This document shows, one piece after another, positions 1 to 64,000 of a stretch of 64,000 bases of DNA. Below the pieces are notes generated by a model that did not search any database, was not told where the DNA came from, and saw only the letters and a list, made by a program, of their open reading frames with translations. Each line of letters opens with the position of its first letter. Within the stretch, counting starts at the first letter, position 1. Made by a program: the position numbers and the translations under genes. This DNA is from Chamaesiphon minutus PCC 6605 (GTDB taxonomy: Bacteria; Cyanobacteriota; Cyanobacteriia; Cyanobacteriales; Chamaesiphonaceae). Location of the stretch: positions 186,001 to 250,000 of the forward strand of contig NC_019697.1 of assembly GCF_000317145.1 (NCBI RefSeq). The letters are read 5' to 3'.

Positions 1-921
1 ATTGGGGATTTGGACTCTTTATGGACTACTTGTCATTTGGTTGCGAATGAAATCGTACCGCCAGAGCGGGGTAAAATACCTAGCGAGATTCAAATATCAC
101 CTTTAGAAGCGATAACATTAATCGATCGACTTCACCAAGATCGTTCTGGTTTTTCACCGCGCCATATCTTACCTTTTGAAAAGTGGGGAGCAATTATCGA
201 TTCTCCTGAATATTTAACGATGTACGCGCACCCAAAACCAGGAATTATCCAAATCTCTAATTGGTTCCAGCAAGTCACAGATCTAGCTAACGATTTAGTC
301 GATCGTGGCTGGGTAAAAATGTCAGAAGTCTTCGATAAATCTCAACTTAAACCGAGCTATTTGGGCGGTTATATGGCTGCACCCGCAGTCAAAGGTATTT
401 CTCTTGGTAGCGATCTAGAAATTCACCGTGCAGTTCGCAATTTATATAGCAGTCAAAATACTGCTAAAAAAGTAGATTTACCTGCCGATATCGATTCGCC
501 GCTACTGCTATTAATCTATTTGATGCAGCATACAACTGATGAATATTTACGCTGGCAAGCTGCTGAATATTTATGGACGATCTCACCAGAAAACGATCTC
601 AACTGGCACCGCCGGATTAAAGATCTCGGCTTGGTAATACAAGGACATAAATTAGGCTTGATGGTAGCTGCCATTCCGTTAATCGACGGGACTTATGCGA
701 TTTTAAATCGTGTTTACCCGATCGGTACTGAGCCATATCTACCACCAAATGTGCGCCTCAATCTCTTTGCCGAAGATGGCGACTGTATCTGTGAAGTTGA
801 AAGTAGATCGACAGTGATGGATAATTATATTCAACTGTATTTTACTGCTAGTAGTAGCGATCGCTTTAATATTCAAGTGTCGATGAATGAGGATACGATC
901 GTCGAAGCTTTCGCTATCTAA
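1..921 (+). CDS. DUF1822 family protein (5' end may lie outside the window)
   Basis: The reading frame is open to the window edge. The first possible start inside is a TTG at 10, giving 303 residues, so the N-terminus is uncertain. The C-terminal third looks like the cyanobacterial DUF1822 family: a segment around WHRRIKDLGLVIQG, then LMVAAIPLIDGTYAILNRVYP, then LPPNVRLNLFAEDG and a final beta-rich stretch. The molecular role of the family is unknown. In cyanobacteria these genes commonly sit beside CHAT-protease genes, and the next gene here is one. The 131-bp gap and same strand suggest joint expression. I infer a partner or substrate relationship with the CHAT protein. Confidence 0.7.
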   Translation: MGDLDSLWTTCHLVANEIVPPERGKIPSEIQISPLEAITLIDRLHQDRSGFSPRHILPFEKWGAIIDSPEYLTMYAHPKPGIIQISNWFQQVTDLANDLVDRGWVKMSEVFDKSQLKPSYLGGYMAAPAVKGISLGSDLEIHRAVRNLYSSQNTAKKVDLPADIDSPLLLLIYLMQHTTDEYLRWQAAEYLWTISPENDLNWHRRIKDLGLVIQGHKLGLMVAAIPLIDGTYAILNRVYPIGTEPYLPPNVRLNLFAEDGDCICEVESRSTVMDNYIQLYFTASSSDRFNIQVSMNEDTIVEAFAI

Positions 922-1052
922 GGAAAGTAGCTGCAAGATCTCAATTATTTTTTGTTACACCCGATCGTTAACAACATAGTTGAGATCGAGCTGTGCGGTA
1001 GATTAGAGGGATGTACTGACTTATGCTCATATTGTTAAATTAGAGGTCGATC

Positions 1053-3647
1053 GTGAGCCACATTCGGATAATAGACCTAACCTCCAGTAATAATCTAGCT
1101 CCACTATCAGCAAAGCTCACTGTTGCCAAAATTGACGACTCTGGAGCGATAATCAGTCGCGAGCATCCTGTGGCTGAAGGAACATTAAATATCCAGCCTT
1201 TAATCGCCCTCAATCAGCAAATTACTGCCAAGTTTAAAACAGCAACGAGTCAAGATCGATACTTTGGTGGTATTCAATTACCAAAAACGATGGTGCAAAA
1301 TGTCGCTAGCGATTGTGATACCTTAAAAGTAGGCATCGAACAGCTCCGCGACTCACTCGATCGCACCTTAGAGCAAAAATCTTGGATGAAGATTCGCGAA
1401 GGATTATTGCGCAGTCTCAATGGGATTCCACAAAGCGAACCAATGAGATTAGTTATCTTAACAGATAACTACGACATCCAGGCTTTATCGATCGAGCAGA
1501 CATCCTTTATTACTAATATCTTAGCTGGCGAAGATCGAGCTGTGAGCGTGGTTTTTGCACCTCAAGAATTAACTCGTAAATTAACTTGGCAAAAGATTCC
1601 CAATATTTTAGTAGTACTGGGCAATCAACAAGGTATCCAAGAGCCAATTCATCTCCAAGAAATCGAACGCTACTTTCGATCGCCTGCAATTGTTACGCAC
1701 CTTGACAAGCCATCTCCCTCAAAAGTTTTAGAAACAATTAGTGATGGTCACTTTGATGTAATTATCATGGTCGGACACAGCCAAATGAATGATAATGGGC
1801 TGGATGGTAAAATTGGTATTAATGAGCTAGATAGTATCTCCATCAAACAGTACACTCAATCTTTCAAAAATAGTGTCAGAAATGGTCTAAAATTAGTCAT
1901 TCTGGCAGGTTGTTCGAGTATTGGAGCAGCTAGAGCATTGGCATCTAGTACTATTGGTGTGCCGAATGTAATTGCGTTTAGAGTGCCAGTTCATTATCGC
2001 GTATTGAGATTGTTTTTCGAGCGATTATTACACCATTGGATCGTGCGGGCGCATAGCTTAGAAACCGCACTGACTGATACTAGAGGAGAGTTAATTAATT
2101 ACGATCTACATTGCCCCGGTACGTCAATTTTACCGATTTTATTCACTTCCCCATACGCCCCACCATTAAAATTTCCAATTTCCAGTGGTTCTTCTTGGCA
2201 AAAAAGACTGCATAATCTAGTACTTCAGCCCCTAATAACTATTAAGTTTACAGGGAAGAAAATGAAAATACCAGCGATAGTTTTTATCGGATTACTAGCA
2301 GCAACTGCGTGGTATTGGAGATCTCAATCACCCAAGTTAGAAGTAGCATGTAATTCTATCCAAGGTGATGGCATTAGCTGCGGTGAAGAAATTTTACTGA
2401 AAGAACCGAATGTCAGTACCCAAATCCACAAACAGCTAGGAGCGAATGCAATTGCTAAAGGTGATTATCCTCAAGCAATTAAGTTTCTAAATAAAGCTTG
2501 GGATGCCAAGAAAGACCCAGAAACCCTGATTATGCTAGAAAATGCCAAGCTAGCAAATCGAAATTTATCAATTAGAACTATCGCCATCAGCATCCCAGCA
2601 TCCCAATCTACACCATTAGATATTCCCACGGGCATGTTAAAATCGATCGCCTTTGCCCAGCAACAATGGAATGCCGATCCCAGCCACTCATGGAAACTCC
2701 AAGTTGTCATTGCCGACGATAAGAATGACAAACATTCTGTCGCTAGCTTAGTTCAGAATCTACTCAAAAGAGATATATTTGCGGGGATTGGCAGCTACGC
2801 ATCTGAAGTAACTTTAGTAGCAAAAGATATCTACAACCGACAGCATACCGTACTAGTTTCTGGGACTAGTACTTCTACAGATTTGACGAGTACTGGTACC
2901 GATAACTTCTTTTTCCGCGTTTGCTCCAATAATAAAGTCTCTGGCAAAGAGATCGCTAATTATCTTAAAGCTCATAAATACACTAAAATCGCCTTATTTC
3001 ACACTCCGGGTAAAACATTTAGTGATTCCATGACCGCAGCATTGAAAGCTAATATTCAAGGGAGCGATATTGTTTCTAAGTTTGATTTTTCGCCGAGTGG
3101 TAATGCAAGCGACGTTATTAAAAAAGCTAAAGCATCTGGAGCGCAAGCGATCGTGTTAATTCCCGATGCTTATACTAGCGATGCACCAGAACGAAATCGG
3201 TTATTATCAATTATCGAAGCAAATAATGGTGAGTTGCCGATCGTGGGTAATGAAGTTGTTAAAGATCAAACATTATTTACTCGGTTTAGTAAGCAGCAAC
3301 TTGAAAAATTAGTCATCAGTTTAACTTGGCATCCATCTTTTTATCAAAATAATACGATCGTTTTGCCTAATTTTTGGGGAGACAAAGCTAATTTAGATCA
3401 TCGAATTGCCATGAACTACGATGCCACTCAATTGGTCATTCAAGCATTAGATCGCGTGCCGATCGATCTCAATATTATCGATGCTCGCCGCGAACTTCAA
3501 AAAATTATTAGTAATTCGACTTTTACGATCCCTGGCATTACTGGCGAAGTCAGCCTAACAGGTAGCGATCGATCTCAAGCCATCAACAGCCTAGTTACGC
3601 CCAAATGCGATGGTACCAAATGCAAGGATTTTAAACCTGCAATCTAA
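1053..3647 (+). CDS. CHAT protease - transmembrane helix - periplasmic ligand-binding protein fusion
   Basis: The protein has 864 residues and starts at GTG. Residues ~130-370 form a CHAT (caspase-like) domain: beta strand FDVIIMVGHSQ with putative catalytic His242, and LVILAGCSS with putative catalytic Cys287. One hydrophobic helix follows at ~406-422 (IPAIVFIGLLAATAWYW). Next come a short TPR-like segment (~455-500) and, from ~510 to the end, a type I periplasmic-binding fold like the branched-chain amino acid receptor family (IRTIAISIP, GIGSYASEVT, PIVGNE). With the CHAT part in the cytoplasm, the C-terminal domain would lie outside, so ligand binding could control proteolysis; this is inference. 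The DUF1822 gene just upstream is the likely partner. CHAT and ligand-binding domains are known separately. Confidence 0.8.
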   Translation: MSHIRIIDLTSSNNLAPLSAKLTVAKIDDSGAIISREHPVAEGTLNIQPLIALNQQITAKFKTATSQDRYFGGIQLPKTMVQNVASDCDTLKVGIEQLRDSLDRTLEQKSWMKIREGLLRSLNGIPQSEPMRLVILTDNYDIQALSIEQTSFITNILAGEDRAVSVVFAPQELTRKLTWQKIPNILVVLGNQQGIQEPIHLQEIERYFRSPAIVTHLDKPSPSKVLETISDGHFDVIIMVGHSQMNDNGLDGKIGINELDSISIKQYTQSFKNSVRNGLKLVILAGCSSIGAARALASSTIGVPNVIAFRVPVHYRVLRLFFERLLHHWIVRAHSLETALTDTRGELINYDLHCPGTSILPILFTSPYAPPLKFPISSGSSWQKRLHNLVLQPLITIKFTGKKMKIPAIVFIGLLAATAWYWRSQSPKLEVACNSIQGDGISCGEEILLKEPNVSTQIHKQLGANAIAKGDYPQAIKFLNKAWDAKKDPETLIMLENAKLANRNLSIRTIAISIPASQSTPLDIPTGMLKSIAFAQQQWNADPSHSWKLQVVIADDKNDKHSVASLVQNLLKRDIFAGIGSYASEVTLVAKDIYNRQHTVLVSGTSTSTDLTSTGTDNFFFRVCSNNKVSGKEIANYLKAHKYTKIALFHTPGKTFSDSMTAALKANIQGSDIVSKFDFSPSGNASDVIKKAKASGAQAIVLIPDAYTSDAPERNRLLSIIEANNGELPIVGNEVVKDQTLFTRFSKQQLEKLVISLTWHPSFYQNNTIVLPNFWGDKANLDHRIAMNYDATQLVIQALDRVPIDLNIIDARRELQKIISNSTFTIPGITGEVSLTGSDRSQAINSLVTPKCDGTKCKDFKPAI

Positions 3648-3726
3648 CAGTCTATGGCGTAAATCTAGTTACTGTTTGAGCGGTGAGCAGGGAGCGGGGG
3701 GGATGGGAGTAATTGTTTGAGATACT

Positions 3727-3748
3727 CATTACCCATTACCCATTACCC
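3727..3748. repeat. Heptamer tandem repeat (CATTACC)
   Basis: Three copies of a 7-bp unit lie upstream of petC. The same unit recurs at 51714-51737. It belongs to the short tandemly repeated sequences seen throughout this window. Confidence 0.8.
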
Positions 3749-3902
3749 GATCCCCTTTTGCCTGGGTGACATATACCGATCGGCGGCGAAAAATGTAATA
3801 ATGTCAGGTGGTCTAAGCTTTTATATAACTCTACAGCTCTCCGACCGAGCGATAACTTGGATGTCGCGCACTGAATATTATTAGATAAAATTCGTTTAGC
3901 TT

Positions 3903-4442
3903 ATGACACAAATTGCTAATTCGGCAGATGTACCAGATCTCGGTCGTCGCCAATTCATGAACCTGCTCACCTTCGGCACGATTACCGGAATGGTGCTAGG
4001 TGCTGCGTATCCGTTTGTTGCGTATTTTGTGCCCCCTGCTAGCGGCGGTGCTGGTGGCGGTTCGACTGCCAAAGATGCCAAAGGCGATGACGTCAAAGTC
4101 AGTGCCTTTATTGCAGGTAAAGCCAAAGGCGACCGCGAATTAACCCAAGGTTTAAAGGGCGACCCTACGTACATCGTTGTCGCCGATGGCACGATTGCCG
4201 ATTATGGCATCAATGCGATTTGTACTCACCTCGGCTGTGTCGTTCCTTGGAACAAGGCTGAAAACAAATTCATGTGTCCTTGTCACGGTTCTCAGTACGA
4301 TGAGACAGGTAAAAAAGTGCGCGGTCCCGCACCACTTTCTCTTCCCTTGGCTCATGCAGCGGTAACAGAAAACGACACAATCGCGCTCACACCTTGGACT
4401 GAAACCGATTTCCGCACAGACGAACCTGCTTGGTGGGCATAA
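3903..4442 (+). CDS. petC: Cytochrome b6f complex Rieske iron-sulfur protein
   Basis: This is the 179-residue Rieske subunit of the thylakoid cytochrome b6f complex, which carries electrons from plastoquinol to cytochrome f. One N-terminal membrane helix (~20-43) anchors it and is followed by a glycine-rich hinge (GGAGGGS). The 2Fe-2S ligands are clear: CTHLGC at 107-112 and CPCHGS at 125-130. Length matches the family. petA follows 108 bp downstream on the same strand, the usual cyanobacterial petCA operon. Confidence 0.98.
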
Positions 4443-4550
4443 ATTAGTAAATAGCGGCTAGGGACGGAGATCGCACCGACACTATCTGTCTATTTTCACC
4501 ACACGAATCTGTATATTATTTAATTTTCTTCGTCTGTCATCTGTGAATCT

Positions 4551-5534
4551 ATGAAATTAACTTTACCCTTGTGGCAACGCAGCCAGCGAGTGTTGACTAA
4601 AACCCTCGTCGTCTTATTGGCTAGTGTCGGCATCATCTTTGCCAATGACCTGGCTGTCCCCCAATCCGCAGCAGCCTATCCCTTCTGGGCACAACAAACC
4701 TACCCAGCAACGCCTCGCGAACCAACGGGTAGAATCGTCTGTGCCAACTGTCACCTCGCTGCCAAGCCTACAGAAGTCGAAGTACCCCAGTCTGTCAAAC
4801 CAGACACGGTTTTTGAAGCTGTCGTCAAAATTCCTTACGATCTAAACGCCCAACAAGTCACTGCAAATGGCGTTAAAGGACCATTAAATGTTGGTGCTGT
4901 GCTGATGTTGCCAGATGGTTTCAAAATCGCACCTGAAGATCGGCTCTCGCCAGAAATGAAGGAAAAAACTCAAGGGTTATATTTCCAATCTTACGGCGAA
5001 GGTAAAGATAATATCGTCATTATCGGGCCATTACCGGGCGATAAATATCAAGAAATCATCTTCCCCGTACTCGCTCCTAACCCCAAAACAGATAAAGGTA
5101 TCTACTTCGGTAAATCCCAAATTCATGTTGGTGCCAATCGCGGTCGCGGACAAGTTTACCCAACTGGTGAAAAGAGCAATAACGGTGTCTTCAATGCTTC
5201 TGTTGCTGGTACTGTCACTTCAATTGCCAAACAAGAAGATGGTGGTTCTCAAGTTACCATCCAACCTGCAACTGGCGATGCAGTCGTCGATAAAGTCCCC
5301 GCTGGCCCAGAATTGCTAATTGCCGAAGGTGCTGTTGTAACTGCCGGACAAGCAATTACCAACAATCCTAATGTTGGTGGTTTCGGTCAAAAAGATATCG
5401 AAATCGTTCTTCAAAATCCCGATCGCATTCTCGGTTTGATGGCATTTGTCTTTATGATTATGCTTTCTCAAATCTTGTTAGTTCTCAAGAAAAAACAAGT
5501 CGAGCGCGTTCAAGCAGCAGAAATGGAATTCTAG
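4551..5534 (+). CDS. petA: Cytochrome f (apocytochrome f)
   Basis: The protein has 327 residues. A signal peptide ends at AAA just before Tyr43, which becomes the N-terminal heme ligand of the mature protein. The heme c site CANCH is at 64-68. A single C-terminal membrane helix (~293-311) is followed by a short basic stromal tail. It passes electrons from the Rieske protein to plastocyanin or cytochrome c6 in the lumen. It is the second gene of petCA and is followed by a clear terminator. Confidence 0.98.
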
Positions 5535-5582
5535 AAACTGCAATTATTTTTGCGATCGAAATATAAACATTTCGATCTTCTC

Positions 5583-5615
5583 ATGCACTAGCTAATTATG
5601 GTTAGTGCATTTTTT
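5583..5615 (+). terminator. Rho-independent terminator of petCA
   Basis: The stem ATGCACTA / TAGTGCAT (5583-5590 with 5603-5610) extends by C-G and G-T pairs and runs into a T tract, about 50 bp after the petA stop. Confidence 0.85.
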
Positions 5616-5643
5616 ATTACTCAATATAGGTAGCTAGTTTCAA

Positions 5644-5704
5644 GTAGTGAATAGTGGATAGTGGATAGTGGATGGTGAATAGTGAATAGTGAATAGTGAA
5701 TAGA
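5644..5704. repeat. Heptamer tandem repeat (ATAGTGG/ATAGTGA)
   Basis: About eight copies of a 7-bp unit, with G/A variation at the last base, lie between the petA terminator and tilS. A second block of the same unit is at 47161-47219. Confidence 0.9.
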
Positions 5705-5745
5705 GGAAGGAGGTATTTGCTCATTACCCATCCACTCATCCACCC

Positions 5746-6711
5746 CTACTCCCTCACGACAATCCAGCGACCGGAAACTTCCGCAGCTAGCCCTTGGCTA
5801 AAGGTAGATGTCCGAGTCCGATTGGGCGCATTAATTAAGACGATCGTTTCTTCAATCTGACCGAAAGTCGGCATTTTGCTCAACGCGTGAGTAAGAAATT
5901 GACGGATGACTCGCCGTTGGAGTGAAAGCGCGATCGATTGCAGGATGGTACGATCGAGTTTAGTCTCTGCTTCATCTACCGCTTGACTATATACCGCTGT
6001 GGCTTGTGACTCCAGATACTCCACATCGGCACGTAATAGCTCCGCAGTGCGTGCCAGATGACTTTCGACTTGAGGATTAAAATCGGTGGCTAGACGGGGC
6101 ATAATCTCCAGCCGGAGGCGATTGCGCGGGTACTTGAGATCGCGATTGTAGGCATCTTCCCAGACGGGTAATTGATACTCGCGGCAAAATTCACCAGTCT
6201 GGGCGCGATTGACTTCTAACAGGGGGCGAACCAGATTCAGATCTGGAGTTAATTGACGGTGCCAAGACAGCGCACAGAGTCCGTCCGCACCCGCTCCGCG
6301 CACTAAATTGTAGAGTAAAGTTTCGGCTCTATCGGTTTGGGTATGGGCGGTGACTAAATAGGTACTATTGGTAGCTTCGGCAATTCTCGTTAGAGCTTGA
6401 TATCGCCATTCCCTGGCCGCACCGTCTGTCTCTGGCAAATTAGCCGTGGTTTCACAATAAAATGGTAGCTGCCATCTGGTGGCAACTAGTGCGACTCGCT
6501 CGGCAATACCGATATCTTGTGTCCACCCGTGATCGCAATGAGCGACAGCTAATTGCCAATGCCAGCGCGACTGTAAATCGTGGAGTAATTGTCCCAGACA
6601 GAAGGAATCTTGCCCTCCAGAGACGGCGATTAAAATTTTGGCACCCACTGGCAACAATTGCCGATCGATCGCACACTGGTGAAGCTGACTATGTAAAGGC
6701 GTCCACGGCAT
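5746..6711 (-). CDS. tilS: tRNA(Ile)-lysidine synthetase
   Basis: The protein has 321 residues. It is an N-type ATP pyrophosphatase with the PP-loop SGGQDS at 31-36, followed by HCDHGW, TAHTQTDRAET and NLVRGAGADGL, all typical of TilS. It attaches lysine to C34 of the AUA-reading tRNA-Ile, making lysidine so that the tRNA decodes AUA and not AUG. Length fits the short cyanobacterial form, which lacks the long C-terminal domains of E. coli TilS. It is convergent with petA and separated from it by heptamer repeats. Confidence 0.95.
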   Translation of the reverse strand: MPWTPLHSQLHQCAIDRQLLPVGAKILIAVSGGQDSFCLGQLLHDLQSRWHWQLAVAHCDHGWTQDIGIAERVALVATRWQLPFYCETTANLPETDGAAREWRYQALTRIAEATNSTYLVTAHTQTDRAETLLYNLVRGAGADGLCALSWHRQLTPDLNLVRPLLEVNRAQTGEFCREYQLPVWEDAYNRDLKYPRNRLRLEIMPRLATDFNPQVESHLARTAELLRADVEYLESQATAVYSQAVDEAETKLDRTILQSIALSLQRRVIRQFLTHALSKMPTFGQIEETIVLINAPNRTRTSTFSQGLAAEVSGRWIVVRE

Positions 6712-6910
6712 CAGTCAAATAGCTAGTTGCTATACATTAGATTCAGCAAGGATTCTGACACTTTGAGCTATTATACCAATGCCTATGTCGATCGTCTGCA
6801 CTTATAACAGTAACAGACAAGACAATCGAGATTCTCAGCACGATTCGATCGCACCACATTGGAGCTGATGGAAAAAGTTCTGGCGATCGCAGATCTGTCG
6901 ATCGACCGAT

Positions 6911-7228
6911 ATGAGTTATATAATGCGACGCGGCACCCTCGATATTTTTGAAACTGTGAGAACGATTCTGGCCAGAAATTTGGAAATCGATCCAGAAGCG
7001 ATCGATCTAGAATTTAAATTCCATAACTTTATCGATCGACTTGCCGATCGACGGCAGCGATTATCTGGTTCCAAAGACTTGCTTTATTATATAGAAGCAG
7101 CCAATATTTATATAGATTTATCTGAAGCTTTCGAGTTGCATTTTTTGGCAGATTTTACCGATAATACTTGCATCACCGTTGCCGATTTAATCTTATTAAT
7201 TAAATCCAAAGTAGATGCAGCACCCTGA
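6911..7228 (+). CDS. Small protein resembling an acyl carrier protein without the phosphopantetheine serine
   Basis: The protein has 105 residues, or 101 from the second ATG at 6923. The helix pattern is ACP-like: DIFETVRTILARNLEIDPEAI (split here as helix I and loop), a helix YYIEAANIYIDLSEAFEL, then TVADLILLIKSKV. The usual DSL motif at the start of helix II is absent, so it is unlikely to carry a phosphopantetheine arm. Similarity is by pattern only. No functional neighbour is evident: tilS diverges upstream and the next gene converges. Confidence 0.5.
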   Translation: MSYIMRRGTLDIFETVRTILARNLEIDPEAIDLEFKFHNFIDRLADRRQRLSGSKDLLYYIEAANIYIDLSEAFELHFLADFTDNTCITVADLILLIKSKVDAAP

Positions 7229-7258
7229 AATAATTTACTTTATTATTAAATCGTGCAG

Positions 7259-7828
7259 CTAGTTCCAGAAATAATGTTCGGGAACGAGATCGTCGGGGGC
7301 GAATAAATGGGGACTCATTGGTGCAGATGCGGTATCGTACCAGGATTCGAGCAGATCTTGAGTCTCTTGCATTTCACCGAGAGACAGATCGCGAGGGATG
7401 ATAATGCCGATACTGCGATCGGGAATTGCGACATAATAACCGTCGGGAAAATATTTATCTAAATAGGGCGAAAGTAAGATCCGAGACGAGCCAAATCCAT
7501 CATTATGCATCATAATTGCCCAGACGACACTCCCATCTTCGCGGAGTTTCTGATGCGTCCATAATTCTTGAGAAGCAACTTTGAGATTGATCGCCGCTCG
7601 TTGTTGCCAATCGATGCCTTCGTCTTCCCAAATCTCCACCATCTCTGATGTCACATTCTGATAAGCAACTCTACCTTTGGAATTGCGATCGACAATTACC
7701 CAACTGAGCGAATAATCCCGTAATGGTAACTCCTGATAAGGCGATTCCCACAGTTTGGAGTTGATACAAGTAGAATGGATAATTAATGGCATTAACCGAT
7801 CGATCGCATCAATAATATTTGCTGACAT
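7259..7828 (-). CDS. Uncharacterised protein, possibly DUF1444-like
   Basis: I place the start at the ATG at 7828 (MSANIIDAIDRLMP), giving 189 residues. A further 25 codons are open upstream but look non-coding. The layout resembles DUF1444/YtpQ-like proteins: an alpha/beta start, then AAINLKVASQELW, an MMHNDGFGSSRILLSPYL segment, and DGYYVAIPDRSIGIIIPRD. Function is unknown. It stands alone and is convergent with the small ACP-like gene. Confidence 0.55.
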   Translation of the reverse strand: MSANIIDAIDRLMPLIIHSTCINSKLWESPYQELPLRDYSLSWVIVDRNSKGRVAYQNVTSEMVEIWEDEGIDWQQRAAINLKVASQELWTHQKLREDGSVVWAIMMHNDGFGSSRILLSPYLDKYFPDGYYVAIPDRSIGIIIPRDLSLGEMQETQDLLESWYDTASAPMSPHLFAPDDLVPEHYFWN

Positions 7829-7903
7829 AATCACAGATTTGGGGAATGGTTGCAACTTTATGCACTTATAGTACCCAGCCGCTTTGGGTGAGTTCGCATC
7901 CAT

Positions 7904-8186
7904 CCAAATTTTTTCTCAATACCTTATACCATTGTGGATCGTGGATTGCGGCTCTCGCTCGTCGGGAAACCCGACGGTTTAGAGAGACAAGACAGGGGAT
8001 TGCGGATCGGGAAAACCTTGCTCGATATAGAGTCTGCGAACCCATCTGTCGCTATTGTTTTGGAAACCGCGATCCCTGAGATATTGAATCGGGTTTCTCG
8101 ATCTAGCGAAAGGCTAGAAATTAGTTAGAAGAATCTATTTGGTGCTGTAGCAATTAATACAGTCTATTTAAATTACTGCGGTCGAT
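7904..8186. other. Intergenic region with a small hairpin
   Basis: No convincing gene is present. A perfect hairpin CGTCGGG-AAA-CCCGACG lies at 7960-7976. The neighbouring GGTTTAG and GACAAGACAGG resemble words near 63655-63725, so this may be a worn repeat. Confidence 0.4.
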
Positions 8187-8942
8187 TTAGCCATGGTTTC
8201 TTGCTAATAGTTCTTCCCAGCGCGACAAAATCAGATCGGTATAGTTTTGTCGATCGATATTATACGCACCGAGCGCAAAACCGTCGTTCATTTCTACCAA
8301 AGCAGTTTCACCTGTAGCCAACACGCCGAAGTCGATCGCATACCCAGCGAATGATTCGCCTGCGGCATCCAAAGCGACGATCGCGGAGCGTACTACGTCA
8401 AGATCGATCGCGATTTGCCGATCCCCAACATACCAATTGACACTTCTAATTTCAGAATTGACGACATAGACTCGATACTCACTCAACCAAGTTACGACAT
8501 CCGCACACAGCAATTCTTCGCGCCGCGACACGCCAGTAACTCGATATAAATCTGACTCCGCATCGAAGACACAACCTGTAAATCGCTTGCAGCGGTTAGC
8601 TGGCTTGGCAAAGATCGATCGACTCATTCCCTCGCGCAATGAAAATTCTAACGCTCTGAGTGTCGATCTCCAGACGCGCCGATGCAAGAAATCATGCAAA
8701 GATGCGGGGTAATCATTCGGCAGTGGTATGGGAATCCCAAGTTGCTGCAAAGCTCCAAAAATACACGGCATATCGCCGACGACTAAAGATCGTTCGTCGA
8801 GCGGAAGCTGGCGGCGGCGAATCCACTTTTCGGTATATAAAGTAGTGGATATGCCTCGGCAATTCAGCTCCTCCATAACTAGCCGCTCTTCGGTGCGAAG
8901 TCTACCGTTACCCTGTTCCTGAATAAATGCCTGGGAAATCAC
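8187..8942 (-). CDS. ATP-grasp domain protein (R2K-clade type)
   Basis: The protein has 251 residues and starts at GTG. The segments VVGDMPCIFGALQQLGI, FAKPANRCKRFTGCVF, SEYRVYVVNSEIRS and YAIDFGVLATGETALVEMND match the ATP-grasp fold of the R2K clade, with the C-terminal acidic E-x-N motif that binds metal-ATP. Members are predicted to ligate amino acids or peptides, but the substrate here is unknown. It is a single gene divergent from the secreted-protein gene at 9076, with no peptide precursor visible beside it. Confidence 0.75.
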   Translation of the reverse strand: MISQAFIQEQGNGRLRTEERLVMEELNCRGISTTLYTEKWIRRRQLPLDERSLVVGDMPCIFGALQQLGIPIPLPNDYPASLHDFLHRRVWRSTLRALEFSLREGMSRSIFAKPANRCKRFTGCVFDAESDLYRVTGVSRREELLCADVVTWLSEYRVYVVNSEIRSVNWYVGDRQIAIDLDVVRSAIVALDAAGESFAGYAIDFGVLATGETALVEMNDGFALGAYNIDRQNYTDLILSRWEELLARNHG

Positions 8943-9075
8943 CCGATCGTTACCTCAAACTTTTGCGAATATGGCGATCGTCAATTAATATTTTAGCTGT
9001 GGGTAAAAATACGGAAAAGGCGATCGCTCTGGTGTAGATATGAGAACGTTGGTAAGTATTAAAAAAGTCAATCAT

Positions 9076-9618
9076 ATGCGCCAGATTAAACTTAGTTTAT
9101 TAACACTAACAACTATCCTAGTAACTAGTTTACCAGCTCGCGCTCAAGAGCAATCGTCAACAGCAACTGTAATTACACAGGCAACCCAAACCGATTTAAT
9201 TGGTGCTGGTGCAAGCATAATTAATAGTTTAATAAATCCACCCAGTCGCTCGGCAGAAATTGCCGCCGATGCAGAGATTAAGAAAGCCAAAATCGCTGCC
9301 GATGCCGAAATTGCTAAAGAAAAATTACGGATCGAAGCTAGTAAAAGTACCGATCGAGTCACGCCAGTACTCGATAGTTGGGGCGTAACGCGGATCGATT
9401 GTGCGCCAGGAGCGGTGTTTGTCAATGGTATCGTTACCGAAACTGTCTGCGTCCAACCAAATTCATCGCTGACTGCTGGTTACTATACATACGATCGTAA
9501 CAATCAACAGTTAGTTCGCACTAATAATAGCGATCGCAACAGTCAAACAATTCAAAACGTGCAAACTACTAGAGTATCCAATTTCACCGAACGAAATACC
9601 AAAGATCGCGGATTTTGA
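9076..9618 (+). CDS. Secreted hypothetical protein with a short repetitive helix
   Basis: The ATG at 9076 (MRQIKLSLL) starts a clear signal peptide cleaved near ARA-QE; twelve open codons upstream are unlikely to be used. The mature protein of about 155 residues contains a charged repeat (EIAADAEIKKAKIAADAEIAKEK) likely to be helical, and a C-terminal part with two cysteines (IDCAPG, ETVCVQP). No family was recognised. The next gene, a COP23-like protein, is 60 bp downstream on the same strand and is also exported, so the two may be co-expressed. Confidence 0.65.
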   Translation: MRQIKLSLLTLTTILVTSLPARAQEQSSTATVITQATQTDLIGAGASIINSLINPPSRSAEIAADAEIKKAKIAADAEIAKEKLRIEASKSTDRVTPVLDSWGVTRIDCAPGAVFVNGIVTETVCVQPNSSLTAGYYTYDRNNQQLVRTNNSDRNSQTIQNVQTTRVSNFTERNTKDRGF

Positions 9619-9678
9619 TCGATTGAGTATTTCAATTATTTTAATTAGTTATTTAAATTATCCAGTTAGCAATCTCAG

Positions 9679-10317
9679 ATGAAACTAATCACCACAGCCA
9701 GAACTTTATTGACTTTTACTACCGCAGTCAGCATCCTCTTGGGCGGACAATTAGTTCGATCGCAACTACCGCCAGTAGTCGATAATACACCATCTGATTT
9801 AGTCGTCAACGATCGATCGTCTAATAGCTCTGGATCGGGATTGAGAGTTAGTTGCCAGGGTCTGCAAACAATCGTCCAAAAAGGCGATCGGCAAGCCGTG
9901 ATGTTGAGTTGGAATTATGATGGCTTTGGCAGAGAATATACTCCTGAAAAACGCTGCCAGATCGTGTCAGAACGCCTCCAGCTAGCTGCCGATCGGAATG
10001 GTGGTACTTTTCAAGATTTACAGTTAGCCAGCGGGGTAGTTAACTCACAAACGGTAATTTGTGCATTGTCATCTCATAGTAAATGCAATCGCAGAAATAT
10101 GTTATTCACACTCAAACCAGAAAATGCTCGCAATCCCGAAAGTGTGATTCAAAAAATGTTAGTTTTTGCCCAAGATGGCAGTGCTTATATTAATGAAAGT
10201 GCTACCAACAGCAGACCGCAAGTCACTACTAACTTGGGAACTTGGGAGCAGAAAGCATTTCCACAGTCTCAAAATGCTTCCACACCCAAGCGCAGAAATA
10301 ACAATACTGGCTTTTAG
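9679..10317 (+). CDS. COP23 domain protein (circadian oscillating protein-like)
   Basis: The protein has 212 residues with an N-terminal signal peptide (~1-28). The COP23 hallmark is the stretch around EYTPEKRCQIVSERLQLAA, preceded by SCQG and followed by VICALSSHSKCNRRNMLFTL; four cysteines fit the family. COP23 was described as a membrane-associated cyanobacterial protein with circadian abundance. Its biochemical role is unknown. It lies in a same-strand run with the secreted protein upstream and PrxQ 48 bp downstream. Confidence 0.8.
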   Translation: MKLITTARTLLTFTTAVSILLGGQLVRSQLPPVVDNTPSDLVVNDRSSNSSGSGLRVSCQGLQTIVQKGDRQAVMLSWNYDGFGREYTPEKRCQIVSERLQLAADRNGGTFQDLQLASGVVNSQTVICALSSHSKCNRRNMLFTLKPENARNPESVIQKMLVFAQDGSAYINESATNSRPQVTTNLGTWEQKAFPQSQNASTPKRRNNNTGF

Positions 10318-10365
10318 TCAGAATTAAGCTAAAATATTTCGATATATAAAAATAGGCATATCGAA

Positions 10366-10833
10366 ATGAATATCGGCCAATCTGCACCCACATTTACCGC
10401 ACCCGATCGAGCAGGCAAGAATATGAGTCTGGAGGATTTTAAGAGTCAATGGCTAGTACTATATTTTTATCCTAAAGATAATACTCCGGGTTGTACGACT
10501 GAGGCGATCGAATTTACCAGTAAATTACCCGATTTCCAGGCACTCAATACTCAAGTTGTCGGTATCAGTCCCGACTCGATCGCCTCTCATGGTAAGTTTA
10601 TCGATAAACAGAAACTAGGGATAATTTTACTCAGCGATCCCGAACATCAAATCGCCGAAGATTACGGAGTCTGGCAATTAAAGAAATTCATGGGCAAGGA
10701 ATATATGGGCATCATTAGATCGACTTTTCTGATCGATCCGATTGGCAATGTTGCCCACGTTTGGTCGAATGTCAAAGTCAAAAATCATGTCGATAGTGTC
10801 TTAGATCGAGTTAGATCTTTAGTCAATCCGTAG
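10366..10833 (+). CDS. Peroxiredoxin of the BCP/PrxQ family, one-cysteine form
   Basis: The protein has 155 residues. The peroxidatic site is FYPKDNTPGCTTEA with Cys43 and the conserved Thr and Pro; IRSTFLIDP supplies the conserved Arg strand. It reduces hydrogen peroxide and organic peroxides. Cys43 is the only cysteine in the protein. The resolving cysteine five residues later in typical PrxQ is Ile here, so reduction must involve an outside thiol. It sits 48 bp after the COP23-like gene. Confidence 0.92.
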   Translation: MNIGQSAPTFTAPDRAGKNMSLEDFKSQWLVLYFYPKDNTPGCTTEAIEFTSKLPDFQALNTQVVGISPDSIASHGKFIDKQKLGIILLSDPEHQIAEDYGVWQLKKFMGKEYMGIIRSTFLIDPIGNVAHVWSNVKVKNHVDSVLDRVRSLVNP

Positions 10834-10869
10834 GTTGGTTAGAGCGTAATATCTGGGTAATATACAGAG

Positions 10870-10898
10870 AGCTGTAGGGTGGGCAGTGCCCACCAGCT
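10870..10898. repeat. Palindromic repeat GTAGGGTGGGCAgTGCCCACC
   Basis: The perfect arms GGTGGGCA / TGCCCACC (10878-10885 with 10887-10894) are flanked by AGCT on both sides. Related copies are at 56475 and 56544. It lies between the convergent prxQ and egtD, where it could also act as a two-way terminator. Confidence 0.75.
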
Positions 10899-10925
10899 AC
10901 ATTTTGGGCAATAAAATCGAATAAT

Positions 10926-11969
10926 CTAAGGGCAATCATTCGCCAATAAACATTGACGCTGACACAGAATTAAACCAAACCATGACTGCGGATCTGTCCA
11001 AACTTTCAACGGTTGAAGCGCATGAGCTTCGAGCGTATCGGTTAGAGCAGGCAAATTAAATTTCCGAGAAATTTCGGTGTGAATGGTTTCGCCCGATCGC
11101 AAGGAAATTTCTAAATCGAGATCCTTGAGCTTGGCTGTCTGAGCAGTTAAACTTCTAAGATGCATTTCAATCTGGCTGGCGGTGGTATTAAAGAAGGCAA
11201 AATGCTCGAAATTATCGAGATTAAAATCGCCAGCGAAGCGGTGATTGAGATGGCGCAAAATATTGAGATTAAAAGCAGCAGTCACGCCTTGGGCATCATT
11301 ATAAGCGGCTTCGAGAATCTCGATCGGTTTTTGGAGATCTACCCCTAACAAGAAAAATTCACCAGGTTGGAGAGCCTCTTGGACTTGAGTCAGAAACAGA
11401 TCGCAGGATCGATCGTCTAAATTGCCCATCGTACTTCCCAAGAACATCAGCATCCGGTTTTGGATAATGCGAGGTGGGAGATTTGCTAGGGCGCGTTCGT
11501 AGGTACCCGCGACACCACAGACATTGAGCTGGGGATAATCATTTAATAATTGCAGGGCAGTGGTGCGAAGAATGCCAGCACTAACATCGATCGGATAATA
11601 ATGCAGGGGGTCTTCGAGTTGAGAGTAAGCTGTCAGTAATGTCTGAGTTTTTCGGGAACTCCCACTACCAAGTTCGACAAGTTCGCAAGCTCCCGTGAGT
11701 GCGACTATTTCGGAGACATAAGTATCGAGGATCGCTTGTTCGGTGCGGGTGGGATAATATTCCGGCAGATCGGTGATTTGCTCGAATAATTCCGAACCAA
11801 GATCGTCATAAAAGTATCGCGAGGGTAAGGTTTTCGGGTTTCTCCTTAAGCCATCGATAATATCGCTACCTCGTTGGCGTAGCCCCTCATTCTGAGGATC
11901 GATCTCTGGCAAGTCGGCATCTAGATTAATCCATCGCAGCCGTTCGTATTCTTTAATTTGAGTTTTCAC
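10926..11969 (-). CDS. egtD: L-histidine N(alpha)-methyltransferase (ergothioneine biosynthesis)
   Basis: The protein has 347 residues. Family features are GLRRNPKTLPSRYFYDD, LFEQITDLPEYYPTRTE, the SAM-binding ELGSGSSRKT, YPIDVS, FLGSTMGNL and the C-terminal EISRKF. It trimethylates histidine to hercynine, the first step to ergothioneine, an antioxidant thiol. The partner sulfoxide synthase EgtB is not in this window, although the two are often adjacent in bacteria. The N-terminal stretch NEGLRQRG is encoded by a short dispersed repeat (11869-11888), so this segment may be an in-frame insertion. Confidence 0.93.
   Translation of the reverse strand: MKTQIKEYERLRWINLDADLPEIDPQNEGLRQRGSDIIDGLRRNPKTLPSRYFYDDLGSELFEQITDLPEYYPTRTEQAILDTYVSEIVALTGACELVELGSGSSRKTQTLLTAYSQLEDPLHYYPIDVSAGILRTTALQLLNDYPQLNVCGVAGTYERALANLPPRIIQNRMLMFLGSTMGNLDDRSCDLFLTQVQEALQPGEFFLLGVDLQKPIEILEAAYNDAQGVTAAFNLNILRHLNHRFAGDFNLDNFEHFAFFNTTASQIEMHLRSLTAQTAKLKDLDLEISLRSGETIHTEISRKFNLPALTDTLEAHALQPLKVWTDPQSWFGLILCQRQCLLANDCP
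11869..11888 (-). repeat. Short dispersed repeat (GGCTACGCCAACG) inside egtD
   Basis: On the minus strand the core GGCTACGCCAACGAGG encodes GLRQRG of EgtD. Near copies are at 12192-12209, 13490-13510 and 14064-14082 (in purT). A weaker version, GAGGCTACGCCC, lies at 44804 before the ArsA gene. Confidence 0.6.
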
Positions 11970-12496
11970 GGAGGTTTTACCTTCTGATAGCGGATTTTGG
12001 TCGAAAGCGACGATCGTGTACTAAGCTACAAAACGATCTATCTCGATCGTAGCGAAATGTTTCTACCCATAACCATTTTTCGCGATAAAAACCTCCGATC
12101 GACATAAAAATAAGTAGGGATTGCCCTCCTTGTCGATCGATTTGGGTGCTTTAAGTTTGGCATTACGGGCGTTGCTGGATTCTCTTGCACAGAGGCTTCG
12201 CCAACGAAGTATGAAAAGCTAGAGAGGATAGCGGGGAGCGGGGAGCGGGGGAGAGGAATGTAAAAAATGATTATCATACCTAAAACCAGCAACGCCAAAT
12301 AGAGAAAAATTACCTGAAAACTGGGCGATGCTCCAACACAATCTTGGTTTGGCTGACTTCGATCGAATCAAAGGGGAAAGATGGGAAAATTTACAACATT
12401 CCCCTGACTTTCGCAGATAGTCTATTGATAATTGAATTTTTAGGGTGAATAGTTAAACTTCTGGTCTCTTTTAATTCAAGAGATTAGATAATGTAT
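11970..12496. other. Gene-free region, 527 bp, containing a MITE-like repeat
   Basis: No credible gene is present. It holds the small inverted-repeat element at 12168-12296. The rest (12300-12496) is AT-rich with nothing recognisable, and would contain the downstream end of the DUF218 gene and the egtD promoter. Confidence 0.5.
12168..12296. repeat. Small inverted-repeat element, copy 1 (129 bp)
   Basis: The perfect 11-bp terminal inverted repeats are GGCGTTGCTGG at 12168-12178 and CCAGCAACGCC at 12286-12296. Interior words ATGAAAAGCTAGAGA, GGGAGCGGGGAG and ATCATACCTAAAA are shared in order with 44444-44542, where a second copy overlaps the end of cofH. Copy 1 also carries the GAGGCTTCGCCAACG repeat. 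Confidence 0.75.
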
Positions 12497-13288
12497 TTAT
12501 AGCCAGCCTCGCAGTTTATAAACTACGATACCAATATATTCTCGGATCGATTGGGTTGTCAGAGATAAGCACTCTTCATTAGGAATAAAGCTGAGAATTG
12601 CAGCTTCAGTTTGACGGTTCGGTTGGTCTAATTCTAGCTGTGAAATCCGATAATCTGTCGGTGCTGCGATCGCATTAATACCCAAATGTTTGAAGATTGC
12701 CATCGATCGGGGCATGTGCATGGCAGAAGTAACTAGTAAAATGGTTTTAAAATTTTGCGTCAGCAATATTTGCCGTACATTGACCGCATTATCGCGAGTA
12801 TTAAAAGAATTAGCTTCGGGGATGATATCTTGCTGAGGTACGCCCATCCCGACCAATAATTTAGTCATATCATCAGATTCTGGACTACCACCACCTTTCC
12901 AGGTAATTCTACCCCCACTGACGATAATTTTTGGAGCCTTGCCCGCACGATAAAGAGTAGCACCATACCACACGCGATCGCCCGAATCGGCAAAATCGAC
13001 ATCGGGACGTGGGTAAGCTTGAGATCTAGTCGCTCCACCTAAAATCACGATTGCATCCGCAGTCGGTAATTCAGTTTTGGGAATATTTTGCCATTCTAAA
13101 GATTGCGCCAACCAATTACTCGTCCACGCATTCCCACTCAAAAATAAAATTATTAAAGCCGTGCCAATTGCCGCAGGTGTCCAACGCGATTTTATCCACC
13201 ATAACACCAGAGCGATCGTTAAGCAGAAACAAGTCGCACCCAGTGGGTAAAAAAACAGGGGCAGGAGTTTTGAAAAAAATAAAGACAT
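12497..13288 (-). CDS. DUF218/YdcF (ElyC/SanA-like) membrane protein
   Basis: The protein has 263 residues. Two N-terminal membrane helices (~5-30 and ~38-55) are followed by a DUF218 domain: ADAIVILGGATRS, DRVWYGATLYRAGKAPKIIVSGG, ESDDMTKLLVGMGVP, FNTRDNAVNVRQIL, LVTSAMHMPRSMAIF. E. coli ElyC and SanA relatives affect cell-envelope integrity, with the domain facing the periplasm; the exact reaction is unsettled. It is a single gene with heptamer repeats just before its start. Confidence 0.85.
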   Translation of the reverse strand: MSLFFSKLLPLFFYPLGATCFCLTIALVLWWIKSRWTPAAIGTALIILFLSGNAWTSNWLAQSLEWQNIPKTELPTADAIVILGGATRSQAYPRPDVDFADSGDRVWYGATLYRAGKAPKIIVSGGRITWKGGGSPESDDMTKLLVGMGVPQQDIIPEANSFNTRDNAVNVRQILLTQNFKTILLVTSAMHMPRSMAIFKHLGINAIAAPTDYRISQLELDQPNRQTEAAILSFIPNEECLSLTTQSIREYIGIVVYKLRGWL

Positions 13289-13593
13289 TTCAATTAGTTG
13301 ATAGTTGATAGTTGATAGCTAAATTTTATAACAAGGAATCGAACTTCAATCTAGCAATATCTTGACTGTCTGCTATCTCATCGCAATTCCTTAAATTACA
13401 GCCACATGCCATCGATCCCTCTCCTTTATAAAAGGAGCACGGGTGTGAAAAATCCCCTCACAGGAGCGGCGGTTTTATATCTGCTTTCGGAGAGGCTTCG
13501 CCAACGGAGGGAACCTCCGAATAAAAAAACCGACAAGATAGGGGTGCCATAAGGGCGGGGTGGGTGGAGCTACGCAGCAACGCTAACTGTTGA
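13289..13593. other. Intergenic region built from repeats
   Basis: It contains the GTTGATA heptamer block (13295-13318), a GAGGCTTCGCCAACGG short repeat (13490-13510), and GGGGTGCC...GGCGGGGTGGGT (13541-13575), related to 54304-54338 and to the reverse of 63621-63653. No gene was seen. Confidence 0.6.
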
Positions 13594-14781
13594 TTAACGA
13601 TCGACAACTTCAATTTTACTAGCTGCCTCAACAGCTTTAGCACGGGCTAATTCAGTAGTCTCTGCCTTAGCTAGAGCTACACCCATCCTTCGATAGGGAC
13701 GAGAGTCAGGTTTGCCAAATAAGCGCAGATCGACATCTGGCACGCTCAGAGCATCAGCGACACCACTAAAATAAATTAAATCTGAATTTTTGCTAGCTAA
13801 AATTACGGCACTAGCCGATGGAGCATATTGAATGATATTAGGAATTGGTAAACCCAATACTGCCCGTAAATGTAACTCAAATTCGTTTAAATTTTGAGAA
13901 ATTAGTGTCACCATCCCCGTATCGTGGGGACGCGGCGAGAGTTCGGAAAAAATTACTTCATCCGCAGTAATGAAAAATTCTACGCCAAAAATTCCGGCTC
14001 CACCGAGGGCATCGGTAACTTGAGTGGCGATCGCTTGGGCGGCTAAAAGTCGATTCTCGTTCCGAGAGGCTCCGCCAACGGGTTTAATTTGGGCGGGTTG
14101 CCAAGATTCCTGATAGTCGCCGCGTTCTTGACGATGTCCGATCGGCGGACAAAAGATTGTCGGTGCGTTCCATTGTTTGATAGTTAATAAAGTAATTTCA
14201 ATCTCAAAATCGATAAACTCTTCAATAATTACTTTATGAGTATCGCCTCTAGAACCGTCAATCGCATAATTCCATGCTGTCTCGACTTCCACCGCACTCG
14301 CAACTACCGATTGCCCTTTGCCAGAGGAAGACATGACTGGCTTGACAACATTAGGGAATCCAATTTCGCTAGCCGCTGATTGCAGTTCGGATAGTGTCGT
14401 AGCGTAGGCATATTTGGCCGTCCGCACCCCCAATTCTTTGTGAGCTAGTTCGCGAATCCGATCGCGATTCATCGTGTAGTCAGTAGCTTTAGCGGTCGGA
14501 ATTACCGTAATGCCACGTTGCTCGAATTCTAGTAATTTTTCGGTTCTAATTGCTTCGATTTCGGGAATGATATAGTCGGGTTGATGTTTGGAGACAACTC
14601 GTTCGAGATCGTCCGCACTTAACATCGAAATTACCTCGCATTCATCCGCAACTTGCATCGCTGGCGCGTGTGGATAGCGATCGACTGCGACGACATGATT
14701 GCCGAGCCGTTGGGCGGCGATCGTAAATTCTTTACCTAATTCACCCGATCCCAATAACATCAACTTTTTTGGTAGCTTCAT
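13594..14781 (-). CDS. purT: Formate-dependent phosphoribosylglycinamide formyltransferase
   Basis: The protein has 395 residues from the ATG at 14781; a GTG one codon upstream is possible. It is an ATP-grasp enzyme that formylates GAR using formate and ATP in purine synthesis. It shows LGSGELGKE near the N-terminus, [59 protein letters not shown] and [19 protein letters not shown]. After [10 protein letters not shown] there is an extra stretch, VGGASRNEN, about eight residues longer than the E. coli protein as I recall it. It is encoded by a copy of the short dispersed repeat (14064-14082). Confidence 0.95.
14064..14082. repeat. Short dispersed repeat inside purT
   Basis: GAGAGGCTCCGCCAACGGG on the plus strand matches the copies at 12192 and 13490 with one base change (TTC to TCC). 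Read from the minus strand it encodes VGGAS in PurT and keeps the frame. Confidence 0.7.
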
Positions 14782-14878
14782 CACGATTCGATCGCAAAAA
14801 TAATACTTTTATAGTTTAAGCGCGAATGGGGACTATTTGGCGGGGAGCGGGGAGTGGCGGAGAGGGAGCGGCGCAGCT

Positions 14879-14930
14879 AAAGCCTAAAACCTAAAGCCTA
14901 AAACCTAAAGCCTAAAACCTAAAGCCTAAT
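14879..14930. repeat. Heptamer tandem repeat (CTAAAGC/CTAAAAC)
   Basis: About seven alternating copies of a 7-bp unit lie between purT and the next gene, touching that gene's stop codon. The same unit makes up much of 49271-49340. Confidence 0.9.
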
Positions 14931-14931
14931 C

Positions 14932-15993
14932 CTAGCTCCAATGGACGATTGCTTCGATCGCCCAGCGGGGACAGCCCCGATGGGTGCTGACAGTTTTTTC
15001 GCTGATGATATTACCTTGAGCGTCGCAGACTGTCTCGGTTCTGACGACCGTTTCACCGTGTTCGAGATAGTTTTCGAGCACGGTGAGGGCATCGGCTCTA
15101 AGCTGTCGAGCTAGGGGCGAGATCTGACTGGTGAGGACGCTACTGCGATCTTCATCATACAGAGATGAATCTTGCGGTTGGCCGAAAGCCGAACTGGTCA
15201 TAGTAGAATTGAGGTCGAAATATAGGTTGCGATCGTCGTCAGGTGCAGCCTCAATAGCTAGTTTGGTAATAATCTTACCCAAGATATCGCTATCGGTGCC
15301 ACCATTAACAACGTTTTGGTGAGTGCTCAGATCGGCATCGCTCACAGTCGGGATTTTCCCTAATTTGGCAATCCAGGCAATCCGATCTCTAAGTGAAAAG
15401 GAAATTAGCCCCAACCGCGTTTGGATCTCTAATCGATCGTCAGTACAGATCGCTTGTTGAACTCGGTACCATTTCGATCGAGCGAGAATCAAAATATCTA
15501 ATCTTACCCCAGCAGTAGTGGATTCTTGTTGGTTTTCTTGCCACGTCTGCCACAATTCTTGTGCTAGTTCGTACCGGAGTGTATATCCTTCAGGAATATC
15601 GTACTTTTGATAGCGCATAAATCCGCGTTCGGCAGTAGCCGTATCGATCGGAATAAATTGGGATTCACTGATGATATTCTGGATGATTTGCCAGTATTTA
15701 CTATCTTTTTTGACGAGAATATAGTGCAATCTTGCTGCCACCTTATGGATGGCAATCAAGTCACCCGCAGGTGTCGATAATTGCAATGAGTTATGGGCGT
15801 AGTCAATGCGGAGGTGTTGATTGATTACCAATCTTTTTTTGCCTTGGGCAAATCTTCTGATAATCGTCTCATCATCCAACTTGTCGAGGTTATCATCAAC
15901 AAATCGATCGCGATCGATTTCCGCTCGTGGGAGTATGCCAATCTCGGCTTCGACAAGATTTACACTTTCATAAGTATTAGTATCGTCACTCAT
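14932..15993 (-). CDS. Hypothetical protein, 353 residues
   Basis: No family was recognised. It is a soluble, charged protein with no signal peptide or membrane helix. Notable segments are EIGILPRAEIDRDRF, GKKRLVINQHLRIDYAHNSLQLSTPAGDLIAIHK, a middle part with several Trp/Tyr (YWQIIQNII, ELWQTWQENQ), an acidic linker (~270-300) and a C-terminal VVRTETVCDAQGNIISEKTVSTHRG followed by CPRWAIEAIVHWS. It is divergent from the porin genes across a 646-bp gap. Codon use looks ordinary for the window, so it is probably a real expressed gene. Confidence 0.6.
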   Translation of the reverse strand: MSDDTNTYESVNLVEAEIGILPRAEIDRDRFVDDNLDKLDDETIIRRFAQGKKRLVINQHLRIDYAHNSLQLSTPAGDLIAIHKVAARLHYILVKKDSKYWQIIQNIISESQFIPIDTATAERGFMRYQKYDIPEGYTLRYELAQELWQTWQENQQESTTAGVRLDILILARSKWYRVQQAICTDDRLEIQTRLGLISFSLRDRIAWIAKLGKIPTVSDADLSTHQNVVNGGTDSDILGKIITKLAIEAAPDDDRNLYFDLNSTMTSSAFGQPQDSSLYDEDRSSVLTSQISPLARQLRADALTVLENYLEHGETVVRTETVCDAQGNIISEKTVSTHRGCPRWAIEAIVHWS

Positions 15994-16639
15994 TTTATTA
16001 GCTGCTAGATCGATGGTAGTTATGACTAGAATTGAGAAATTTAATCGAGATGGATACGATGAATTTATAGTATGTCCGTCAAAATCAACTGGGTTGCCAG
16101 AGCGATATCTGTAATATTTAAGTCGATCGAATTGTAATAATACGTTCGTAAATTACTAGTCATATACATGTTTAGCAAATCCCGCTCGCGAATTTTTTAC
16201 CAGTTGAGATCGGCGCAAGTGCATCCATACCGCTCGCTTGCCTAAACCGTAGCTAATTTACTAACGGTAAGATCGCCATGCCACGATCGGGAAGCGATTG
16301 CGCATGTATTATGACTACTCTCATTAGAATACCCAAAATCGATCGAGCGATTACATCGATCGGGAAGTTCTTTGACAAAGCCTCCCTCCAAGCCGATACA
16401 AACAGATCGAGATCGATCGATCCGGCAATTTTCTCAATTTTAGAGCAACTATAAGCAATTCCGATCGAGTTTGTAGCATTATCGGGATCGAGAAAATGTG
16501 TCGAAATTAATATGTGTAGACCAAATTTTGGTCATAGACTGTAAATGTCGATGCAGAAATTGACAAAGTTAGTAGCTACAGATGTAATTCGCTCTGTCTG
16601 TGTAGCCAAAAAATCTATTGTGAGGAACATATTAGTAAC
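15994..16639. other. Long divergent intergenic region before the porins
   Basis: No gene was found. A dyad GACCAAA-T-TTTGGTC lies at 16519-16533, about 107 bp before the first porin start, and could be an operator. GTGAGGAACA just upstream of that start (ribosome-binding element) is repeated before the second porin. An iron-responsive promoter is likely given the porin family, but I did not identify a Fur box. Confidence 0.4.
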
Positions 16640-18331
16640 ATGAACGATCGGTTATCAAAAAATCTTATATCTCCGCTCTTAATTGGTCTAGCTGTTTGGA
16701 TCGCGAGTATCTGCCCTACTGTGGCTAACCCGACTAACGAAGCAACCACCGAGCAGATCGAACAAGCTACACAAGCTACCGAAGTTAGACCTGGTGACTG
16801 GGCTTATCAAACGCTTCAAGCTCTAAGCAGTAAATACGAATGTGGTAATACCCCTGATGGTAAGAAAGTTCTATCGCGGGAAGAATTTGCAACTAGCCTC
16901 AATGGTTGCGTCCAATCGATCGAGCAATTAGTCGCCAGAAGAAAACCGCGTAGATCGATTAAAAGACGACGTATCGTCCCAGCTCCAGCAATCCAAACTC
17001 CGCCACCAGCAGCTCCAGAAGTTGTCGCGCCGCCACCAGAGCCAGCTCCAGTCGCGCCCCCCGAACCTCAAATAGAGCAAGAAGAAGCGATCTCTCAACA
17101 AGATCTCGACAGGCTCAGAGGATTGGTGCAGTCTTTTAGTGCCGAACTGCAAGCTGTAGATAATCGCCTCGTAGCTGTTGAGGATAAATTAGCTACCGTC
17201 CAAAAACAAGCTTTCTCCACCACGACAAAATTAAATGGTGAAGTAATCTTCAGTTTTAGCGGATATGGTGGTCGCAGTACTCCTGTTGGCGCAAATGGTA
17301 CAACTGGTAACGTCTTCTCCGATCGCGTCCGTCTTAACTTCGATACTAGCTTTACTGGAAAGGATCGTCTTAGAACCAGACTTCAGTCCCGCAATACCCC
17401 AGCCTTCAATGCTGGCGTCACGGGGACTAACATGACCCGATTGGGTTACGATGGGGACGAATCGAACAACACTAGTGTATCGGTGCTCAATTATGGATTC
17501 CCGATTTCTCCTGAGACCAGAATCGTCGTCGATGTAGTGGGTAGTCGTTACTACGACCACATGCCCTCATTCAATCCAATCCTCGCAAGTTCTGCTAACG
17601 GCTCAATTTCTCGGTTTGGTCGCTTTGACCCAGTTTTCCGTCTTGCAGGTGAAGGTGCAGCCTTAACTGTAAATCATAAGTTTAGCAATGAAATCGGTCT
17701 AGCCGTAGGCTATGCAGTTCCGAACCTAAATGCCGCAGCCAACCCTGCGTCTGGTAACGGTGTGTTCAATGGTTCTAATGCCATCATCAGTCAGTTGAGT
17801 TTTAATCCTAGCAAAGATCTAGGTTTCGGTCTGGTTTATGGTCGTGCTTACACCACCAATGGAGCCAATCTCAATGGTGGAACTGGTAGTGTTGCTGCTA
17901 ACAGTCCTTTTGGCGCAGTACCACTGACAGCTAATTACTACTCATTACAGACTAGCTACAAGTTAAGTCCTGGTTTTGTCTTATCTGGTTGGGCAGGTTT
18001 CACTGAAGCTAGTCGTCAAAATGGTGGTGGTAATGCAAGTACTAGTAATTATGCTATTTCACTAGCTTTCCCTGATTTTGGGAGCAAGGGTAATAACTTA
18101 GCATTCATCTTAGGAATACCACCAAAACTTAATTCTCGGACTGGTACCGGACTGGCATCTGCGGTGTCTGCAAACCCCGACACTTCATATCATATTGAAG
18201 CTCTGTATCGGGTCAAGTTGAGCGATAACCTGTCGATTACGCCCGGTTTATTGCTAATTACCAACCCCGAACACAATCGTGCTAACCCCACTGAGTATGT
18301 GGGCACTGTTCGGACTACCTTCACTTTCTAA
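16640..18331 (+). CDS. SLH-OprB type iron-uptake porin, copy 1
   Basis: The protein has 563 residues. A signal peptide ends near TVA-NP. An SLH domain follows (~55-105; DWAYQTLQALSSKY, LSREEFATSLNGCVQSIEQLV), then a basic RRKPRRSIKRRR patch, a Pro/Ala-rich linker, a coiled coil (~150-195) and an OprB-like beta-barrel ending in TTFTF with the terminal Phe typical of outer-membrane proteins. Cyanobacterial members bind the peptidoglycan layer through SLH and pass iron or small solutes. A GAGGAA ribosome-binding site sits 12 nt before ATG. It is a tandem paralog of the next gene. Confidence 0.9.
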   Translation: MNDRLSKNLISPLLIGLAVWIASICPTVANPTNEATTEQIEQATQATEVRPGDWAYQTLQALSSKYECGNTPDGKKVLSREEFATSLNGCVQSIEQLVARRKPRRSIKRRRIVPAPAIQTPPPAAPEVVAPPPEPAPVAPPEPQIEQEEAISQQDLDRLRGLVQSFSAELQAVDNRLVAVEDKLATVQKQAFSTTTKLNGEVIFSFSGYGGRSTPVGANGTTGNVFSDRVRLNFDTSFTGKDRLRTRLQSRNTPAFNAGVTGTNMTRLGYDGDESNNTSVSVLNYGFPISPETRIVVDVVGSRYYDHMPSFNPILASSANGSISRFGRFDPVFRLAGEGAALTVNHKFSNEIGLAVGYAVPNLNAAANPASGNGVFNGSNAIISQLSFNPSKDLGFGLVYGRAYTTNGANLNGGTGSVAANSPFGAVPLTANYYSLQTSYKLSPGFVLSGWAGFTEASRQNGGGNASTSNYAISLAFPDFGSKGNNLAFILGIPPKLNSRTGTGLASAVSANPDTSYHIEALYRVKLSDNLSITPGLLLITNPEHNRANPTEYVGTVRTTFTF

Positions 18332-18370
18332 CTGATTTAGAGCGGCAGTTTCCAGATTATAAATAGCTTA

Positions 18371-18405
18371 AAACAAGGGAAAGCAGATATTGCTTTCCCT
18401 TGTTT
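18371..18405 (+). terminator. Terminator after porin 1
   Basis: A perfect 15-bp stem (AAACAAGGGAAAGCA at 18371-18385 with 18391-18405) and a 5-nt loop end in TTT, about 40 bp after the stop. The two porins therefore probably have separate transcripts. Confidence 0.85.
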
Positions 18406-18620
18406 TGCTACTAAACTTGTTTGCTGGCGTTGGCATTGGCGTAAGTCGGTCTTAGCGACCGCCGTCTCGATCGATTATCGACCCAGTTGAATCTATATAC
18501 CATTTAGTCGATCCAAAAACTGTTAACTATCATACAGCATTCAAAAAATTAACACACTAGGATATGGCTGGAAACTGGTATGATACTTAACAATCCAAGT
18601 GTGAGGAACAGCTCGATCGA

Positions 18621-20315
18621 ATGATGAAATTGTTATCGAAAAATCTTCTATCTCCAATCCTAATTGGCTTGATGGTCTGGATTGCGGGTGGATCTTTTGC
18701 CAATGCTGATGAAGCTAAAACTAGCACTACTGCTAGTGTCACAGAAGCAACTGCCGAGCAAATCGAACGAGCTACGCAAGCGACAGAAATCAAGCCTAAT
18801 GACTGGGCTTATCGAACGCTTCAAGCTTTAGGTAGTAAATATAGCTGTAGCAATACGCCTACAGGCGACAAAACGCTCTCGCGGGAAGAATTTGCCACTA
18901 GTCTCAATAGTTGCGTGCAATCGATCGAGCAACTAGTCGCCAGAAGAAAGCCTCGGCGAATCAAAAAAAGGAGAACTGCACCACCCGCAGTGGTAACGCC
19001 ACCACCAGTCACTCCAGAAGTCGCACCGCCAGATCCCGTTCCAGTTGTCCCTCCTGCACCAGTAGAACCAGAGGTATCACAGCAAGATCTCGACCAGCTC
19101 AAGCAATTAGTTCAATCTTTTAGTACCGAACTACAAGCTGTCGATGGTCGCATCCAAGCTCTCGATGCCAAAGTCGCCAAACTCAAAGACCAAAGTTTTT
19201 CGACCACAACTAAACTAGTTGGTGAGGCTATTTTTGCCGTAACTGGCTTAGCTGGCGGCCCTGCTACCGCTACCCGTAATACAATTTTCTCCGATCGCGT
19301 GCGGCTCAACTTCCGCAGTAGCTTTACGGGTAAAGATTTACTGTTAGTGCGGCTCCAATCCCGCAACAGTAACAGTTTTGCTGGAACTCCTTCTGGCACC
19401 AACATGACCCGATTGGGATTTGAAGGTAGTGAAGAAAATGCTACCTTCATTCACAGATTGCAGTACCAACTACCGCTCGCGGCTTCGACTAAGGTATTTA
19501 TCGAAGCTGTTGGTAGTGAGTTTAATGATAACTACTTTAACTTTAACCCCGAGCATCAAGCGGCAGGTACTGGTGCTGTAACCAGATTTGGACGATTCAA
19601 CCCTATTTATCGCCTCAGTAATGAAGGTGCGGGGATTGGGGTAGACCACAAATTTAGTCCCAATCTGGGATTGGTAGTGAGCTACGCTGTACCTCGCGTG
19701 CCGCAGGCAGGTGTGAATCCAGCACCAGAAACAGCCAATAACCCCGGCACTGGTATATTCAACGGGTCGAATGTCATCTTTTCACAATTGACCGTAAAGC
19801 CTTCGGAGGATGTGAGCTTAGGATTAGCCTACGCTCGCACTTATACGACCAATGGCTCTGTTATTTCTGGCAACACGGGCAGTGCTTTTGCAAATAATCC
19901 CTTCTCTGGCGCACCAACTTCTGCCAATCACTATTCCGTGCTTGGAAGTGTCAATCTCTCCAAAGATGTCATCTTCTCTGCTTGGGGTGGCGTGACTCAA
20001 GCCAACCGTGAAACTGCGGCGGGTGGTAGAGCCGAAATGTGGAACTATGCCGGAACTCTAGCTTTCAAAGATTTTGGTTCTAAAGGTAGTACGCTAGGAT
20101 TTGTCGTCGGGATGCAGCCGCGTATCGGTCTTAACACAGCGGTCGCAACTCGTGTAGACCGCGATAGTAGCCTACACTTTGAAACTTTCTACAAGTACAA
20201 AGTCAGCGACAACCTCTTTATCACTCCTGGATTATTACTCTTAACCAATCCCGAACACAACTCCAACATTCCTACCGAATATCTCGGTACGATTCGGACG
20301 ACTTTTGTATTCTAA
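18621..20315 (+). CDS. SLH-OprB type iron-uptake porin, copy 2
   Basis: The protein has 564 residues; ATG codons at 18621 and 18624 are both possible. The architecture matches copy 1: signal peptide (ANA-DE), SLH (DWAYRTLQALGSKY, SREEFATSLNSCVQSIEQLVARRKPRR), Pro-rich linker, coiled coil, and a barrel ending TTFVF. The N-terminal parts are much more alike than the barrels, which fits tandem duplication followed by divergence of the pore. The GTGAGGAACA leader with 12-nt spacing is the same as in copy 1. Confidence 0.9.
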   Translation: MMKLLSKNLLSPILIGLMVWIAGGSFANADEAKTSTTASVTEATAEQIERATQATEIKPNDWAYRTLQALGSKYSCSNTPTGDKTLSREEFATSLNSCVQSIEQLVARRKPRRIKKRRTAPPAVVTPPPVTPEVAPPDPVPVVPPAPVEPEVSQQDLDQLKQLVQSFSTELQAVDGRIQALDAKVAKLKDQSFSTTTKLVGEAIFAVTGLAGGPATATRNTIFSDRVRLNFRSSFTGKDLLLVRLQSRNSNSFAGTPSGTNMTRLGFEGSEENATFIHRLQYQLPLAASTKVFIEAVGSEFNDNYFNFNPEHQAAGTGAVTRFGRFNPIYRLSNEGAGIGVDHKFSPNLGLVVSYAVPRVPQAGVNPAPETANNPGTGIFNGSNVIFSQLTVKPSEDVSLGLAYARTYTTNGSVISGNTGSAFANNPFSGAPTSANHYSVLGSVNLSKDVIFSAWGGVTQANRETAAGGRAEMWNYAGTLAFKDFGSKGSTLGFVVGMQPRIGLNTAVATRVDRDSSLHFETFYKYKVSDNLFITPGLLLLTNPEHNSNIPTEYLGTIRTTFVF

Positions 20316-20325
20316 TTATCCGTAG

Positions 20326-20372
20326 CATAGCAATAGCCCCGATTTCTTGTAAAAGTCGGGGCTATTGCTATG
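20326..20372 (+). terminator. Hairpin terminator after porin 2
   Basis: A 17-bp stem, CATAGCAATAGCCCCGA (20326-20342), pairs with 20356-20372. The T tract after it is weak. Confidence 0.7.
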
Positions 20373-20494
20373 TGTCTTAATGGCGATAGTAGGCTAATCG
20401 ATCGATTATCGATTATCGATTAAGTTAACTAGCAATCGATCGCTGTATATTGTTTACTAATAACTAGCACTCAATCATCTACAGCTCAGAATTA

Positions 20495-21349
20495 ATGAAA
20501 CGACGGGATATCTTACTGGGAGCATCCAGCATCGCTACAGCCGCAGTCATCGCTAACTCCCAACTGAGTACAGCCAAACAACCAGATCCGACTACTACAA
20601 CCATTGCTAAATCGACAGCAATTGCTGGTAAAAATATTCAGATTGCCAAAGATCTACCTGGCTACTATGTTACGCCTGCGGGAACGGGCAAATTTCCTGC
20701 CGTTATCGTGTTGATGGAAGCTTTCGGGTTGAATAAATGGTGTCGGAGTATTTGCGATAGGTTAGCACAGTCTGGGTTTGCGGCAATCGCGCCAGACTTT
20801 TATCGAGGGGCTACTTATGCCTATAGCGATGTTGCAGGTGCAATCGCCAAACTCAAATCGCTCGATGATAATGCCGTAATGAGCGATGTCGGTAAAAGTA
20901 TCGATTTTCTGGCTGGTAAATCGGAAATTAATGCCAATGGAATTGGTGTAGTCGGCTTTTGCATGGGTGGTAGATATGCTTTTCTGACCAATGCAACCTA
21001 TCCTAGCAAAATCAAAGCAGCGATCTCATTTTATGGTGGTGGTATCGATGCCGTTCCTGATAATCAATTAGGTCAAAAATCTTTACTCGATCGAGTTACG
21101 GCCATGCAGTCGCCGATTATGCTGATGTACGGTAGCGAAGATAAGATGATTGCGGCTGACGAACACGGGCGAATTTCTACGGCCTTATCTAAAGCCAAAA
21201 AACGCTATATTCTCAATCTTTTTCCTAATGCCGGACACGGTTTTATGAGCGATAGACGAGATAGTTATGCTCCTGCCGCCGAAGCGGAAGCTTGGTTAAT
21301 GACTACCGGATTCTTCAGTCAAAATCTCAAACCGAAACGGCGAAAATAG
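20495..21349 (+). CDS. Dienelactone hydrolase family protein with a Tat-like signal
   Basis: The protein has 284 residues. MKRRDILLGASSIATAAVIA resembles a twin-arginine signal, so export is likely. The alpha/beta-hydrolase part shows APDFYRG, the nucleophile elbow GFCMGG with Cys156, YGSEDKMI with the Asp, and NAGHGFM with the His. Family members hydrolyse dienelactones and related esters; the natural substrate here is unknown. It is a single gene, convergent with ribH, and the two are separated by a long palindrome. Confidence 0.88.
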   Translation: MKRRDILLGASSIATAAVIANSQLSTAKQPDPTTTTIAKSTAIAGKNIQIAKDLPGYYVTPAGTGKFPAVIVLMEAFGLNKWCRSICDRLAQSGFAAIAPDFYRGATYAYSDVAGAIAKLKSLDDNAVMSDVGKSIDFLAGKSEINANGIGVVGFCMGGRYAFLTNATYPSKIKAAISFYGGGIDAVPDNQLGQKSLLDRVTAMQSPIMLMYGSEDKMIAADEHGRISTALSKAKKRYILNLFPNAGHGFMSDRRDSYAPAAEAEAWLMTTGFFSQNLKPKRRK

Positions 21350-21369
21350 TCAAATTCTGGCTATTGCAT

Positions 21370-21432
21370 TGCCCTCTATTTTTAAAGTTATCTATATTAT
21401 GAATGTATAGATAACTTTAAAAATAGAGGGCA
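21370..21432. repeat. 27-bp perfect inverted repeat
   Basis: TGCCCTCTATTTTTAAAG... (21370-21396) is exactly mirrored at 21406-21432 across a 9-nt loop, and flanking TGCATT/AATGCA can extend the pairing with a bulge. It sits between convergent genes, so it may be a bidirectional terminator or the fold-back core of a small mobile element. Confidence 0.85.
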
Positions 21433-21479
21433 CAAATGCATCAAAAGGCAGATAAAAATCGCTCCTCACAAAGGATATT

Positions 21480-21968
21480 TTAACCTGCTGTTGCTGGGAA
21501 AGATTTCATCAACGTGGCCATTTCGATCGCATTGAGCGCGTAACCCCAGCCATGATTGCCTTTGATCCCGGCACGTTCCAAGGCTTGAGTCATGGTATCG
21601 ACAGTCAATACCCCAAAAATAACTGGCGTACCGCTTTGAAAACCAACCGCCGCAACGCCTTTGGCGACTTCTGAAGATACATAGTCAAAATGAGGCGTAT
21701 CGCCGCGAATTACCGCACCCAAGCAGATAATCGCATCGTAACGACCGGATTCGGCCAGCTTTTTGGCTACCAGTGGCACCTCAAAGCACCCTGGCACCCA
21801 CGCATAGTCTACTTGACTACCATGAGGGTCGATATCAATTCCGTGGCGTTTGAGACAATCCTGGCAGCTTTCTAGAAGTTTATTAGTAACAAGGTCATTA
21901 AAACGACCGACAACGATCGCGAACCGTAAAGAACTATCGCAGACGAGAGTGCCTTCAAAAACTGCCAT
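21480..21968 (-). CDS. ribH: 6,7-dimethyl-8-ribityllumazine synthase
   Basis: The protein has 162 residues. It shows [31 protein letters not shown], the catalytic loop region [17 protein letters not shown] with the conserved His, and [17 protein letters not shown]. It condenses the ribitylamino-uracil with dihydroxybutanone phosphate to give lumazine, the direct precursor of riboflavin. It lies downstream of psbZ on the same strand, an arrangement common in cyanobacteria. Heptamer repeats separate the two. Confidence 0.97.
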
Positions 21969-21985
21969 TTAATGTAGAGGGGAGA

Positions 21986-22027
21986 GGGGTGGATGGGTGA
22001 ATGGGTGAATGGGTGGATGGATGGGTA
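21986..22027. repeat. Heptamer tandem repeat (GGGTGAAT/GGGTGGAT type)
   Basis: Units of GGGTGAA/TGGGTGG in tandem fill the psbZ-ribH spacer immediately upstream of ribH. Confidence 0.8.
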
Positions 22028-22151
22028 TGGCGTTTTCTTGACGATCTCGATCGCAATGAATAGCAATGAAGGCTGTAAATGTAAGAGTTGCGATCGGCTG
22101 CAAATTCAGACAATGTAGTTGCCGTTGCAACCGATCGAAAACATCGACAAT

Positions 22152-22340
22152 CTAGACTACCAGGAAGTTTAAAACTCCAACGACCACGACTAGAATCGTC
22201 CAAGCTCCCGAACCGACGAACAAGAGTTGTTTCGATCGATCCCAGTTTTGTGGTGCTGCATAAGCAACAGGCACGCCGACGATCATCACGAAAGACAGTA
22301 GCACTAAGGCAAATAGTGCCAGGTTGAAAATTACGATCAT
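22152..22340 (-). CDS. psbZ: Photosystem II protein PsbZ (Ycf9)
   Basis: The protein has 62 residues with two membrane helices (~3-25 and ~40-60) joined by [18 protein letters not shown], the conserved PsbZ loop. It sits at the edge of the PSII core and helps stabilise the supercomplex. Length equals the family norm. It is the first gene of psbZ-ribH. Confidence 0.96.
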
Positions 22341-22755
22341 TATATATACGCTCCCAAAACAGCAATATTTTAACTCAGCTATTAAAAATTTAGCACCTCT
22401 TTGTGGGTTGTTGGTTAATTCTGGGTGCTTTTCTCTATCTACGATCCCCTGGCTCTGATTAGGATATGGCTGTATCTCTGTGACAAATAGTCACCTAGCG
22501 GTTGAAACCGCTGCTAGTGATGCAAAGTCCGCCTTCGCGGACTAGTATCAAACAAAGATTTTGTTGTAACCGAACTGTATAGCCATCGCCAAAACGTTTA
22601 AGACACTAGAACTCTGAGTCCGCGTAGGCGGACTTTGCACCACTAGCAACGACTTCCAGTCGTTGTGCGGCTATGGGTGTAGCGTCAGGATTATCGCTGA
22701 CGAAGACGCTAGTCCGATCTAAGCAACCCAATTGATACACAGAGCAAGTAGACAA
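22341..22755. other. Gene-free region, 415 bp, with palindromes
   Basis: It contains the composite palindromic element at 22497-22665 and is otherwise unremarkable. The segment 22756-22829 next to it is the cut-off end of the macro-domain gene. Confidence 0.6.
22497..22665. repeat. Composite palindromic repeat with AGTCCGC hairpins
   Basis: The hairpins are AGCGGTT/AACCGCT (22497-22512), AGTCCGC/GCGGACT (22526-22543), AGTCCGC/GCGGACT (22617-22634) and CAACGAC/GTCGTTG (22647-22665). The two middle hairpins, with flanking GCTAGTG and TGCAAAG, form a 31-bp imperfect inverted repeat around ~70 bp. A related cluster is at 28364-28476. Confidence 0.8.
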
Positions 22756-22829
22756 TTATTGGAGCATTGCCAATTCTGATTCAAACATCGCCAGAATGCT
22801 TGGCTTATACAAAACAAATCTAACTAGTA
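22756..22829 (-). pseudogene. Severed 3' end of the macro-domain gene
   Basis: Joining this segment to the macro-domain gene across the IS, with one TA removed, continues its frame after ...IELV as LVRFVLYKPSILAMFE and ends at a TAA (22756-22758), 23 residues in all. The result fits the usual last strand and helix of a macro domain. Its intact state suggests a recent insertion. Confidence 0.85.
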
Positions 22830-22855
22830 TAGAGCGGCGGAAATAAACCAAGTAT

Positions 22856-23551
22856 CTAAGAGGTTAGAGGTTTACCCTTGTAAGTCCATTTGAAGGGTTT
22901 GGCCATCGTAATGTTAAAGTAGTCCACAAACTCATGGATCCGGGCTTTCAAGTGATTTGTACTGGTAAAGCTACCGCGTCGTAACAATTTCCGTACTAGA
23001 ATCCCAAACCAGATCTCAATCTGATTCATCCAAGAACAATGTTTGGGCGTGTAATGAATCACTAGCCGATGGTTTGGGTCGGCTAAAAATTGCGCTCGCG
23101 TCTCCATTGACTTCAAAATCCCCGACTGACCTTTAACACCCAGCTCCTGTGGAGTTGTCTCTAATCCGGCCACCAGCCTAACCAGCGTCTCGGATTGATG
23201 GGTATTGAGACAATCCATGACCAAATGGTATTTTGCGGCAGTGGGATATTGTGCTAAGGAACGGGTGACATGCTCGGCGAAATCAGCTTCGGTTCGAGTT
23301 GCGCCCACACTGGCCAACGCAATTCGACCAGTTGCCACATCGAAACTGGCAATTAATGATTGAGTTCCGTGTCGAGTATATTCAAACTCTACACGTTCGC
23401 ACTGTCCTGGTTTCATCGGAATATTTGGCATAGTTCTCTCCAGTGCTTGAATCCCAGTCATTTCGTCCAGGCTGAGGGTGACTTCTCCTGTCAGCGCACG
23501 TTGGGGTGCTTGTTCGTAGACACGACAGATGTGTTCAACTTTGTGCCCCAA
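22856..23551 (-). CDS. IS630-family transposase, C-terminal catalytic part (frame B)
   Basis: 231 residues are counted from a TTG, but the part is probably made only by frameshift from frame A. The DDE acidic residues are in [15 protein letters not shown] and NQIEIWFG, all present, so the enzyme may be active. The frame continues upstream to an eight-C run (plus-strand G run at 23561-23568), where a -1 shift joins it to frame A as ...[16 protein letters not shown]. Confidence 0.9.
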
Positions 23552-24075
23552 TTCTGGGTCGGGGGGGGATGCAACCAGTAACTACTCTGGTGGGGTTTGA
23601 GTTCGGCTTCAGCTAGGAGTCTGCCCACATGTCGCTGGCTAATCGATGCGACGATGCCCTGTTTTATCAGTTCGGCGGCTAATTCTCTGCTCGTCCACTG
23701 ACTGATGGGACGGCCGTACTGTTCGGGCGGGGCACATGCGATGGCGTATAGTTGTGTGATTTGTTCGAGGGTGAAGGTGGCTGGCGCACCTGGTCGCACG
23801 GCATCCATCAGCCGCTCGATGGCTGGCAGTTGTCGATCCTTCAACTCCAACCATCTGTTTCGCCATAATCTACTCATATCCTTGCTAATTTCTAATGTCT
23901 CAGCAATCTCACCGTGACTTTTCCCTTGGGCTGCCAAGACGATGATTTTGGCTCGGAGTGCGATTTGTTGTGGCGTTTTCTTGCGCTTGAGTAGTTGTTG
24001 TAGTTCGGCTTGTTCTACTTCATTGAGTGTAATTAGGGCAGCGGATAATCTTGGCATCCTCTGTGTTCCTCTCAT
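23491..24075 (-). CDS. IS630-family transposase, N-terminal DNA-binding part (frame A)
   Basis: The frame has 194 residues. The first ~150 form the helix-turn-helix region of IS630 transposases ([26 protein letters not shown]...WRNRWLE), followed by [20 protein letters not shown] and [10 protein letters not shown]. The real N-part ends near residue 169 at the C run; the remaining residues are out of frame. Its ATG overlaps the TGA of the interrupted macro-domain gene (ATGA at 24072-24075), so host transcription and translation could feed it. Confidence 0.9.
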
Positions 24076-24611
24076 TTTGATGAGCTGCTTTCAATCATAG
24101 GTCTATTTACGCCGCTCTGTACTAGTTCTATACTTGTCTCTTTCTGCAAAAAATCTATTGTTGTTTGTAGTGCAATCTTTGCTGCTGCCTCTATTGGAAA
24201 TCTATATGCACCAGTAGAAATAGACGGAAATGCAATCGATCGACATTTGCGATCGTTAGCTAAAATCAAAGAGCTGAGATAAGCTTTCTCTAATAAAGAC
24301 ACCGATTTATCATAGTACTTTTGATTGAAAAAAGGCCCCACTGTATGAATTACATATTTAGCTGATAGATTTCCAGCACTAGTTATTCTTGCTTCTCCCG
24401 TTGGACACCTTTGTCCGCGTTCATCGATTGGCAGTGCTAAACATTCTTCTAATAATGTAGAGCCTGCGGCTCGATGAATTGCGCCATCAACACCGCCGCC
24501 TCCTTTGAGTTTTGTATTTGCAGCATTTACAATTGCATCGACATTCTGCTCTACAATATTGCCTAATATTAGTTCGATCTGTCCAGATTGTGATTGAAAT
24601 ATAGTTGACAT
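24072..24611 (-). CDS. Macro-domain protein interrupted by an IS near its C-terminus
   Basis: It now encodes 179 residues. The macro (ADP-ribose binding) fold is clear: IVNAANTKLKGGGGVDGAIHRAAG is the ligand loop (residues ~29-52), then CPTGEARITSAGNL, YVIHTVGPFF and RSIAFPSISTGAYRFP. Such proteins bind or hydrolyse ADP-ribose or O-acetyl-ADP-ribose. After Val164 the last 15 residues come from the IS end. The native tail of 23 residues lies beyond the IS (22756-22827), giving an original length of 187. The missing strand and helix may reduce stability. recJ lies just upstream, 16 bp away, possibly co-transcribed. Confidence 0.92.
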   Translation of the reverse strand: MSTIFQSQSGQIELILGNIVEQNVDAIVNAANTKLKGGGGVDGAIHRAAGSTLLEECLALPIDERGQRCPTGEARITSAGNLSAKYVIHTVGPFFNQKYYDKSVSLLEKAYLSSLILANDRKCRSIAFPSISTGAYRFPIEAAAKIALQTTIDFLQKETSIELVQSGVNRPMIESSSSK

Positions 24612-24627
24612 ATATATCTTATTGGCG

Positions 24628-26994
24628 TTAATGGCTCAAACTAGCTTCGATCGCGTAAACTGGCACATGGAGAAAATAGTTACGCTTGAATTGTTCTTCC
24701 TCGATCGCGGCGAAGAATTCTCGGACAGTAATTAACGAATACAGATCTAACTCGTTTCGTTCTTGCAGTTGAGATAACGTAATCGTAACCAAATTAGTTT
24801 GGTTATTTAACGACACATCAAAACCAATTTCTACTAGCGCATCTAAACCCAGCCGCATCGCTCGATCGCTAATGTTGAGACGAGAGCGCAATCGATATAA
24901 ATTAATACTTTCGCAAGTCTGGATCGCGTATTTAGCAATACCAAGTAGCTGCTGAAGTATTTCGCTATTAGTAGCCAGATTGGTAGATTGATAATTAAGA
25001 GCTAGCTTACTGCTTGTTTGAATTGCTTGTTGACAATAGCATTGTAGCTCATCCCAATCGCTGGGACATTGCTTCACCCAGATAATTGGCTCGGAATCGA
25101 TCGCGGCTGAATCGACCGATTCTTGACGAAAATCGAGTACTTTTAAATTAAATTGTCGATCGCTAAAATTCAGAGATTTATTATCGATCGCCGCCGGACG
25201 GACTTCGACTAGGCGGATTTCAAATCTTTTCTCATAGGAGTTAAAATCCAGTTCGACGATCGCGTCGCAATTTACGCGCGGAATCTCATGCTCGTAATGT
25301 CCCCACCAAATACCAGGGAAGCCTTTAGAGCTAGTAGCATCGAACAGCTCAAATTTTGTCCGAATATATTGAACTGTTTTACCTTTAAAGTCTTGAATAT
25401 TGCGATTTTTGATATCTTTAAACTGACAATTTTTAATTAATAATTTAGGTACTGGATTGCCCATACCATAAGGTTCGAGCAATAGTAAATCTTCAAATAG
25501 CTCTCGTCCATTCGACACCTGAAGATCGGCTAAAGTAACGAGCAGATCTGTCGCGATCGATGGGGGTGGAATGGTACCGAGTTTCGCCTGTAACTGTTGG
25601 TTAATTGCTTCTGTAAATAGCGGAATATTATCTAGATCGATACTCATCCCCGCTGCGAAAGGATGTCCGCCAAAACTATTGAGTAAATGTGATTGAGAAT
25701 TGACTAATTGATACAGGTCAATATTTTGAGTCGATCGCGCCGAACCTCTCGCAACTTTTACCTTTTCTTTACCCGCATCACCGTCGCTATTCGTACTCAA
25801 TAAAATTGTTGGTTTTCCGTGTTCTTGAGCTACCTGTCCGGCAACCAAACCTAAGACTCCAGGCGACCAATTGCTATCTACTAAAACAATTACGGAAGTA
25901 GTAGATAAATCCAAATCGGACAATTTGCTCTGAACCTTGAGCGTCGTATTCTTTTGCAACTCCTTCCGGCGCGTATTTGCTAGTTCAGTTTCGGCGGCTA
26001 GCTCGTGACAGCGATCGACATCTTTACTAGTTAATAACTCTACCCCAAAACTAGCATCGCCATGTATCCGACTAATCGCATTAATACGTGGTGCAATTCC
26101 AAACGAAATATCTGTCGGTCGATCGCCATTGCGCTTACATAATTGTAATAACTTATGCACTCCCGGACGGAAACCATCGATATCCGGCTGATTTTGCTGC
26201 GTCAATCGCTTGATACCTTGCTGCGCCAAATAGCGACAATCGCCACTCAATTGCACCAAATCTGCAATCAACCCGATCGCAACTAAATCCAATAAGTACT
26301 CGACTGGTTGCTTCGGAATATCTGGCAAAGCTACATATAAAGCCTCGACTAACTTATACGCTACCGCCACCCCAGATAAATGAAATAATGGATGCTCGGA
26401 CTCAAAATAACGTGGATTGATAATTGCCGTTACTGGCGGACGTTTTGCAGGCAAAGTATGATGATCGGTGACGATGACATCGACACCTAATTTAGTGGCA
26501 TATTCAACTTCTTTAATATTCGTACTACCCGTATCGCAAGTAATAATTAGCGTAATTCCTTGTGCGGCTAATTTTTTAATCCCTGCCACATTCAACCCGT
26601 GAGATTCCTTCATGCGATCGGGAATATAATAACTAAGCCGTTCTCCCCGCGCGAAAAACTGCCCCAATCCATCCCAAAGTACGCTAGTCGCTGTTACTCC
26701 ATCCGCATCAAAATCGCCCCAAATAGCCACCTTTTCGGCGTAAATGTAGGCTTTTTTCAATCTTTCTACCGCCGCCGTCATTTCCATCCCGAAGGCAAAG
26801 GGACTACTCGGCTGATATTTGTCACAATCCAAATATCCAGGTAACCGATCGATCTCTCTTAGCCCCCGCTGCCATAATAATTTCGCTGCGTATTTACCAT
26901 TTACCGTCGGTTTACATTTCCGGATCGCTGCAATAAATTCAGGGGGAATTTCTATTTGGGGTGGTAATTGCCAATCTAGGATTGAGTTTGCCAT
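24628..26994 (-). CDS. recJ: Single-stranded-DNA-specific exonuclease RecJ
   Basis: The protein has 788 residues. DHH phosphoesterase motifs are GDFDADG (DFDADG 94-99), DTGSTN (154-159) and the signature DHH (177-179), followed by the DHHA1 part with GGHPFAAGMSI. It degrades single-stranded DNA 5' to 3' in recombination and repair. It is longer than E. coli RecJ, with an extra ~200-residue C-terminal region, as in other cyanobacterial homologues. The macro-domain gene follows directly. Confidence 0.95.
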   Translation of the reverse strand: MANSILDWQLPPQIEIPPEFIAAIRKCKPTVNGKYAAKLLWQRGLREIDRLPGYLDCDKYQPSSPFAFGMEMTAAVERLKKAYIYAEKVAIWGDFDADGVTATSVLWDGLGQFFARGERLSYYIPDRMKESHGLNVAGIKKLAAQGITLIITCDTGSTNIKEVEYATKLGVDVIVTDHHTLPAKRPPVTAIINPRYFESEHPLFHLSGVAVAYKLVEALYVALPDIPKQPVEYLLDLVAIGLIADLVQLSGDCRYLAQQGIKRLTQQNQPDIDGFRPGVHKLLQLCKRNGDRPTDISFGIAPRINAISRIHGDASFGVELLTSKDVDRCHELAAETELANTRRKELQKNTTLKVQSKLSDLDLSTTSVIVLVDSNWSPGVLGLVAGQVAQEHGKPTILLSTNSDGDAGKEKVKVARGSARSTQNIDLYQLVNSQSHLLNSFGGHPFAAGMSIDLDNIPLFTEAINQQLQAKLGTIPPPSIATDLLVTLADLQVSNGRELFEDLLLLEPYGMGNPVPKLLIKNCQFKDIKNRNIQDFKGKTVQYIRTKFELFDATSSKGFPGIWWGHYEHEIPRVNCDAIVELDFNSYEKRFEIRLVEVRPAAIDNKSLNFSDRQFNLKVLDFRQESVDSAAIDSEPIIWVKQCPSDWDELQCYCQQAIQTSSKLALNYQSTNLATNSEILQQLLGIAKYAIQTCESINLYRLRSRLNISDRAMRLGLDALVEIGFDVSLNNQTNLVTITLSQLQERNELDLYSLITVREFFAAIEEEQFKRNYFLHVPVYAIEASLSH

Positions 26995-27278
26995 CTTTGA
27001 TGCGTATTATTGCCGATCGAGCGTTGGTTTATTAATTGTGAAGTAAAATCGCCAAATAAGTCATTGGAGTTAAAGAATATAATTGAAATAACAAAATTAA
27101 TTATACTCAACTATGAATGTTAGCGACATTCGCGATCGAGGCGAATCACTCAACTACTTGTTTTTTTTGAGCGATCGAGCGATCCGTCAAGATTCGCTCG
27201 ATTGCTTCATAATTTATTAGTTTAGATCGAGATAGTCCATGCAGATTACCGCTGCTGCACTCTTCCTCAATATCGATA

Positions 27279-27800
27279 ATGATTGAATCGGGTTATCAAA
27301 TTCGCTCCGCTCGGATTGAAGAATTACCACTGCTCGCTCCCATCGAACGAGCCGCAGCCGTGCTGTTTCTCGATACACGATATGCTTTTTTAGTAAATGC
27401 CGAGCCACTACCGCTAGACTTTGTGCAGCAACAATTTCGATTGGGACTGGTATGGGTAGCTGTGGATTTGCATCAAACAGTAGTCGGCCATGCCATCGCT
27501 CGTGAAGTCGATGAAACACTCTATCTTCAGCAAATAGATGTCGCTCCCGAACATGGACGCAAAGGGATTGGCTCGGCATTAGTGAATGCGATTTGCGATC
27601 GTGCAACACATCTGGGGTATCGGATCGTATCTTTATCCACCTTTCGAGATATTCCTTGGAATGCCCCTTTCTATGCCAAACTAGGGTTCTGCCCTGTTAG
27701 CGAAGCCGAGCTGACAACTGGTTTTCAACAGATTAGATTCAAAGAGGTTGAAGCTGGATTGCCTATCTCCGATCGAGTCATTATGTATCGCGTACTTTAG
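27279..27800 (+). CDS. GNAT family N-acetyltransferase
   Basis: The protein has 173 residues. The GNAT fold is shown by IRSARIEELPLLAPIE (start of fold), YLQQIDVAPEHGRKGIGSALV with the acetyl-CoA loop HGRKGIG, and FYAKLGFCPVSE near the end. It transfers an acetyl group from acetyl-CoA to an unknown amine. It is divergent from recJ across a 284-bp gap; the next gene on the same strand is 128 bp downstream. Confidence 0.85.
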   Translation: MIESGYQIRSARIEELPLLAPIERAAAVLFLDTRYAFLVNAEPLPLDFVQQQFRLGLVWVAVDLHQTVVGHAIAREVDETLYLQQIDVAPEHGRKGIGSALVNAICDRATHLGYRIVSLSTFRDIPWNAPFYAKLGFCPVSEAELTTGFQQIRFKEVEAGLPISDRVIMYRVL

Positions 27801-27928
27801 CCTGAAATTAAACGATGAGCAAGCCCTACAGTGTTACTTGACAATCTCACTTGCTAGGCTAGATTAGGATGATGTTGTAGTTTAGAATAGACGCGATAGT
27901 AAAAACGTTCTAAATATAGGTTGTGTCG

Positions 27929-28351
27929 ATGGCTGTACCTACCCTGACGATATCCGGCAAAGTTTTGGGCAAAAGCCAAAATCTATTTACGAGCTGGCAG
28001 ATGTCTTTGCCAGAGCAGTCGCTGACATTGGCAGAATTACTCGCACAGATCGTGCGATCGGAAGTTGGTGCATTTCAAGCTAGGCAAACAGAACGAAGAT
28101 CGATCGAAGTATTGGGAATACTTGATATTGAAGCTGGAGTTGCACTGGGTAAAATCGGTAGCGGTGGTAGCGATCTCGATCGGGTGGTGGATGTGGGGGG
28201 TGCGATCGACAATGCCCTGCAAGCCTTTAAAGATGGGTTTTACCTCGTATTTATCGACGACAATCAGCAAGAGGATTTGAAGGCGATTGTGAATCTGACA
28301 GCCAATTCTGAGCTGCTGTTTCTTCGTCTGACTCCTTTGGTTGGTGGGTAG
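27929..28351 (+). CDS. Putative beta-grasp (MoaD/ubiquitin-like) protein ending in Gly-Gly
   Basis: The protein has 140 residues from the ATG at 27929; a GTG two codons earlier is possible. Using the longer numbering: strand TLTISGKVL (7-15), strand LFTSWQMSL (21-29), helix LTLAELLAQIVRSEV (34-48), an insert (~50-104), strand FYLVFIDD (106-113), then VNLTANSELLFLRLTPLVGG at the very end. Helix position, the acid-containing turn and the C-terminal hydrophobic strand with PLVGG resemble MoaD and ThiS, whose free Gly-Gly is adenylated by an E1-like enzyme. No E1, JAB peptidase or molybdopterin gene is nearby. The DUF4132 gene follows by 165 bp on the same strand. The fold call is inference from pattern. 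Confidence 0.5.
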   Translation: MAVPTLTISGKVLGKSQNLFTSWQMSLPEQSLTLAELLAQIVRSEVGAFQARQTERRSIEVLGILDIEAGVALGKIGSGGSDLDRVVDVGGAIDNALQAFKDGFYLVFIDDNQQEDLKAIVNLTANSELLFLRLTPLVGG

Positions 28352-28363
28352 GTTTCGGAGAAT

Positions 28364-28476
28364 GCCTGCGATTGAAATCGCGGCTCACGATCCGAAGTCC
28401 GCCTACGCGGACTAAATCAAATATCCTAGTCCACCTAAGCGGACTATGCATTCCGAGCGGCGGTTTCAACCGCTGA
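28364..28476. repeat. Cluster of palindromic repeats between the Gly-Gly protein and DUF4132 genes
   Basis: Four hairpins are GCGATT/AATCGC, AGTCCGC/GCGGACT, AGTCCaC/GCGGACT and AGCGGcGGTT/AACCGCT. They are relatives of the element at 22497-22665 and would be transcribed if the two flanking genes form an operon, possibly affecting mRNA stability. Confidence 0.75.
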
Positions 28477-28516
28477 GGTCATTACTGAGGCCATAACTTA
28501 CGCCACTATCATTATT

Positions 28517-31500
28517 ATGCTTAACTCCGAGATCGCCCAAGCTCGCCTCAAAGAATACCAAATCACCGACTGGCAACCCACCCGCCTCGCCCAACTGCTA
28601 AAACTACCAGCCAAACTCAGATCGATCGGGTGTGGTATTTTCGGTCATGACGACAAAGGCAAACCATTCAAACGCGATGAATCTGCTGTCTCGATCGAGT
28701 CTAGCAGCAAAGCTTTAGGCGACTTAAAACCTCAAGATCGACTCAAAATATTTACCATCCTTTTCCCCCAGTTCGCGCCAACCGTCGAAGCCACTTGGCA
28801 AGGCTTCGCCAATTTGACGTATCCAATGGGCTACAACCGCCGCTCCTTCCGCGCACCCACAATAGATGCCTATAGCCAGAAACGCAACTGGTGGTTTCAA
28901 CGCCTGTTAGATGTGGTTAAGGGCTACGATGTCGATTTGCCCTGGCTGGCTAGTTGGTGTCCCTATTTTGGCTATTATGGGGACATTTTGGGCTATTTAT
29001 TTGCCATCGCCATCAATGCTGACGATGCAGTTGGGCAAGAGGTGTTCGATATTCTCATCGCTTCAGCCAAGGGCGAACATGAAATCGGCGCGATGGGGCG
29101 ACATGTAACTCGATCGCTCTTGCTCGCAAATCGTCCAGAAGGGTGGGAATTTGTCGAAAAGCTCTTAGTTGCCGCCCAGCGTCAAGAAGGGCTGCGCCAG
29201 ACGATTTTGGAGAGCGTAGATGAGGCACATCCGATCGCCTATCAGCGGATGTTAAAGCTGATTTTGGATGAAAATTTGATTCGGTTTGCAGCGACATTAA
29301 GAGCGGTGGATGTCTGGTTTGGGTTCGATTTGGACGTATTGCAGGAGAAGCAAGCGCGGGCAATTATCGCGCAAGTTTTGGAGTTTCTCACCGATGCCCA
29401 ACAGCAACAAGCCGCCCTCGCCAGCGATGACGCACAGACGGTATATTTGGCTCTCTGGTCGATCGCGTTTACAGATGCACTCCAAGCGATCGAAGTTGCC
29501 AAAACCCTCCTTCAGCACCATGAAGCCAGCCATCGGTTAGTAGCGATTCACTGTCTCAAGCAACTCGATCTACATACAGCCCGATTGGTAATCTTAAGTG
29601 CGATCGAAGATGCTGACGATCGAGTAGCTTCGTTGGCAATCCAGGCGATTAGCTATCCCACTCCAGAATTCGTGACTGCCGCGCCAGATATATTCGATCG
29701 ACTCGTGGCTATTTTCCCCCGTTGGGCGGTTAAATCCAAGCAATTACCCCCACTGGTTTGGGAGTGGATGAAGCTGACTGTCGCCCAAGAAACGATCTTC
29801 CATACTTTGTATCGCTGGTTGGGCGATCGATCGCCCAAGTTGATGATTCCCTATCTATCTGCTGCTGAATCCTATCAACGGGCAACTATCGCCACCGATC
29901 TGGCGAAGATTCAGCCGTGGGATGAGGAAATTCGCAATACATTATTTAACCTGACTGGCGATGCTAGTAGCTATGTGCGCCAACAGGTTTTAGAAATACT
30001 CAAAAAATGTCAGATTGCCAAATCTGAAACTGCACATTTAATCGGTTTACTCACTCGTAAATCTAGCGATTTACGCCAAGGAATCCTCGGTTTATTACTC
30101 AAGCAAGCGGATGAAGATGCGATCGATTCTGCTCAAATCCTATTAGCAGCTAAGGATAAGTTACAGCGACAAGCTGGCTTGGAATTAGTGGCAGAATTAA
30201 TCAAGGGAAATCGATTGGTAGCTGAATGTCAATCGATCGCGCAAACCTATCGATCTACGCGGGGCGATAAACTTACCACCGCAGAGACTCAACTACTGGA
30301 GCGGATTTTCGCACGCGAGTCGCAACCTGCAAGCTTGCGGGATGCGTTGGGTTTAGTCAATCTTGCCAATTTATACGTACCGGAACCATTAACTTGCACC
30401 AATCCCGTCGAAATAAATACGGCGGCGGCTAAAAGTACTTTAATCGCGATCGACGAATTAATCCATCAACATCGTCAAACCCCGATTCAAATCACAAATT
30501 ATCAAGGCGAAATTGAAGAAGAATTACTTGGTAACGTAACTTGGAAATTTCCTTGGTTTCAAAAAGATCTATCTCCAACCGAAAATTTGGCGCGGCTGCC
30601 CTTAGCAGATGTGTGGGAAAACTGGTATCACAGCGATCGATCTAAAGATGAAGATGGTTTAGAACTAATTCGGGCGATCTCACCTCGCTATAAAACAGAT
30701 GTGGAGTATTGCATAAGAACTGAAGAAAATGAAGATTTGGATAATAATATTGAGTCCCCATACAATCAGCTTCGCAGCATTTTCAAGACATCATTTGGTA
30801 AGATAGATCGAGATTTGCGCTATCCAGCATTAGTAAATAATATTGTTAGTTGGTTGTTATATCTTCACCCTCAGCCAAACGCAATCGATTTTTCTTTAAA
30901 TCTACTCACAATGGTGTTGACGGCTGTAGACCCACTCGAATTACAACGCTCGATATCTCATCTGGTGACTGGCACAAGATATTTTGTAGCCTTCATCGGA
31001 CAAGTCAATAGCTTCGCACGACGATGGAGCGATGTTAGCGAGAGACATTTTCGGCGGTGGTGGCAAATTGCTACTTGGCTCGACAATAGTATTTGGTATT
31101 TTATCTGTCGAGATAGAGCAATCTGTCTTGAGAATGTGGTGACTGCTTATCATTTTGGCTTGGCTAATATTGCAGATGTTACCTATTATTTATTGAGTGA
31201 TTCTTCATCAGCATGGAGCGAAAGATTCGAGAAAGAATTACAACAGATGCCTGTTAACATAACCTACTCTAGAAATGATTTTTTTGCTCTGCAAAGGCTC
31301 ACTCGGCGGAAATTATCGGATTTAGATCCAAAAATGAATATTGCGATCGAAGCTGCAAATTTATGTCGCGATCGCATTCTCGAAATTGAATGCCAACGGG
31401 GAGATTTACCCACGGCGGCGACAAATGCAGCACTGGCATTGAGATCGATCGAGGGTATTCCGACGATCGTTAAACTATTACAGAATTTAGATAATGCCAC

Positions 31501-33484
31501 CTTCGTGCGTGGCTATACTTACGGCAACCAGAGCAAAGCCGCCGTGATGAGCCACTTGATGCGGATTAGTTTCCCCGCCAGTAACGATACGCCTGTAGAA
31601 TTTGCCCGCCAAGTCAGAGCCGCGAAAATTAGTGAAGAGAAGCTGATTCAATTTGCCTTCTTTGCGCCCCAATGGGTGAATTATATCCAACAGGCGATCG
31701 ATCTTCCTTGCTTTGCCGAAGGAGTCTGGTGGATTCACGCCCACACTAAAGATAATAATTGGTCGGTAGAACAGGATGTGCGGGAAATCTGGGTAGCGCA
31801 GATTGCCGAACGGACTCCGCTTTCGGCAGCTAGTCTCGTCGATGGAGCCGTGGATGTGGAATGGTTTGGGCGGGTTTATGCTACCTTAGGCGCAGAACGC
31901 TGGCAACAGTTGGATAAAGCCGCTCAATATGCCTCCAACGGTAGCGGGCATCAACGCGCCAAACAGTTTGCTAGTGCCATGTTAGGACAGATCGACAGGA
32001 AAGAATTACTCGATCGAATCGTTAAAAAACGCCACCAAGATTCCGTTCGCGCCCTCGGATTATGCCCCCTCGATACTGGCAAAAACCGCGAACCCGACAT
32101 CCTGAAACGCTATCAAACCTTTCAAGAATTCCTCCGCACTAGCAAAAAATTCGGCTCCCAACGCCGCGCCAGCGAAAAACTCGCCGTCGAAATCGGCATG
32201 GAAAACCTCGCTCGCACCGCCGGATTCGCCGATCCGCAACGACTGCAATGGGCGATGGAAGCCGCCGCCATTGCCGATCTGGTCGATCGAGCGCAAGTAG
32301 TTTCGATCGAAGATACTACCGTCTCCTTGAGCATTACCACCACAGGCACCCCCGAAATTACCATTACCAAAGCCGGAAAAACTCTCAAAGCCATCCCCGC
32401 CAAACTGAAGAAAAACCCCGACATAGAGGCATTAGTCGATCGCAAACAATCGATCGTCAAACAAGCTTCCCGCATGAGACTGTCCCTCGAACAGGCAATG
32501 GAGCGCGGCGATGCCTTCACCAAGCAAGAACTCCAACAGCTCGCCCAGCACCCCGTCCTCGCACCGATGCTGCGCCAGCTAGTACTCATCGCCACTGCTG
32601 GTAACGAGATCGGCTACCTCGAACCCAACGGCACCGAACTAGTCTCGCCCAACGGCAAAGTCAAAATTACTGCCGAAAAATTCCGCATCGCCCATCCCCA
32701 CGACCTCCTAGTCACCAAAGAATGGCATCTCTGGCAGCAAGAATGTTTTACCAGCGAACGCCAACAGCCCTTCAAACAAGTCTTCCGCGAACTTTATGTC
32801 GCAACTACCGCCGAACAAACTAAGACGGGTTCCAAACGCTACGAAGGGCATCAAGTCAACCCCCGTCAAGCGATCGCCCTATTCGGACAGCGCGGCTGGA
32901 TCTCCTCCCCTGACGAAGGCTTGCGCCGTACCTTCCACCAAGAAGGCTTAATCGCCCTCGTCTCCTTTGCCAATGGCTACTACACCCCCCTCGAAGTCGA
33001 AGGCTTGACGATCGATCGACTCAACTTCTACAAACGCGACGAGTGGAAACCCCTGCCCCTGGCTGATATCCCACCCCGCATCTTCAGCGAAGTCATGCGC
33101 GATCTCGATCTCGTCGTCAGCGTCGCCCACATCGGCGGAGTAGATCCTGAAGCCAGTGCCTCAACCGTGGAAATGCGATCGAGCATCCTCCGCGAAACCT
33201 GTCGGCTAATGAAACTAAATAACGTCCAAATCCAAGGTTCTCACGCCCTCATTAACGGCGAAATCGGCACCTATTCGGTACATCTGGGCAGTGCGATCGT
33301 CCATCGTCAACCAGGCGGTGCGCTCTGCATTCTCCCCGTCAGTTCCCAACATCGCGGACGGTTATTCTTACCCTTCGTCGATGACGATCCGAAGACGGCA
33401 GAAATCATGTCGAAGGTGTTACTGTTGGCGAAGGATAAGGAAATTCAAGATCCGACAATTTTAGAGCAGATTTTGAATAAGTAG
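28517..33484 (+). CDS. Giant DUF4132 domain protein with HEAT-like repeats
   Basis: The protein has 1655 residues, no signal peptide and no membrane helix. Residues ~230-600 are alpha-helical repeats of HEAT type (SHRLVAIHCLKQLDLHTARLVIL; DDRVASLAIQAI; SSYVRQQVLEIL). From ~1200 the C-terminal part is DUF4132: RRASEKLAVEIGMENLARTAG..., DLLVTKEWHLWQQECF, QPFKQVFRELYV, ALFGQRGW, REVMRDLDLVVSVAHIGG-like and the final GALCILPVSSQHRGRLFLPF. DUF4132 also occurs in MolR-type proteins; its function is unknown. The upstream Gly-Gly protein may be its partner. The C-terminal third has the strongest family match. Confidence 0.82.
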   Translation: MLNSEIAQARLKEYQITDWQPTRLAQLLKLPAKLRSIGCGIFGHDDKGKPFKRDESAVSIESSSKALGDLKPQDRLKIFTILFPQFAPTVEATWQGFANLTYPMGYNRRSFRAPTIDAYSQKRNWWFQRLLDVVKGYDVDLPWLASWCPYFGYYGDILGYLFAIAINADDAVGQEVFDILIASAKGEHEIGAMGRHVTRSLLLANRPEGWEFVEKLLVAAQRQEGLRQTILESVDEAHPIAYQRMLKLILDENLIRFAATLRAVDVWFGFDLDVLQEKQARAIIAQVLEFLTDAQQQQAALASDDAQTVYLALWSIAFTDALQAIEVAKTLLQHHEASHRLVAIHCLKQLDLHTARLVILSAIEDADDRVASLAIQAISYPTPEFVTAAPDIFDRLVAIFPRWAVKSKQLPPLVWEWMKLTVAQETIFHTLYRWLGDRSPKLMIPYLSAAESYQRATIATDLAKIQPWDEEIRNTLFNLTGDASSYVRQQVLEILKKCQIAKSETAHLIGLLTRKSSDLRQGILGLLLKQADEDAIDSAQILLAAKDKLQRQAGLELVAELIKGNRLVAECQSIAQTYRSTRGDKLTTAETQLLERIFARESQPASLRDALGLVNLANLYVPEPLTCTNPVEINTAAAKSTLIAIDELIHQHRQTPIQITNYQGEIEEELLGNVTWKFPWFQKDLSPTENLARLPLADVWENWYHSDRSKDEDGLELIRAISPRYKTDVEYCIRTEENEDLDNNIESPYNQLRSIFKTSFGKIDRDLRYPALVNNIVSWLLYLHPQPNAIDFSLNLLTMVLTAVDPLELQRSISHLVTGTRYFVAFIGQVNSFARRWSDVSERHFRRWWQIATWLDNSIWYFICRDRAICLENVVTAYHFGLANIADVTYYLLSDSSSAWSERFEKELQQMPVNITYSRNDFFALQRLTRRKLSDLDPKMNIAIEAANLCRDRILEIECQRGDLPTAATNAALALRSIEGIPTIVKLLQNLDNATFVRGYTYGNQSKAAVMSHLMRISFPASNDTPVEFARQVRAAKISEEKLIQFAFFAPQWVNYIQQAIDLPCFAEGVWWIHAHTKDNNWSVEQDVREIWVAQIAERTPLSAASLVDGAVDVEWFGRVYATLGAERWQQLDKAAQYASNGSGHQRAKQFASAMLGQIDRKELLDRIVKKRHQDSVRALGLCPLDTGKNREPDILKRYQTFQEFLRTSKKFGSQRRASEKLAVEIGMENLARTAGFADPQRLQWAMEAAAIADLVDRAQVVSIEDTTVSLSITTTGTPEITITKAGKTLKAIPAKLKKNPDIEALVDRKQSIVKQASRMRLSLEQAMERGDAFTKQELQQLAQHPVLAPMLRQLVLIATAGNEIGYLEPNGTELVSPNGKVKITAEKFRIAHPHDLLVTKEWHLWQQECFTSERQQPFKQVFRELYVATTAEQTKTGSKRYEGHQVNPRQAIALFGQRGWISSPDEGLRRTFHQEGLIALVSFANGYYTPLEVEGLTIDRLNFYKRDEWKPLPLADIPPRIFSEVMRDLDLVVSVAHIGGVDPEASASTVEMRSSILRETCRLMKLNNVQIQGSHALINGEIGTYSVHLGSAIVHRQPGGALCILPVSSQHRGRLFLPFVDDDPKTAEIMSKVLLLAKDKEIQDPTILEQILNK

Positions 33485-33545
33485 GATATGTAAGCTGGTA
33501 TAGAAATAGCTCTTTCGATTTCAGTATTTTTAGTGAGGTTTGATT

Positions 33546-35306
33546 ATGGATCGTGATGAACTTCGGCAGCGATACTCAAAAGGTAGAAAAAACTTTACGG
33601 GTTTAAATCTATCTGGTTTAGATCTCTGTTACCTTCAAATGCCCTGTGCTGATTTAAGCAACTCTAATCTCAGTAACACGAAACTTACATCAGCGAATTT
33701 GGAGGTTGCTAATTTAAGTAGAGTAAACCTAGAAAATGCAGATCTGAAGTGGATTAATATTGCGAGAGCTAATCTCAATCAAGCCAATCTTCGAGGTGTT
33801 AATATGTCAAGCCTGAATTTGGGAACGGCAAACTTAGAAGAAGCTAATCTAGAAGGAGCTAGTTTATTCAATATTAGACTAGGTGGTACTAACTTAACTG
33901 GAGCTAATTTAAGCAATACGGATCTGAAACGTGCTTGGCTTAATAAAGTCAGTTTACGAAATGCTAACTTGACAGGAGCAGATCTAACTGGTGCTAATCT
34001 TCAGGGATCTGACTTAACTGGTGCTAATTTAACCGATGCAAAATTTGATGGTGTTTGTTGGTTACAAGTTCAGATCGATCCGAGCTTACTTCCCGAAAAA
34101 GATGCTCTAATCTGGAGAATTAGCAATCAAGGGGTTGATAATTTACATAGTATCGATTTGAGTAATACAGATTTGCGAAGTGTAAACCTTCAAAATACAG
34201 ATTTGAGTGACACAAATCTATGTAAAGCTAATTTACTATTCGCAAACTTGTCTGGAGCCAATTTGACTGGAGCAAATCTATCCAGCGCAAACCTTGCACA
34301 AGCAAATCTTACTAATACCAATCTCACAGATGTTAACTTAACAAATGCTCAACTATGTAAAACTAACTTTAGCTCTGCTAATTTCCAGAATATTCAATTC
34401 AATGGCACTTCGTTTTTCAATGCCAATCTTGTAGGTACGATTAACGTACCTCCATCCATATTATCAACTTCTATAATTCCTCTAAATCATCCTGACACAC
34501 ATCTACTAAATGAAATTCGTGACGTGACAGAAGAATTAACTTGTAGATCGGAGAAAGACGATCCTTATGAAATATTTATTTGGAATACGATCGACAAAGG
34601 TAAATTCACACTAGAGAAGCTACTTCGGGCGATTGCATATCTAATACCTACTAGTATTGATAATCTACAACGTATTTCTCCTGATACGGACAAGCTAACA
34701 AAAGCCTACCAATTTCTACTTAGTGCTATTGAAGAACAATTGACAGATATTGAACTATGGCAACTTGAAACTGAATCAATTGGAGATGTTTCTTATGCAA
34801 GACCATGTATTGTCATTGGTCGAACGCTCGATGGGGATTGGTTGGGAGTTACAACTCAGGTAATGTCAGTATTACAAATAGAAATTAACACAGATGAGAA
34901 GTTTTATGTAAACGATCGAGGTGCAGTAAAACCAGAGAATCAGAAATTGATTTCTATACTCGATCGAGTATTACCTGAAGCAAATAAGCTTTTACCTGAC
35001 AGCGAAGCAACCGAGCAAATTATATGGTCATTAGCAGAAAACCGTGATGACATGCTTCAGAATTTACTTTTGTCAACTAAGCATTTTGGGGTAAAAGATA
35101 TTAGGGGTGGCGAGTACTTATTTCAGAGAACAGATGTAGAAGATAATGAAGTGGATCGGCGTGAATCATTTGCAACACTAGTGATTGATAATTTAGATGA
35201 CGTTCGTGTTTACTTTATTGGAGGGTGTAATGTAGATATTTACTTGTTGGGAAAAACTAAAAATCATGACTGGATTGGCATTCAGACAGGAGTAACATGG
35301 ACTTAA
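33546..35306 (+). CDS. Pentapeptide-repeat protein with two NuiA-like domains
   Basis: The protein has 586 residues from the ATG at 33546, with GTGAGG just upstream. Residues ~15-175 and ~200-300 are pentapeptide repeats (A[N/D]Lxx), predicted to fold as a right-handed quadrilateral beta-helix. Two segments then resemble the Anabaena nuclease A inhibitor NuiA: ~326-445 with DPYEIFIW and IGRTLDGDWLGVTTQV, and ~474-588 with VYFIGGCNVDIYLLGKT and DWIGIQTGV. Pentapeptide helices often mimic DNA or serve as scaffolds, so a nuclease-control role is a reasonable guess. The gene is AT-richer and has fewer CGATCG sites than DUF4132 upstream. Confidence 0.75.
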   Translation: MDRDELRQRYSKGRKNFTGLNLSGLDLCYLQMPCADLSNSNLSNTKLTSANLEVANLSRVNLENADLKWINIARANLNQANLRGVNMSSLNLGTANLEEANLEGASLFNIRLGGTNLTGANLSNTDLKRAWLNKVSLRNANLTGADLTGANLQGSDLTGANLTDAKFDGVCWLQVQIDPSLLPEKDALIWRISNQGVDNLHSIDLSNTDLRSVNLQNTDLSDTNLCKANLLFANLSGANLTGANLSSANLAQANLTNTNLTDVNLTNAQLCKTNFSSANFQNIQFNGTSFFNANLVGTINVPPSILSTSIIPLNHPDTHLLNEIRDVTEELTCRSEKDDPYEIFIWNTIDKGKFTLEKLLRAIAYLIPTSIDNLQRISPDTDKLTKAYQFLLSAIEEQLTDIELWQLETESIGDVSYARPCIVIGRTLDGDWLGVTTQVMSVLQIEINTDEKFYVNDRGAVKPENQKLISILDRVLPEANKLLPDSEATEQIIWSLAENRDDMLQNLLLSTKHFGVKDIRGGEYLFQRTDVEDNEVDRRESFATLVIDNLDDVRVYFIGGCNVDIYLLGKTKNHDWIGIQTGVTWT

Positions 35307-35338
35307 CTATTTGATGATTAGCTGAAATCGATCGAGTT

Positions 35339-35509
35339 TTACTCACGACCCCGATTTGGCTTGCAATCTACAAATCCGATTGCTTCACTATCCAAATATC
35401 CAGCTAGAGCAATCTCGATTACTGCCTCAACTGGAAAATTTATCTCGATTCGATAAGGCTCGATGTCTGGGCTAGTATGCAAATCTCTAGGTATAATTAG
35501 AGTAGTACC
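35339..35509 (-). pseudogene. Remnant reading frame upstream of vapBC (copy 1)
   Basis: The frame reads ...DIEPYRIEINFPVEAVIE, IALAGYLDSEAIGFVDCKPNRGRE, then stop at 35339. It has no ATG (TTG at 35482 only). A decayed, similar copy follows vapC at 36184-36545. Either this is the end of a lost gene or a very small real gene. Family unknown. Confidence 0.5.
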
Positions 35510-35521
35510 TCATAGATTATC

Positions 35522-35761
35522 ATGAGTCCAGAACTAGAGCGGATTCTCAGCCAAGCTCAACAACTCGATCGGGAATCCCAAATTCAACTGATTAGCCGTC
35601 TCTCAAACCAAACTCAGCCACAACCAGAAGAGCCAATAGAGAATCCGTGGCTGGCTATTGCAGGTAGCCTATCGGACGATCCATTCTTTGACGACTATAT
35701 TGCAGAGATCGAGCGTTATCGGCAAGAAGTGGATTCACAAGCAGAAAGCTCTGCCGCATGA
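35522..35761 (+). CDS. VapB-like antitoxin of a type II pair
   Basis: The protein has 79 residues: an N-terminal helix (SPELERILSQAQQLDRESQIQLISRL), then ENPWLAIAGSLSDDPFFDDYIAEIERYRQE, a layout common in antitoxins next to PIN toxins, where the acidic tail wraps the toxin. The stop overlaps the toxin start (ATGA at 35758-35761), the normal coupled arrangement. Confidence 0.8.
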   Translation: MSPELERILSQAQQLDRESQIQLISRLSNQTQPQPEEPIENPWLAIAGSLSDDPFFDDYIAEIERYRQEVDSQAESSAA

Positions 35762-36180
35762 ATCGTTATATTCTCGATACCGACCATCTCACCTTACTAA
35801 AACGCAATCATCCCGTTGTTAGAGCAAAGATTAGCTCGATTCCCCCAGCAGACATTTTTGTCACGATCGTCACAATTGAAGAACAATTGCGCGGTCGGCT
35901 GGCTGTCATTAGCAAAATTGCTAATCAACCAGAAAGATTCAGTATGGCTTACGATTATCTTTTCGACAGCTTTCAAGATTTTTATAATCTAAACTTACTA
36001 AGATTAGACCGAGTTGCCGCCGATTATTTTCAGCAGTTCAGAAAACAAAAAATTCGGATTGGCAGCCAAGATCTTAAAATAGCTAGTATCGCACTTTCTC
36101 AAAAAGCAACACTCCTAACTCGCAATTATAAAGATTTTATTCAAGTTCCAGGTTTATCGATCGAAGATTGGTCTGTCTAG
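35758..36180 (+). CDS. PIN-domain toxin (VapC-like ribonuclease)
   Basis: The protein has 140 residues. MNRYILDTDHLTLL carries the first PIN acidic residues (Asp7, Asp9), TIVTIEEQLRG the conserved Glu, and GSQDLKIASIALSQKATLLTRNYKDF the later Asp and the usual TxNxxDF element. VapC toxins are metal-dependent RNases acting on tRNA or rRNA. All key residues are present, so it is likely active and held by the overlapping antitoxin. Confidence 0.9.
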   Translation: MNRYILDTDHLTLLKRNHPVVRAKISSIPPADIFVTIVTIEEQLRGRLAVISKIANQPERFSMAYDYLFDSFQDFYNLNLLRLDRVAADYFQQFRKQKIRIGSQDLKIASIALSQKATLLTRNYKDFIQVPGLSIEDWSV

Positions 36181-36183
36181 AGA

Positions 36184-36545
36184 TCGATCGAGTTTTACTC
36201 ACGACCCCAATTTGCTCGGCCATTCACAAATCCGTTGGTTTTCGATCTACCCCACATTCCGCTAGTTCGATCGGCTAAAAAATAATAAGATCCACAATCC
36301 TGTCATATCATGCTTTCTAGCGATTTAGCCTCTTGATGGCGATCGAAAGCATATTCTCAATAGTCTTAGCTTATTGAGAATATAGTTGCTACGATCCAAT
36401 GGCTTCGTTTTAATTATTTTTCGATCGCTTGGACTAGCGGAATGTGGGATCTACCGCAGGTAATCGCTTAACTATCCAAATATGCAGCTAGAGCCATCTT
36501 AACTACCGCCTCAACTAAAAAAATTATCTAGATCGATTCGACGCT
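36184..36545 (-). pseudogene. Decayed second copy of the remnant, split by a MITE
   Basis: The first ~27 bases (GAGTTTTACTCACGACCCC...) and the block from 36462 (CTATCCAAATATGCAGCTAGAGC) match 35331-35470, but frameshifts and a TAA in YLDS* break the frame. GFVNGRANWGRE* parallels GFVDCKPNRGRE* of copy 1. The break between the two parts is the MITE at 36251-36448. Confidence 0.7.
36251..36448. mobile_element. MITE-like element, 198 bp, with 16-bp TIRs and a 6-bp target duplication
   Basis: CCCACATTCCGCTAGT (36251-36266) is exactly inverted at 36433-36448. ATCTAC stands directly outside both ends (36245-36250 and 36449-36454). Inside, a 12-bp hairpin ATATTCTCAATA / TATTGAGAATAT lies at 36351-36383. 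There is no ORF. It is non-autonomous and needs a transposase from elsewhere. Confidence 0.88.
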
Positions 36546-36616
36546 CGATCGGAAGGCTATTCCCGCTGAGTTATACTGACAGTAAGACTTTAGACTTGTA
36601 TTGTGGGATTTAACCT

Positions 36617-36814
36617 ATGCCAAAAACAGTTTGGGCGACCTTTTCTCAGGGCAAAGTCGAACTGTCAGAACCGATCGCTATTCCTGAAGGAACGAGAATA
36701 CTCGTAACGATCTTACCTGATGACGAGAGCGATTTCTGGCTCAAAGCTAGCCAAACCTCACTACCGACCGTTTGGGATAACGATGAGGATGACATCTATG
36801 CCCAATTACTCTAG
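36617..36814 (+). CDS. Orphan antitoxin-like protein
   Basis: The protein has 65 residues: an N-terminal small beta domain (VWATFSQGKVELSEPIAIPEGTRILVTILPDD), then SDFWLKASQTSLPTVWDNDEDDIYAQLL, a tail typical of antitoxins paired with MazF/PemK or PIN toxins. No toxin follows: the next gene, 48 bp downstream, is unrelated. It may act in trans or be a relic. Confidence 0.7.
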   Translation: MPKTVWATFSQGKVELSEPIAIPEGTRILVTILPDDESDFWLKASQTSLPTVWDNDEDDIYAQLL

Positions 36815-36862
36815 AGATGAAATCATCTTAGTTTAGTATCCGAATCCAGGAAGATAACGATC

Positions 36863-37417
36863 GTGAAAATCGGAGTTAAGTTCAATCAATTAACTTTTGT
36901 AGAGTATCTTCAGGTTATTGAATATCATCAAAAATACACGGATTTTAATACATTAGGCTTGTATCGATCGATTCTCGAAAATGACAAGCTAGACTTGGTA
37001 CAGAAAATTGCGGTGAGAAACTTAGCACACGAAAAGTTTCTGAAAACATTTGAATTTTTACAACTTAAAGATCCATATATATACATTCAAGTATCTACTT
37101 TAGGCCAAACATTGACTGTTGCTGACGAACACCAACTGTGGCAAAATGTTCGCATTAATCAAGAAAAAATTCTCAAAGATAAAAAAATTAAACATCGCAA
37201 TTTTGGAAATTATTCAAAACATGATTGCGGCTATGATGATTGTCCTTACAATGGAGTAATGATTCGCCAAGGTGGTTTTCTCTCAGAATCTACAATTCGC
37301 TTTGATTCAGACAATCATCGGTGGGCAAAAGAATTAAAAGCCCGCAGAGATGCGGCCTCAAAGCGAAACTTTAGAGATAATCAAGCCGAAAGAGCCGATC
37401 TACTTACGACAGAGTGA
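36863..37417 (+). CDS. Hypothetical protein, 184 residues
   Basis: Not recognised. The start is the GTG or a nearby codon at 36863. It is mostly helical and charged, without signal or membrane segments. It contains a His/Cys-rich spot, NYSKHDCGYDDCPYNGVM, that could bind metal, and a highly charged C-terminus (KELKARRDAASKRNFRDNQAERAD). It is low in CGATCG sites, in the TA-rich island, suggesting acquired DNA. Confidence 0.5.
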   Translation: MKIGVKFNQLTFVEYLQVIEYHQKYTDFNTLGLYRSILENDKLDLVQKIAVRNLAHEKFLKTFEFLQLKDPYIYIQVSTLGQTLTVADEHQLWQNVRINQEKILKDKKIKHRNFGNYSKHDCGYDDCPYNGVMIRQGGFLSESTIRFDSDNHRWAKELKARRDAASKRNFRDNQAERADLLTTE

Positions 37418-37448
37418 GATTCCTGACTTTTTCAAAAAGTCAAGAATC
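37418..37448. terminator. Bidirectional terminator between convergent genes
   Basis: TGACTTTTT / AAAAAGTCA (37424-37432 with 37434-37442) is flanked by GATTC/GAATC. It serves the 184-residue gene on plus and the aminopeptidase on minus. Confidence 0.75.
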
Positions 37449-37469
37449 TAGTAGTGCCGATATTGTTAA

Positions 37470-40052
37470 CTATTTGCTCTTAGCTTCTAGATTTTCCAGG
37501 CGACCTTTTAATTCTTGATTAGTTTTTTTGACTTCTTCTAACTCCTCGCGTAATTGTTTCACCGCTCCATCCGTACCGATTTTCTTCTGAACTTTTTGTA
37601 CCCCTTCATCAGCCATGCGTTTGACGCGTCCGTCGGGACTGTGAGCGGCTAAACTTTGTAATACCCCGATCGCTTTGACGGTTTCCATCTGGCTCAAACC
37701 ACCAACGACGGCGACTTGAGTCAGGAAAAATGACTCGCGGGAGAGTTCGGATAACTTCTCGACAATAGTATTCAGATTTAGCTCTGATTGACCTTGAGAA
37801 ATCGCTCCCAGGGCACGAATTGAGGGTAAACGGAGTGGTTGAGGTACGCCCGGTTTGACGTATTCTAGGATGGTTTTAAGGGCGGTTTCAGAATCGGTCA
37901 TTTTGCTCAAACCACCGATCGCACCAGCACGGACGACTTCATTCCAGCCAGAGCGAGTATTGAGTACTTCGGTGAGCAGGTTAATTGCTTCTTCCTGCTT
38001 GTCTTTGAGGCTGGCGGTAGTCATCCCACCGAGAGCGCGACAGGCGGCGGCTTCAACGTAGTAGCTAGCATCGCCAGCTTCGACGAGCTGTTTAATTGCG
38101 GCGTAGGTTTCGGGCGTTTTAATGTTACCCAATTCATCGACGATCGCGCGGCGGACGAAGGCATCTTCATCACCAATTGCGGCAACTAGATTAGTGACGG
38201 CGAGATCGAGTTTAATCGTCGCTAATTGTTGCGCGGCTTCGAGTCGGACAGCCCAGAATTTTTCAGTGGCGAGACATTCAGTTAAAGCATTGACGGCTTC
38301 GAGGTTGCCTTTTTTGGCGATCGCTTCTGTAGCGTAGATCCGCGAAATCGGGTCGAGATCTGACTTAAGCTGTGCTTTGAGTTCTGGAAGCGGGTATTCG
38401 AGGGTGACGGTTTTTAAATAGTTATTACCCACGTCGAAGCTGATGAAATCGGGTTTAGTTTCAAGCGGAAAATAGAGAACTTGTTCTTTTTCGTAGACGC
38501 GAATTTTGGTGACTTTGACATCGGCGACACCATCTTTGACATAACCAAAGCCAATCGGGATTTTCAGATCGAATAAATCATTTGTGAGCGTATGCACGCC
38601 CTCTTTAGCTTGGGTTTGAGTAACTGTCAGCTTGGCTAACTTACTATCGCCATCCCAACTGTAAGCCACCTTATAATCTGGATGTCCGCCGCGATAGACA
38701 TATTGATCGAATAAGAAGGCTAAATTTCGTCCGGTAGCTTTATCGATCGCGCGTAAGACATCGATCGTTTCGACAGTTTTGTGGGCGTTATCGCGCACGA
38801 AAGTATGGACGAATCGATCGAATAACTCGTCGCCTAATTCTGCCCGAATCATGTGATAGACACAAGCACCTTTTTCATACAGATGTCGGTCGTATAATTC
38901 GATCGCTTCTCGATAGATATTAGTGACGATCGGACGCCGATAACGGCTGCTATCTTCACTTAAATAATTACGCGCTTCACCAAGTAAATAATACGCGGCT
39001 TCATCTTTGTCATACTCATATTCTGTCCATAACACCTCACAATAAGAAGCCATTCCTTCTTTAATCCAAGCGTGCGACCAGTGCTTAATGACTACCAAAT
39101 CGCCGAACCATTGGTGCGCCAGTTCGTGAGCTACTAAACTCTCGGTATTAAAGTTATCTAAAGATGCGCGTTTGTCTAGCAAACAACGATCCATTAATAA
39201 TGTTGTCGAAGTATTTTCCATCCCGCCAAAGATGAAATCAGCAACGCAAACTTGAGCGTATTTAGGGAAAGGATAGGGATAACCAAACTTCTCACTAAAG
39301 AACTCAATCATCTGAGGCGTTTTCCCCATACTCAGCTTCGCCGATTCTTCCAGTCCTTTTTCGACATAATAAGTAACTGGTTTGCCATTCCAACTATCGG
39401 CAATCTCTGAGAACCTGCCTACCGCCAACGTCATCAAATATGTTGGATGGATTTCCTTCTGCATCCACTGATAAACTCGGTCTTCACCGAACATGGTCTG
39501 CTCGACTAATTCACCATTAGAAATTGCCATAAAATCTTTCGGTACCTGCACCCGAATTGCCGAAGTAGCCAGTTGTCCAGGATAATCGAAACAGGGGAAC
39601 CAAAACCGCGAATCTTCATCTTCGCCCTGTGTCCATACCTGCGTAGGTTTGTCGGGATAATGTTCGTCAGGCTGAATGAAATACATCCCACGCTGTGGGT
39701 TTTCTACACCATAATAAATAATTAAATCTAAGATTTTGCCAGCGATAACATCGACCTTGACAGGAATATGTAATAATTCCCCATCATAATTAAACGCGCA
39801 ATCGGTACCGTCAATTTCCACCCGATCGATCTTCAGATCCACCGCATCGAGCGTCAATGATTCGATCGCATTCCGCACCGGATTGAGCCGAATCGCACAA
39901 GTACCAGTAAAACTGCGATTGGGAATGTCCAGCACCAAATCCAAGCTGATATGCTCGACTTGTCCGGGTCGATCGGGATTATAATGAGGGCGCGAGCCAG
40001 GTAACTGAAAGGATTTGTGTCCGTTATTCTCATCAAGATGGCTGTAGGGCAT
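37470..40052 (-). CDS. M1 family aminopeptidase with C-terminal HEAT repeats
   Basis: The protein has 860 residues. The zinc site is HELAHQW (His309, Glu310, His313) with the third ligand Glu332 in WIKEGMASY; the exopeptidase motif is GGMENTST (276-283). Residues ~590-830 are HEAT-like repeats (AVNALTECLATEKFWAVRLEAAQQLA), and the end is a coiled coil (QLREELEEVKKTNQELKGRLENL). It removes N-terminal residues from peptides in the cytoplasm, since no signal is seen. It is unusual only in sitting within the TA island. Confidence 0.93.
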   Translation of the reverse strand: MPYSHLDENNGHKSFQLPGSRPHYNPDRPGQVEHISLDLVLDIPNRSFTGTCAIRLNPVRNAIESLTLDAVDLKIDRVEIDGTDCAFNYDGELLHIPVKVDVIAGKILDLIIYYGVENPQRGMYFIQPDEHYPDKPTQVWTQGEDEDSRFWFPCFDYPGQLATSAIRVQVPKDFMAISNGELVEQTMFGEDRVYQWMQKEIHPTYLMTLAVGRFSEIADSWNGKPVTYYVEKGLEESAKLSMGKTPQMIEFFSEKFGYPYPFPKYAQVCVADFIFGGMENTSTTLLMDRCLLDKRASLDNFNTESLVAHELAHQWFGDLVVIKHWSHAWIKEGMASYCEVLWTEYEYDKDEAAYYLLGEARNYLSEDSSRYRRPIVTNIYREAIELYDRHLYEKGACVYHMIRAELGDELFDRFVHTFVRDNAHKTVETIDVLRAIDKATGRNLAFLFDQYVYRGGHPDYKVAYSWDGDSKLAKLTVTQTQAKEGVHTLTNDLFDLKIPIGFGYVKDGVADVKVTKIRVYEKEQVLYFPLETKPDFISFDVGNNYLKTVTLEYPLPELKAQLKSDLDPISRIYATEAIAKKGNLEAVNALTECLATEKFWAVRLEAAQQLATIKLDLAVTNLVAAIGDEDAFVRRAIVDELGNIKTPETYAAIKQLVEAGDASYYVEAAACRALGGMTTASLKDKQEEAINLLTEVLNTRSGWNEVVRAGAIGGLSKMTDSETALKTILEYVKPGVPQPLRLPSIRALGAISQGQSELNLNTIVEKLSELSRESFFLTQVAVVGGLSQMETVKAIGVLQSLAAHSPDGRVKRMADEGVQKVQKKIGTDGAVKQLREELEEVKKTNQELKGRLENLEAKSK

Positions 40053-40100
40053 AATAGATTCTATAATCCTGTTTGGATATCTAAGGCTATATCTTAAATT

Positions 40101-40424
40101 ATGACGCTCAAAGACTTAGAATCCCAATTGTTAGCCCTGACTCCCGCCGAAAAACACCGCGCGATCGAGTTATTGACTCAAAGTTTAGCCAGCACCCAGC
40201 CAGAAATCGCCCCACCTCCAGAAATTAGCAGTGTTGAAGCCTGCATCGCCAATACCAAAATTGCCATCTGGGAGCTAGTCAACGCCCAGGATCTCGGCTG
40301 TAGCGATCGAGACTTGCTGAAAATGTATCCGCAGCTTACTCAGAGCGATTTAGACACCGCCTGGGAGTATGCAGACGCACATCCTGAAGAGATTAGACTG
40401 GCTTTACTAGCGATCGATGAGTAA
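40101..40424 (+). CDS. DUF433 antitoxin-like protein, copy 1 (orphan)
   Basis: The protein has 107 residues: N-terminal LTPAEKHRAIELLTQSLAS helix as in addiction antitoxins, then the DUF433 part (CIANTKIAIWELVNAQDLGCSDRDLLKMYPQLTQSDLDTAWEYADAHPEEI). The usual neighbour is a DUF5615 PIN-like toxin, but here a HicB-like gene follows. A decayed copy of its own 3' end lies at 40720-40805, after the HicB gene. It is closely related to the 40837 gene. Confidence 0.8.
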   Translation: MTLKDLESQLLALTPAEKHRAIELLTQSLASTQPEIAPPPEISSVEACIANTKIAIWELVNAQDLGCSDRDLLKMYPQLTQSDLDTAWEYADAHPEEIRLALLAIDE

Positions 40425-40500
40425 TTGGTTTTTAAAAACGTATACTTGTAATCCAATTAATCGAGTCAGCATATATAGAAATAGAAGAGGAAGAAGACTA

Positions 40501-40719
40501 ATGCAATATCCAATTGTAATTTATCCTTGTGAAGAAGGTGGATATGTTGCCGAAGTTTCAGCACTGAAAGGCTGTTTGGCACAAGGAGAAACCTTAGATG
40601 AAGTTCTCAACGAGTTGAAAATTGTGACCGATTTGTGGATGGAAACAGCCGAAAAATATGGTCAAAAGTTACCAGATGTGGCAGACTCGATCGAAAAGAT
40701 GAAAGCCTTGAGTAATTAG
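40501..40719 (+). CDS. HicB-like antitoxin without HicA
   Basis: The protein has 72 residues from the ATG at 40501; the open codons upstream carry no sensible protein. MQYPIVIYPCEEGGYVAEVSALKGCLAQGETLDEVLNELK is the HicB partial RNase H fold. There is no HicA toxin on either side. It sits between two related DUF433 modules, apparently inserted into a duplicated segment. Confidence 0.8.
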   Translation: MQYPIVIYPCEEGGYVAEVSALKGCLAQGETLDEVLNELKIVTDLWMETAEKYGQKLPDVADSIEKMKALSN

Positions 40720-40836
40720 CGATCGAGACTTGCTGCAATTTAGACACTGCCTGGGAGTAAGCAGACGCACATTCTGAAGAGATTAGACTGGCTCTATAAG
40801 CGATCGATGAACGATCTCTAGTTTTTAAAAACGTAT
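40720..40836 (+). pseudogene. Decayed duplicate of the DUF433 copy-1 3' end
   Basis: GCGATCGAGACTTGCTG, GCCTGGGAGTA and GCAGACGCACAT...GAAGAGATTAGACTGGCT repeat the order found at 40305-40405, with a deletion and stops. GTTTTTAAAAACGTATA also appears after both copies (40430 and 40821). This is debris from a tandem duplication. Confidence 0.8.
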
Positions 40837-41163
40837 ATGACACTCAAAGAATTAGAGTCTCAATTACTAGCATTGACCTCATCTGAAAAAGAACAAGCCA
40901 TTCAATTATTGGCTCAAAGCTTAGGTTCTATTAGAACTGGAGTTGAAAAAACTCCAGGAATCTGTGGCGGAAATGCTAGAATTGTTAATACTAGAATTAC
41001 TGTCTGGGGGCTAGTCAATGCCAAAGAGATCGGTTATAGCGATGGCGATTTACTGCAAAGTTATCCACAGCTCAACGCGATCGATCTAGTAAATGCGTGG
41101 AATTATGCTAAAGCTCATCCTGATGAGATTGTGCTAGCCATTCAGGAAAACGAGATAGCTTAA
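40837..41163 (+). CDS. DUF433 antitoxin, copy 2
   Basis: The protein has 108 residues with the same organisation as copy 1: TLKELESQLLALTSSEKEQAIQLLAQSLGS, then CGGNARIVNTRITVWGLVNAKEIGYSDGDLLQSYPQL. It is followed 4 bp later by its DUF5615 toxin, so this pair looks complete. The antitoxin is expected to bind both the operator and the toxin. Confidence 0.85.
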   Translation: MTLKELESQLLALTSSEKEQAIQLLAQSLGSIRTGVEKTPGICGGNARIVNTRITVWGLVNAKEIGYSDGDLLQSYPQLNAIDLVNAWNYAKAHPDEIVLAIQENEIA

Positions 41164-41167
41164 TTGT

Positions 41168-41500
41168 ATGGCACGCTTATATGCTGACGAACAATTCCCT
41201 TTTCCAGTAGTAGAATTTTTACGTTTATTAGGGCATGATGTTTTAACAGTGCAAGCAGCAGGCAAAGCCGGACAAAAAATTCACGATCCAGACGTTTTAG
41301 ATTTTGCAACTGAAGAAAATAGAAGTGTTATTACTCTAAATCGGAATGACTTTATTCAACTACACAAGATTCGGCCCCATCATGCGGGCATTATTGTATG
41401 TTCCGACGATCGCAATTGGGAAGCTTTGGCAAATAGGATCGATCGAGCTATAAATGATGAGATATTAACCAATCGACTGATTAGAGTTAATCGTCTATAA
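41168..41500 (+). CDS. DUF5615 PIN-like toxin
   Basis: The protein has 110 residues. MARLYADEQFPFPVVEFLRLLGHDVLTVQ carries the initial acidic pair (Asp7, Glu8); DPDVLDFATEENRSVITLNRNDF and HHAGIIVCSDD are typical of the family. It is a predicted RNase toxin, 4 bp after its DUF433 antitoxin. It ends directly against the convergent hypothetical gene. Confidence 0.85.
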   Translation: MARLYADEQFPFPVVEFLRLLGHDVLTVQAAGKAGQKIHDPDVLDFATEENRSVITLNRNDFIQLHKIRPHHAGIIVCSDDRNWEALANRIDRAINDEILTNRLIRVNRL

Positions 41501-42067
41501 TTACATATCACTATCAAATCCAAAATTAAAATCCATTTCATCTATGCCAATAAATTTTAATTCTACCTGCCCAGGCCGTTCAACGTCCATAGTCTCTTCT
41601 GATAAGCTTATCTCTTGCCCATCCCAATTATTGTTCTCACCCTGATAAAAACCTATGGAAATCTCTGATAACATTGGCTCTTGTTGATACAAAATATTAT
41701 TATTTTTACCTCGATAGACTTCACCATTTGGTAGTTTTATAGCCTCTCCGGGAATAGCCTCTCTACCATCAGGTTGAATATATTGGATATATTCTGTCCC
41801 GTCTATCTCGATCCTGTTGAATACTTTATATCTAATTCCATTAGGTGTTTGAAAAGATCCATCAGATTCCATACCTGTCATTCTTTCCGATTCTTCTTGA
41901 GGCATAACGAGACCAGTTAACTTGTCGGTCGTTAATTTGTAACGAATCCCTCCAGAGCTTTCATCATCTATGTCGATACATCCAGAATCTACACCAGGAG
42001 TCAAAGGTAAGTTGTCAAAATCTACTGGTGTTGGATAACTAGTCAAGAATCGTTCATAATTTAACAT
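41501..42067 (-). CDS. Acidic hypothetical protein, 188 residues
   Basis: Not recognised. It is very acidic, with a repeated theme around GGIRYKLTTDKLTG, NGIRYKVFNRIEIDG and LPNGEVYRGKNN that suggests small beta repeats. It has no signal or membrane helix. Its stop abuts the DUF5615 toxin stop (41500/41501). Composition differs from the housekeeping genes, consistent with island DNA. Confidence 0.5.
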   Translation of the reverse strand: MLNYERFLTSYPTPVDFDNLPLTPGVDSGCIDIDDESSGGIRYKLTTDKLTGLVMPQEESERMTGMESDGSFQTPNGIRYKVFNRIEIDGTEYIQYIQPDGREAIPGEAIKLPNGEVYRGKNNNILYQQEPMLSEISIGFYQGENNNWDGQEISLSEETMDVERPGQVELKFIGIDEMDFNFGFDSDM

Positions 42068-42140
42068 AAAGAATTACTATCAGTAATAATAGACAATCTA
42101 GAGAAATAAATTTGCTGGTAAATAACAAAAAAAATTGAGG

Positions 42141-42770
42141 TCATGTAATAGTTTTCAACGATTGGCGAAACTGCTTTACCAGATTATTCTTCCCGATCGA
42201 TGTTGATAAACTGAGAAATCGTAAAATGTCTGCCGTCTGCAATCGTGGTAAAGCAAGGCTACTATCTCGGATGACATACTCATTCTCTACTAACTCATAA
42301 ATAGTCAAAATTTGCCCATCATATCGCCAAATTTCTGTAACTTTGAGGGCGGCATAAATTGAAAATCGATCGAGAGAACTACTGGTAATATCGATTTCTA
42401 CGGCCAAATCTGGTGGCGGTAGTTTTGCCAGATCGATTTGTGCGACACCTCGAACTATTGCCTCATTTTGGATGTAATAACACTGGTCTGGTTCGAGTCC
42501 TTTGGCGAGATCTTCTCGACTACAAGTTAGCGAACCCAGGCTGCGAATTTCTAGATTGAGTTCTTCTGTTGCCGCTTCGATGAGGCGACCGAGAATTTTT
42601 TTATAGGTTTCATGTGGCGCGAGCGGCATACGAATTTCGAGTGTGCCACGATCGTAAGTCAGTCTCATCGCAGGTTCTCGTTCAAAGTCAACGATTAGAG
42701 ACTGATACGATTGCCAACTGATATTCTTTAAAACTACCCGATCGGGACTTTGGATGAGTGTTGCTGTCAT
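42141..42770 (-). CDS. Uma2 family protein (DUF820, restriction endonuclease-like fold)
   Basis: The protein has 209 residues from MTATLIQ at 42770; four more codons are open upstream. It shows ISWQSYQSLIVDF, MRLTYDRGTLEIRMPLAPHE, the PD-(D/E)xK-like core LPPPDLAVEIDITSSS, and KVTEIWRYDGQILTIYELVENEYV. The family is hugely expanded in cyanobacteria; its biological role is unproven. A second member is at 56581. Confidence 0.88.
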   Translation of the reverse strand: MTATLIQSPDRVVLKNISWQSYQSLIVDFEREPAMRLTYDRGTLEIRMPLAPHETYKKILGRLIEAATEELNLEIRSLGSLTCSREDLAKGLEPDQCYYIQNEAIVRGVAQIDLAKLPPPDLAVEIDITSSSLDRFSIYAALKVTEIWRYDGQILTIYELVENEYVIRDSSLALPRLQTADILRFLSLSTSIGKNNLVKQFRQSLKTIT

Positions 42771-42844
42771 AATTGCTTCCAAGGTAAATGGTCGCTGTAA
42801 ATATTATACTTGCAACTTTATACCATTAATTAAGCCTTGGGAGA

Positions 42845-43279
42845 CTATCTAGAGCCAACACCAATTACTAATGGCAGAGATTGTGGATGAACCCACTCCT
42901 CATTTCCATCCCAAGGCTCATGGTGACAATGATATCCATTAGCGGTATCGTCAGGAAAGTTAAACCAATCTGCAAAAGTTGTAAGTCTGTCACCATTACC
43001 TACGATCTCTAATTTGTCATCGATTGCCGATACTTTTACCGCTCCAACCTCACGGCGGATTGACAGAAACTGCAAGCAGCGATCGTATGGGACTGGATCG
43101 ACATTTAATGTAGCTATAGTAGCTTCAACTCGATCGGACTCAACAAAGTCAATCATAAATTGGCAAACTTGCCGTAAACTTTCAGGCGTTCCGGATATGT
43201 CGGCATTCCCATAATCGGATTCACTATATACAATAGCGATCGACAGCCGATCTCGTTCGTTTTCTATTCTGGGTATCAT
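42845..43279 (-). CDS. Hypothetical protein, possibly immunity-protein-like
   Basis: I choose the ATG at 43279 ([12 protein letters not shown]), 144 residues; 32 codons further upstream are open but overlap cofH. Segments [30 protein letters not shown] and [22 protein letters not shown] look like single-domain immunity or sensor proteins, with a His-rich spot. No toxin partner was seen. Only 4 bp separate it from the divergent cofH start, so the promoters must overlap the coding regions. Confidence 0.5.
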
Positions 43280-43283
43280 TGCT

Positions 43284-44474
43284 ATGTCTGAAATCGCCAC
43301 TTCACCAACTGCTTCAGACATTAACACGATCGATTCCATTCTCGATCGAGCCATGCAAGGCGATGATATCTCCACTGTAGACGCACTTTTGCTGCTAACT
43401 CAAACCCATCCAGATATTATCGAGCGAATTAGACTTACAGCCGATAGGTTACGTCAAATCCAAGTTGGCGATACCGTCACCTATGTAATTAACCGCAATA
43501 TCAACTTCACCAATATTTGCGAGCAGCACTGTAGTTTTTGTGCCTTTCGCCGCGATGAAGGGACAGACGGAGCTTTCTGGCTGAGTACCGAGCAGATTTT
43601 AGCAAAAGCCGCCGCCGCAGTAGAACTATCGGCGACAGAAATTTGTATGCAAGGTGGATTGCACCCAGGCGCGAAAATTGATGGTCGATCGTTGACTTAT
43701 TATGTAGAGTTAGTCACCGCCATCAAAACCAGTTTTCCCCAGCTCCATCTCCATGCTTTTTCGCCGCAGGAAGTCGAATTTATCGCGCGCCAAGATGGAT
43801 TGAGTTATGCGGATGTCATCATTGCCCTCCAACAAGCTGGCGTCGGTTCGATGCCAGGGACGGCGGCGGAAGTACTAGATGATGCGGTACGGCGGGTGAT
43901 TTGTCCTGAAAAGATTGATAGTGCGACGTGGATTGAAATCGTCACTACCGCGCATCGATTGGGGATGCCGACCACTAGTACCATGTTAGCCGGACATATC
44001 GAAACACCCAGCCAGCAAATCGCTCATTTAGAGCAGTTAAAACAGATCCAAAAACAGGCGATTCGATCGAAATATCCAGCCCGCATTAGTGAATTTATTA
44101 TTCTCCCCTTCGTTGGCGAATCCGCACCCGCGCCGCTCCGCAGTCGTGTCGGACGCGATCAACCGATTTTAGCTGACAATTTGTTACTAACTGCCGTCGC
44201 TCGAATTTTCTTGGGCAACTACATTCCCAATCATCAACCCAGTTGGGTCAAATTAGGTCTAGAAGGCGCGAAAACTGCTCTGATGTGGGGATGCAACGAT
44301 TTGGGGGGAACGTTGATGGAGGAGCACATTACCACGATGGCGGGAGCTAAGGGGGGGACGTCTTTATCCGTGGACGATCTGCAAGGTGCGATTCGAGAGA
44401 TCGATCGAAATTATCGCCAACGTAGTACTTTGTATGAAATCGTGGCGTTGCTGGATTCGGGGATGAAAAGCTAG
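43284..44474 (+). CDS. cofH: FO synthase subunit 2 (radical SAM)
   Basis: The protein has 396 residues. The radical SAM cluster is CEQHCSF then CAF (Cys79, Cys83, Cys86). Other markers are [77 protein letters not shown] and GAKGG. With CofG it makes the deazaflavin FO, used in cyanobacteria by photolyases. CofG is not in this window. The last ten codons and the stop lie in a repeat element (44444-44542) also present at 12168. Confidence 0.93.
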
Positions 44475-44542
44475 AGATGGGAGCAGGGAGCGGGGAGAAA
44501 GAAATCTAAAAACAGAAAATCATACCTAAAATCAGCACCGTC
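44444..44542. repeat. Small inverted-repeat element, copy 2, forming the end of cofH
   Basis: GGCGTTGCTGGATTC (44444-44458), ATGAAAAGCTAGAGA, GGGAGCGGGGAG and AATCATACCTAAAA(T)CAGCA match copy 1 at 12168-12296 in order. The right end is worn (TCAGCACCGTC). The TAG inside this repeat is the stop codon of cofH. Confidence 0.7.
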
Positions 44543-44844
44543 GAAATTGTTAAATAATGGTGTTGTTTAGTTTGGGGCTGAAATCCGAAAGAACCCGCCT
44601 TAGCCATCCCCTTTTGCACCAATCAATCATTTTGGAGGGGGTTTGGGGGACGCAACCGTCACCCAACGGGGGGTCTGGGGGGATGTCGCCCCCCAGACCC
44701 GGGTTCCCCCCGCACCAGTAATCTTTGAAGTAAAAATGCCTTTTCTTGAATAGCCTGCAAGAGTGAAAACCGCTAAGATCGAGATTAGCGATGTTCTCAC
44801 ATAGAGGCTACGCCCAAAGATTACTCGGACAAAACATAGAGAAC
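44475..44844. other. Gene-free region, 370 bp, with a GC-rich hairpin
   Basis: A perfect 12-bp GC-rich hairpin is formed by GGGTCTGGGGGG (44671-44682) and CCCCCCAGACCC (44689-44700). The neighbouring GGGGGTTTGGGGGACGCAACCG looks repetitive. A weak copy of the GAGGCTACGCC repeat is at 44804-44814, just before the ArsA start. Confidence 0.6.
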
Positions 44845-46020
44845 ATGCGTTTAATTTTGATGACTGGCAAAGGTGGTGTGGGTAAAACCTCTGTCGCGGC
44901 GGCAACAGGATTGCGATGTGCCGAACTAGGTTATCGTACCCTCGTCCTCAGTACCGATCCCGCTCACTCCCTCGCCGATAGCTTCGATATGGAGATGGGA
45001 CACGATCCGCGTGAAGTTCGCCCTAATTTGTGGGGTGCAGAACTAGATGCACTCAAGGAACTCGAAGGCAACTGGGGTGCGGTAAAACGCTATATCACCG
45101 ACGTTTTGCAAGCGCGCGGGATGGAAGGCGTACAAGCTGAGGAATTGGCAATCTTACCAGGGATGGATGAGATCTTCGGACTGGTGCGGATGAAGCGGCA
45201 CTTTGACGAAGGAATCTACGATGTGCTGATTATCGACTCGGCACCTACCGGAACTGCCCTGAGATTGCTGAGTTTGCCAGAAGTCGGCGGTTGGTATATG
45301 CGGAAGTTTTACAAGCCTTTACAGGCGGTTTCTGTCGCGCTCAGACCGTTAGTCGAACCATTCTTCCGACCAGTTGCGGGTTTCTCTTTGCCGAATAAGG
45401 AAGTGATGGATGCGCCCTATGAATTTTACGAGCAAATCGAGGCTTTGCAAAAGATCTTGATGGACAATACCGTCTCGTCGGTACGATTGGTCACCAATCC
45501 TGAAAAGATGGTAATTAAGGAATCGCTGCGCGCTCATGCTTATCTGAGTTTGTACAATGTTTCTACCGATTTAGTAATTGCCAATCGGATCATTCCAGCC
45601 ACAGTTACCGATCCATTTTTCAAGACATGGAAGGAAAATCAAGAGAAGTATCGCCTGGAAATTCACGAAGATTTTCATCCGCTGCCAGTAAAAGAGGTGC
45701 CCTTATATACAGAAGAACTCTGCGGACTTGCCGCCCTCGATCGATTGAAGGAAACTCTGTATCGTGATGAAGATCCTAGCAAGGTTTATTATCAAGAAAC
45801 GACCACCAAAATCGTGCAAGAAGGTAATAGCCTCTACAGTTTGGAGTTGTATTTACCAGGAATTGCCAAAGACCAAATTCAACTCAATAAAACTGGGGAT
45901 GAATTGAATATCCGCATTGGTAACCACCGTCGAAATATGGTGTTACCGCAAGCTCTAGCCGCGCTCCAGCCCACTGGTGCGAAGATGGATGAGGATTATC
46001 TCAAAATCAAGTTCGCGTAA
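44845..46020 (+). CDS. ArsA/Get3-type ATPase
   Basis: I start at the ATG at 44845 ([15 protein letters not shown]), 391 residues; the 18 open codons upstream run through a repeat. It has the deviant Walker [22 protein letters not shown] (switch I), [15 protein letters not shown] (Walker B/switch II) and a C-terminal alpha-crystallin-like beta domain ([32 protein letters not shown]). Such proteins handle arsenite or tail-anchored membrane proteins; the cyanobacterial role is uncertain. No ars genes are nearby. A strong terminator follows. Confidence 0.92.
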
Positions 46021-46334
46021 TCGCGATCGATAGAAAAAATAGATAGAGATCGGCGATCTCTATCTATTTTTTTTGATAATAGGGAGTTTTACAAAATAGC
46101 TGTTGTAAAATCCAACGTATCGTCGGATCTCGCTTGCCGTAACAATTTGGCGAGCGTGACTTTTAGCGATCGAGTAGCGATTTTACACCTATATTGCCGA
46201 TCGAAAATCGCACCAATTTTTAATAAAATCTTTAGATCGATCGAGTAATTGGGTAATATGTTAATAGCAACCTATCGTTGCTACGCATATACTACCCAGG
46301 CTAATTGAGGGTAGAATCAGTGGAGGTAATCCTT
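46021..46334. other. Intergenic region between the ArsA and outer-membrane-protein genes
   Basis: After the terminator, a small AT hairpin TTTTACAA / TTGTAAAA occurs at 46087-46110. The rest is presumed promoter. GGAGGT at 46322-46327 is a strong ribosome-binding site that fixes the next start at 46335. Confidence 0.5.
46034..46072 (+). terminator. Terminator of the ArsA gene
   Basis: An 18-bp stem, AAAAAATAGATAGAGATC with GATCTCTATCTATTTTTT, loop GGC, runs into T residues. Confidence 0.9.
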
Positions 46335-47159
46335 ATGTCTCATTTCGCTTACTACCGTCTTACCGCAATTTCGATCGGAATTTGTCTTCTCAATGCGATT
46401 TCGATCGATCCTGCGGCAGCAAAAAATCTAGTTACGATCGTCGATAGGCAAACACCCGTATCGAAGCTAGGGCTAGATATCGGTCTGCAACCGATCGTGC
46501 CATATAAAGTATCCCAACAGTCGAACGGGCAATCTACAGCCAATGGTAGGAATTCTGCGGGGATCGGTGTTACGGCGCGGGTAGGTACGCTCGGTGCTGG
46601 CGTGGAAGTTGCCAAATCTTTGACACCACAATTTAACGGTCGTTTGGGGCTGAACTTTGGTAATGTCGGGTTCAATCGCAACGATAGCGGCATTAATTAC
46701 GACTCGCAGCTAAATTTCAGCAGCGTGCAATTATTCGGCGATTACTATCCATTTGCTAGCAGCAGTTTTCGCGTGACTGGCGGCTTAGTCGCTCAAAATA
46801 ATCGCTTCTCTGTGACTGGTAAACCGGGCGGTAACGGCACCTACACGATCGATGGGATTCAATACCCCGCCAGTGCTGTCGGCACGCTTAGTGGCGAGTA
46901 TAAGTACGGTAATTCGATCGCACCTTATCTAGGCATCGGGATTGGTAAATCGACAAATGAAGGTTTTGGCTTTAATGCCGATCTGGGAGTAATGTTTACA
47001 GGTGCGCCCAAAGTTTCGCTCAATGCCAGCAATCCCGCCTTTAATAATAATCCAATTACTCGCGGTCAACTCGACAATCAAGTTCGTCAAACCGAAAACG
47101 ATCTGCGCGGATTTAATGTTTATCCCGTACTATCCGTTGGACTTTCTTACGGGTTTTAA
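46335..47159 (+). CDS. Outer-membrane beta-barrel protein
   Basis: The protein has 274 residues from the ATG at 46335, 7 nt after GGAGGT. A signal peptide runs to about AAA-KN. Alternating strands follow (GIGVTARVGTLGAGVEVAKSL, FNGRLGLNFGNVGF, SFRVTGGLVAQNNRFSVTG, GNSIAPYLGIGIG), and the chain ends in LSVGLSYGF with the terminal Phe of outer-membrane barrels. It is a small OmpA/OmpW-sized barrel of unknown cargo. Single gene. Confidence 0.8.
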   Translation: MSHFAYYRLTAISIGICLLNAISIDPAAAKNLVTIVDRQTPVSKLGLDIGLQPIVPYKVSQQSNGQSTANGRNSAGIGVTARVGTLGAGVEVAKSLTPQFNGRLGLNFGNVGFNRNDSGINYDSQLNFSSVQLFGDYYPFASSSFRVTGGLVAQNNRFSVTGKPGGNGTYTIDGIQYPASAVGTLSGEYKYGNSIAPYLGIGIGKSTNEGFGFNADLGVMFTGAPKVSLNASNPAFNNNPITRGQLDNQVRQTENDLRGFNVYPVLSVGLSYGF

Positions 47160-47160
47160 A

Positions 47161-47219
47161 TTAGTGGATAGTGGATAGTGGATAGTGGATAGTAGATAGT
47201 GGATAGTGAATAGTGAATA
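47161..47219. repeat. Heptamer tandem repeat (GGATAGT)
   Basis: About eight units occur directly after the barrel gene, the same unit as at 5644-5704. Confidence 0.9.
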
Positions 47220-47286
47220 ATTTAGATCTTAGGGTGTGTTATGCTGACGCGATAATACACAAATATTTATATCAAATATCAAATAT

Positions 47287-47322
47287 TAACTATCAACTAT
47301 CAACTATCAACTATCAACTATC
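47287..47322. repeat. Heptamer tandem repeat (CTATCAA)
   Basis: Five units occur directly after the uppS stop (which is on the minus strand); the reverse complement is the GTTGATA unit at 13295. Confidence 0.9.
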
Positions 47323-48066
47323 TTACACTTTCCCAAACCGCCGATTGCGTTGCTGAAAGTCAGCGATCGCTAGTGTGAATTCATCATTGCTAAAATCCGG
47401 CCAATGTGTTTTGGTAATATAGATTTCGGTATAAGCTAGCTGCCATAATAAGAAGTTGCTCAAGCGTTGTTCGCCGCTGGTCCTAATTAAGAGATCGGGA
47501 TCTGGTAACTCATGGGTGTCTAAATATCGATCGAACATCGATTCATCGAGTAGATTTACATCCAACTCACCTGCTTTAACTAATTCGGCGATCGATTTAC
47601 AAGCTTGGAGGATTTCTTTGCGGCTGCCATAGTTGATGGCAATATTAAACGTCACAGCTTGATTGTATTGGGTTTTATCGATCGATTTATCCATCATCCT
47701 CTGCAAACCGAGCGGTACTTGAGATCGATCGCCCAGAAATCTAATCCTAACTCCTTCGGCGTGCATTTGGTCTAATTCGCTATCTAATAATCCCTCAAAT
47801 AACCGCATCAGAAAATCGACTTCTACTGCTGGTCTGCCCCAGTTTTCGGTAGAGAAAGCATAGACTGTAAAGTTAGCAATGCCCCAATCTTTACAACAGC
47901 GTAATAATGATTTAACTGTATTGGCTCCTTGTTGATGTCCGGCGATCCGTGGCAATCCTTGTTGTTTCGCCCATCTCCCATTTCCATCCATAATTGCTGC
48001 CACATGCTGGGGCATTTTAGTCGGATCTAAAATAGTGGGCAATTTGGTAATTAATTGAGTATTCAT
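47323..48066 (-). CDS. uppS: Isoprenyl transferase (undecaprenyl diphosphate synthase)
   Basis: The protein has 247 residues. MPQHVAAIMDGNGRWAKQQG holds the catalytic Asp of cis-prenyltransferases. GANTVKSLLRCC, YAFSTENWGRP, FNIAINYGSRKEI and DLLIRTSGEQRLSNFLLWQLAYTEIY complete the family set. It makes the C55 lipid carrier for cell-wall synthesis. The ferritin-like gene lies 12 bp upstream on the same strand, so the two are probably co-transcribed. Confidence 0.96.
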   Translation of the reverse strand: MNTQLITKLPTILDPTKMPQHVAAIMDGNGRWAKQQGLPRIAGHQQGANTVKSLLRCCKDWGIANFTVYAFSTENWGRPAVEVDFLMRLFEGLLDSELDQMHAEGVRIRFLGDRSQVPLGLQRMMDKSIDKTQYNQAVTFNIAINYGSRKEILQACKSIAELVKAGELDVNLLDESMFDRYLDTHELPDPDLLIRTSGEQRLSNFLLWQLAYTEIYITKTHWPDFSNDEFTLAIADFQQRNRRFGKV

Positions 48067-48078
48067 CTAATTAGTTAA

Positions 48079-49017
48079 TTAATGTTTGTGTGTAAATCGA
48101 GCGGGAAGGATGCCAAAAATTTGTTTTAAATAATCTGAATTGAGGCTGTAGTGCCAAACTAATAGCCGCTGCATCACCAGCCAAAATGTCACGACTAATT
48201 GCCAACGATGTTGCCAGCTCCACTCGCCCCAGTGCAGCACCGACAGCATCCGATAGTAAGTTTTGAGCAAGTTACCACCCGAAGCAGATTTGCGGGGGAG
48301 TAATTGTCTACAACCGCGAATGAATCGATGTCCTTTGGGTGCAGGATATAACCAAACTCCGAAACCCCAGAATTTGATGAGATGATTGATTTCATCTCGC
48401 AACATTTCGCCGATTATTTGTTGCAATGTACCTGTAGAATGCCCCATTAACCAGATGTATAAACATGTAGCACCATATTCAGTCGCAATTCGCGACAAAC
48501 CATGACGATAGAGATCGTTGTTGGGGCAATTAGTCGGTTGATAAGCGCGTGCTAGTTTGGGATTGGGCTGAATGCGCTCGCCGCTTAATTGCTGATAGAT
48601 GGCGATTAATGCTGGTGCGTGGCGACTTTCTTCTAACTCCCAAATTCCCTTCGAGCTACGGTTGCCTAGCTCGTCAACCCTCCCACCGACAAATTCAGCC
48701 ATGGCTGGATGGATCGGATCGAGATATTGCCGACTGGTATGGGTATAATCTCGAATAGGGGCTTCTGTATCGATCGCACCTTTGAGGATAGCTAGAAATA
48801 GTGCTGGTTCGATGCCAACGATGAGATTTGATTGGAGCTGATGCCACTCGATTTTTGCCCATTTTCGTGGATGGGGACGATCGAATTGTTGGGGTAATTC
48901 TTGGAGTCGATTGTTGAGATAATTTCGATCTAAATAAGTCTCGATTAAATCTTTAATTAGTAGGTAAAAATTCGATTTATTGTGGCAATCTCGTTCGCCA
49001 GCCAGCGATAAAGTCAT
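48079..49017 (-). CDS. Ferritin-like di-iron protein of unknown function
   Basis: The protein has 312 residues. Two metal-binding signatures fit the ferritin/acyl-ACP-desaturase superfamily: WELEESRHA with Glu129/130 and His133, and GEMLRDEINHLIKF with Glu204, Glu209 and His212; Glu180 (IATEYGATC) could complete the site. A hydrophobic segment (VVTFWLVMQRLLVW) near the C-terminus may touch the membrane. The reaction is unknown; a lipid or isoprenoid hydroxylase or desaturase is possible given the tight link with uppS, but that is only inference. Confidence 0.7.
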   Translation of the reverse strand: MTLSLAGERDCHNKSNFYLLIKDLIETYLDRNYLNNRLQELPQQFDRPHPRKWAKIEWHQLQSNLIVGIEPALFLAILKGAIDTEAPIRDYTHTSRQYLDPIHPAMAEFVGGRVDELGNRSSKGIWELEESRHAPALIAIYQQLSGERIQPNPKLARAYQPTNCPNNDLYRHGLSRIATEYGATCLYIWLMGHSTGTLQQIIGEMLRDEINHLIKFWGFGVWLYPAPKGHRFIRGCRQLLPRKSASGGNLLKTYYRMLSVLHWGEWSWQHRWQLVVTFWLVMQRLLVWHYSLNSDYLKQIFGILPARFTHKH

Positions 49018-49371
49018 AACTTCTAAGTCGATCTTCAGGTGTTAATCAAACTATAACCCTCCAGATCTAAGCTGTCAGTCGGATCTCGTCGGCAATATCG
49101 TTCGGCTCAAAAGTCTGAAAAAGTCGGGAATAACTATTTTGTAAGGAGTAGTTAATAATTAGTCTGATTAGCTCTCATGCCCCAAACCCCATCTCTCAAT
49201 CTGGATTTAAGGATTTTCAGGATTTTCAGGATTAGGTTGTAGGTGCTAACCTGTATCCTCCTCATCTCTAATGCCTAAAGCCTAATCCCTAAAGCCAAAG
49301 CCTAAAACCTAAAACCTAAAACCTAAAACCTAAAGCCTATCCCCTATCCACTATCCCCTACCCCCTATTCG
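49018..49371. other. Gene-free region ending in heptamer repeats
   Basis: It is a divergent promoter region for the ferritin-like and STAND genes. From 49271 to 49371 it is CTAAAGC/CTAAAAC units followed by CTATCCC-type units. GGATTTTCAGGATTTTCAGGATTAGG at 49207-49234 is a 9-bp tandem repeat. Confidence 0.6.
49271..49371. repeat. Heptamer tandem repeats up to the STAND gene start
   Basis: Units of CCTAAAG/CCTAAAA occur first, then CTATCCC/CTATCCA/CTACCCC. The last unit touches the ATG at 49372, leaving no obvious ribosome-binding site. Confidence 0.85.
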
Positions 49372-51687
49372 ATGAGTGCTGACAGTGCCATAAATACGAT
49401 CGATCGATTACTCCTTCACAATACGGGTAAACATCTTAACGATCTGCAAATATTTATCATTCGGCAGGTGTGGCTGGGGCGAAAGTATATCGATATTGCC
49501 GCAGACTATCATTGTACGGAGGGACATGTCAAAGACACTGCCGCAGCTTTGTGGCAGTTATTGTCGCAATTATTGGCGGAGCGGGTAACTAAAACTAATC
49601 TCAAGTCGATTTTACAACGCCATGAGAGTCCAGCGATCGCAGTGCCGACTAAAAGTATCGATCGTCAATTTATGGGTAGAGAACTAGATATCTCTAGATT
49701 AGACGAATTAGTTGCCCAAGGGCAACGGACGATCGTGATTTTGGGAGAGGGTGGCGTCGGTAAAACTACCTTCGCACAGCAGTATTTAAAAACCTGCGGC
49801 TGCGATCTAATTTTGGAATTATCGATGGCAAAAGAAGCCGCTCGCATTACTCCGGCTGAAATAATTGTTGAGGAATGGTTGCGACAAGATTTACAAACTG
49901 AGCCGGGAAGAGAATATGGAATCGCTCTACTGCGGCTCAAGCGGCAACTTAGCACGCGCAAAATTGGAATTTTAATTGATAATTTAGAGCCAGCATTAGA
50001 TCGAGATGGGCGCATTATTTTTCCGCATCGTAGCTATGTAGAATTGCTCGGAATTTTAACCGATCGACAGTTGCCAGGAATTACTTTAATTACCAGTCGA
50101 GATCGATTATGTGAAGTAGATTTGAATTTAATCCATTATCGGCTATCGGGATTAGCAGTAGATACATGGCAAAATTATTTTAATTATCGTCAGCTCGATC
50201 CAACTGTCACAGCAATTACGTCATTACATCGATCGTATGGGGGTAATGCTAAAGCGATGGAAATTATTGCTAGTAATATTCATGCCGATTTTGCTGGCAA
50301 TATCGACATTTACTTACAAACCGATCGAGATTCTCACCTGATCGAAACTGGACTAAAACAATTAATTGCCAATCAATTCGATCGCCTGCAAACTCTAGAT
50401 CCGGAGGCTTATCAATTACTCTGCCGAGCTGGTTGTTATCGCTATCAAGATTTAAGTCGAGTTAATGCCGATGCTTTATTTTGTTTATTATGGGAGATCG
50501 AACCAGCAGCGAGAGCGAAAGTACTTAACGCGCTCGATAACCGATCGCTAATTGAGTCTCACTGCGGAAAATACTGGCTGCACCCAGCCATTAGAGCCGA
50601 AGCGATCGCCAGATTGCAACGCACTGATGACTGGGTAAAAGCGCACCAAGCCGCCGCTAATTATTGGAGTGATTCTGTTATCAAAATTGTCAATACACAT
50701 ACTGCAATTACGGCATTAGAAGCATATTATCACTATGTAGAAATTGGCGATCTATTGCAAGCTGCTAAAGTATTACTGCACCCGCGTAACAATCAATGGG
50801 GACAATTTTTACCCTTAGCCAGCAATTTGTATAGAATGGGACTGATTCAACCCATCCTGATAGCAATTACGCAGATAATTACCGCACTTTCGCCCGATCG
50901 ATCGACTGCCGAATTAAATAATATTCTCGGCGATCTTTACTGGATTGTCGGGCGAGTTCATGACGCGATCGCCACCCAGCAACAAGCGATCGATTATACA
51001 GAACGAATGCTATTAAATCTCGATCGACAAGCGCGATCCCATGACATTCATTGCTTAAATATCTTAAATATCGACTCGCTCTTAAGTCTCGGATTATATC
51101 ATATAGATCTATGGGAACTAACCACCGCCAGCCGACTCTTTCAACAAGTAATTACAGTTGCCAGTAATACTGCTGGCGATCGCTGGATTCAAAAAGCGAC
51201 CGTTTGTTTAGCGTTGGTACAATCTTATCTCGATCGATCCGACGAAGCTAGAGTATTAATTACCAAAATCGAGCCTGTAATTATTCACCAAAAATGGACG
51301 GGTAGTAGTGCTTATTTTCTCCAGATCGTCGGCCAAATTTATACTAATTTAGGCGAATACGATCTCGCCGAAAATATTTATCAGCAAACTTTGACATTTT
51401 GTCAAAGTGGTAACTACCTACAAATTCAAGGTCGAACCTTAACTAGCTTGGCACAATTATATCGATTGCAAGATAATATTAAAACTTCCCAAACTATCCA
51501 TCTCCAAGCGATCGAAATTCTCGACAGACTCGGAGCCAAATGCGATCTTGCCGAAGCCTACTATCAAGCAGCACTCACATGGCAACAAGCCGGAGATCTC
51601 ACTCAAAGCCAAATTTATCGCCATACCCACGCACATCAACTCTTCACCGAAATCGCCGCACCGGAGCAGTTGATGAGAATTAGGTAG
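49372..51687 (+). CDS. STAND NTPase with N-terminal HTH and C-terminal TPR
   Basis: The protein has 771 residues. Residues 1-85 (IDRLLLHNTGKHLNDLQIFIIR, YIDIAADYHCTEGHVKDTAA) form the helix-turn-helix seen at the N-terminus of vWA-MoxR-associated cyanobacterial proteins. A NACHT/NB-ARC-like ATPase follows: Walker A GEGGVGKT (125-132), Walker B IGILIDNLEP (~198-207), LITSRDR sensor and GGNAKAMEII. The last third is TPR-like helices. STAND proteins switch on by oligomerising, as regulators or defence sensors; no effector domain is present, so a regulatory role is more likely. Confidence 0.88.
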   Translation: MSADSAINTIDRLLLHNTGKHLNDLQIFIIRQVWLGRKYIDIAADYHCTEGHVKDTAAALWQLLSQLLAERVTKTNLKSILQRHESPAIAVPTKSIDRQFMGRELDISRLDELVAQGQRTIVILGEGGVGKTTFAQQYLKTCGCDLILELSMAKEAARITPAEIIVEEWLRQDLQTEPGREYGIALLRLKRQLSTRKIGILIDNLEPALDRDGRIIFPHRSYVELLGILTDRQLPGITLITSRDRLCEVDLNLIHYRLSGLAVDTWQNYFNYRQLDPTVTAITSLHRSYGGNAKAMEIIASNIHADFAGNIDIYLQTDRDSHLIETGLKQLIANQFDRLQTLDPEAYQLLCRAGCYRYQDLSRVNADALFCLLWEIEPAARAKVLNALDNRSLIESHCGKYWLHPAIRAEAIARLQRTDDWVKAHQAAANYWSDSVIKIVNTHTAITALEAYYHYVEIGDLLQAAKVLLHPRNNQWGQFLPLASNLYRMGLIQPILIAITQIITALSPDRSTAELNNILGDLYWIVGRVHDAIATQQQAIDYTERMLLNLDRQARSHDIHCLNILNIDSLLSLGLYHIDLWELTTASRLFQQVITVASNTAGDRWIQKATVCLALVQSYLDRSDEARVLITKIEPVIIHQKWTGSSAYFLQIVGQIYTNLGEYDLAENIYQQTLTFCQSGNYLQIQGRTLTSLAQLYRLQDNIKTSQTIHLQAIEILDRLGAKCDLAEAYYQAALTWQQAGDLTQSQIYRHTHAHQLFTEIAAPEQLMRIR

Positions 51688-51713
51688 GGGAGATAGGGGG
51701 AGAGAGAATTTTT

Positions 51714-51737
51714 TACCCATTACCCATTACCCATTAC
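51714..51737. repeat. Heptamer tandem repeat (CCATTAC)
   Basis: Three units occur after the STAND gene, matching 3727-3748. Confidence 0.8.
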
Positions 51738-51838
51738 ACCCCAATCTAACGATTGATAGATTCCGATCTCCACAGTGGTTTGTTAAGCTATCATTCATCT
51801 AAATCTTTATGCTGCCGCAGCCCATAATCGCGATCGTC

Positions 51839-52108
51839 ATGGCTAAACGTCAACTACCAGAAACAACTGCTCGCGTGCGAGTAACCCATCACTCCTGGCA
51901 ATTTGGCAAAGTTGTCGGCGAAGTTAGTGCGGGCGACTTTTGTTGGGATTTTCAGTGGTGTTGCCGCGAAGGCAACTTGGAACTCATTGTCGAACCAGCT
52001 CTGGGACGTGCCTTGATTCAAGATGCGTTGGGTAGATTTTTGAAGCAGTGGGACTACCAGCTCGAAGCTGGAGGCGACTATGAATTTACCGTCAGAGCGA
52101 AATTTTAA
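51839..52108 (+). CDS. Small conserved cyanobacterial protein (DUF3146-like)
   Basis: The protein has 89 residues from the ATG at 51839; an ATG ten codons earlier (51809) is also possible. VTHHSWQFGKVVGEVSAGDFCWDFQWCCREGNLELIVEPALGRALIQDALGRFL resembles DUF3146, a small cyanobacterial family without known function. It is soluble and rich in Trp and beta strands. Confidence 0.6.
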   Translation: MAKRQLPETTARVRVTHHSWQFGKVVGEVSAGDFCWDFQWCCREGNLELIVEPALGRALIQDALGRFLKQWDYQLEAGGDYEFTVRAKF

Positions 52109-52283
52109 GGTGCCGAAAAAGTAGCCAATCTCAGTAAAGCCAAAATTTTTTGTATCCCTCTAGCCGCATGAGATTCACCTGCGGAAGAACATTTTGGCAA
52201 CTAGCGGAGTCATCAGAAAAGTGTCACAATCAAAATCGACTCTCAAATCGGTCAAATTCCACTAAGATTTTCATTCTCATCCT

Positions 52284-52772
52284 ATGAAAAATTTCACATT
52301 AACTGCTGCATTTACCACGATTTGCTCCGTAGCGATGGTTGCTACCGTTGTTAATCCTAGTTTCGCCCAGTCATCTACCAAGACGCCTGCGACTAAGACA
52401 GCTCCAACTTCAACGACACCTGCAACTAAAACAGCTCCAACTTCTAATACCAACAATGCTCAAGCACAAGCTCAAGCTCAAGCTATCGAGCAGCTCAAGC
52501 TGACAAAAGACCAGCAAGAAAAATTAGTCAAGCTCCAGCAAACCGTCCTCCAAAAGAAAATTGCTGTACTCAACCCGACCCAAAAACAACAACTTCAAGT
52601 AGCGATGCAACAGGGGAAAAATCCCAATTTTACGTTTACAGCAGATCAACAAACCAAACTCAAAGCCATTCAAGCCGAAGCTATCGCTCAGCAGAATTCA
52701 ATTTTAACTCCCGAACAACAGCAGAAGCTGATCCAAATCAACAAGCAGTTTTCGACTCCTCAACAAAAATAA
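52284..52772 (+). CDS. Secreted Spy/CpxP-like protein with LTxxQ motifs
   Basis: The protein has 162 residues. A signal peptide ends at SFA-QS. A low-complexity linker follows (TKTPATKTAPTSTT repeated; QAQAQAQA), then helices carrying LTKDQQEKL, LNPTQKQQL, FTADQQTKL and LTPEQQQKL. These LTxxQ-type motifs mark periplasmic Spy/CpxP chaperones, which bind unfolded proteins. It lacks the length and charge pattern of true Spy, so this is a family-level suggestion. Single gene. Confidence 0.65.
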   Translation: MKNFTLTAAFTTICSVAMVATVVNPSFAQSSTKTPATKTAPTSTTPATKTAPTSNTNNAQAQAQAQAIEQLKLTKDQQEKLVKLQQTVLQKKIAVLNPTQKQQLQVAMQQGKNPNFTFTADQQTKLKAIQAEAIAQQNSILTPEQQQKLIQINKQFSTPQQK

Positions 52773-52960
52773 TGCTAGGAATCGGAGCTTGCCGAACCAA
52801 ACTAATCGCTAACATTAGCTACGATTTTCGATCCTTCCTTCAATTTATCGCTGGCTCGATCGTCACCAGTATCGAGCGGCATACCTAGGCATCGATCTCA
52901 ATCGAACGCCTGGGTTTTCGTTTGCAACAATGACCGAAGCCCAGCGATACCCCGCTCGGT

Positions 52961-53206
52961 TTACCATTGTAAAGTGCCTGCGGTATCGCCTTGGGAGCGT
53001 TTAGTTTCTGCATCCCGCTCGAACCACTTGATAATCTGTTGGGGAGTCAGATCTTCAATTTTGGCAACCTGCTCGTCATCGGCAATCTGTTGAAGCATTC
53101 GCAGCGAAGAAATTGTAATCCGAGTCAAAAATTTTTCATGTGTAGATAGTAATGCTGCTTCTACCTCCAATGCCTCAGCGTGCGTTAAATACTGTTTCTC
53201 ATTCAT
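52961..53206 (-). CDS. Small conserved hypothetical protein, 81 residues
   Basis: Helical and soluble: YLTHAEALEVEAALLSTHEKFLTRITISSLRMLQQIA, then VAKIEDLTPQQIIKWFERDAETKRSQG. No family name is known to me. The regular helix pattern and clean composition suggest a real gene. It is downstream of, and codirectional with, sufR. Confidence 0.55.
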   Translation of the reverse strand: MNEKQYLTHAEALEVEAALLSTHEKFLTRITISSLRMLQQIADDEQVAKIEDLTPQQIIKWFERDAETKRSQGDTAGTLQW

Positions 53207-53283
53207 AGATATTTACGATCGATTATTTTAGTTAACTCACATCTTGTGCTGGTTCAAATATATTAGTGCTTAGTTTCGATTCA

Positions 53284-53344
53284 GGGTACCCACAAGGGGC
53301 GCCCCTACAGATTAATTGTGTAGGGGTGCCCCTTGTGGGTACCC
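53284..53344. repeat. 26-bp inverted repeat (GGGTACCCACAAGG...)
   Basis: 53284-53309 pairs with 53319-53344 with a single G-T difference and a 9-nt loop. GGGTACCC and GGGGCGCCCC make each arm partly self-complementary. It lies just downstream of the sufR stop on the minus strand and may act as its terminator. Confidence 0.85.
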
Positions 53345-53361
53345 GAAGCTCTATGTTTGTA

Positions 53362-54045
53362 CTAGTTAGCCGTCATCGAAATCAAATAGCCGCACTGATG
53401 CTCGCCATCGACTAGCCAGTGCGTCCGCTCTACCTGACAATCTGCTAGCGCAGCCGCAAACATTTCGAGTTCGTGTCCGCACACAGCCGGAAACGAGTTT
53501 GCAACCTGCGAGATCGCACAGTTGTACTCCGTGAGGATGAATTTGTCATCTCGCCCCTCTAAAGGGTGATACTCGGCCATATAGCCCTCTTGTCGGCGCA
53601 GTTCGACTAACTTAGCCACCCGCTCCGGCAATTCACCCTGTCCCAGCTTTTGACGATAATCGATGCTTTTCTTCTGCCAATGGCGGTGGATGATTTCGCT
53701 GGCTTGCTCGTAGCCGAGATTATCGACTAAAGTATCCAGAAACGAGATGGCAAATCGATCGTACCTGTCAGGAAAACGTTCGCGCCCCTTCTGACTCAAA
53801 TGATAAATATGCTGCGGTCTACCAGTCCCCGCCGAGACTGACTTATAGACGATGAGATCTTCAGTTTCCAAATCTTTAAGATGGCGACGCACGGCTTGGG
53901 GACTGATATCTAGTGCGATCGCCAAGTCCTGCGCGATCGCCTGACCGTGCTTGAGCAGGTATTCGAGAATATCCTGCTTGGTAGAAGTAAGCTGCTCTGT
54001 CATCATATCGGTGCTGGGTTTGGAGGAGTGGTCGCGCGCAGACAT
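53362..54045 (-). CDS. sufR: SufR, repressor of the suf operon
   Basis: 227 residues are counted from the ATG at 54045; MMTEQLT at 54006/54003 is an alternative start. The N-terminal winged helix (TKQDILEYLLKHG...ISPQAVRRHLKDLETEDLI) is followed by YKSVSAGTGRPQHIYHLSQKG. The C-terminal cysteines bind an iron-sulfur cluster: YNCAISQ, FPAVCGHE, LADCQV and EHQCGYL. It is divergent from sufB with operator-like dyads between, as in Synechocystis, where SufR represses sufBCDS when clusters are plentiful. Confidence 0.96.
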   Translation of the reverse strand: MSARDHSSKPSTDMMTEQLTSTKQDILEYLLKHGQAIAQDLAIALDISPQAVRRHLKDLETEDLIVYKSVSAGTGRPQHIYHLSQKGRERFPDRYDRFAISFLDTLVDNLGYEQASEIIHRHWQKKSIDYRQKLGQGELPERVAKLVELRRQEGYMAEYHPLEGRDDKFILTEYNCAISQVANSFPAVCGHELEMFAAALADCQVERTHWLVDGEHQCGYLISMTAN

Positions 54046-54081
54046 GCAGATAAAACTTTTTCGCTACTTTTGCCACTTTAA

Positions 54082-54095
54082 CAACATAGTTGTTG
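54082..54095. promoter_or_regulatory. SufR operator, site 1
   Basis: CAAC-N6-GTTG (54082-54085 and 54092-54095) exactly matches the described SufR dyad, inside a wider dyad with CTTTA and TAAAG. It is 37 bp before the sufR start and about 300 bp before sufB. Confidence 0.85.
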
Positions 54096-54121
54096 CTAAA
54101 GTGCTGTACAATATAATTAAA

Positions 54122-54135
54122 CAATCAGCTCGTTG
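54122..54135. promoter_or_regulatory. SufR operator, site 2 (one mismatch)
   Basis: CAAT-N6-GTTG is 40 bp (about four helical turns) from site 1. Two sites would allow cooperative repression. Confidence 0.6.
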
Positions 54136-54229
54136 TTTTAGTATACAATCTTTTGTCTACCCTCAGCCACTAGATTTCACATATAGCTTCGATAATTGCT
54201 GCTATTCGAGATTTGCTTCGGTTGAGATG

Positions 54230-54338
54230 GTGTTACCCCCCAACCCCCCTTGTAAAGGTGGGGCTTTCAATTCTCCTCCCTGTGGTAAAATCCCCTCCTG
54301 GGAGGGGTGCCCGTAGGGTGGGGTGGGTAGATCTCCGC
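54230..54338. repeat. Dispersed G/C-rich repeat between the SufR sites and sufB
   Basis: It starts GTGTTACCCCCCAACCCCCC and ends GGGGTGCCCGTAGGG...GGGTAGATCTCCGC. The same end words occur in reverse at 63621-63653 and 63752-63773, and the end part again at 13541-13575. Confidence 0.75.
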
Positions 54339-54392
54339 CGTAGCCAGCCAATAACAAACCATCCTTAATTCTAGAGAGAACACAGGCGATCG

Positions 54393-55832
54393 ATGAGTAC
54401 TGTAGTCCAAAACTTAGTCAATCAACCCTATAAATACGGCTTCGTCACTGATATCCAATCAGATAAGATTCCGCGCGGCTTGAACGAGGATATCGTGCGG
54501 TTGATTTCATCCAAGAAAGACGAGCCAGAATTCCTGCTCAATTTCCGCCTGCGTGCCTATCGTCAGTGGCTGAAGATGACCGAACCCACTTGGCCGCACG
54601 TTGACTATCCCGCGATCGATTATCAGGATATCATCTACTACTCCGCCCCCAAACAAGCCGCCAAAAAGTTGGACAGTTTGGATGAAGTCGATCCCGTGTT
54701 GCTCGAAACCTTTGAGAAACTAGGGATTTCCCTCAACGAGCAAAAGCGACTCTCGAATGTGGCTGTAGATGCCGTCTTCGATAGCGTCTCTGTCGCCACC
54801 ACCTTCAAAGCGCAACTCGCCAAAGAAGGCGTAGTTTTCTGCTCTATTTCCGAAGCCGTCAAAGAATATCCCGAACTGATCGAGAAATACTTGGGAAGTG
54901 TGGTGCCGATCGCCGATAATTTCTTTGCAGCCTTAAACTCCGCCGTATTTAGCGACGGTTCCTTTGTCTACATCCCCAAAGGCACCAAATGCCCGATGGA
55001 TTTATCCACCTATTTCCGGATCAATACTGGCGATAGCGGCCAATTCGAGCGGACACTCATCATCGCCGATGAAGGTGCCTCCGTCACCTACCTCGAAGGC
55101 TGTACCGCACCCGCATTCGACACCAATCAACTCCACGCCGCTGTCGTCGAATTGGTGGTATTAGATAACGCCGAAATCAAATATTCCACCGTCCAAAACT
55201 GGTACGCAGGCGATGAAACTGGTAAAGGTGGTATCTACAACTTCGTCACCAAGCGCGGCTTGTGTAAAGGTGTCAATTCCAAGATTTCCTGGACGCAAGT
55301 AGAAACAGGTTCGGCAATTACCTGGAAATATCCCAGTTGCGTCTTAGTCGGCGACAACTCCGTCGGTGAATTTTACTCCGTCGCTTTGACTAATAATCTC
55401 CAACAAGCCGACACAGGCACCAAGATGATCCATGTGGGCAAAAATACCCGCAGTACGATTATTTCCAAAGGGATTTCCGCAGGTAAATCGAAGAATAGCT
55501 ATCGCGGTTTAGTCAAAATGAATCCCACAGCAAAAGGGGCGAGAAATTATTCCCAATGCGACTCGATGCTAATTGGCGACAGAGCACAGGCTAATACTTT
55601 CCCGTACATCCAAGTTCAGAATCAAACCGCCAAAGTCGAACACGAAGCATCTACTTCTAAGATTGGTGAGGATCAGTTATTCTTCTTCGCTCAACGGGGG
55701 ATTTCCCAAGAGGATGCGATTTCGATGATGATTAGTGGTTTCTGTAAGGATGTCTTTAATCAACTGCCGATGGAATTTGCCGTTGAAGCAGACAGATTGT
55801 TGAGTCTGAAATTGGAAGGTACTGTCGGTTAA
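54393..55832 (+). CDS. sufB: Fe-S cluster assembly scaffold SufB
   Basis: The protein has 479 residues. The SufB beta-helix features [34 protein letters not shown]-like [10 protein letters not shown] with its Cys, [43 protein letters not shown], and the C-terminal [15 protein letters not shown]. It builds iron-sulfur clusters with SufC and SufD, essential for photosystem I and ferredoxins. It begins the suf operon but has its own terminator. sufC is 2.1 kb away. Confidence 0.98.
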
Positions 55833-55835
55833 ATA

Positions 55836-55865
55836 AAAAGAGACAGATATTATCTGTCTTTTTAC
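55836..55865 (+). terminator. Terminator after sufB
   Basis: AGACAGATA / TATCTGTCT (55842-55850 with 55852-55860) lies between A and T tracts, right after the stop. It suggests that sufB is cut off from sufCDS. Confidence 0.8.
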
Positions 55866-55887
55866 TTGTAACTCATCAATTAGCAGC

Positions 55888-56454
55888 ATGGTATCTAATT
55901 GGATTTTGGACATATCGATAGGATGTTTACTTTTAATATCGATGGGTCTCTTTTACGAAATAACTGTAATCTTCTATACCATGTTCAATTGGTGGATGAT
56001 TATATTTCTATTGCCATTTGGAGCCGTTTATAGCTTGTTCGCAGCCGTCTATAGCTTGATAGAGCAATCGAAAAAGTTGTCAGGTAGTGAGTCAGAAGCA
56101 ATCTTACATGCTAATTATATTCAGCCTGCCGAACAATATACTTTAATTGGTTCGTCGATTGCAATCGCTATATTGTGGCTAATTCCAGTCGTAGTAGACT
56201 TGATATTTAGCAGTGTAGCTGTTTTTGTTGCTTATTTACTAAATAATAATCTCAGCTTAGATGATGTTTATTTCATTGGTTTAACGCCATCTATTATTTT
56301 ATTTATTACTTTCTTATCCACAAGAATTCGTGAAATGCTCTCTAATAATATCAACTCCAGTATTTATACCAGTGTTGGAGCAATTGGGATAATTACTAAC
56401 ACCTTTATAGTTGAACGGGGTGGCTATTTGACGGCAAAGATATTGGGAATATGA
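55888..56454 (+). CDS. Hypothetical membrane protein, 188 residues
   Basis: About five hydrophobic helices are present (IGCLLLISMGLFY, WWMIIFLLPFGAVYSLFAAVYSL, LIGSSIAIAILWLIPVVVDLIF, YFIGLTPSIILFITFLS, SVGAIGIITNTFIV). No family was recognised. It lies in the insert between sufB and sufC and is poor in CGATCG, which suggests acquired DNA. Possible partners are not evident. Confidence 0.55.
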   Translation: MVSNWILDISIGCLLLISMGLFYEITVIFYTMFNWWMIIFLLPFGAVYSLFAAVYSLIEQSKKLSGSESEAILHANYIQPAEQYTLIGSSIAIAILWLIPVVVDLIFSSVAVFVAYLLNNNLSLDDVYFIGLTPSIILFITFLSTRIREMLSNNINSSIYTSVGAIGIITNTFIVERGGYLTAKILGI

Positions 56455-56472
56455 TATTTCAATCCATTGTAT

Positions 56473-56568
56473 AATTTGTAGGGTGGGCACTGCCCACCGA
56501 TCGCCAACATTGATGAATAATTGAACTCGATCAACAGCTAAATGTGGGCAGTGCCCACCCTACAAAAT
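56473..56568. repeat. Paired palindromes GTAGGGTGGGCACTGCCCAC
   Basis: TTTGTAGGGTGGGCACTGCCCAC (start ~56475) is mirrored by 56544-56566. Each arm is itself a palindrome and they can also pair with each other. The same word is at 10870. The second copy ends 14 bp before the next ATG. Confidence 0.85.
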
Positions 56569-56580
56569 TAGAGTTTTAAA

Positions 56581-57147
56581 ATGGTTGCAACACCTGTAAA
56601 ATATCTTACTTTAGAAAACTTTCTGGCTCTTCCAGAAACTAAACCTGCAAGTGAGTATATTGATGGAAAGATAGTTCACAAGCCAATGCCTCAAGGAAAA
56701 CATAGTTTGTTGAGGATGAAACTATTTACTTTCATTAATTCAATTTTAATGGAAGCAAAGATAGCGATCGCATTTCCAGAATTAAGATGTACCTTTGGCG
56801 AGAGGTCGATCGTTCCTGATGTAGTTGTGTTGAAGAATGAAAATATTCCCAAAGATGATGATGGTGAGGTTTCTAATGTGGTGACAACTGCACCCGATTG
56901 GACGATTGAAATTTTATCTCCAGACCAAAGTACGACTAAAGTAATTAAGAATATTCTTCATTGTTTAGATAATGGTACTGAAGTAGGCTGGTTAATCGAT
57001 CCGGCGGAGAAGATGATACTAGTTTATCAACCCGATCGACAAGTACAAGTAGTAGATATACTCGAAGCTGAATTAATCGTGCCTGAATTTGCTCGATCTA
57101 TTAAGTTAACTGCTGGTGATGTCTTTGGCTGGCTGAAGGTGGGATAA
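56581..57147 (+). CDS. Uma2 family protein (DUF820)
   Basis: The protein has 188 residues. YLTLENFLALPETKPASEYIDGKIVHKPMPQGKHS is the classic Uma2 start. RCTFGERSIVPDVVVL and APDWTIEILSPDQSTTKVIKNI give the PD-(D/E)xK-like core. GTEVGWLIDPAEKMILVYQPDRQV ends the fold. It is a second family member in the window, with no more than fold-level similarity to the one at 42141. Confidence 0.93.
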   Translation: MVATPVKYLTLENFLALPETKPASEYIDGKIVHKPMPQGKHSLLRMKLFTFINSILMEAKIAIAFPELRCTFGERSIVPDVVVLKNENIPKDDDGEVSNVVTTAPDWTIEILSPDQSTTKVIKNILHCLDNGTEVGWLIDPAEKMILVYQPDRQVQVVDILEAELIVPEFARSIKLTAGDVFGWLKVG

Positions 57148-57190
57148 GATCGATCGCTAAATACAGAATTGATTTAAGGAATTACGATTT

Positions 57191-57766
57191 ATGACAAACC
57201 CTTCGAGCCTTTTATATTTAAATAGAAAGAAATTAGTTATTAAAGATTTAGAATATATTATCTATTTACAAAGCAAAGAGGAGTATATTAACAACTCTAA
57301 TAGAGAACTTGACGAGATAGAAGAATATATTGGAATGATTCTTGTTGCAGCGAACAACGACAAAAATATATTAGAGGAATGCGAGAATTATATTCAATAC
57401 AAATATAAGGCAAATTTGCTTGAAACCAGTGCTTCTATCTCTGCATATGAATATTGTCTTGAATTATTGAAAAATGCTAAAATCAGAACGGGCTTAGTAA
57501 GCAGTGTGCCCCCATCACTCGATCGAATCACAATTAATCCAAAAAAAATGAATGGACAACCATGCATTCGAGATCTAAGATTAACAGTGTGGAGAGTAAT
57601 TGAACTACTGCAAACTTATCCAGACCGATCGGAACTATATCAAGAATTTCCAGAATTAACAGAAGAGGATATCAAACAAGCCGTTATTTATAACGATCTC
57701 AATTCAAAAGATCCAGTAAAAGCTTCAGTTGTTACTAATTCAATTGCTCATGAAACTTTTGCTTGA
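57191..57766 (+). CDS. DUF433 antitoxin with an unusual N-terminal extension
   Basis: The protein has 191 residues. Residues ~1-105 are an unrecognised helical domain (LYLNRKKLVIKDLEYIIYLQ; YIGMILVAANND). Residues ~110-175 are DUF433: DRITINPKKMNGQPCIRDLRLTVWRVIELLQTYP, then EFPELTEEDIKQAV. Its toxin is a wrecked DUF5615 gene that overlaps the 3' end (57750-57901). Confidence 0.75.
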   Translation: MTNPSSLLYLNRKKLVIKDLEYIIYLQSKEEYINNSNRELDEIEEYIGMILVAANNDKNILEECENYIQYKYKANLLETSASISAYEYCLELLKNAKIRTGLVSSVPPSLDRITINPKKMNGQPCIRDLRLTVWRVIELLQTYPDRSELYQEFPELTEEDIKQAVIYNDLNSKDPVKASVVTNSIAHETFA

Positions 57767-57901
57767 CCAGGGATTACCACCTTTGACAGCAGAGTTACTT
57801 AGAGGACAAAGGAGATGCTAATCAATGGAGCCTTGATTACAATTCGATCGGATGGAAAAATCAAAACGCGCCCGCTACCAATTATTATAGATAGTCTATA
57901 G
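57750..57901 (+). pseudogene. Broken DUF5615 toxin gene with internal deletion
   Basis: The N-part MKLLLDQGLPPLTAELLRGQ (57750-57821) hits a stop after 23 residues. The C-part GALITIRSDGKIKTRPLPII (57827-57901) is in another frame. These match the beginning and end of DUF5615 toxins, whose middle (~60 residues) is gone. The antitoxin is intact, so the toxin was lost first. Confidence 0.8.
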
Positions 57902-57953
57902 GTAGGACACCACTTAGTCGAATATTATTAAAAATCAATTAAAAAACTAAATT

Positions 57954-58736
57954 ATGATTAATCCTAATAGTCCAGTTATCCTCTCGATCGAGAACCTTAC
58001 CGCAAACGTCGATGATACCCAGATCTTAAATGGCGTAAATCTCGAAATCAAAGCTGGCGAAATTCATGCGATTATGGGGCCGAATGGTTCTGGTAAAAGT
58101 ACTTTGTCTAAAGTATTAGCCGGACATCCTGCTTATACAGTCACGGGTGGAACGGTTACTTATAAAGGTGAAAATTTATTTGACTTAGAGCCTCAAGATC
58201 GGGCGCGTTCTGGTGTATTCCTTGCATTCCAATATCCGCTCGAAATCCCTGGGGTTAGTAATCTCGACTTCCTGAGGGTGGCTTACAACTCTCGCCAAAA
58301 GCATCGCGGATTGGAAGAATTAGATGTGTTTGATTTTGACGACTTGATTCAGGACAAATTAGAGATTGTCAAAATGAACCCTGCTTTTCTTAGCCGGAGC
58401 GTTAATGAAGGCTTCTCTGGTGGTGAGAAAAAGCGGAATGAAATTCTGCAAATGGCCATCCTCGAACCGAGTTTAGCGATTCTCGATGAGACTGACTCTG
58501 GATTAGATATCGACGCCCTTAAAATTGTCGCCAATGGTGTCAATCAGTTGTCGAATCAGGATAATTCAATGCTGGTGATTACCCACTATCAACGCCTGTT
58601 GGACTACATCATTCCCGATTTCGTCCATGTGATGGCAAACGGACAAATCTTGACTAGCGGCGGTAAGGAACTCGCATACGAATTAGAAGCCAAGGGTTAT
58701 GACTGGGTGACGGAAGTCGAACCAGCAAGCGTTTAG
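57954..58736 (+). CDS. sufC: Fe-S cluster assembly ATPase SufC
   Basis: The protein has 260 residues. It has ABC ATPase motifs: Walker [11 protein letters not shown]-loop FLAFQYP, signature [10 protein letters not shown], Walker [13 protein letters not shown] and H-loop VITHYQRLL. It powers SufB-SufD rearrangement during cluster assembly. sufD follows after 265 bp containing a small inverted repeat. Confidence 0.98.
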
Positions 58737-58757
58737 TTGCCGTTGCCAACACACAAC

Positions 58758-58944
58758 AGATCTGTAGGGGCAAGGTTATGCTAGGGTTCTGGCTACACAC
58801 TAACAACAATCGGACAAACCTGCCCTCCCCTACCAGTAAATATGAGAGTTTCGGCGTTCGGTTAGTTACTGGTGAGGTGGGTGGGTTTGTTTCAAATCCT
58901 GATTACTGACGATATCAGTCGCATAAACCCACCCCTACAGATCT
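58758..58944. repeat. Small element bounded by 13-bp inverted repeats between sufC and sufD
   Basis: AGATCTGTAGGGG (58758-58770) is exactly inverted at 58932-58944, enclosing 161 bp without a gene. No clear target duplication was seen. It could be a MITE or two copies of a small repeat in opposite orientation. Confidence 0.65.
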
Positions 58945-59001
58945 TTGTTTTCATAAATATTCCTCTATAAATCTTGTTTTTTCTTTGTTTGCATTACTCC
59001 T

Positions 59002-60303
59002 ATGACATCAACCTTAACTAATCGAGACACCTATCTCGCCCAACTTCTGGCACTTACGCAACCACCCGCAACGCCTCAACTGCTAGAACTGCGCACCCAA
59101 GCAGCCGGATATTTGCAAGAAGAAACCCTTCCCAGCAACAAAGATGAAGAATGGCGATTTACTAATTTAGATCCATTACTTACCCAAACTTTTACGGCAC
59201 CAGCGACACAAGTGCCTCTAGTCAATATTAATGGCTTAGTTTTGCCAGAAGCCATTAACACTCGTCTAGTATTCGTCAATGGCATCTATGCGCCATTACT
59301 GTCTAGCCTTGCCGACTTACCTGCTGGTGTATTTGTCGGTAACCTCGCCGCAGCCAATGCTACTGGATTGGCGATTAGTACTTACCTGGGCAAACAACCT
59401 GGTGGTGAAGAGGTATTTACGGCGATTAATACGGCTGGTATTAATGAAGCAGCAGTGCTGTGGCTAGCTCCAGATATAGTACTTGAGACACCAATTCATT
59501 TATTATTTATTACTACCGTAGATGATACGGCGATCGCGACTCAACCGCGCACGCTAATCGTGTTAGAACAGAGAAGTAGCGCGACTTTAATCCAAGAATA
59601 CCTGCATACATCTATTCCAGATCGCTCCTACTTTAATAACGCCGTTACTGAGGTGTGGCTGGGCGATACTGCCAAACTCAATCATACTCGCATCCAAGAC
59701 GAAGACATTACCGCCATCCATATCGGTAAAACAGCGGTGTCTCAATCTCAGCATAGTGCTTATACTGGTACTTCGATCGAGTTAGGCAGCAAACTGTCCC
59801 GCCACAACTGGGAAATCTGCCAAATCGGCGCGCAGACAGAAACCTATCTGAATGGTTTGACGATGGTAAATGGCGAACAGGAATCGGATACCCACAGCAC
59901 CATTGCCCTCACTAAACCCCATGGCATCACAGCTCAACTGCATAAATGTATCGTAGACGATCGCGCCCATGCGATCTTCAACGGTAAGGTATTCGTGCCG
60001 CAAGCTGCCCAACAAACCAATGCAGGGCAATTGAATCGCAATCTCTTACTGTCATCGACTGCGCGCATCGATACCAAGCCTCAGCTCGAAATTACCGCCG
60101 ATAATGTTAAGTGCTCCCACGGCGCGACAGTCAGCCAATTAGAAGACGACGAGATTTTTTACCTCCAGAGTCGGGGTTTAGCTGTCGAAACAGCTAAAAT
60201 ATTATTGATTAACGCTTTTGCTGTAGAAATAATCGATCGAATTCCCGTCGCCTCAGTACGTGAAAAACTAGCAGTGGCAGTCAAAGCATTTAAAGCTAAC
60301 TAG
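59002..60303 (+). CDS. sufD: Fe-S cluster assembly protein SufD
   Basis: The protein has 433 residues. NKDEEWRFTNLDPLL near the N-terminus, then the beta-helix with QHSAYTGTSIELGSKLSRHNWEI, TYLNGLTMVNGEQESDTHS and HGITAQLHKCIVDDRAHAIFNGKVFVPQAAQQTNAGQLNRNLLLS, and the conserved end VKCSHGATVSQLEDDEIFYLQSRG. It forms the SufBC2D scaffold with SufB and SufC. sufS starts 13 bp downstream. Confidence 0.97.
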   Translation: MTSTLTNRDTYLAQLLALTQPPATPQLLELRTQAAGYLQEETLPSNKDEEWRFTNLDPLLTQTFTAPATQVPLVNINGLVLPEAINTRLVFVNGIYAPLLSSLADLPAGVFVGNLAAANATGLAISTYLGKQPGGEEVFTAINTAGINEAAVLWLAPDIVLETPIHLLFITTVDDTAIATQPRTLIVLEQRSSATLIQEYLHTSIPDRSYFNNAVTEVWLGDTAKLNHTRIQDEDITAIHIGKTAVSQSQHSAYTGTSIELGSKLSRHNWEICQIGAQTETYLNGLTMVNGEQESDTHSTIALTKPHGITAQLHKCIVDDRAHAIFNGKVFVPQAAQQTNAGQLNRNLLLSSTARIDTKPQLEITADNVKCSHGATVSQLEDDEIFYLQSRGLAVETAKILLINAFAVEIIDRIPVASVREKLAVAVKAFKAN

Positions 60304-60316
60304 GAACTGGTAAACA

Positions 60317-61651
60317 ATGACTAGAGAAAGCCCGATTCTACGATTAATCCAAAATCTTACAGGAACTGCCGACGAAATGACTTTTATTCAAACTAAATCA
60401 GGGATTCACAAACCGCAAACTCTCGCCGATACAGTTCGTGCTGACTTTCCCATCCTCCATCGGGAAGTGCATGGTAAGCCCCTCGTTTATCTAGATAATG
60501 CGGCAACCTCCCAAAAACCTCACGCTGTCATTCATGCCTTAGAACACTACTATAGTCACTACAATTCCAACGTCCATCGCGGCGTACATACGCTCAGTTC
60601 CGAAGCGACAGACGCTTATGAAGGTGCCAGAGAAAAGATCGCCAAATTTGTTAATGCGGCTTCTTCGCAAGAAATTATTTATACCCGCAATGCTACCGAA
60701 GCGATTAACTTAGTCGCCTATAGTTGGGGATTGAGCAATCTGCAACGCGGCGATGAAGTGATTCTCTCGGTGATGGAGCACCACAGCAATCTAATTCCCT
60801 GGCAATTAGTCGCTCAAAAAACAGGCGCGCGGCTACAATTCGTGCAGCTTACACCAGAAGAAGAGTTTGATTTCGGACATTACCAGTCACTAGTCAACGA
60901 GAAAACTAAACTAGTATCTGTCGTCCATGTTTCTAATACACTGGGCTGTATCAATCCGATTAAAGATATCGTCGGACTCGCACATCAATACGGTGCCAAA
61001 GTATTAGTCGATGCTTGCCAAAGTGCCCCACATTTACCTTTAGATGTCCAAGATTTGGATTGCGATTGGTTAGTGGCGTCGGGACATAAAATGTGCGCGC
61101 CGACAGGGATTGGATTCTTATATGGTAAATTGAATCTCATGCGATCGATGCCACCATTCTTAGGCGGTGGTGAAATGATTGCCGATGTATTTCTCGAAAA
61201 TTCTACTTATGCAGATTTACCGCATAAGTTTGAAGCAGGTACGCCTGCAATTGCCGAAGCAATCGCCTTAGGCGCTGCGGTAGATTATTTGACTAATATT
61301 GGGATGGACAAAATTCATGCTTATGAAGCAGAATTAACGACCTATTTATTTGAGAAATTAATGCAAATTCCTCAAGTAAAAATCTACGGCCCTAAACCAC
61401 CCAAAGAACGTGCAGCATTAGCTTCTTTTACTTCTGGTGAAGTGCATCCTCACGATCTTTCGACAATGTTAGATCAAGCCGGAATTGCCATTCGTGCCGG
61501 ACACCATTGCACCCAACCATTGCACCGCTTTATCAAGGCGCAATCGACAGCTCGTGCGAGTTTATACTTCTACAATACTAAAGCAGAAATCGATAGTTTT
61601 ATCGCCTCCTTGCAGGAATCGATCGAGTTCTTTGATAGTATTTTTAGTTAA
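60317..61651 (+). CDS. sufS: Cysteine desulfurase SufS
   Basis: 444 residues are counted from the ATG at 60317; ATG at 60377 (MTFIQTKSG) gives the more usual length and may be the true start. It is a PLP enzyme of class [53 protein letters not shown] with the PLP lysine, and the catalytic Cys398 in [11 protein letters not shown]. It delivers sulfur from cysteine to the scaffold, helped by SufE, which is not in the window. Confidence 0.97.
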
Positions 61652-61847
61652 AATAATGCCTGGGCTGAAACCACAAAATAGAAGAGTAGCGATCGTCAAT
61701 CGTACTCTTCTGTTTCGATCGCAGTAGGAAAGCCGCGATCGTTCATGATTCTGTTAAATAAGTTTTCTATAACTACATCCCACAAGGAGTTGTACTGTAA
61801 GATTACTAGGTTTTTGCTACAATCCCAAACAGATACATGATTATCTG

Positions 61848-62009
61848 TCAATGTATCCAACAAATAGAAATAATATTTAAATTAGATTCTAGTAAGTTTA
61901 ACTCATCCTCCGAACATCCTTGGATTGGGGCAATCTGACAGATCTGACTAATCATTGACTTAACATCATTTGCAATATTTTCACTGGTATAAGCTAGATC
62001 TTCATTCAT
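61848..62009 (-). CDS. Possible small gene overlapping the end of nagZ
   Basis: The frame has 53 residues starting at an ATG inside the nagZ stop region (8 bp overlap), beginning MNEDLAYTSENIANDVKSMI. It contains CxxxxxxxxC-like spacing (ICQIAPIQGCSEDE). Coupled translation with nagZ is possible. No family recognised; low confidence that it is a gene and not chance. Confidence 0.3.
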   Translation of the reverse strand: MNEDLAYTSENIANDVKSMISQICQIAPIQGCSEDELNLLESNLNIISICWIH

Positions 62010-63594
62010 ATCCGAATAACTTGGTTAACGCGATCGATTGTGCCGCAGCCATTTGTCCGTAACAGAAGACGCACGGGATTTCTGGTGGTAAATGTGGGGC
62101 AAAATCTGCCATTAAATAAGGACTACCATAGATAATTAATCCCTGTAGTTGTTGACTGGCAATTAATTGTTGAAATAATTGTTTTGCTACCGAAGTGATG
62201 CCAAGTCCGCCCGAAAATGGACTGGTACGGATGAAAAGTTGCAGGATGACCGATTCGTCAGGTGCGATCTTAATAGCCGGACTATGGCGATTGATAAGCT
62301 GAAGTTGATAGCCGAGTTTGGTGGGAATGGTGACGGCGGGAGTACTCCGGCTGAGAAAAGTACTATCGAGGATTTCTTCTAAGACGACTATATTCTTGCC
62401 AGAGCTAGGCTTGAGTGGGAGATTGCCTTGCATGATTAAGGAATCTTGTAATGCGTTCTTGGCAATCGCCATTGATGTTGGTGCGGCAAGAGTTGTTAAA
62501 GCCGCAGGTTGACTATTGACAGGCGATTGAGTCAATGTGACACCATCCCAATCTTGAAATAACTTCTGTTTGGCGCGCCAAATCCGCCCCACACTCGCTC
62601 TAATTCGCTCCGCACTAATCCGTCCCGACTCTACCGCATTACATACGGCTCGAATTGCAATTTCGGGATCTACAGGCATCAAAATAATATCCGAGCCAGC
62701 CGTCACAGACATTACTGGAGCCTCATCCGCGCCATATCGATCGGCAATTGCCCCCATTACCAAGGCGTCGGTACTAATCAACCCTTCAAAGCCCAAATTC
62801 TGCCGCAATTCTTCAGTCAAAATTTTGGGTGAGAGCGTCGCGGGTAATTCGGCATCGAGCGCAGGAATTAGTAAATGGGCACTCATCACACTATCTACCC
62901 CCGCCTGAATTGCGGCTTTAAATGGGGGCAATTCGATCGAGTTTAATCGCGCGCGATCGTGGGGTATCGTGGGCAACGCCCAGTGCGAATCTACGCCTGT
63001 ATCCCCGTGACCGGGAAAATGTTTGGCGCAGGTGAGGACGGGATGATCCGCCGCTCCGCGAATGTAGGCAGTAGCTAGTTGACTGACGATATCGGGAGTC
63101 TCCCCGAAGGCGCGAATATTAATCACCGGATTGGCGGGGTTATTATTAACATCGACTACCGGAGCCAAAATCCAATTAATGCCGACTGCTAGAGCCTCCT
63201 GGGCGGTAATCGCACCCATTTGCCGAGCGTAATCGATCGCTTTGGCTAAGTCTGTCTGCGCGATCGCATTGAGAGCCATTGGCGGTGGAAACCAAGTTGC
63301 ACCTGTAAATCTTTGCCCGACTCCTTCTTCAATATCGGCGGCAATGAGGAGCGGATAATTCGCCCAGGCTTGCAATTGCTGGATTCTGAGCGTTAATTCG
63401 CCAGCATTTCCACCCCAGAATATTACCCCGCCGACACCGAGATCGGCGATCCAATGTTTGAGCGTCGCTCGATCGCGTTCGCCAAATTCGGGATACTGAA
63501 TCTGATGGTCGAATAAATGGCTGGATGCGCGCACAACCACCATTTGGGCGACTTGTTGGGCGAGGGTGAGGGTGTTTGGGTTGGGGAGTTTCAT
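62002..63594 (-). CDS. nagZ: Beta-N-acetylhexosaminidase (GH3)
   Basis: 530 residues from the ATG at 63594 (MKLPNPNTL); 46 more open codons upstream run through a dispersed repeat and are unlikely to be used. The GH3 core is GVGGVIFWGGN, ADIEEGVGQRF, APVVDVN, RAFGETPDIVSQ, CAKHFPGHGDTGVDSHWALP (with the His/Asp dyad of NagZ), DSVMSAHLLIPALD and GLISTDALVMGAI. A C-terminal extra domain (~370-530) follows. It removes GlcNAc from peptidoglycan fragments in wall recycling. Confidence 0.93.
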   Translation of the reverse strand: MKLPNPNTLTLAQQVAQMVVVRASSHLFDHQIQYPEFGERDRATLKHWIADLGVGGVIFWGGNAGELTLRIQQLQAWANYPLLIAADIEEGVGQRFTGATWFPPPMALNAIAQTDLAKAIDYARQMGAITAQEALAVGINWILAPVVDVNNNPANPVINIRAFGETPDIVSQLATAYIRGAADHPVLTCAKHFPGHGDTGVDSHWALPTIPHDRARLNSIELPPFKAAIQAGVDSVMSAHLLIPALDAELPATLSPKILTEELRQNLGFEGLISTDALVMGAIADRYGADEAPVMSVTAGSDIILMPVDPEIAIRAVCNAVESGRISAERIRASVGRIWRAKQKLFQDWDGVTLTQSPVNSQPAALTTLAAPTSMAIAKNALQDSLIMQGNLPLKPSSGKNIVVLEEILDSTFLSRSTPAVTIPTKLGYQLQLINRHSPAIKIAPDESVILQLFIRTSPFSGGLGITSVAKQLFQQLIASQQLQGLIIYGSPYLMADFAPHLPPEIPCVFCYGQMAAAQSIALTKLFGYE

Positions 63595-63620
63595 GGGGGA
63601 GTGGGGTTGTTTGATTAGCT

Positions 63621-63775
63621 GCGGAGATTTACCCCCCGCCTTACGGGCACCCCTGCTTGGTGCGCTGTCTTGTCTCGCTGCCACGATCGGGGAACCGGAC
63701 GCCTTGCGAGTCGCTAAACCGTCGGCAAACAAAGGCGTGCGCGCATCCGCTCGATCGGGGGGGTTGGGGGTAACA
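63621..63775. repeat. Dispersed repeat upstream of nagZ
   Basis: GCGGAGATTTACCCCCCGCC...GGGCACCCC (63621-63653) and GGGGGGTTGGGGGTAACAC (63754-63772) are the two ends, in reverse orientation, of the repeat at 54230-54338. They are farther apart here, with an insert of about 100 bp. Confidence 0.7.
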
Positions 63776-63945
63776 CTATCTCCGCCGAAGTCATGTAAGG
63801 CGAGCAGTCCATACCATATAGGTTTCAGACTATTCGATCGAGATCGATAATTATGCCCTCAACTTCAGATAATTGTTAAAATATAAGTAATCATCAATTT
63901 CCTAAGGTGGATTGCGATCGAGTAGATCTCGACGATCCTGACAAA

Positions 63946-64000
63946 ATGCAAAGACGAACTCTATTATCGGCTGCGTTAGTACCGATCGGTGCGGCAAGCG
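63946..64000 (+). CDS. Start of an exported protein (partial)
   Basis: The ATG at 63946 opens MQRRTLLSAALVPIGAAS, which runs off the window. RRTLLSAA is a twin-arginine-like signal start. Product unknown. Confidence 0.55.
   Translation, partial: MQRRTLLSAALVPIGAAS

Follow-up and report, generated by a model that had tools for sequence, protein, structure and literature searches.

Organization of the gene pair

The window, i.e. the whole stretch of 64,000 nucleotides from Chamaesiphon minutus PCC 6605 that was analysed, contains a gene for a small ubiquitin-like protein (Ubl) and, on the same strand, the gene of a giant partner protein (Table 1). Re-reading of the open reading frames and of the PLVGG-stop sequence confirmed the original prediction of a small protein with a terminal Gly-Gly next to a giant DUF4132 protein. 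A GTG codon at position 27923 is an alternative start of the small frame and would extend the product to 142 aa. Pfam searches assigned DUF5724 (E 5e-227), DUF4132 (3e-45), DUF7737 (3e-38) and HEAT_2 to the partner, in agreement with its earlier description as a HEAT plus DUF4132 protein; DUF4132 (PF13569) and DUF7737 (PF24879) scored 155 and 130 bits, respectively, over curated cut-offs of 27 bits. The box upstream of the pair, GTAAAAACGTTC, deviates by a single mismatch from GTAC-N4-GTWC, which we took to be the LexA-like consensus of cyanobacterial boxes.

Table 1. Features of the Ubl-partner locus (positions within the window)
Feature	Position	Strand	Remarks
LexA-like box GTAAAAACGTTC	27899..27910	+	18 bp upstream of the Ubl ATG
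Small ORF (Ubl), 140 aa	27929..28351	+	ATG at 27929, stop at 28349-28351
Codons of the Ubl tail PLVGG	28334..28348	+	Immediately 5' of the TAG stop
Partner, 1655 aa: α-solenoid (HEAT/DUF5724) + DUF4132 + DUF7737	28517..33484	+	
DUF4132 domain, aa 1287-1461	32375..32899	+	Invariant H1393, Q1417, P1418, Q1421, Y1427, T1430, R1441
DUF7737 domain, aa 1551-1652	33167..33472	+	Motif Y-x-x-H-L-G-S ... L-C-[IV]
Cys1604 codon of the partner	33326..33328	+	Sole invariant cysteine in the aligned part

Fold of the small protein and conservation of its tail

The AlphaFold model of Ubl (mean pLDDT 74.9) has the order β-β-α-(insert)-β-β-β, with a helical insert of about 50 residues between the first helix and the third strand. 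VIA-align matched the model best to MoaD (5mpo; Z 8.2, rmsd 3.3, 80 aligned residues), followed by ubiquitin in E1 complexes (Z ~7), SAMP1 and Urm1; ubiquitin-fold chains of the U11 snRNP were also among the best matches, those at Z 6-8 were mostly ubiquitin, MoaD and SAMP chains, and the alignment with ubiquitin, NEDD8 and MoaD chains extended up to residue 138. Since Z values below about 8 can, according to the tool's own warning, reflect just a common arrangement, and since Foldseek found nothing at E ≤ 0.001, the predicted ubiquitin/MoaD-type β-grasp fold with its β-β-α-β-β-β core is considered probable, at moderate confidence. Judged by sequence, Ubl is not a member of the MoaD/ThiS family (PF02597); profile-profile comparison resulted in a probability of 5% over 19 columns, Pfam returned no family up to E=1, and PDB sequence searches with Ubl and with the Ubl profile yielded nothing significant.

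Gly-Gly-stop is kept in 107 of the 117 homologue loci found via a profile without the last ten residues, for which the pattern-selected and cyanobacterial sets supplied 52 members (tails ending in GG, that of locus L056 in GG-Ala-Val), some of the genomes searched having also contributed such members. The list obtained with this profile comprised 101 rows representing 91 places, of which 70 + 20 were read and G518 was left out. The ten deviating loci are seven W-tailed Bacteroidota, two interrupted frames, and one that ends in PPAG. Conservation of the terminal GG among homologues, as originally predicted, was thus corroborated, and separate tests back its functional importance. All 16 synonymous GG codon pairs are in use among the GG tails, so the constraint acts on the protein. 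The residues preceding GG differ (PLV, ALV, PLA, QLV, QVA); GG itself is seldom changed and seldom extended, and in L056, with its two additional residues, the partner cysteine is still present.

Distribution and gene neighbourhood

Homologues occur in Cyanobacteria, Actinomycetota, Planctomycetota, Bacteroidota, Pseudomonadota, Chloroflexota and Deinococcota, and most of them adjoin a DUF4132 gene whose product carries DUF7737 at its C terminus (a partner beside loci found with the tail-less profile was sought in 74 loci). The adjacency to DUF4132 genes is therefore conserved, and separate tests back the proposed partnership of the two proteins. In 195 genomes, Ubl and DUF7737 were found together in 13, Ubl alone in two, and DUF7737 alone in two. 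The second DUF4132 protein of the window genome, L035 (548 aa), lacks DUF7737, and no Ubl gene adjoins its gene.

At a BLAST E of 1e-6, neither a third conserved gene around clustered relative loci nor a conserved E1, E2 or JAB neighbour in the operon was found. One neighbour cluster of 31 loci was discarded, consisting, as judged by eye, of generic ABC-transporter, response-regulator and kinase sequences. The single E1 of the window genome that scored over the cut-off is 5.4 Mb distant along the contig, or 0.84 Mb if the contig is circular. E1 (PF00899) is encoded in 41 of the 42 Ubl genomes tested, the sole genome without a match, G528, being a MAG; because E1 is near universal, its absence is uninformative as to E1 dependence. 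Ordinary MoaD/ThiS relatives are present besides Ubl in all 19 genomes tested. Comparison of six proteins with the PADLOC models, and of an 830-aa partner homologue with phage records, gave no match.

The partner protein and its invariant cysteine

In the Pfam, structure and PDB sequence comparisons made, the partner showed no similarity to E1, E2 or JAB. The fold matches were all solenoids and concerned the N-terminal half, and a PDB sequence search with the C-terminal profile gave nothing significant; the structure model on the partner side was that of the 830-aa homologue, L034.

The residue aligned with Cys1604 is Cys in 117 of 117 GG-tailed pairs having a residue there, the GG pairs without a letter at this position being L048, L052, L081, L111 and L200. 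One Bacteroidota clade has the tail G-x-[YLI]-W instead of GG, and its partners carry Ser, Ala or Asn at the Cys1604 position (Cys in 0 of 10); the eleven other strictly invariant partner residues are retained in the six pairs checked, and the less strictly conserved positions 1394, 1406 and 1565 are likewise altered. The W-tailed pairs form one clade (support 1.0), and Ubl and partner distances correlate (Mantel r 0.88, 127 pairs), in a tree and distance analysis that left out the five pairs named above and partner pieces of less than 330 aa. Co-loss of the GG tail and Cys1604 was probably one event, and because it is confined to a single clade it may be coincidence.

Promoter motifs

In an initial scan of 194 loci with five patterns, LexA boxes of the E. 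coli and actinobacterial types were absent; the cyanobacterial LexA core was found 4 times (0.8 expected) and a TGTCGG pattern 38 times (5.1 expected). The PafBC pattern tried first, which required 7-9 bases after TGTCRG, matched 0/96, a looser one 61/96. In a scan of spacings, 12 bases after TGTC was the sole enriched spacing; this value was taken from the data first, not fixed beforehand, and on later comparison agreed with that printed in PMC8151990. With loci sharing identical upstream sequence removed, the PafBC-type motif was present at 50 of 83 loci of Actinomycetota, as compared to 54 of 5746 control windows (0.9%). In Cyanobacteria, 10 of 24 loci, close relatives being retained and the window being one of the ten, have a LexA-like box, as compared to 123 of 2604 control windows (4.7%). 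Judging from these motifs, the operon seems to be under the control of DNA-damage regulators in Actinomycetota and some Cyanobacteria.

The orthologous pair of Deinococcus radiodurans

DR_A0165 (SEP068184) and DR_A0166 of D. radiodurans are orthologous to the pair in the window; the Ubl tail is LTALAGG, and DR_A0166 is 37% identical to the giant partner. According to the available part of PMC8533742, drA0165-drA0166 is a DdrO target with a published RDRM, is upregulated upon DdrO depletion, and mitomycin C raises DRA0166 only when irrE is present; the absence of an RDRM reported for SEP068184 by the authors of PMC9650054 conflicts with this. Deletion of SEP068184 increased survival of H2O2, its effects under radiation being weaker, the protein was found to bind a thioredoxin encoded upstream, and N- and C-terminally tagged versions shared 157 co-immunoprecipitated proteins (PMC9650054). 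The available part of that paper presents SEP068184 as a negative regulator of oxidative resistance that is restricted to Deinococcus. The original prediction of an undescribed module thus needs qualification: a knockout of the Deinococcus orthologue and the predicted MoaD-like fold of this protein had already been published (PMC9650054), whereas the main text of that paper lacks the words ubiquitin, glycine and DUF4132, and its available part does not treat the cross-phylum family, the GG tail or the partner cysteine.

Proposed mechanism and alternative interpretations

We tentatively favour a DNA-damage-induced Ubl system in which the glycine tail reacts with the partner cysteine, without an operon-encoded E1, E2 or JAB. 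Upon damage, LexA-, PafBC- or DdrO-type regulators would turn on the two-gene operon, and Ubl would bind the DUF4132-DUF7737 partner, its C-terminal Gly-Gly inserting into the partner's active site. Once activated, either by the partner or by the shared cellular MoeB/ThiF E1, the glycine carboxylate would form a thioester with Cys1604 of DUF7737, from which Ubl would be handed to a target held by the α-solenoid. In the W-tailed Bacteroidota clade, with GG replaced and the cysteine dropped, the complex would probably be non-covalent. The sulfur-carrier or ubiquitin-like tagging role suggested originally is plausible as a hypothesis; the evidence for its chemistry is the co-conservation of the tail glycine and Cys1604. 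The further-reaching proposal of a two-gene, damage-induced tagging system, present in many phyla under at least three unrelated damage regulators, with DUF4132-DUF7737 as a new non-homologous activating/transfer enzyme with a catalytic cysteine, appears rather unlikely. In favour of the reaction count the predicted fold, the retained GG-stop, the pattern at Cys1604, the co-occurrence of Ubl and DUF7737, the promoter motifs, the Deinococcus induction data and the presence of E1 in 41 of the 42 Ubl genomes tested. Against it stand the confinement of the co-loss to one clade, in which three less strictly conserved partner positions changed as well, the cysteine kept in L056 in spite of the extended tail, the H2O2 phenotype and disputed RDRM of SEP068184, and the lack of E1, E2 or JAB similarity in the partner comparisons. 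That C-terminally tagged SEP068184 shared 157 co-immunoprecipitated proteins with the N-terminally tagged version also argues against glycine chemistry, as such a tag should block a glycine-dependent reaction; persistence of the W-tailed pair without GG or Cys indicates that covalent chemistry is not required for every function.

Ubl might also be a fixed, non-covalently bound regulatory subunit of the DUF4132-DUF7737 enzyme, its tail occupying a pocket in which only glycines would fit by Cys1604; in the W clade, this pocket would be remodelled and hold an aromatic tail. This reading, which we deem unlikely, accommodates the retention of both genes in that clade, the lack of a conserved neighbour gene able to activate or deconjugate, and the strong correlation of Ubl and partner distances; however, the variable residues before a rarely altered or extended GG are what a role of the free carboxylate would predict, and the strictly invariant residue lost together with GG is the sole invariant cysteine.

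As a sulfur carrier, Ubl would receive a thiocarboxylate through cellular MoeB/ThiF together with a sulfurtransferase. It would then pass the sulfur on to the partner, via an acyl-disulfide at Cys1604, to be used in a modification that follows DNA damage. MoaD is among its closest solved folds, the thioredoxin bound by the D. radiodurans protein (PMC9650054) would fit, and the occurrence of E1 and of MoaD/ThiS relatives in the genomes tested means that the machinery is available; such a role nevertheless appears improbable, given that the pair has no additional conserved neighbour and that Ubl resembles MoaD/ThiS sequences in the tail only.

A role as accessory molybdopterin synthase or molybdate regulator, suggested for DRA0166 in the available part of PMC8533742 and consistent with the MoaD-like fold, is very improbable, as ordinary MoaD/ThiS relatives exist alongside, no further conserved gene is nearby, and the same part of that paper reports that D. 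radiodurans moeA and moeB are not co-regulated. That the GG codons are a mere Shine-Dalgarno sequence for an overlapping downstream gene, a chance or nucleic-acid explanation which the common few-base overlap of the gene pairs might suggest, is practically excluded by codon usage (all pairs in use, GGAGG in just 38 of 183 GG tails, many of the 198 loci counted being one gene fetched twice), by retention of GG across gaps of at least 165 bp (window, L026, L027, L096), and by its retention where the partner gene is upstream (L084, L187, L188).

Relation to known systems and implications

The pair shares with MoaD/ThiS (PF02597) and MoaE/ThiG the probable β-grasp fold, the C-terminal GG, and the combination of a small protein with a larger enzyme. 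It differs in that Ubl carries the helical insert and has no sequence match to PF02597, in that the partner matches DUFs and HEAT repeats only, and in its DNA-damage promoter motifs. Patchy distribution is common to the pair and to bacterial ubiquitin-like conjugation operons (the E1-E2-JAB types of Iyer 2006 and CBASS Cap2/Cap3), and co-conservation of a tail glycine with a particular cysteine enzyme is also described for cGAS/Cap2 in the available part of PMC10097602. Unlike those systems, the Ubl pair has no conserved E1, E2 or JAB neighbour, and its partner is a DUF4132-DUF7737 protein whose C-terminal profile has no PDB sequence match.

The WGR proteins MolR of E. coli and DR2173 of D. 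radiodurans also invite comparison. E. coli has a DUF4132 protein, which we take to be MolR; DUF7737, however, is absent from all 14 control genomes. DR2173 is likewise DdrO-regulated, according to the available part of PMC8533742. In the parts available, Kaur 2020 (PMC7159879) does not mention MolR, YehI or WGR, and Iyer 2006 (PMC1779556) does not mention HEAT.

If the favoured reading, a reaction of the Ubl glycine tail with the partner cysteine, is true, the pair would represent a widespread bacterial ubiquitin-like pathway tied to DNA damage, without a recognisable E1, E2 or JAB neighbour; it would provide a first function for DUF4132, DUF5724 and DUF7737, and would account for the induction of drA0165-drA0166 by damage in a model bacterium known for its radiation resistance. 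A non-covalent link between the two proteins would not alter the fact that the family has now been delineated across phyla, along with its partner and likely regulation.

Gene pair and predicted folds

Neither Pfam nor NCBIfam yielded a family for the small ubiquitin-like protein (Ubl) up to E=1; the giant partner encoded directly behind it has DUF5724/HEAT, DUF4132 and DUF7737 domains. The macrodomain-like and RecJ-like proteins encoded near the pair may additionally connect it with ADP-ribose or DNA repair.

Location and strand of the gene pair, neighbouring genes and related frames in other loci
Sequence	Position	Strand	Feature
Window	22856-24075	-	IS630-like transposase, two overlapping ORFs, recognised by eye
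Window	24072-26994	-	Macrodomain-like protein adjoining RecJ-like protein, both recognised by eye
Window	27929-28351	+	Ubl ORF, 140 aa, ending PLVGG-stop
Window	28517-33484	+	Partner ORF, 1655 aa, 165 bp behind the Ubl ORF
Window	33540-35306	+	Pentapeptide-repeat protein fused to NuiA (nuclease A inhibitor-like) domain, directly downstream of partner
Window	35758-36180	+	140-aa ORF, PIN-domain (VapC-type) toxin-like by eye; no PADLOC match
L035 (G000:C1:2722001-2742000), window genome	9961-11607	-	Second DUF4132 protein, 548 aa, without DUF7737 or adjoining Ubl
L056, Sphaerobacter MAG	8007-8471	+	Ubl with two residues past GG (GG-Ala-Val); partner Cys intact
L022, Aliterella	5243-5467	+	74-aa truncated second copy of the Ubl N-terminal part; the intact gene lies about 4.2 kb further downstream
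L042, same Aliterella frame	5536-5760		As L022

An AlphaFold model of the Ubl, built with 12 sequences (mean pLDDT 74.9), has strands at residues 5-13 and 18-26 and a helix at 34-61, followed by a less certain insert and by C-terminal strands at 105-109, 112-114, 120-122 and 127-134. The top Foldseek match was human MoaD (5mpo), yet with an E value of 0.024. VIA-align superimposed 80 residues on 5mpo (Z 8.2, rmsd 3.3), level with U11 snRNP chains that have the ubiquitin fold, and listed ubiquitin in E1 complexes, NEDD8, SAMP1 and Urm1 next, at Z 6.4-7.0. Despite a Z near 8 being borderline by the program's own note, a beta-grasp fold is probable for the modelled protein, because this one fold dominates the list. 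By sequence, the Ubl is not a MoaD/ThiS protein (profile-profile probability 5%, alignment confined to the tail). The model of an 830-aa partner homologue (locus L034; pLDDT 88) shows an alpha-solenoid with karyopherin/HEAT-like structural matches at residues 1-356 and a C-terminal alpha/beta part which was matchless in the whole-model structure search.

Conservation of the diglycine tail

The Ubl is present in 15 of 195 related genomes searched. All 12 intact copies end in PLVGG-stop, as do the partial frames of L032 and G027; the remaining copy, L025, is broken. In the scan of named genomes the tail served as search pattern, so that GG was selected but the stop codon was not; the stop directly follows GG in 78 of 79 loci with a recovered frame, the exception being L056, possibly a precursor form or a sequence error. 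As a tail-independent test, a profile built without the last ten residues found the Ubl in 81/200 genomes of Micromonosporaceae, 4/194 of the order of Marinobacterium, 11/345 of Bacteroidota and 11/216 of Planctomycetota, and 107 of the 117 loci read from these searches end in GG-stop (73/74, 18/20, 5/12 and 11/11 by batch). Seven of the ten exceptions are Bacteroidota loci with tails of the type L-[AST]-G-x-Y-W (W-tailed); L198 ends in PPAG, and the frames of L316 and L320 depart from the Ubl half-way. A homologue on a Bacteroides plasmid ends in MLSGRLW. Overall, GG is seldom altered and the preceding residues are variable. Since all 16 codon pairs for GG occur, and GGAGG in only 38 of 183, the tail is not simply a ribosome-binding site.

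Association with the partner

Among the cyanobacteria, a DUF4132 gene follows the Ubl gene on the same strand in 10 of 12 intact cases; in both exceptions (L020, L033) a contig end lies between the two, and transposon genes stand behind the Ubl of L033. An HMM detected the partner in 75 of 79 named-genome loci, the others being L036, L055 and L100, at contig ends, and L083, with none. Of 74 tail-less-profile loci checked, 65 had a partner by HMM, and tblastn added six that were whole, partial, divergent or broken; neither method found one at L185, L198 or L214. The loci L185, L214 and L083 keep the GG tail with no recognisable adjoining partner gene. In some loci (e.g. L084, L187, L188) the partner lies upstream. 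Among the 195 genomes, Ubl and DUF7737 each occur in 15, both in 13, and the four mismatches involve copies broken or cut by contig ends. Across 127 pairs, Ubl and partner distances are correlated, with a Mantel r of 0.88 against a maximum of 0.14 in 999 permutations; common descent contributes to this. With BLAST thresholds of E 1e-6 and half coverage, no third conserved gene emerged near the pair; a fast-diverging gene could escape such a search. In B. finegoldii a W-tailed pair (L248) follows a rhomboid protease gene on a plasmid of 120 kb, and the large partner is also encoded in four Deinococcus records of the plasmid collection.

Cys1604 and the tail

In an alignment of 129 partners (122 from GG-tailed pairs, six from W-tailed pairs, and L056), Cys1604 of DUF7737 is Cys in all 117 GG-tailed pairs with a letter at this position, and is retained in L056. 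The six aligned W-tailed pairs have Ser or Ala, and four further ones Ser, Ser, Asn and Ser (Cys in 0/10). H1393, Q1417, P1418, Q1421, Y1427, T1430, R1441, R1528, G1581, S1592 and D1645 are invariant in both types, so that Cys1604 is the sole changed position among 12 strictly invariant ones (naive chance 1 in 12); positions 1394, 1406 and 1565, which also differ, are less strictly conserved. Because the W-tailed pairs form a single clade (support 1.0), the joint loss of GG and Cys1604 was probably one event; the three different replacements look as under relaxed constraint. The main rival to a covalent reaction is a non-covalent complex with the Ubl tail in a pocket of the partner, and the W-tailed pairs seem to have turned into such a complex. 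The co-conservation of Ubl tail and partner Cys resembles the logic that PMC10097602 reports for the tails of cGAS and for Cap2, an E1-E2 enzyme.

Promoter motifs and the Deinococcus orthologue

GTAC-N4-GTWC, which we take to be a LexA-like consensus, occurs with at most one mismatch upstream of 10/24 cyanobacterial loci vs 123/2604 control windows; in seven of the ten loci the box precedes the estimated start by 31-39 bases, and one such box lies upstream of the Ubl in the window itself. TGTC-N12-TANNNT precedes 50 of 83 non-redundant actinobacterial loci vs 54/5746 control windows, with no match at other spacings (8-11, 13-16), and starts 28-30 bases before the profile-estimated Ubl start in the loci listed. 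The pattern came from the spacing scan, before comparison with the published PafBC motif TGTCGG-N10-TA-N3-T (PMC8151990), which by sequence it is.

For the orthologous pair drA0165-drA0166 of Deinococcus radiodurans, PMC8533742 describes an RDRM at -83, induction of the operon on DdrO depletion, and an increase of DRA0166-V5 with mitomycin C in the wild type but not in an irrE mutant. Against this stands PMC9650054, which states that no RDRM was found for DR_A0165 (SEP068184). It also reports that DR_A0165 is raised by gamma rays and H2O2, that its deletion gives higher H2O2 resistance, that it binds thioredoxin, and that 157 co-immunoprecipitated proteins are common to the N- and C-tagged forms; its fold is predicted to be MoaD-like, and it is called Deinococcus-only, which our homologue searches contradict. 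In the literature searched, which covered few subscription papers and no bioRxiv preprints, DUF4132 is mentioned in three papers and SEP068184 in two, DUF5724 and DUF7737 in none.

Proposed mechanism

Of 42 genomes tested, 41 encode an E1; the window genome has one above the cut-off, distant from the pair. Activation of the Ubl could be by the partner or by the cell's shared E1. Most likely, the Ubl would be induced by DNA damage and its terminal glycine would react with Cys1604 of the partner, probably in a thioester bond, from which the Ubl would then be passed to a target.
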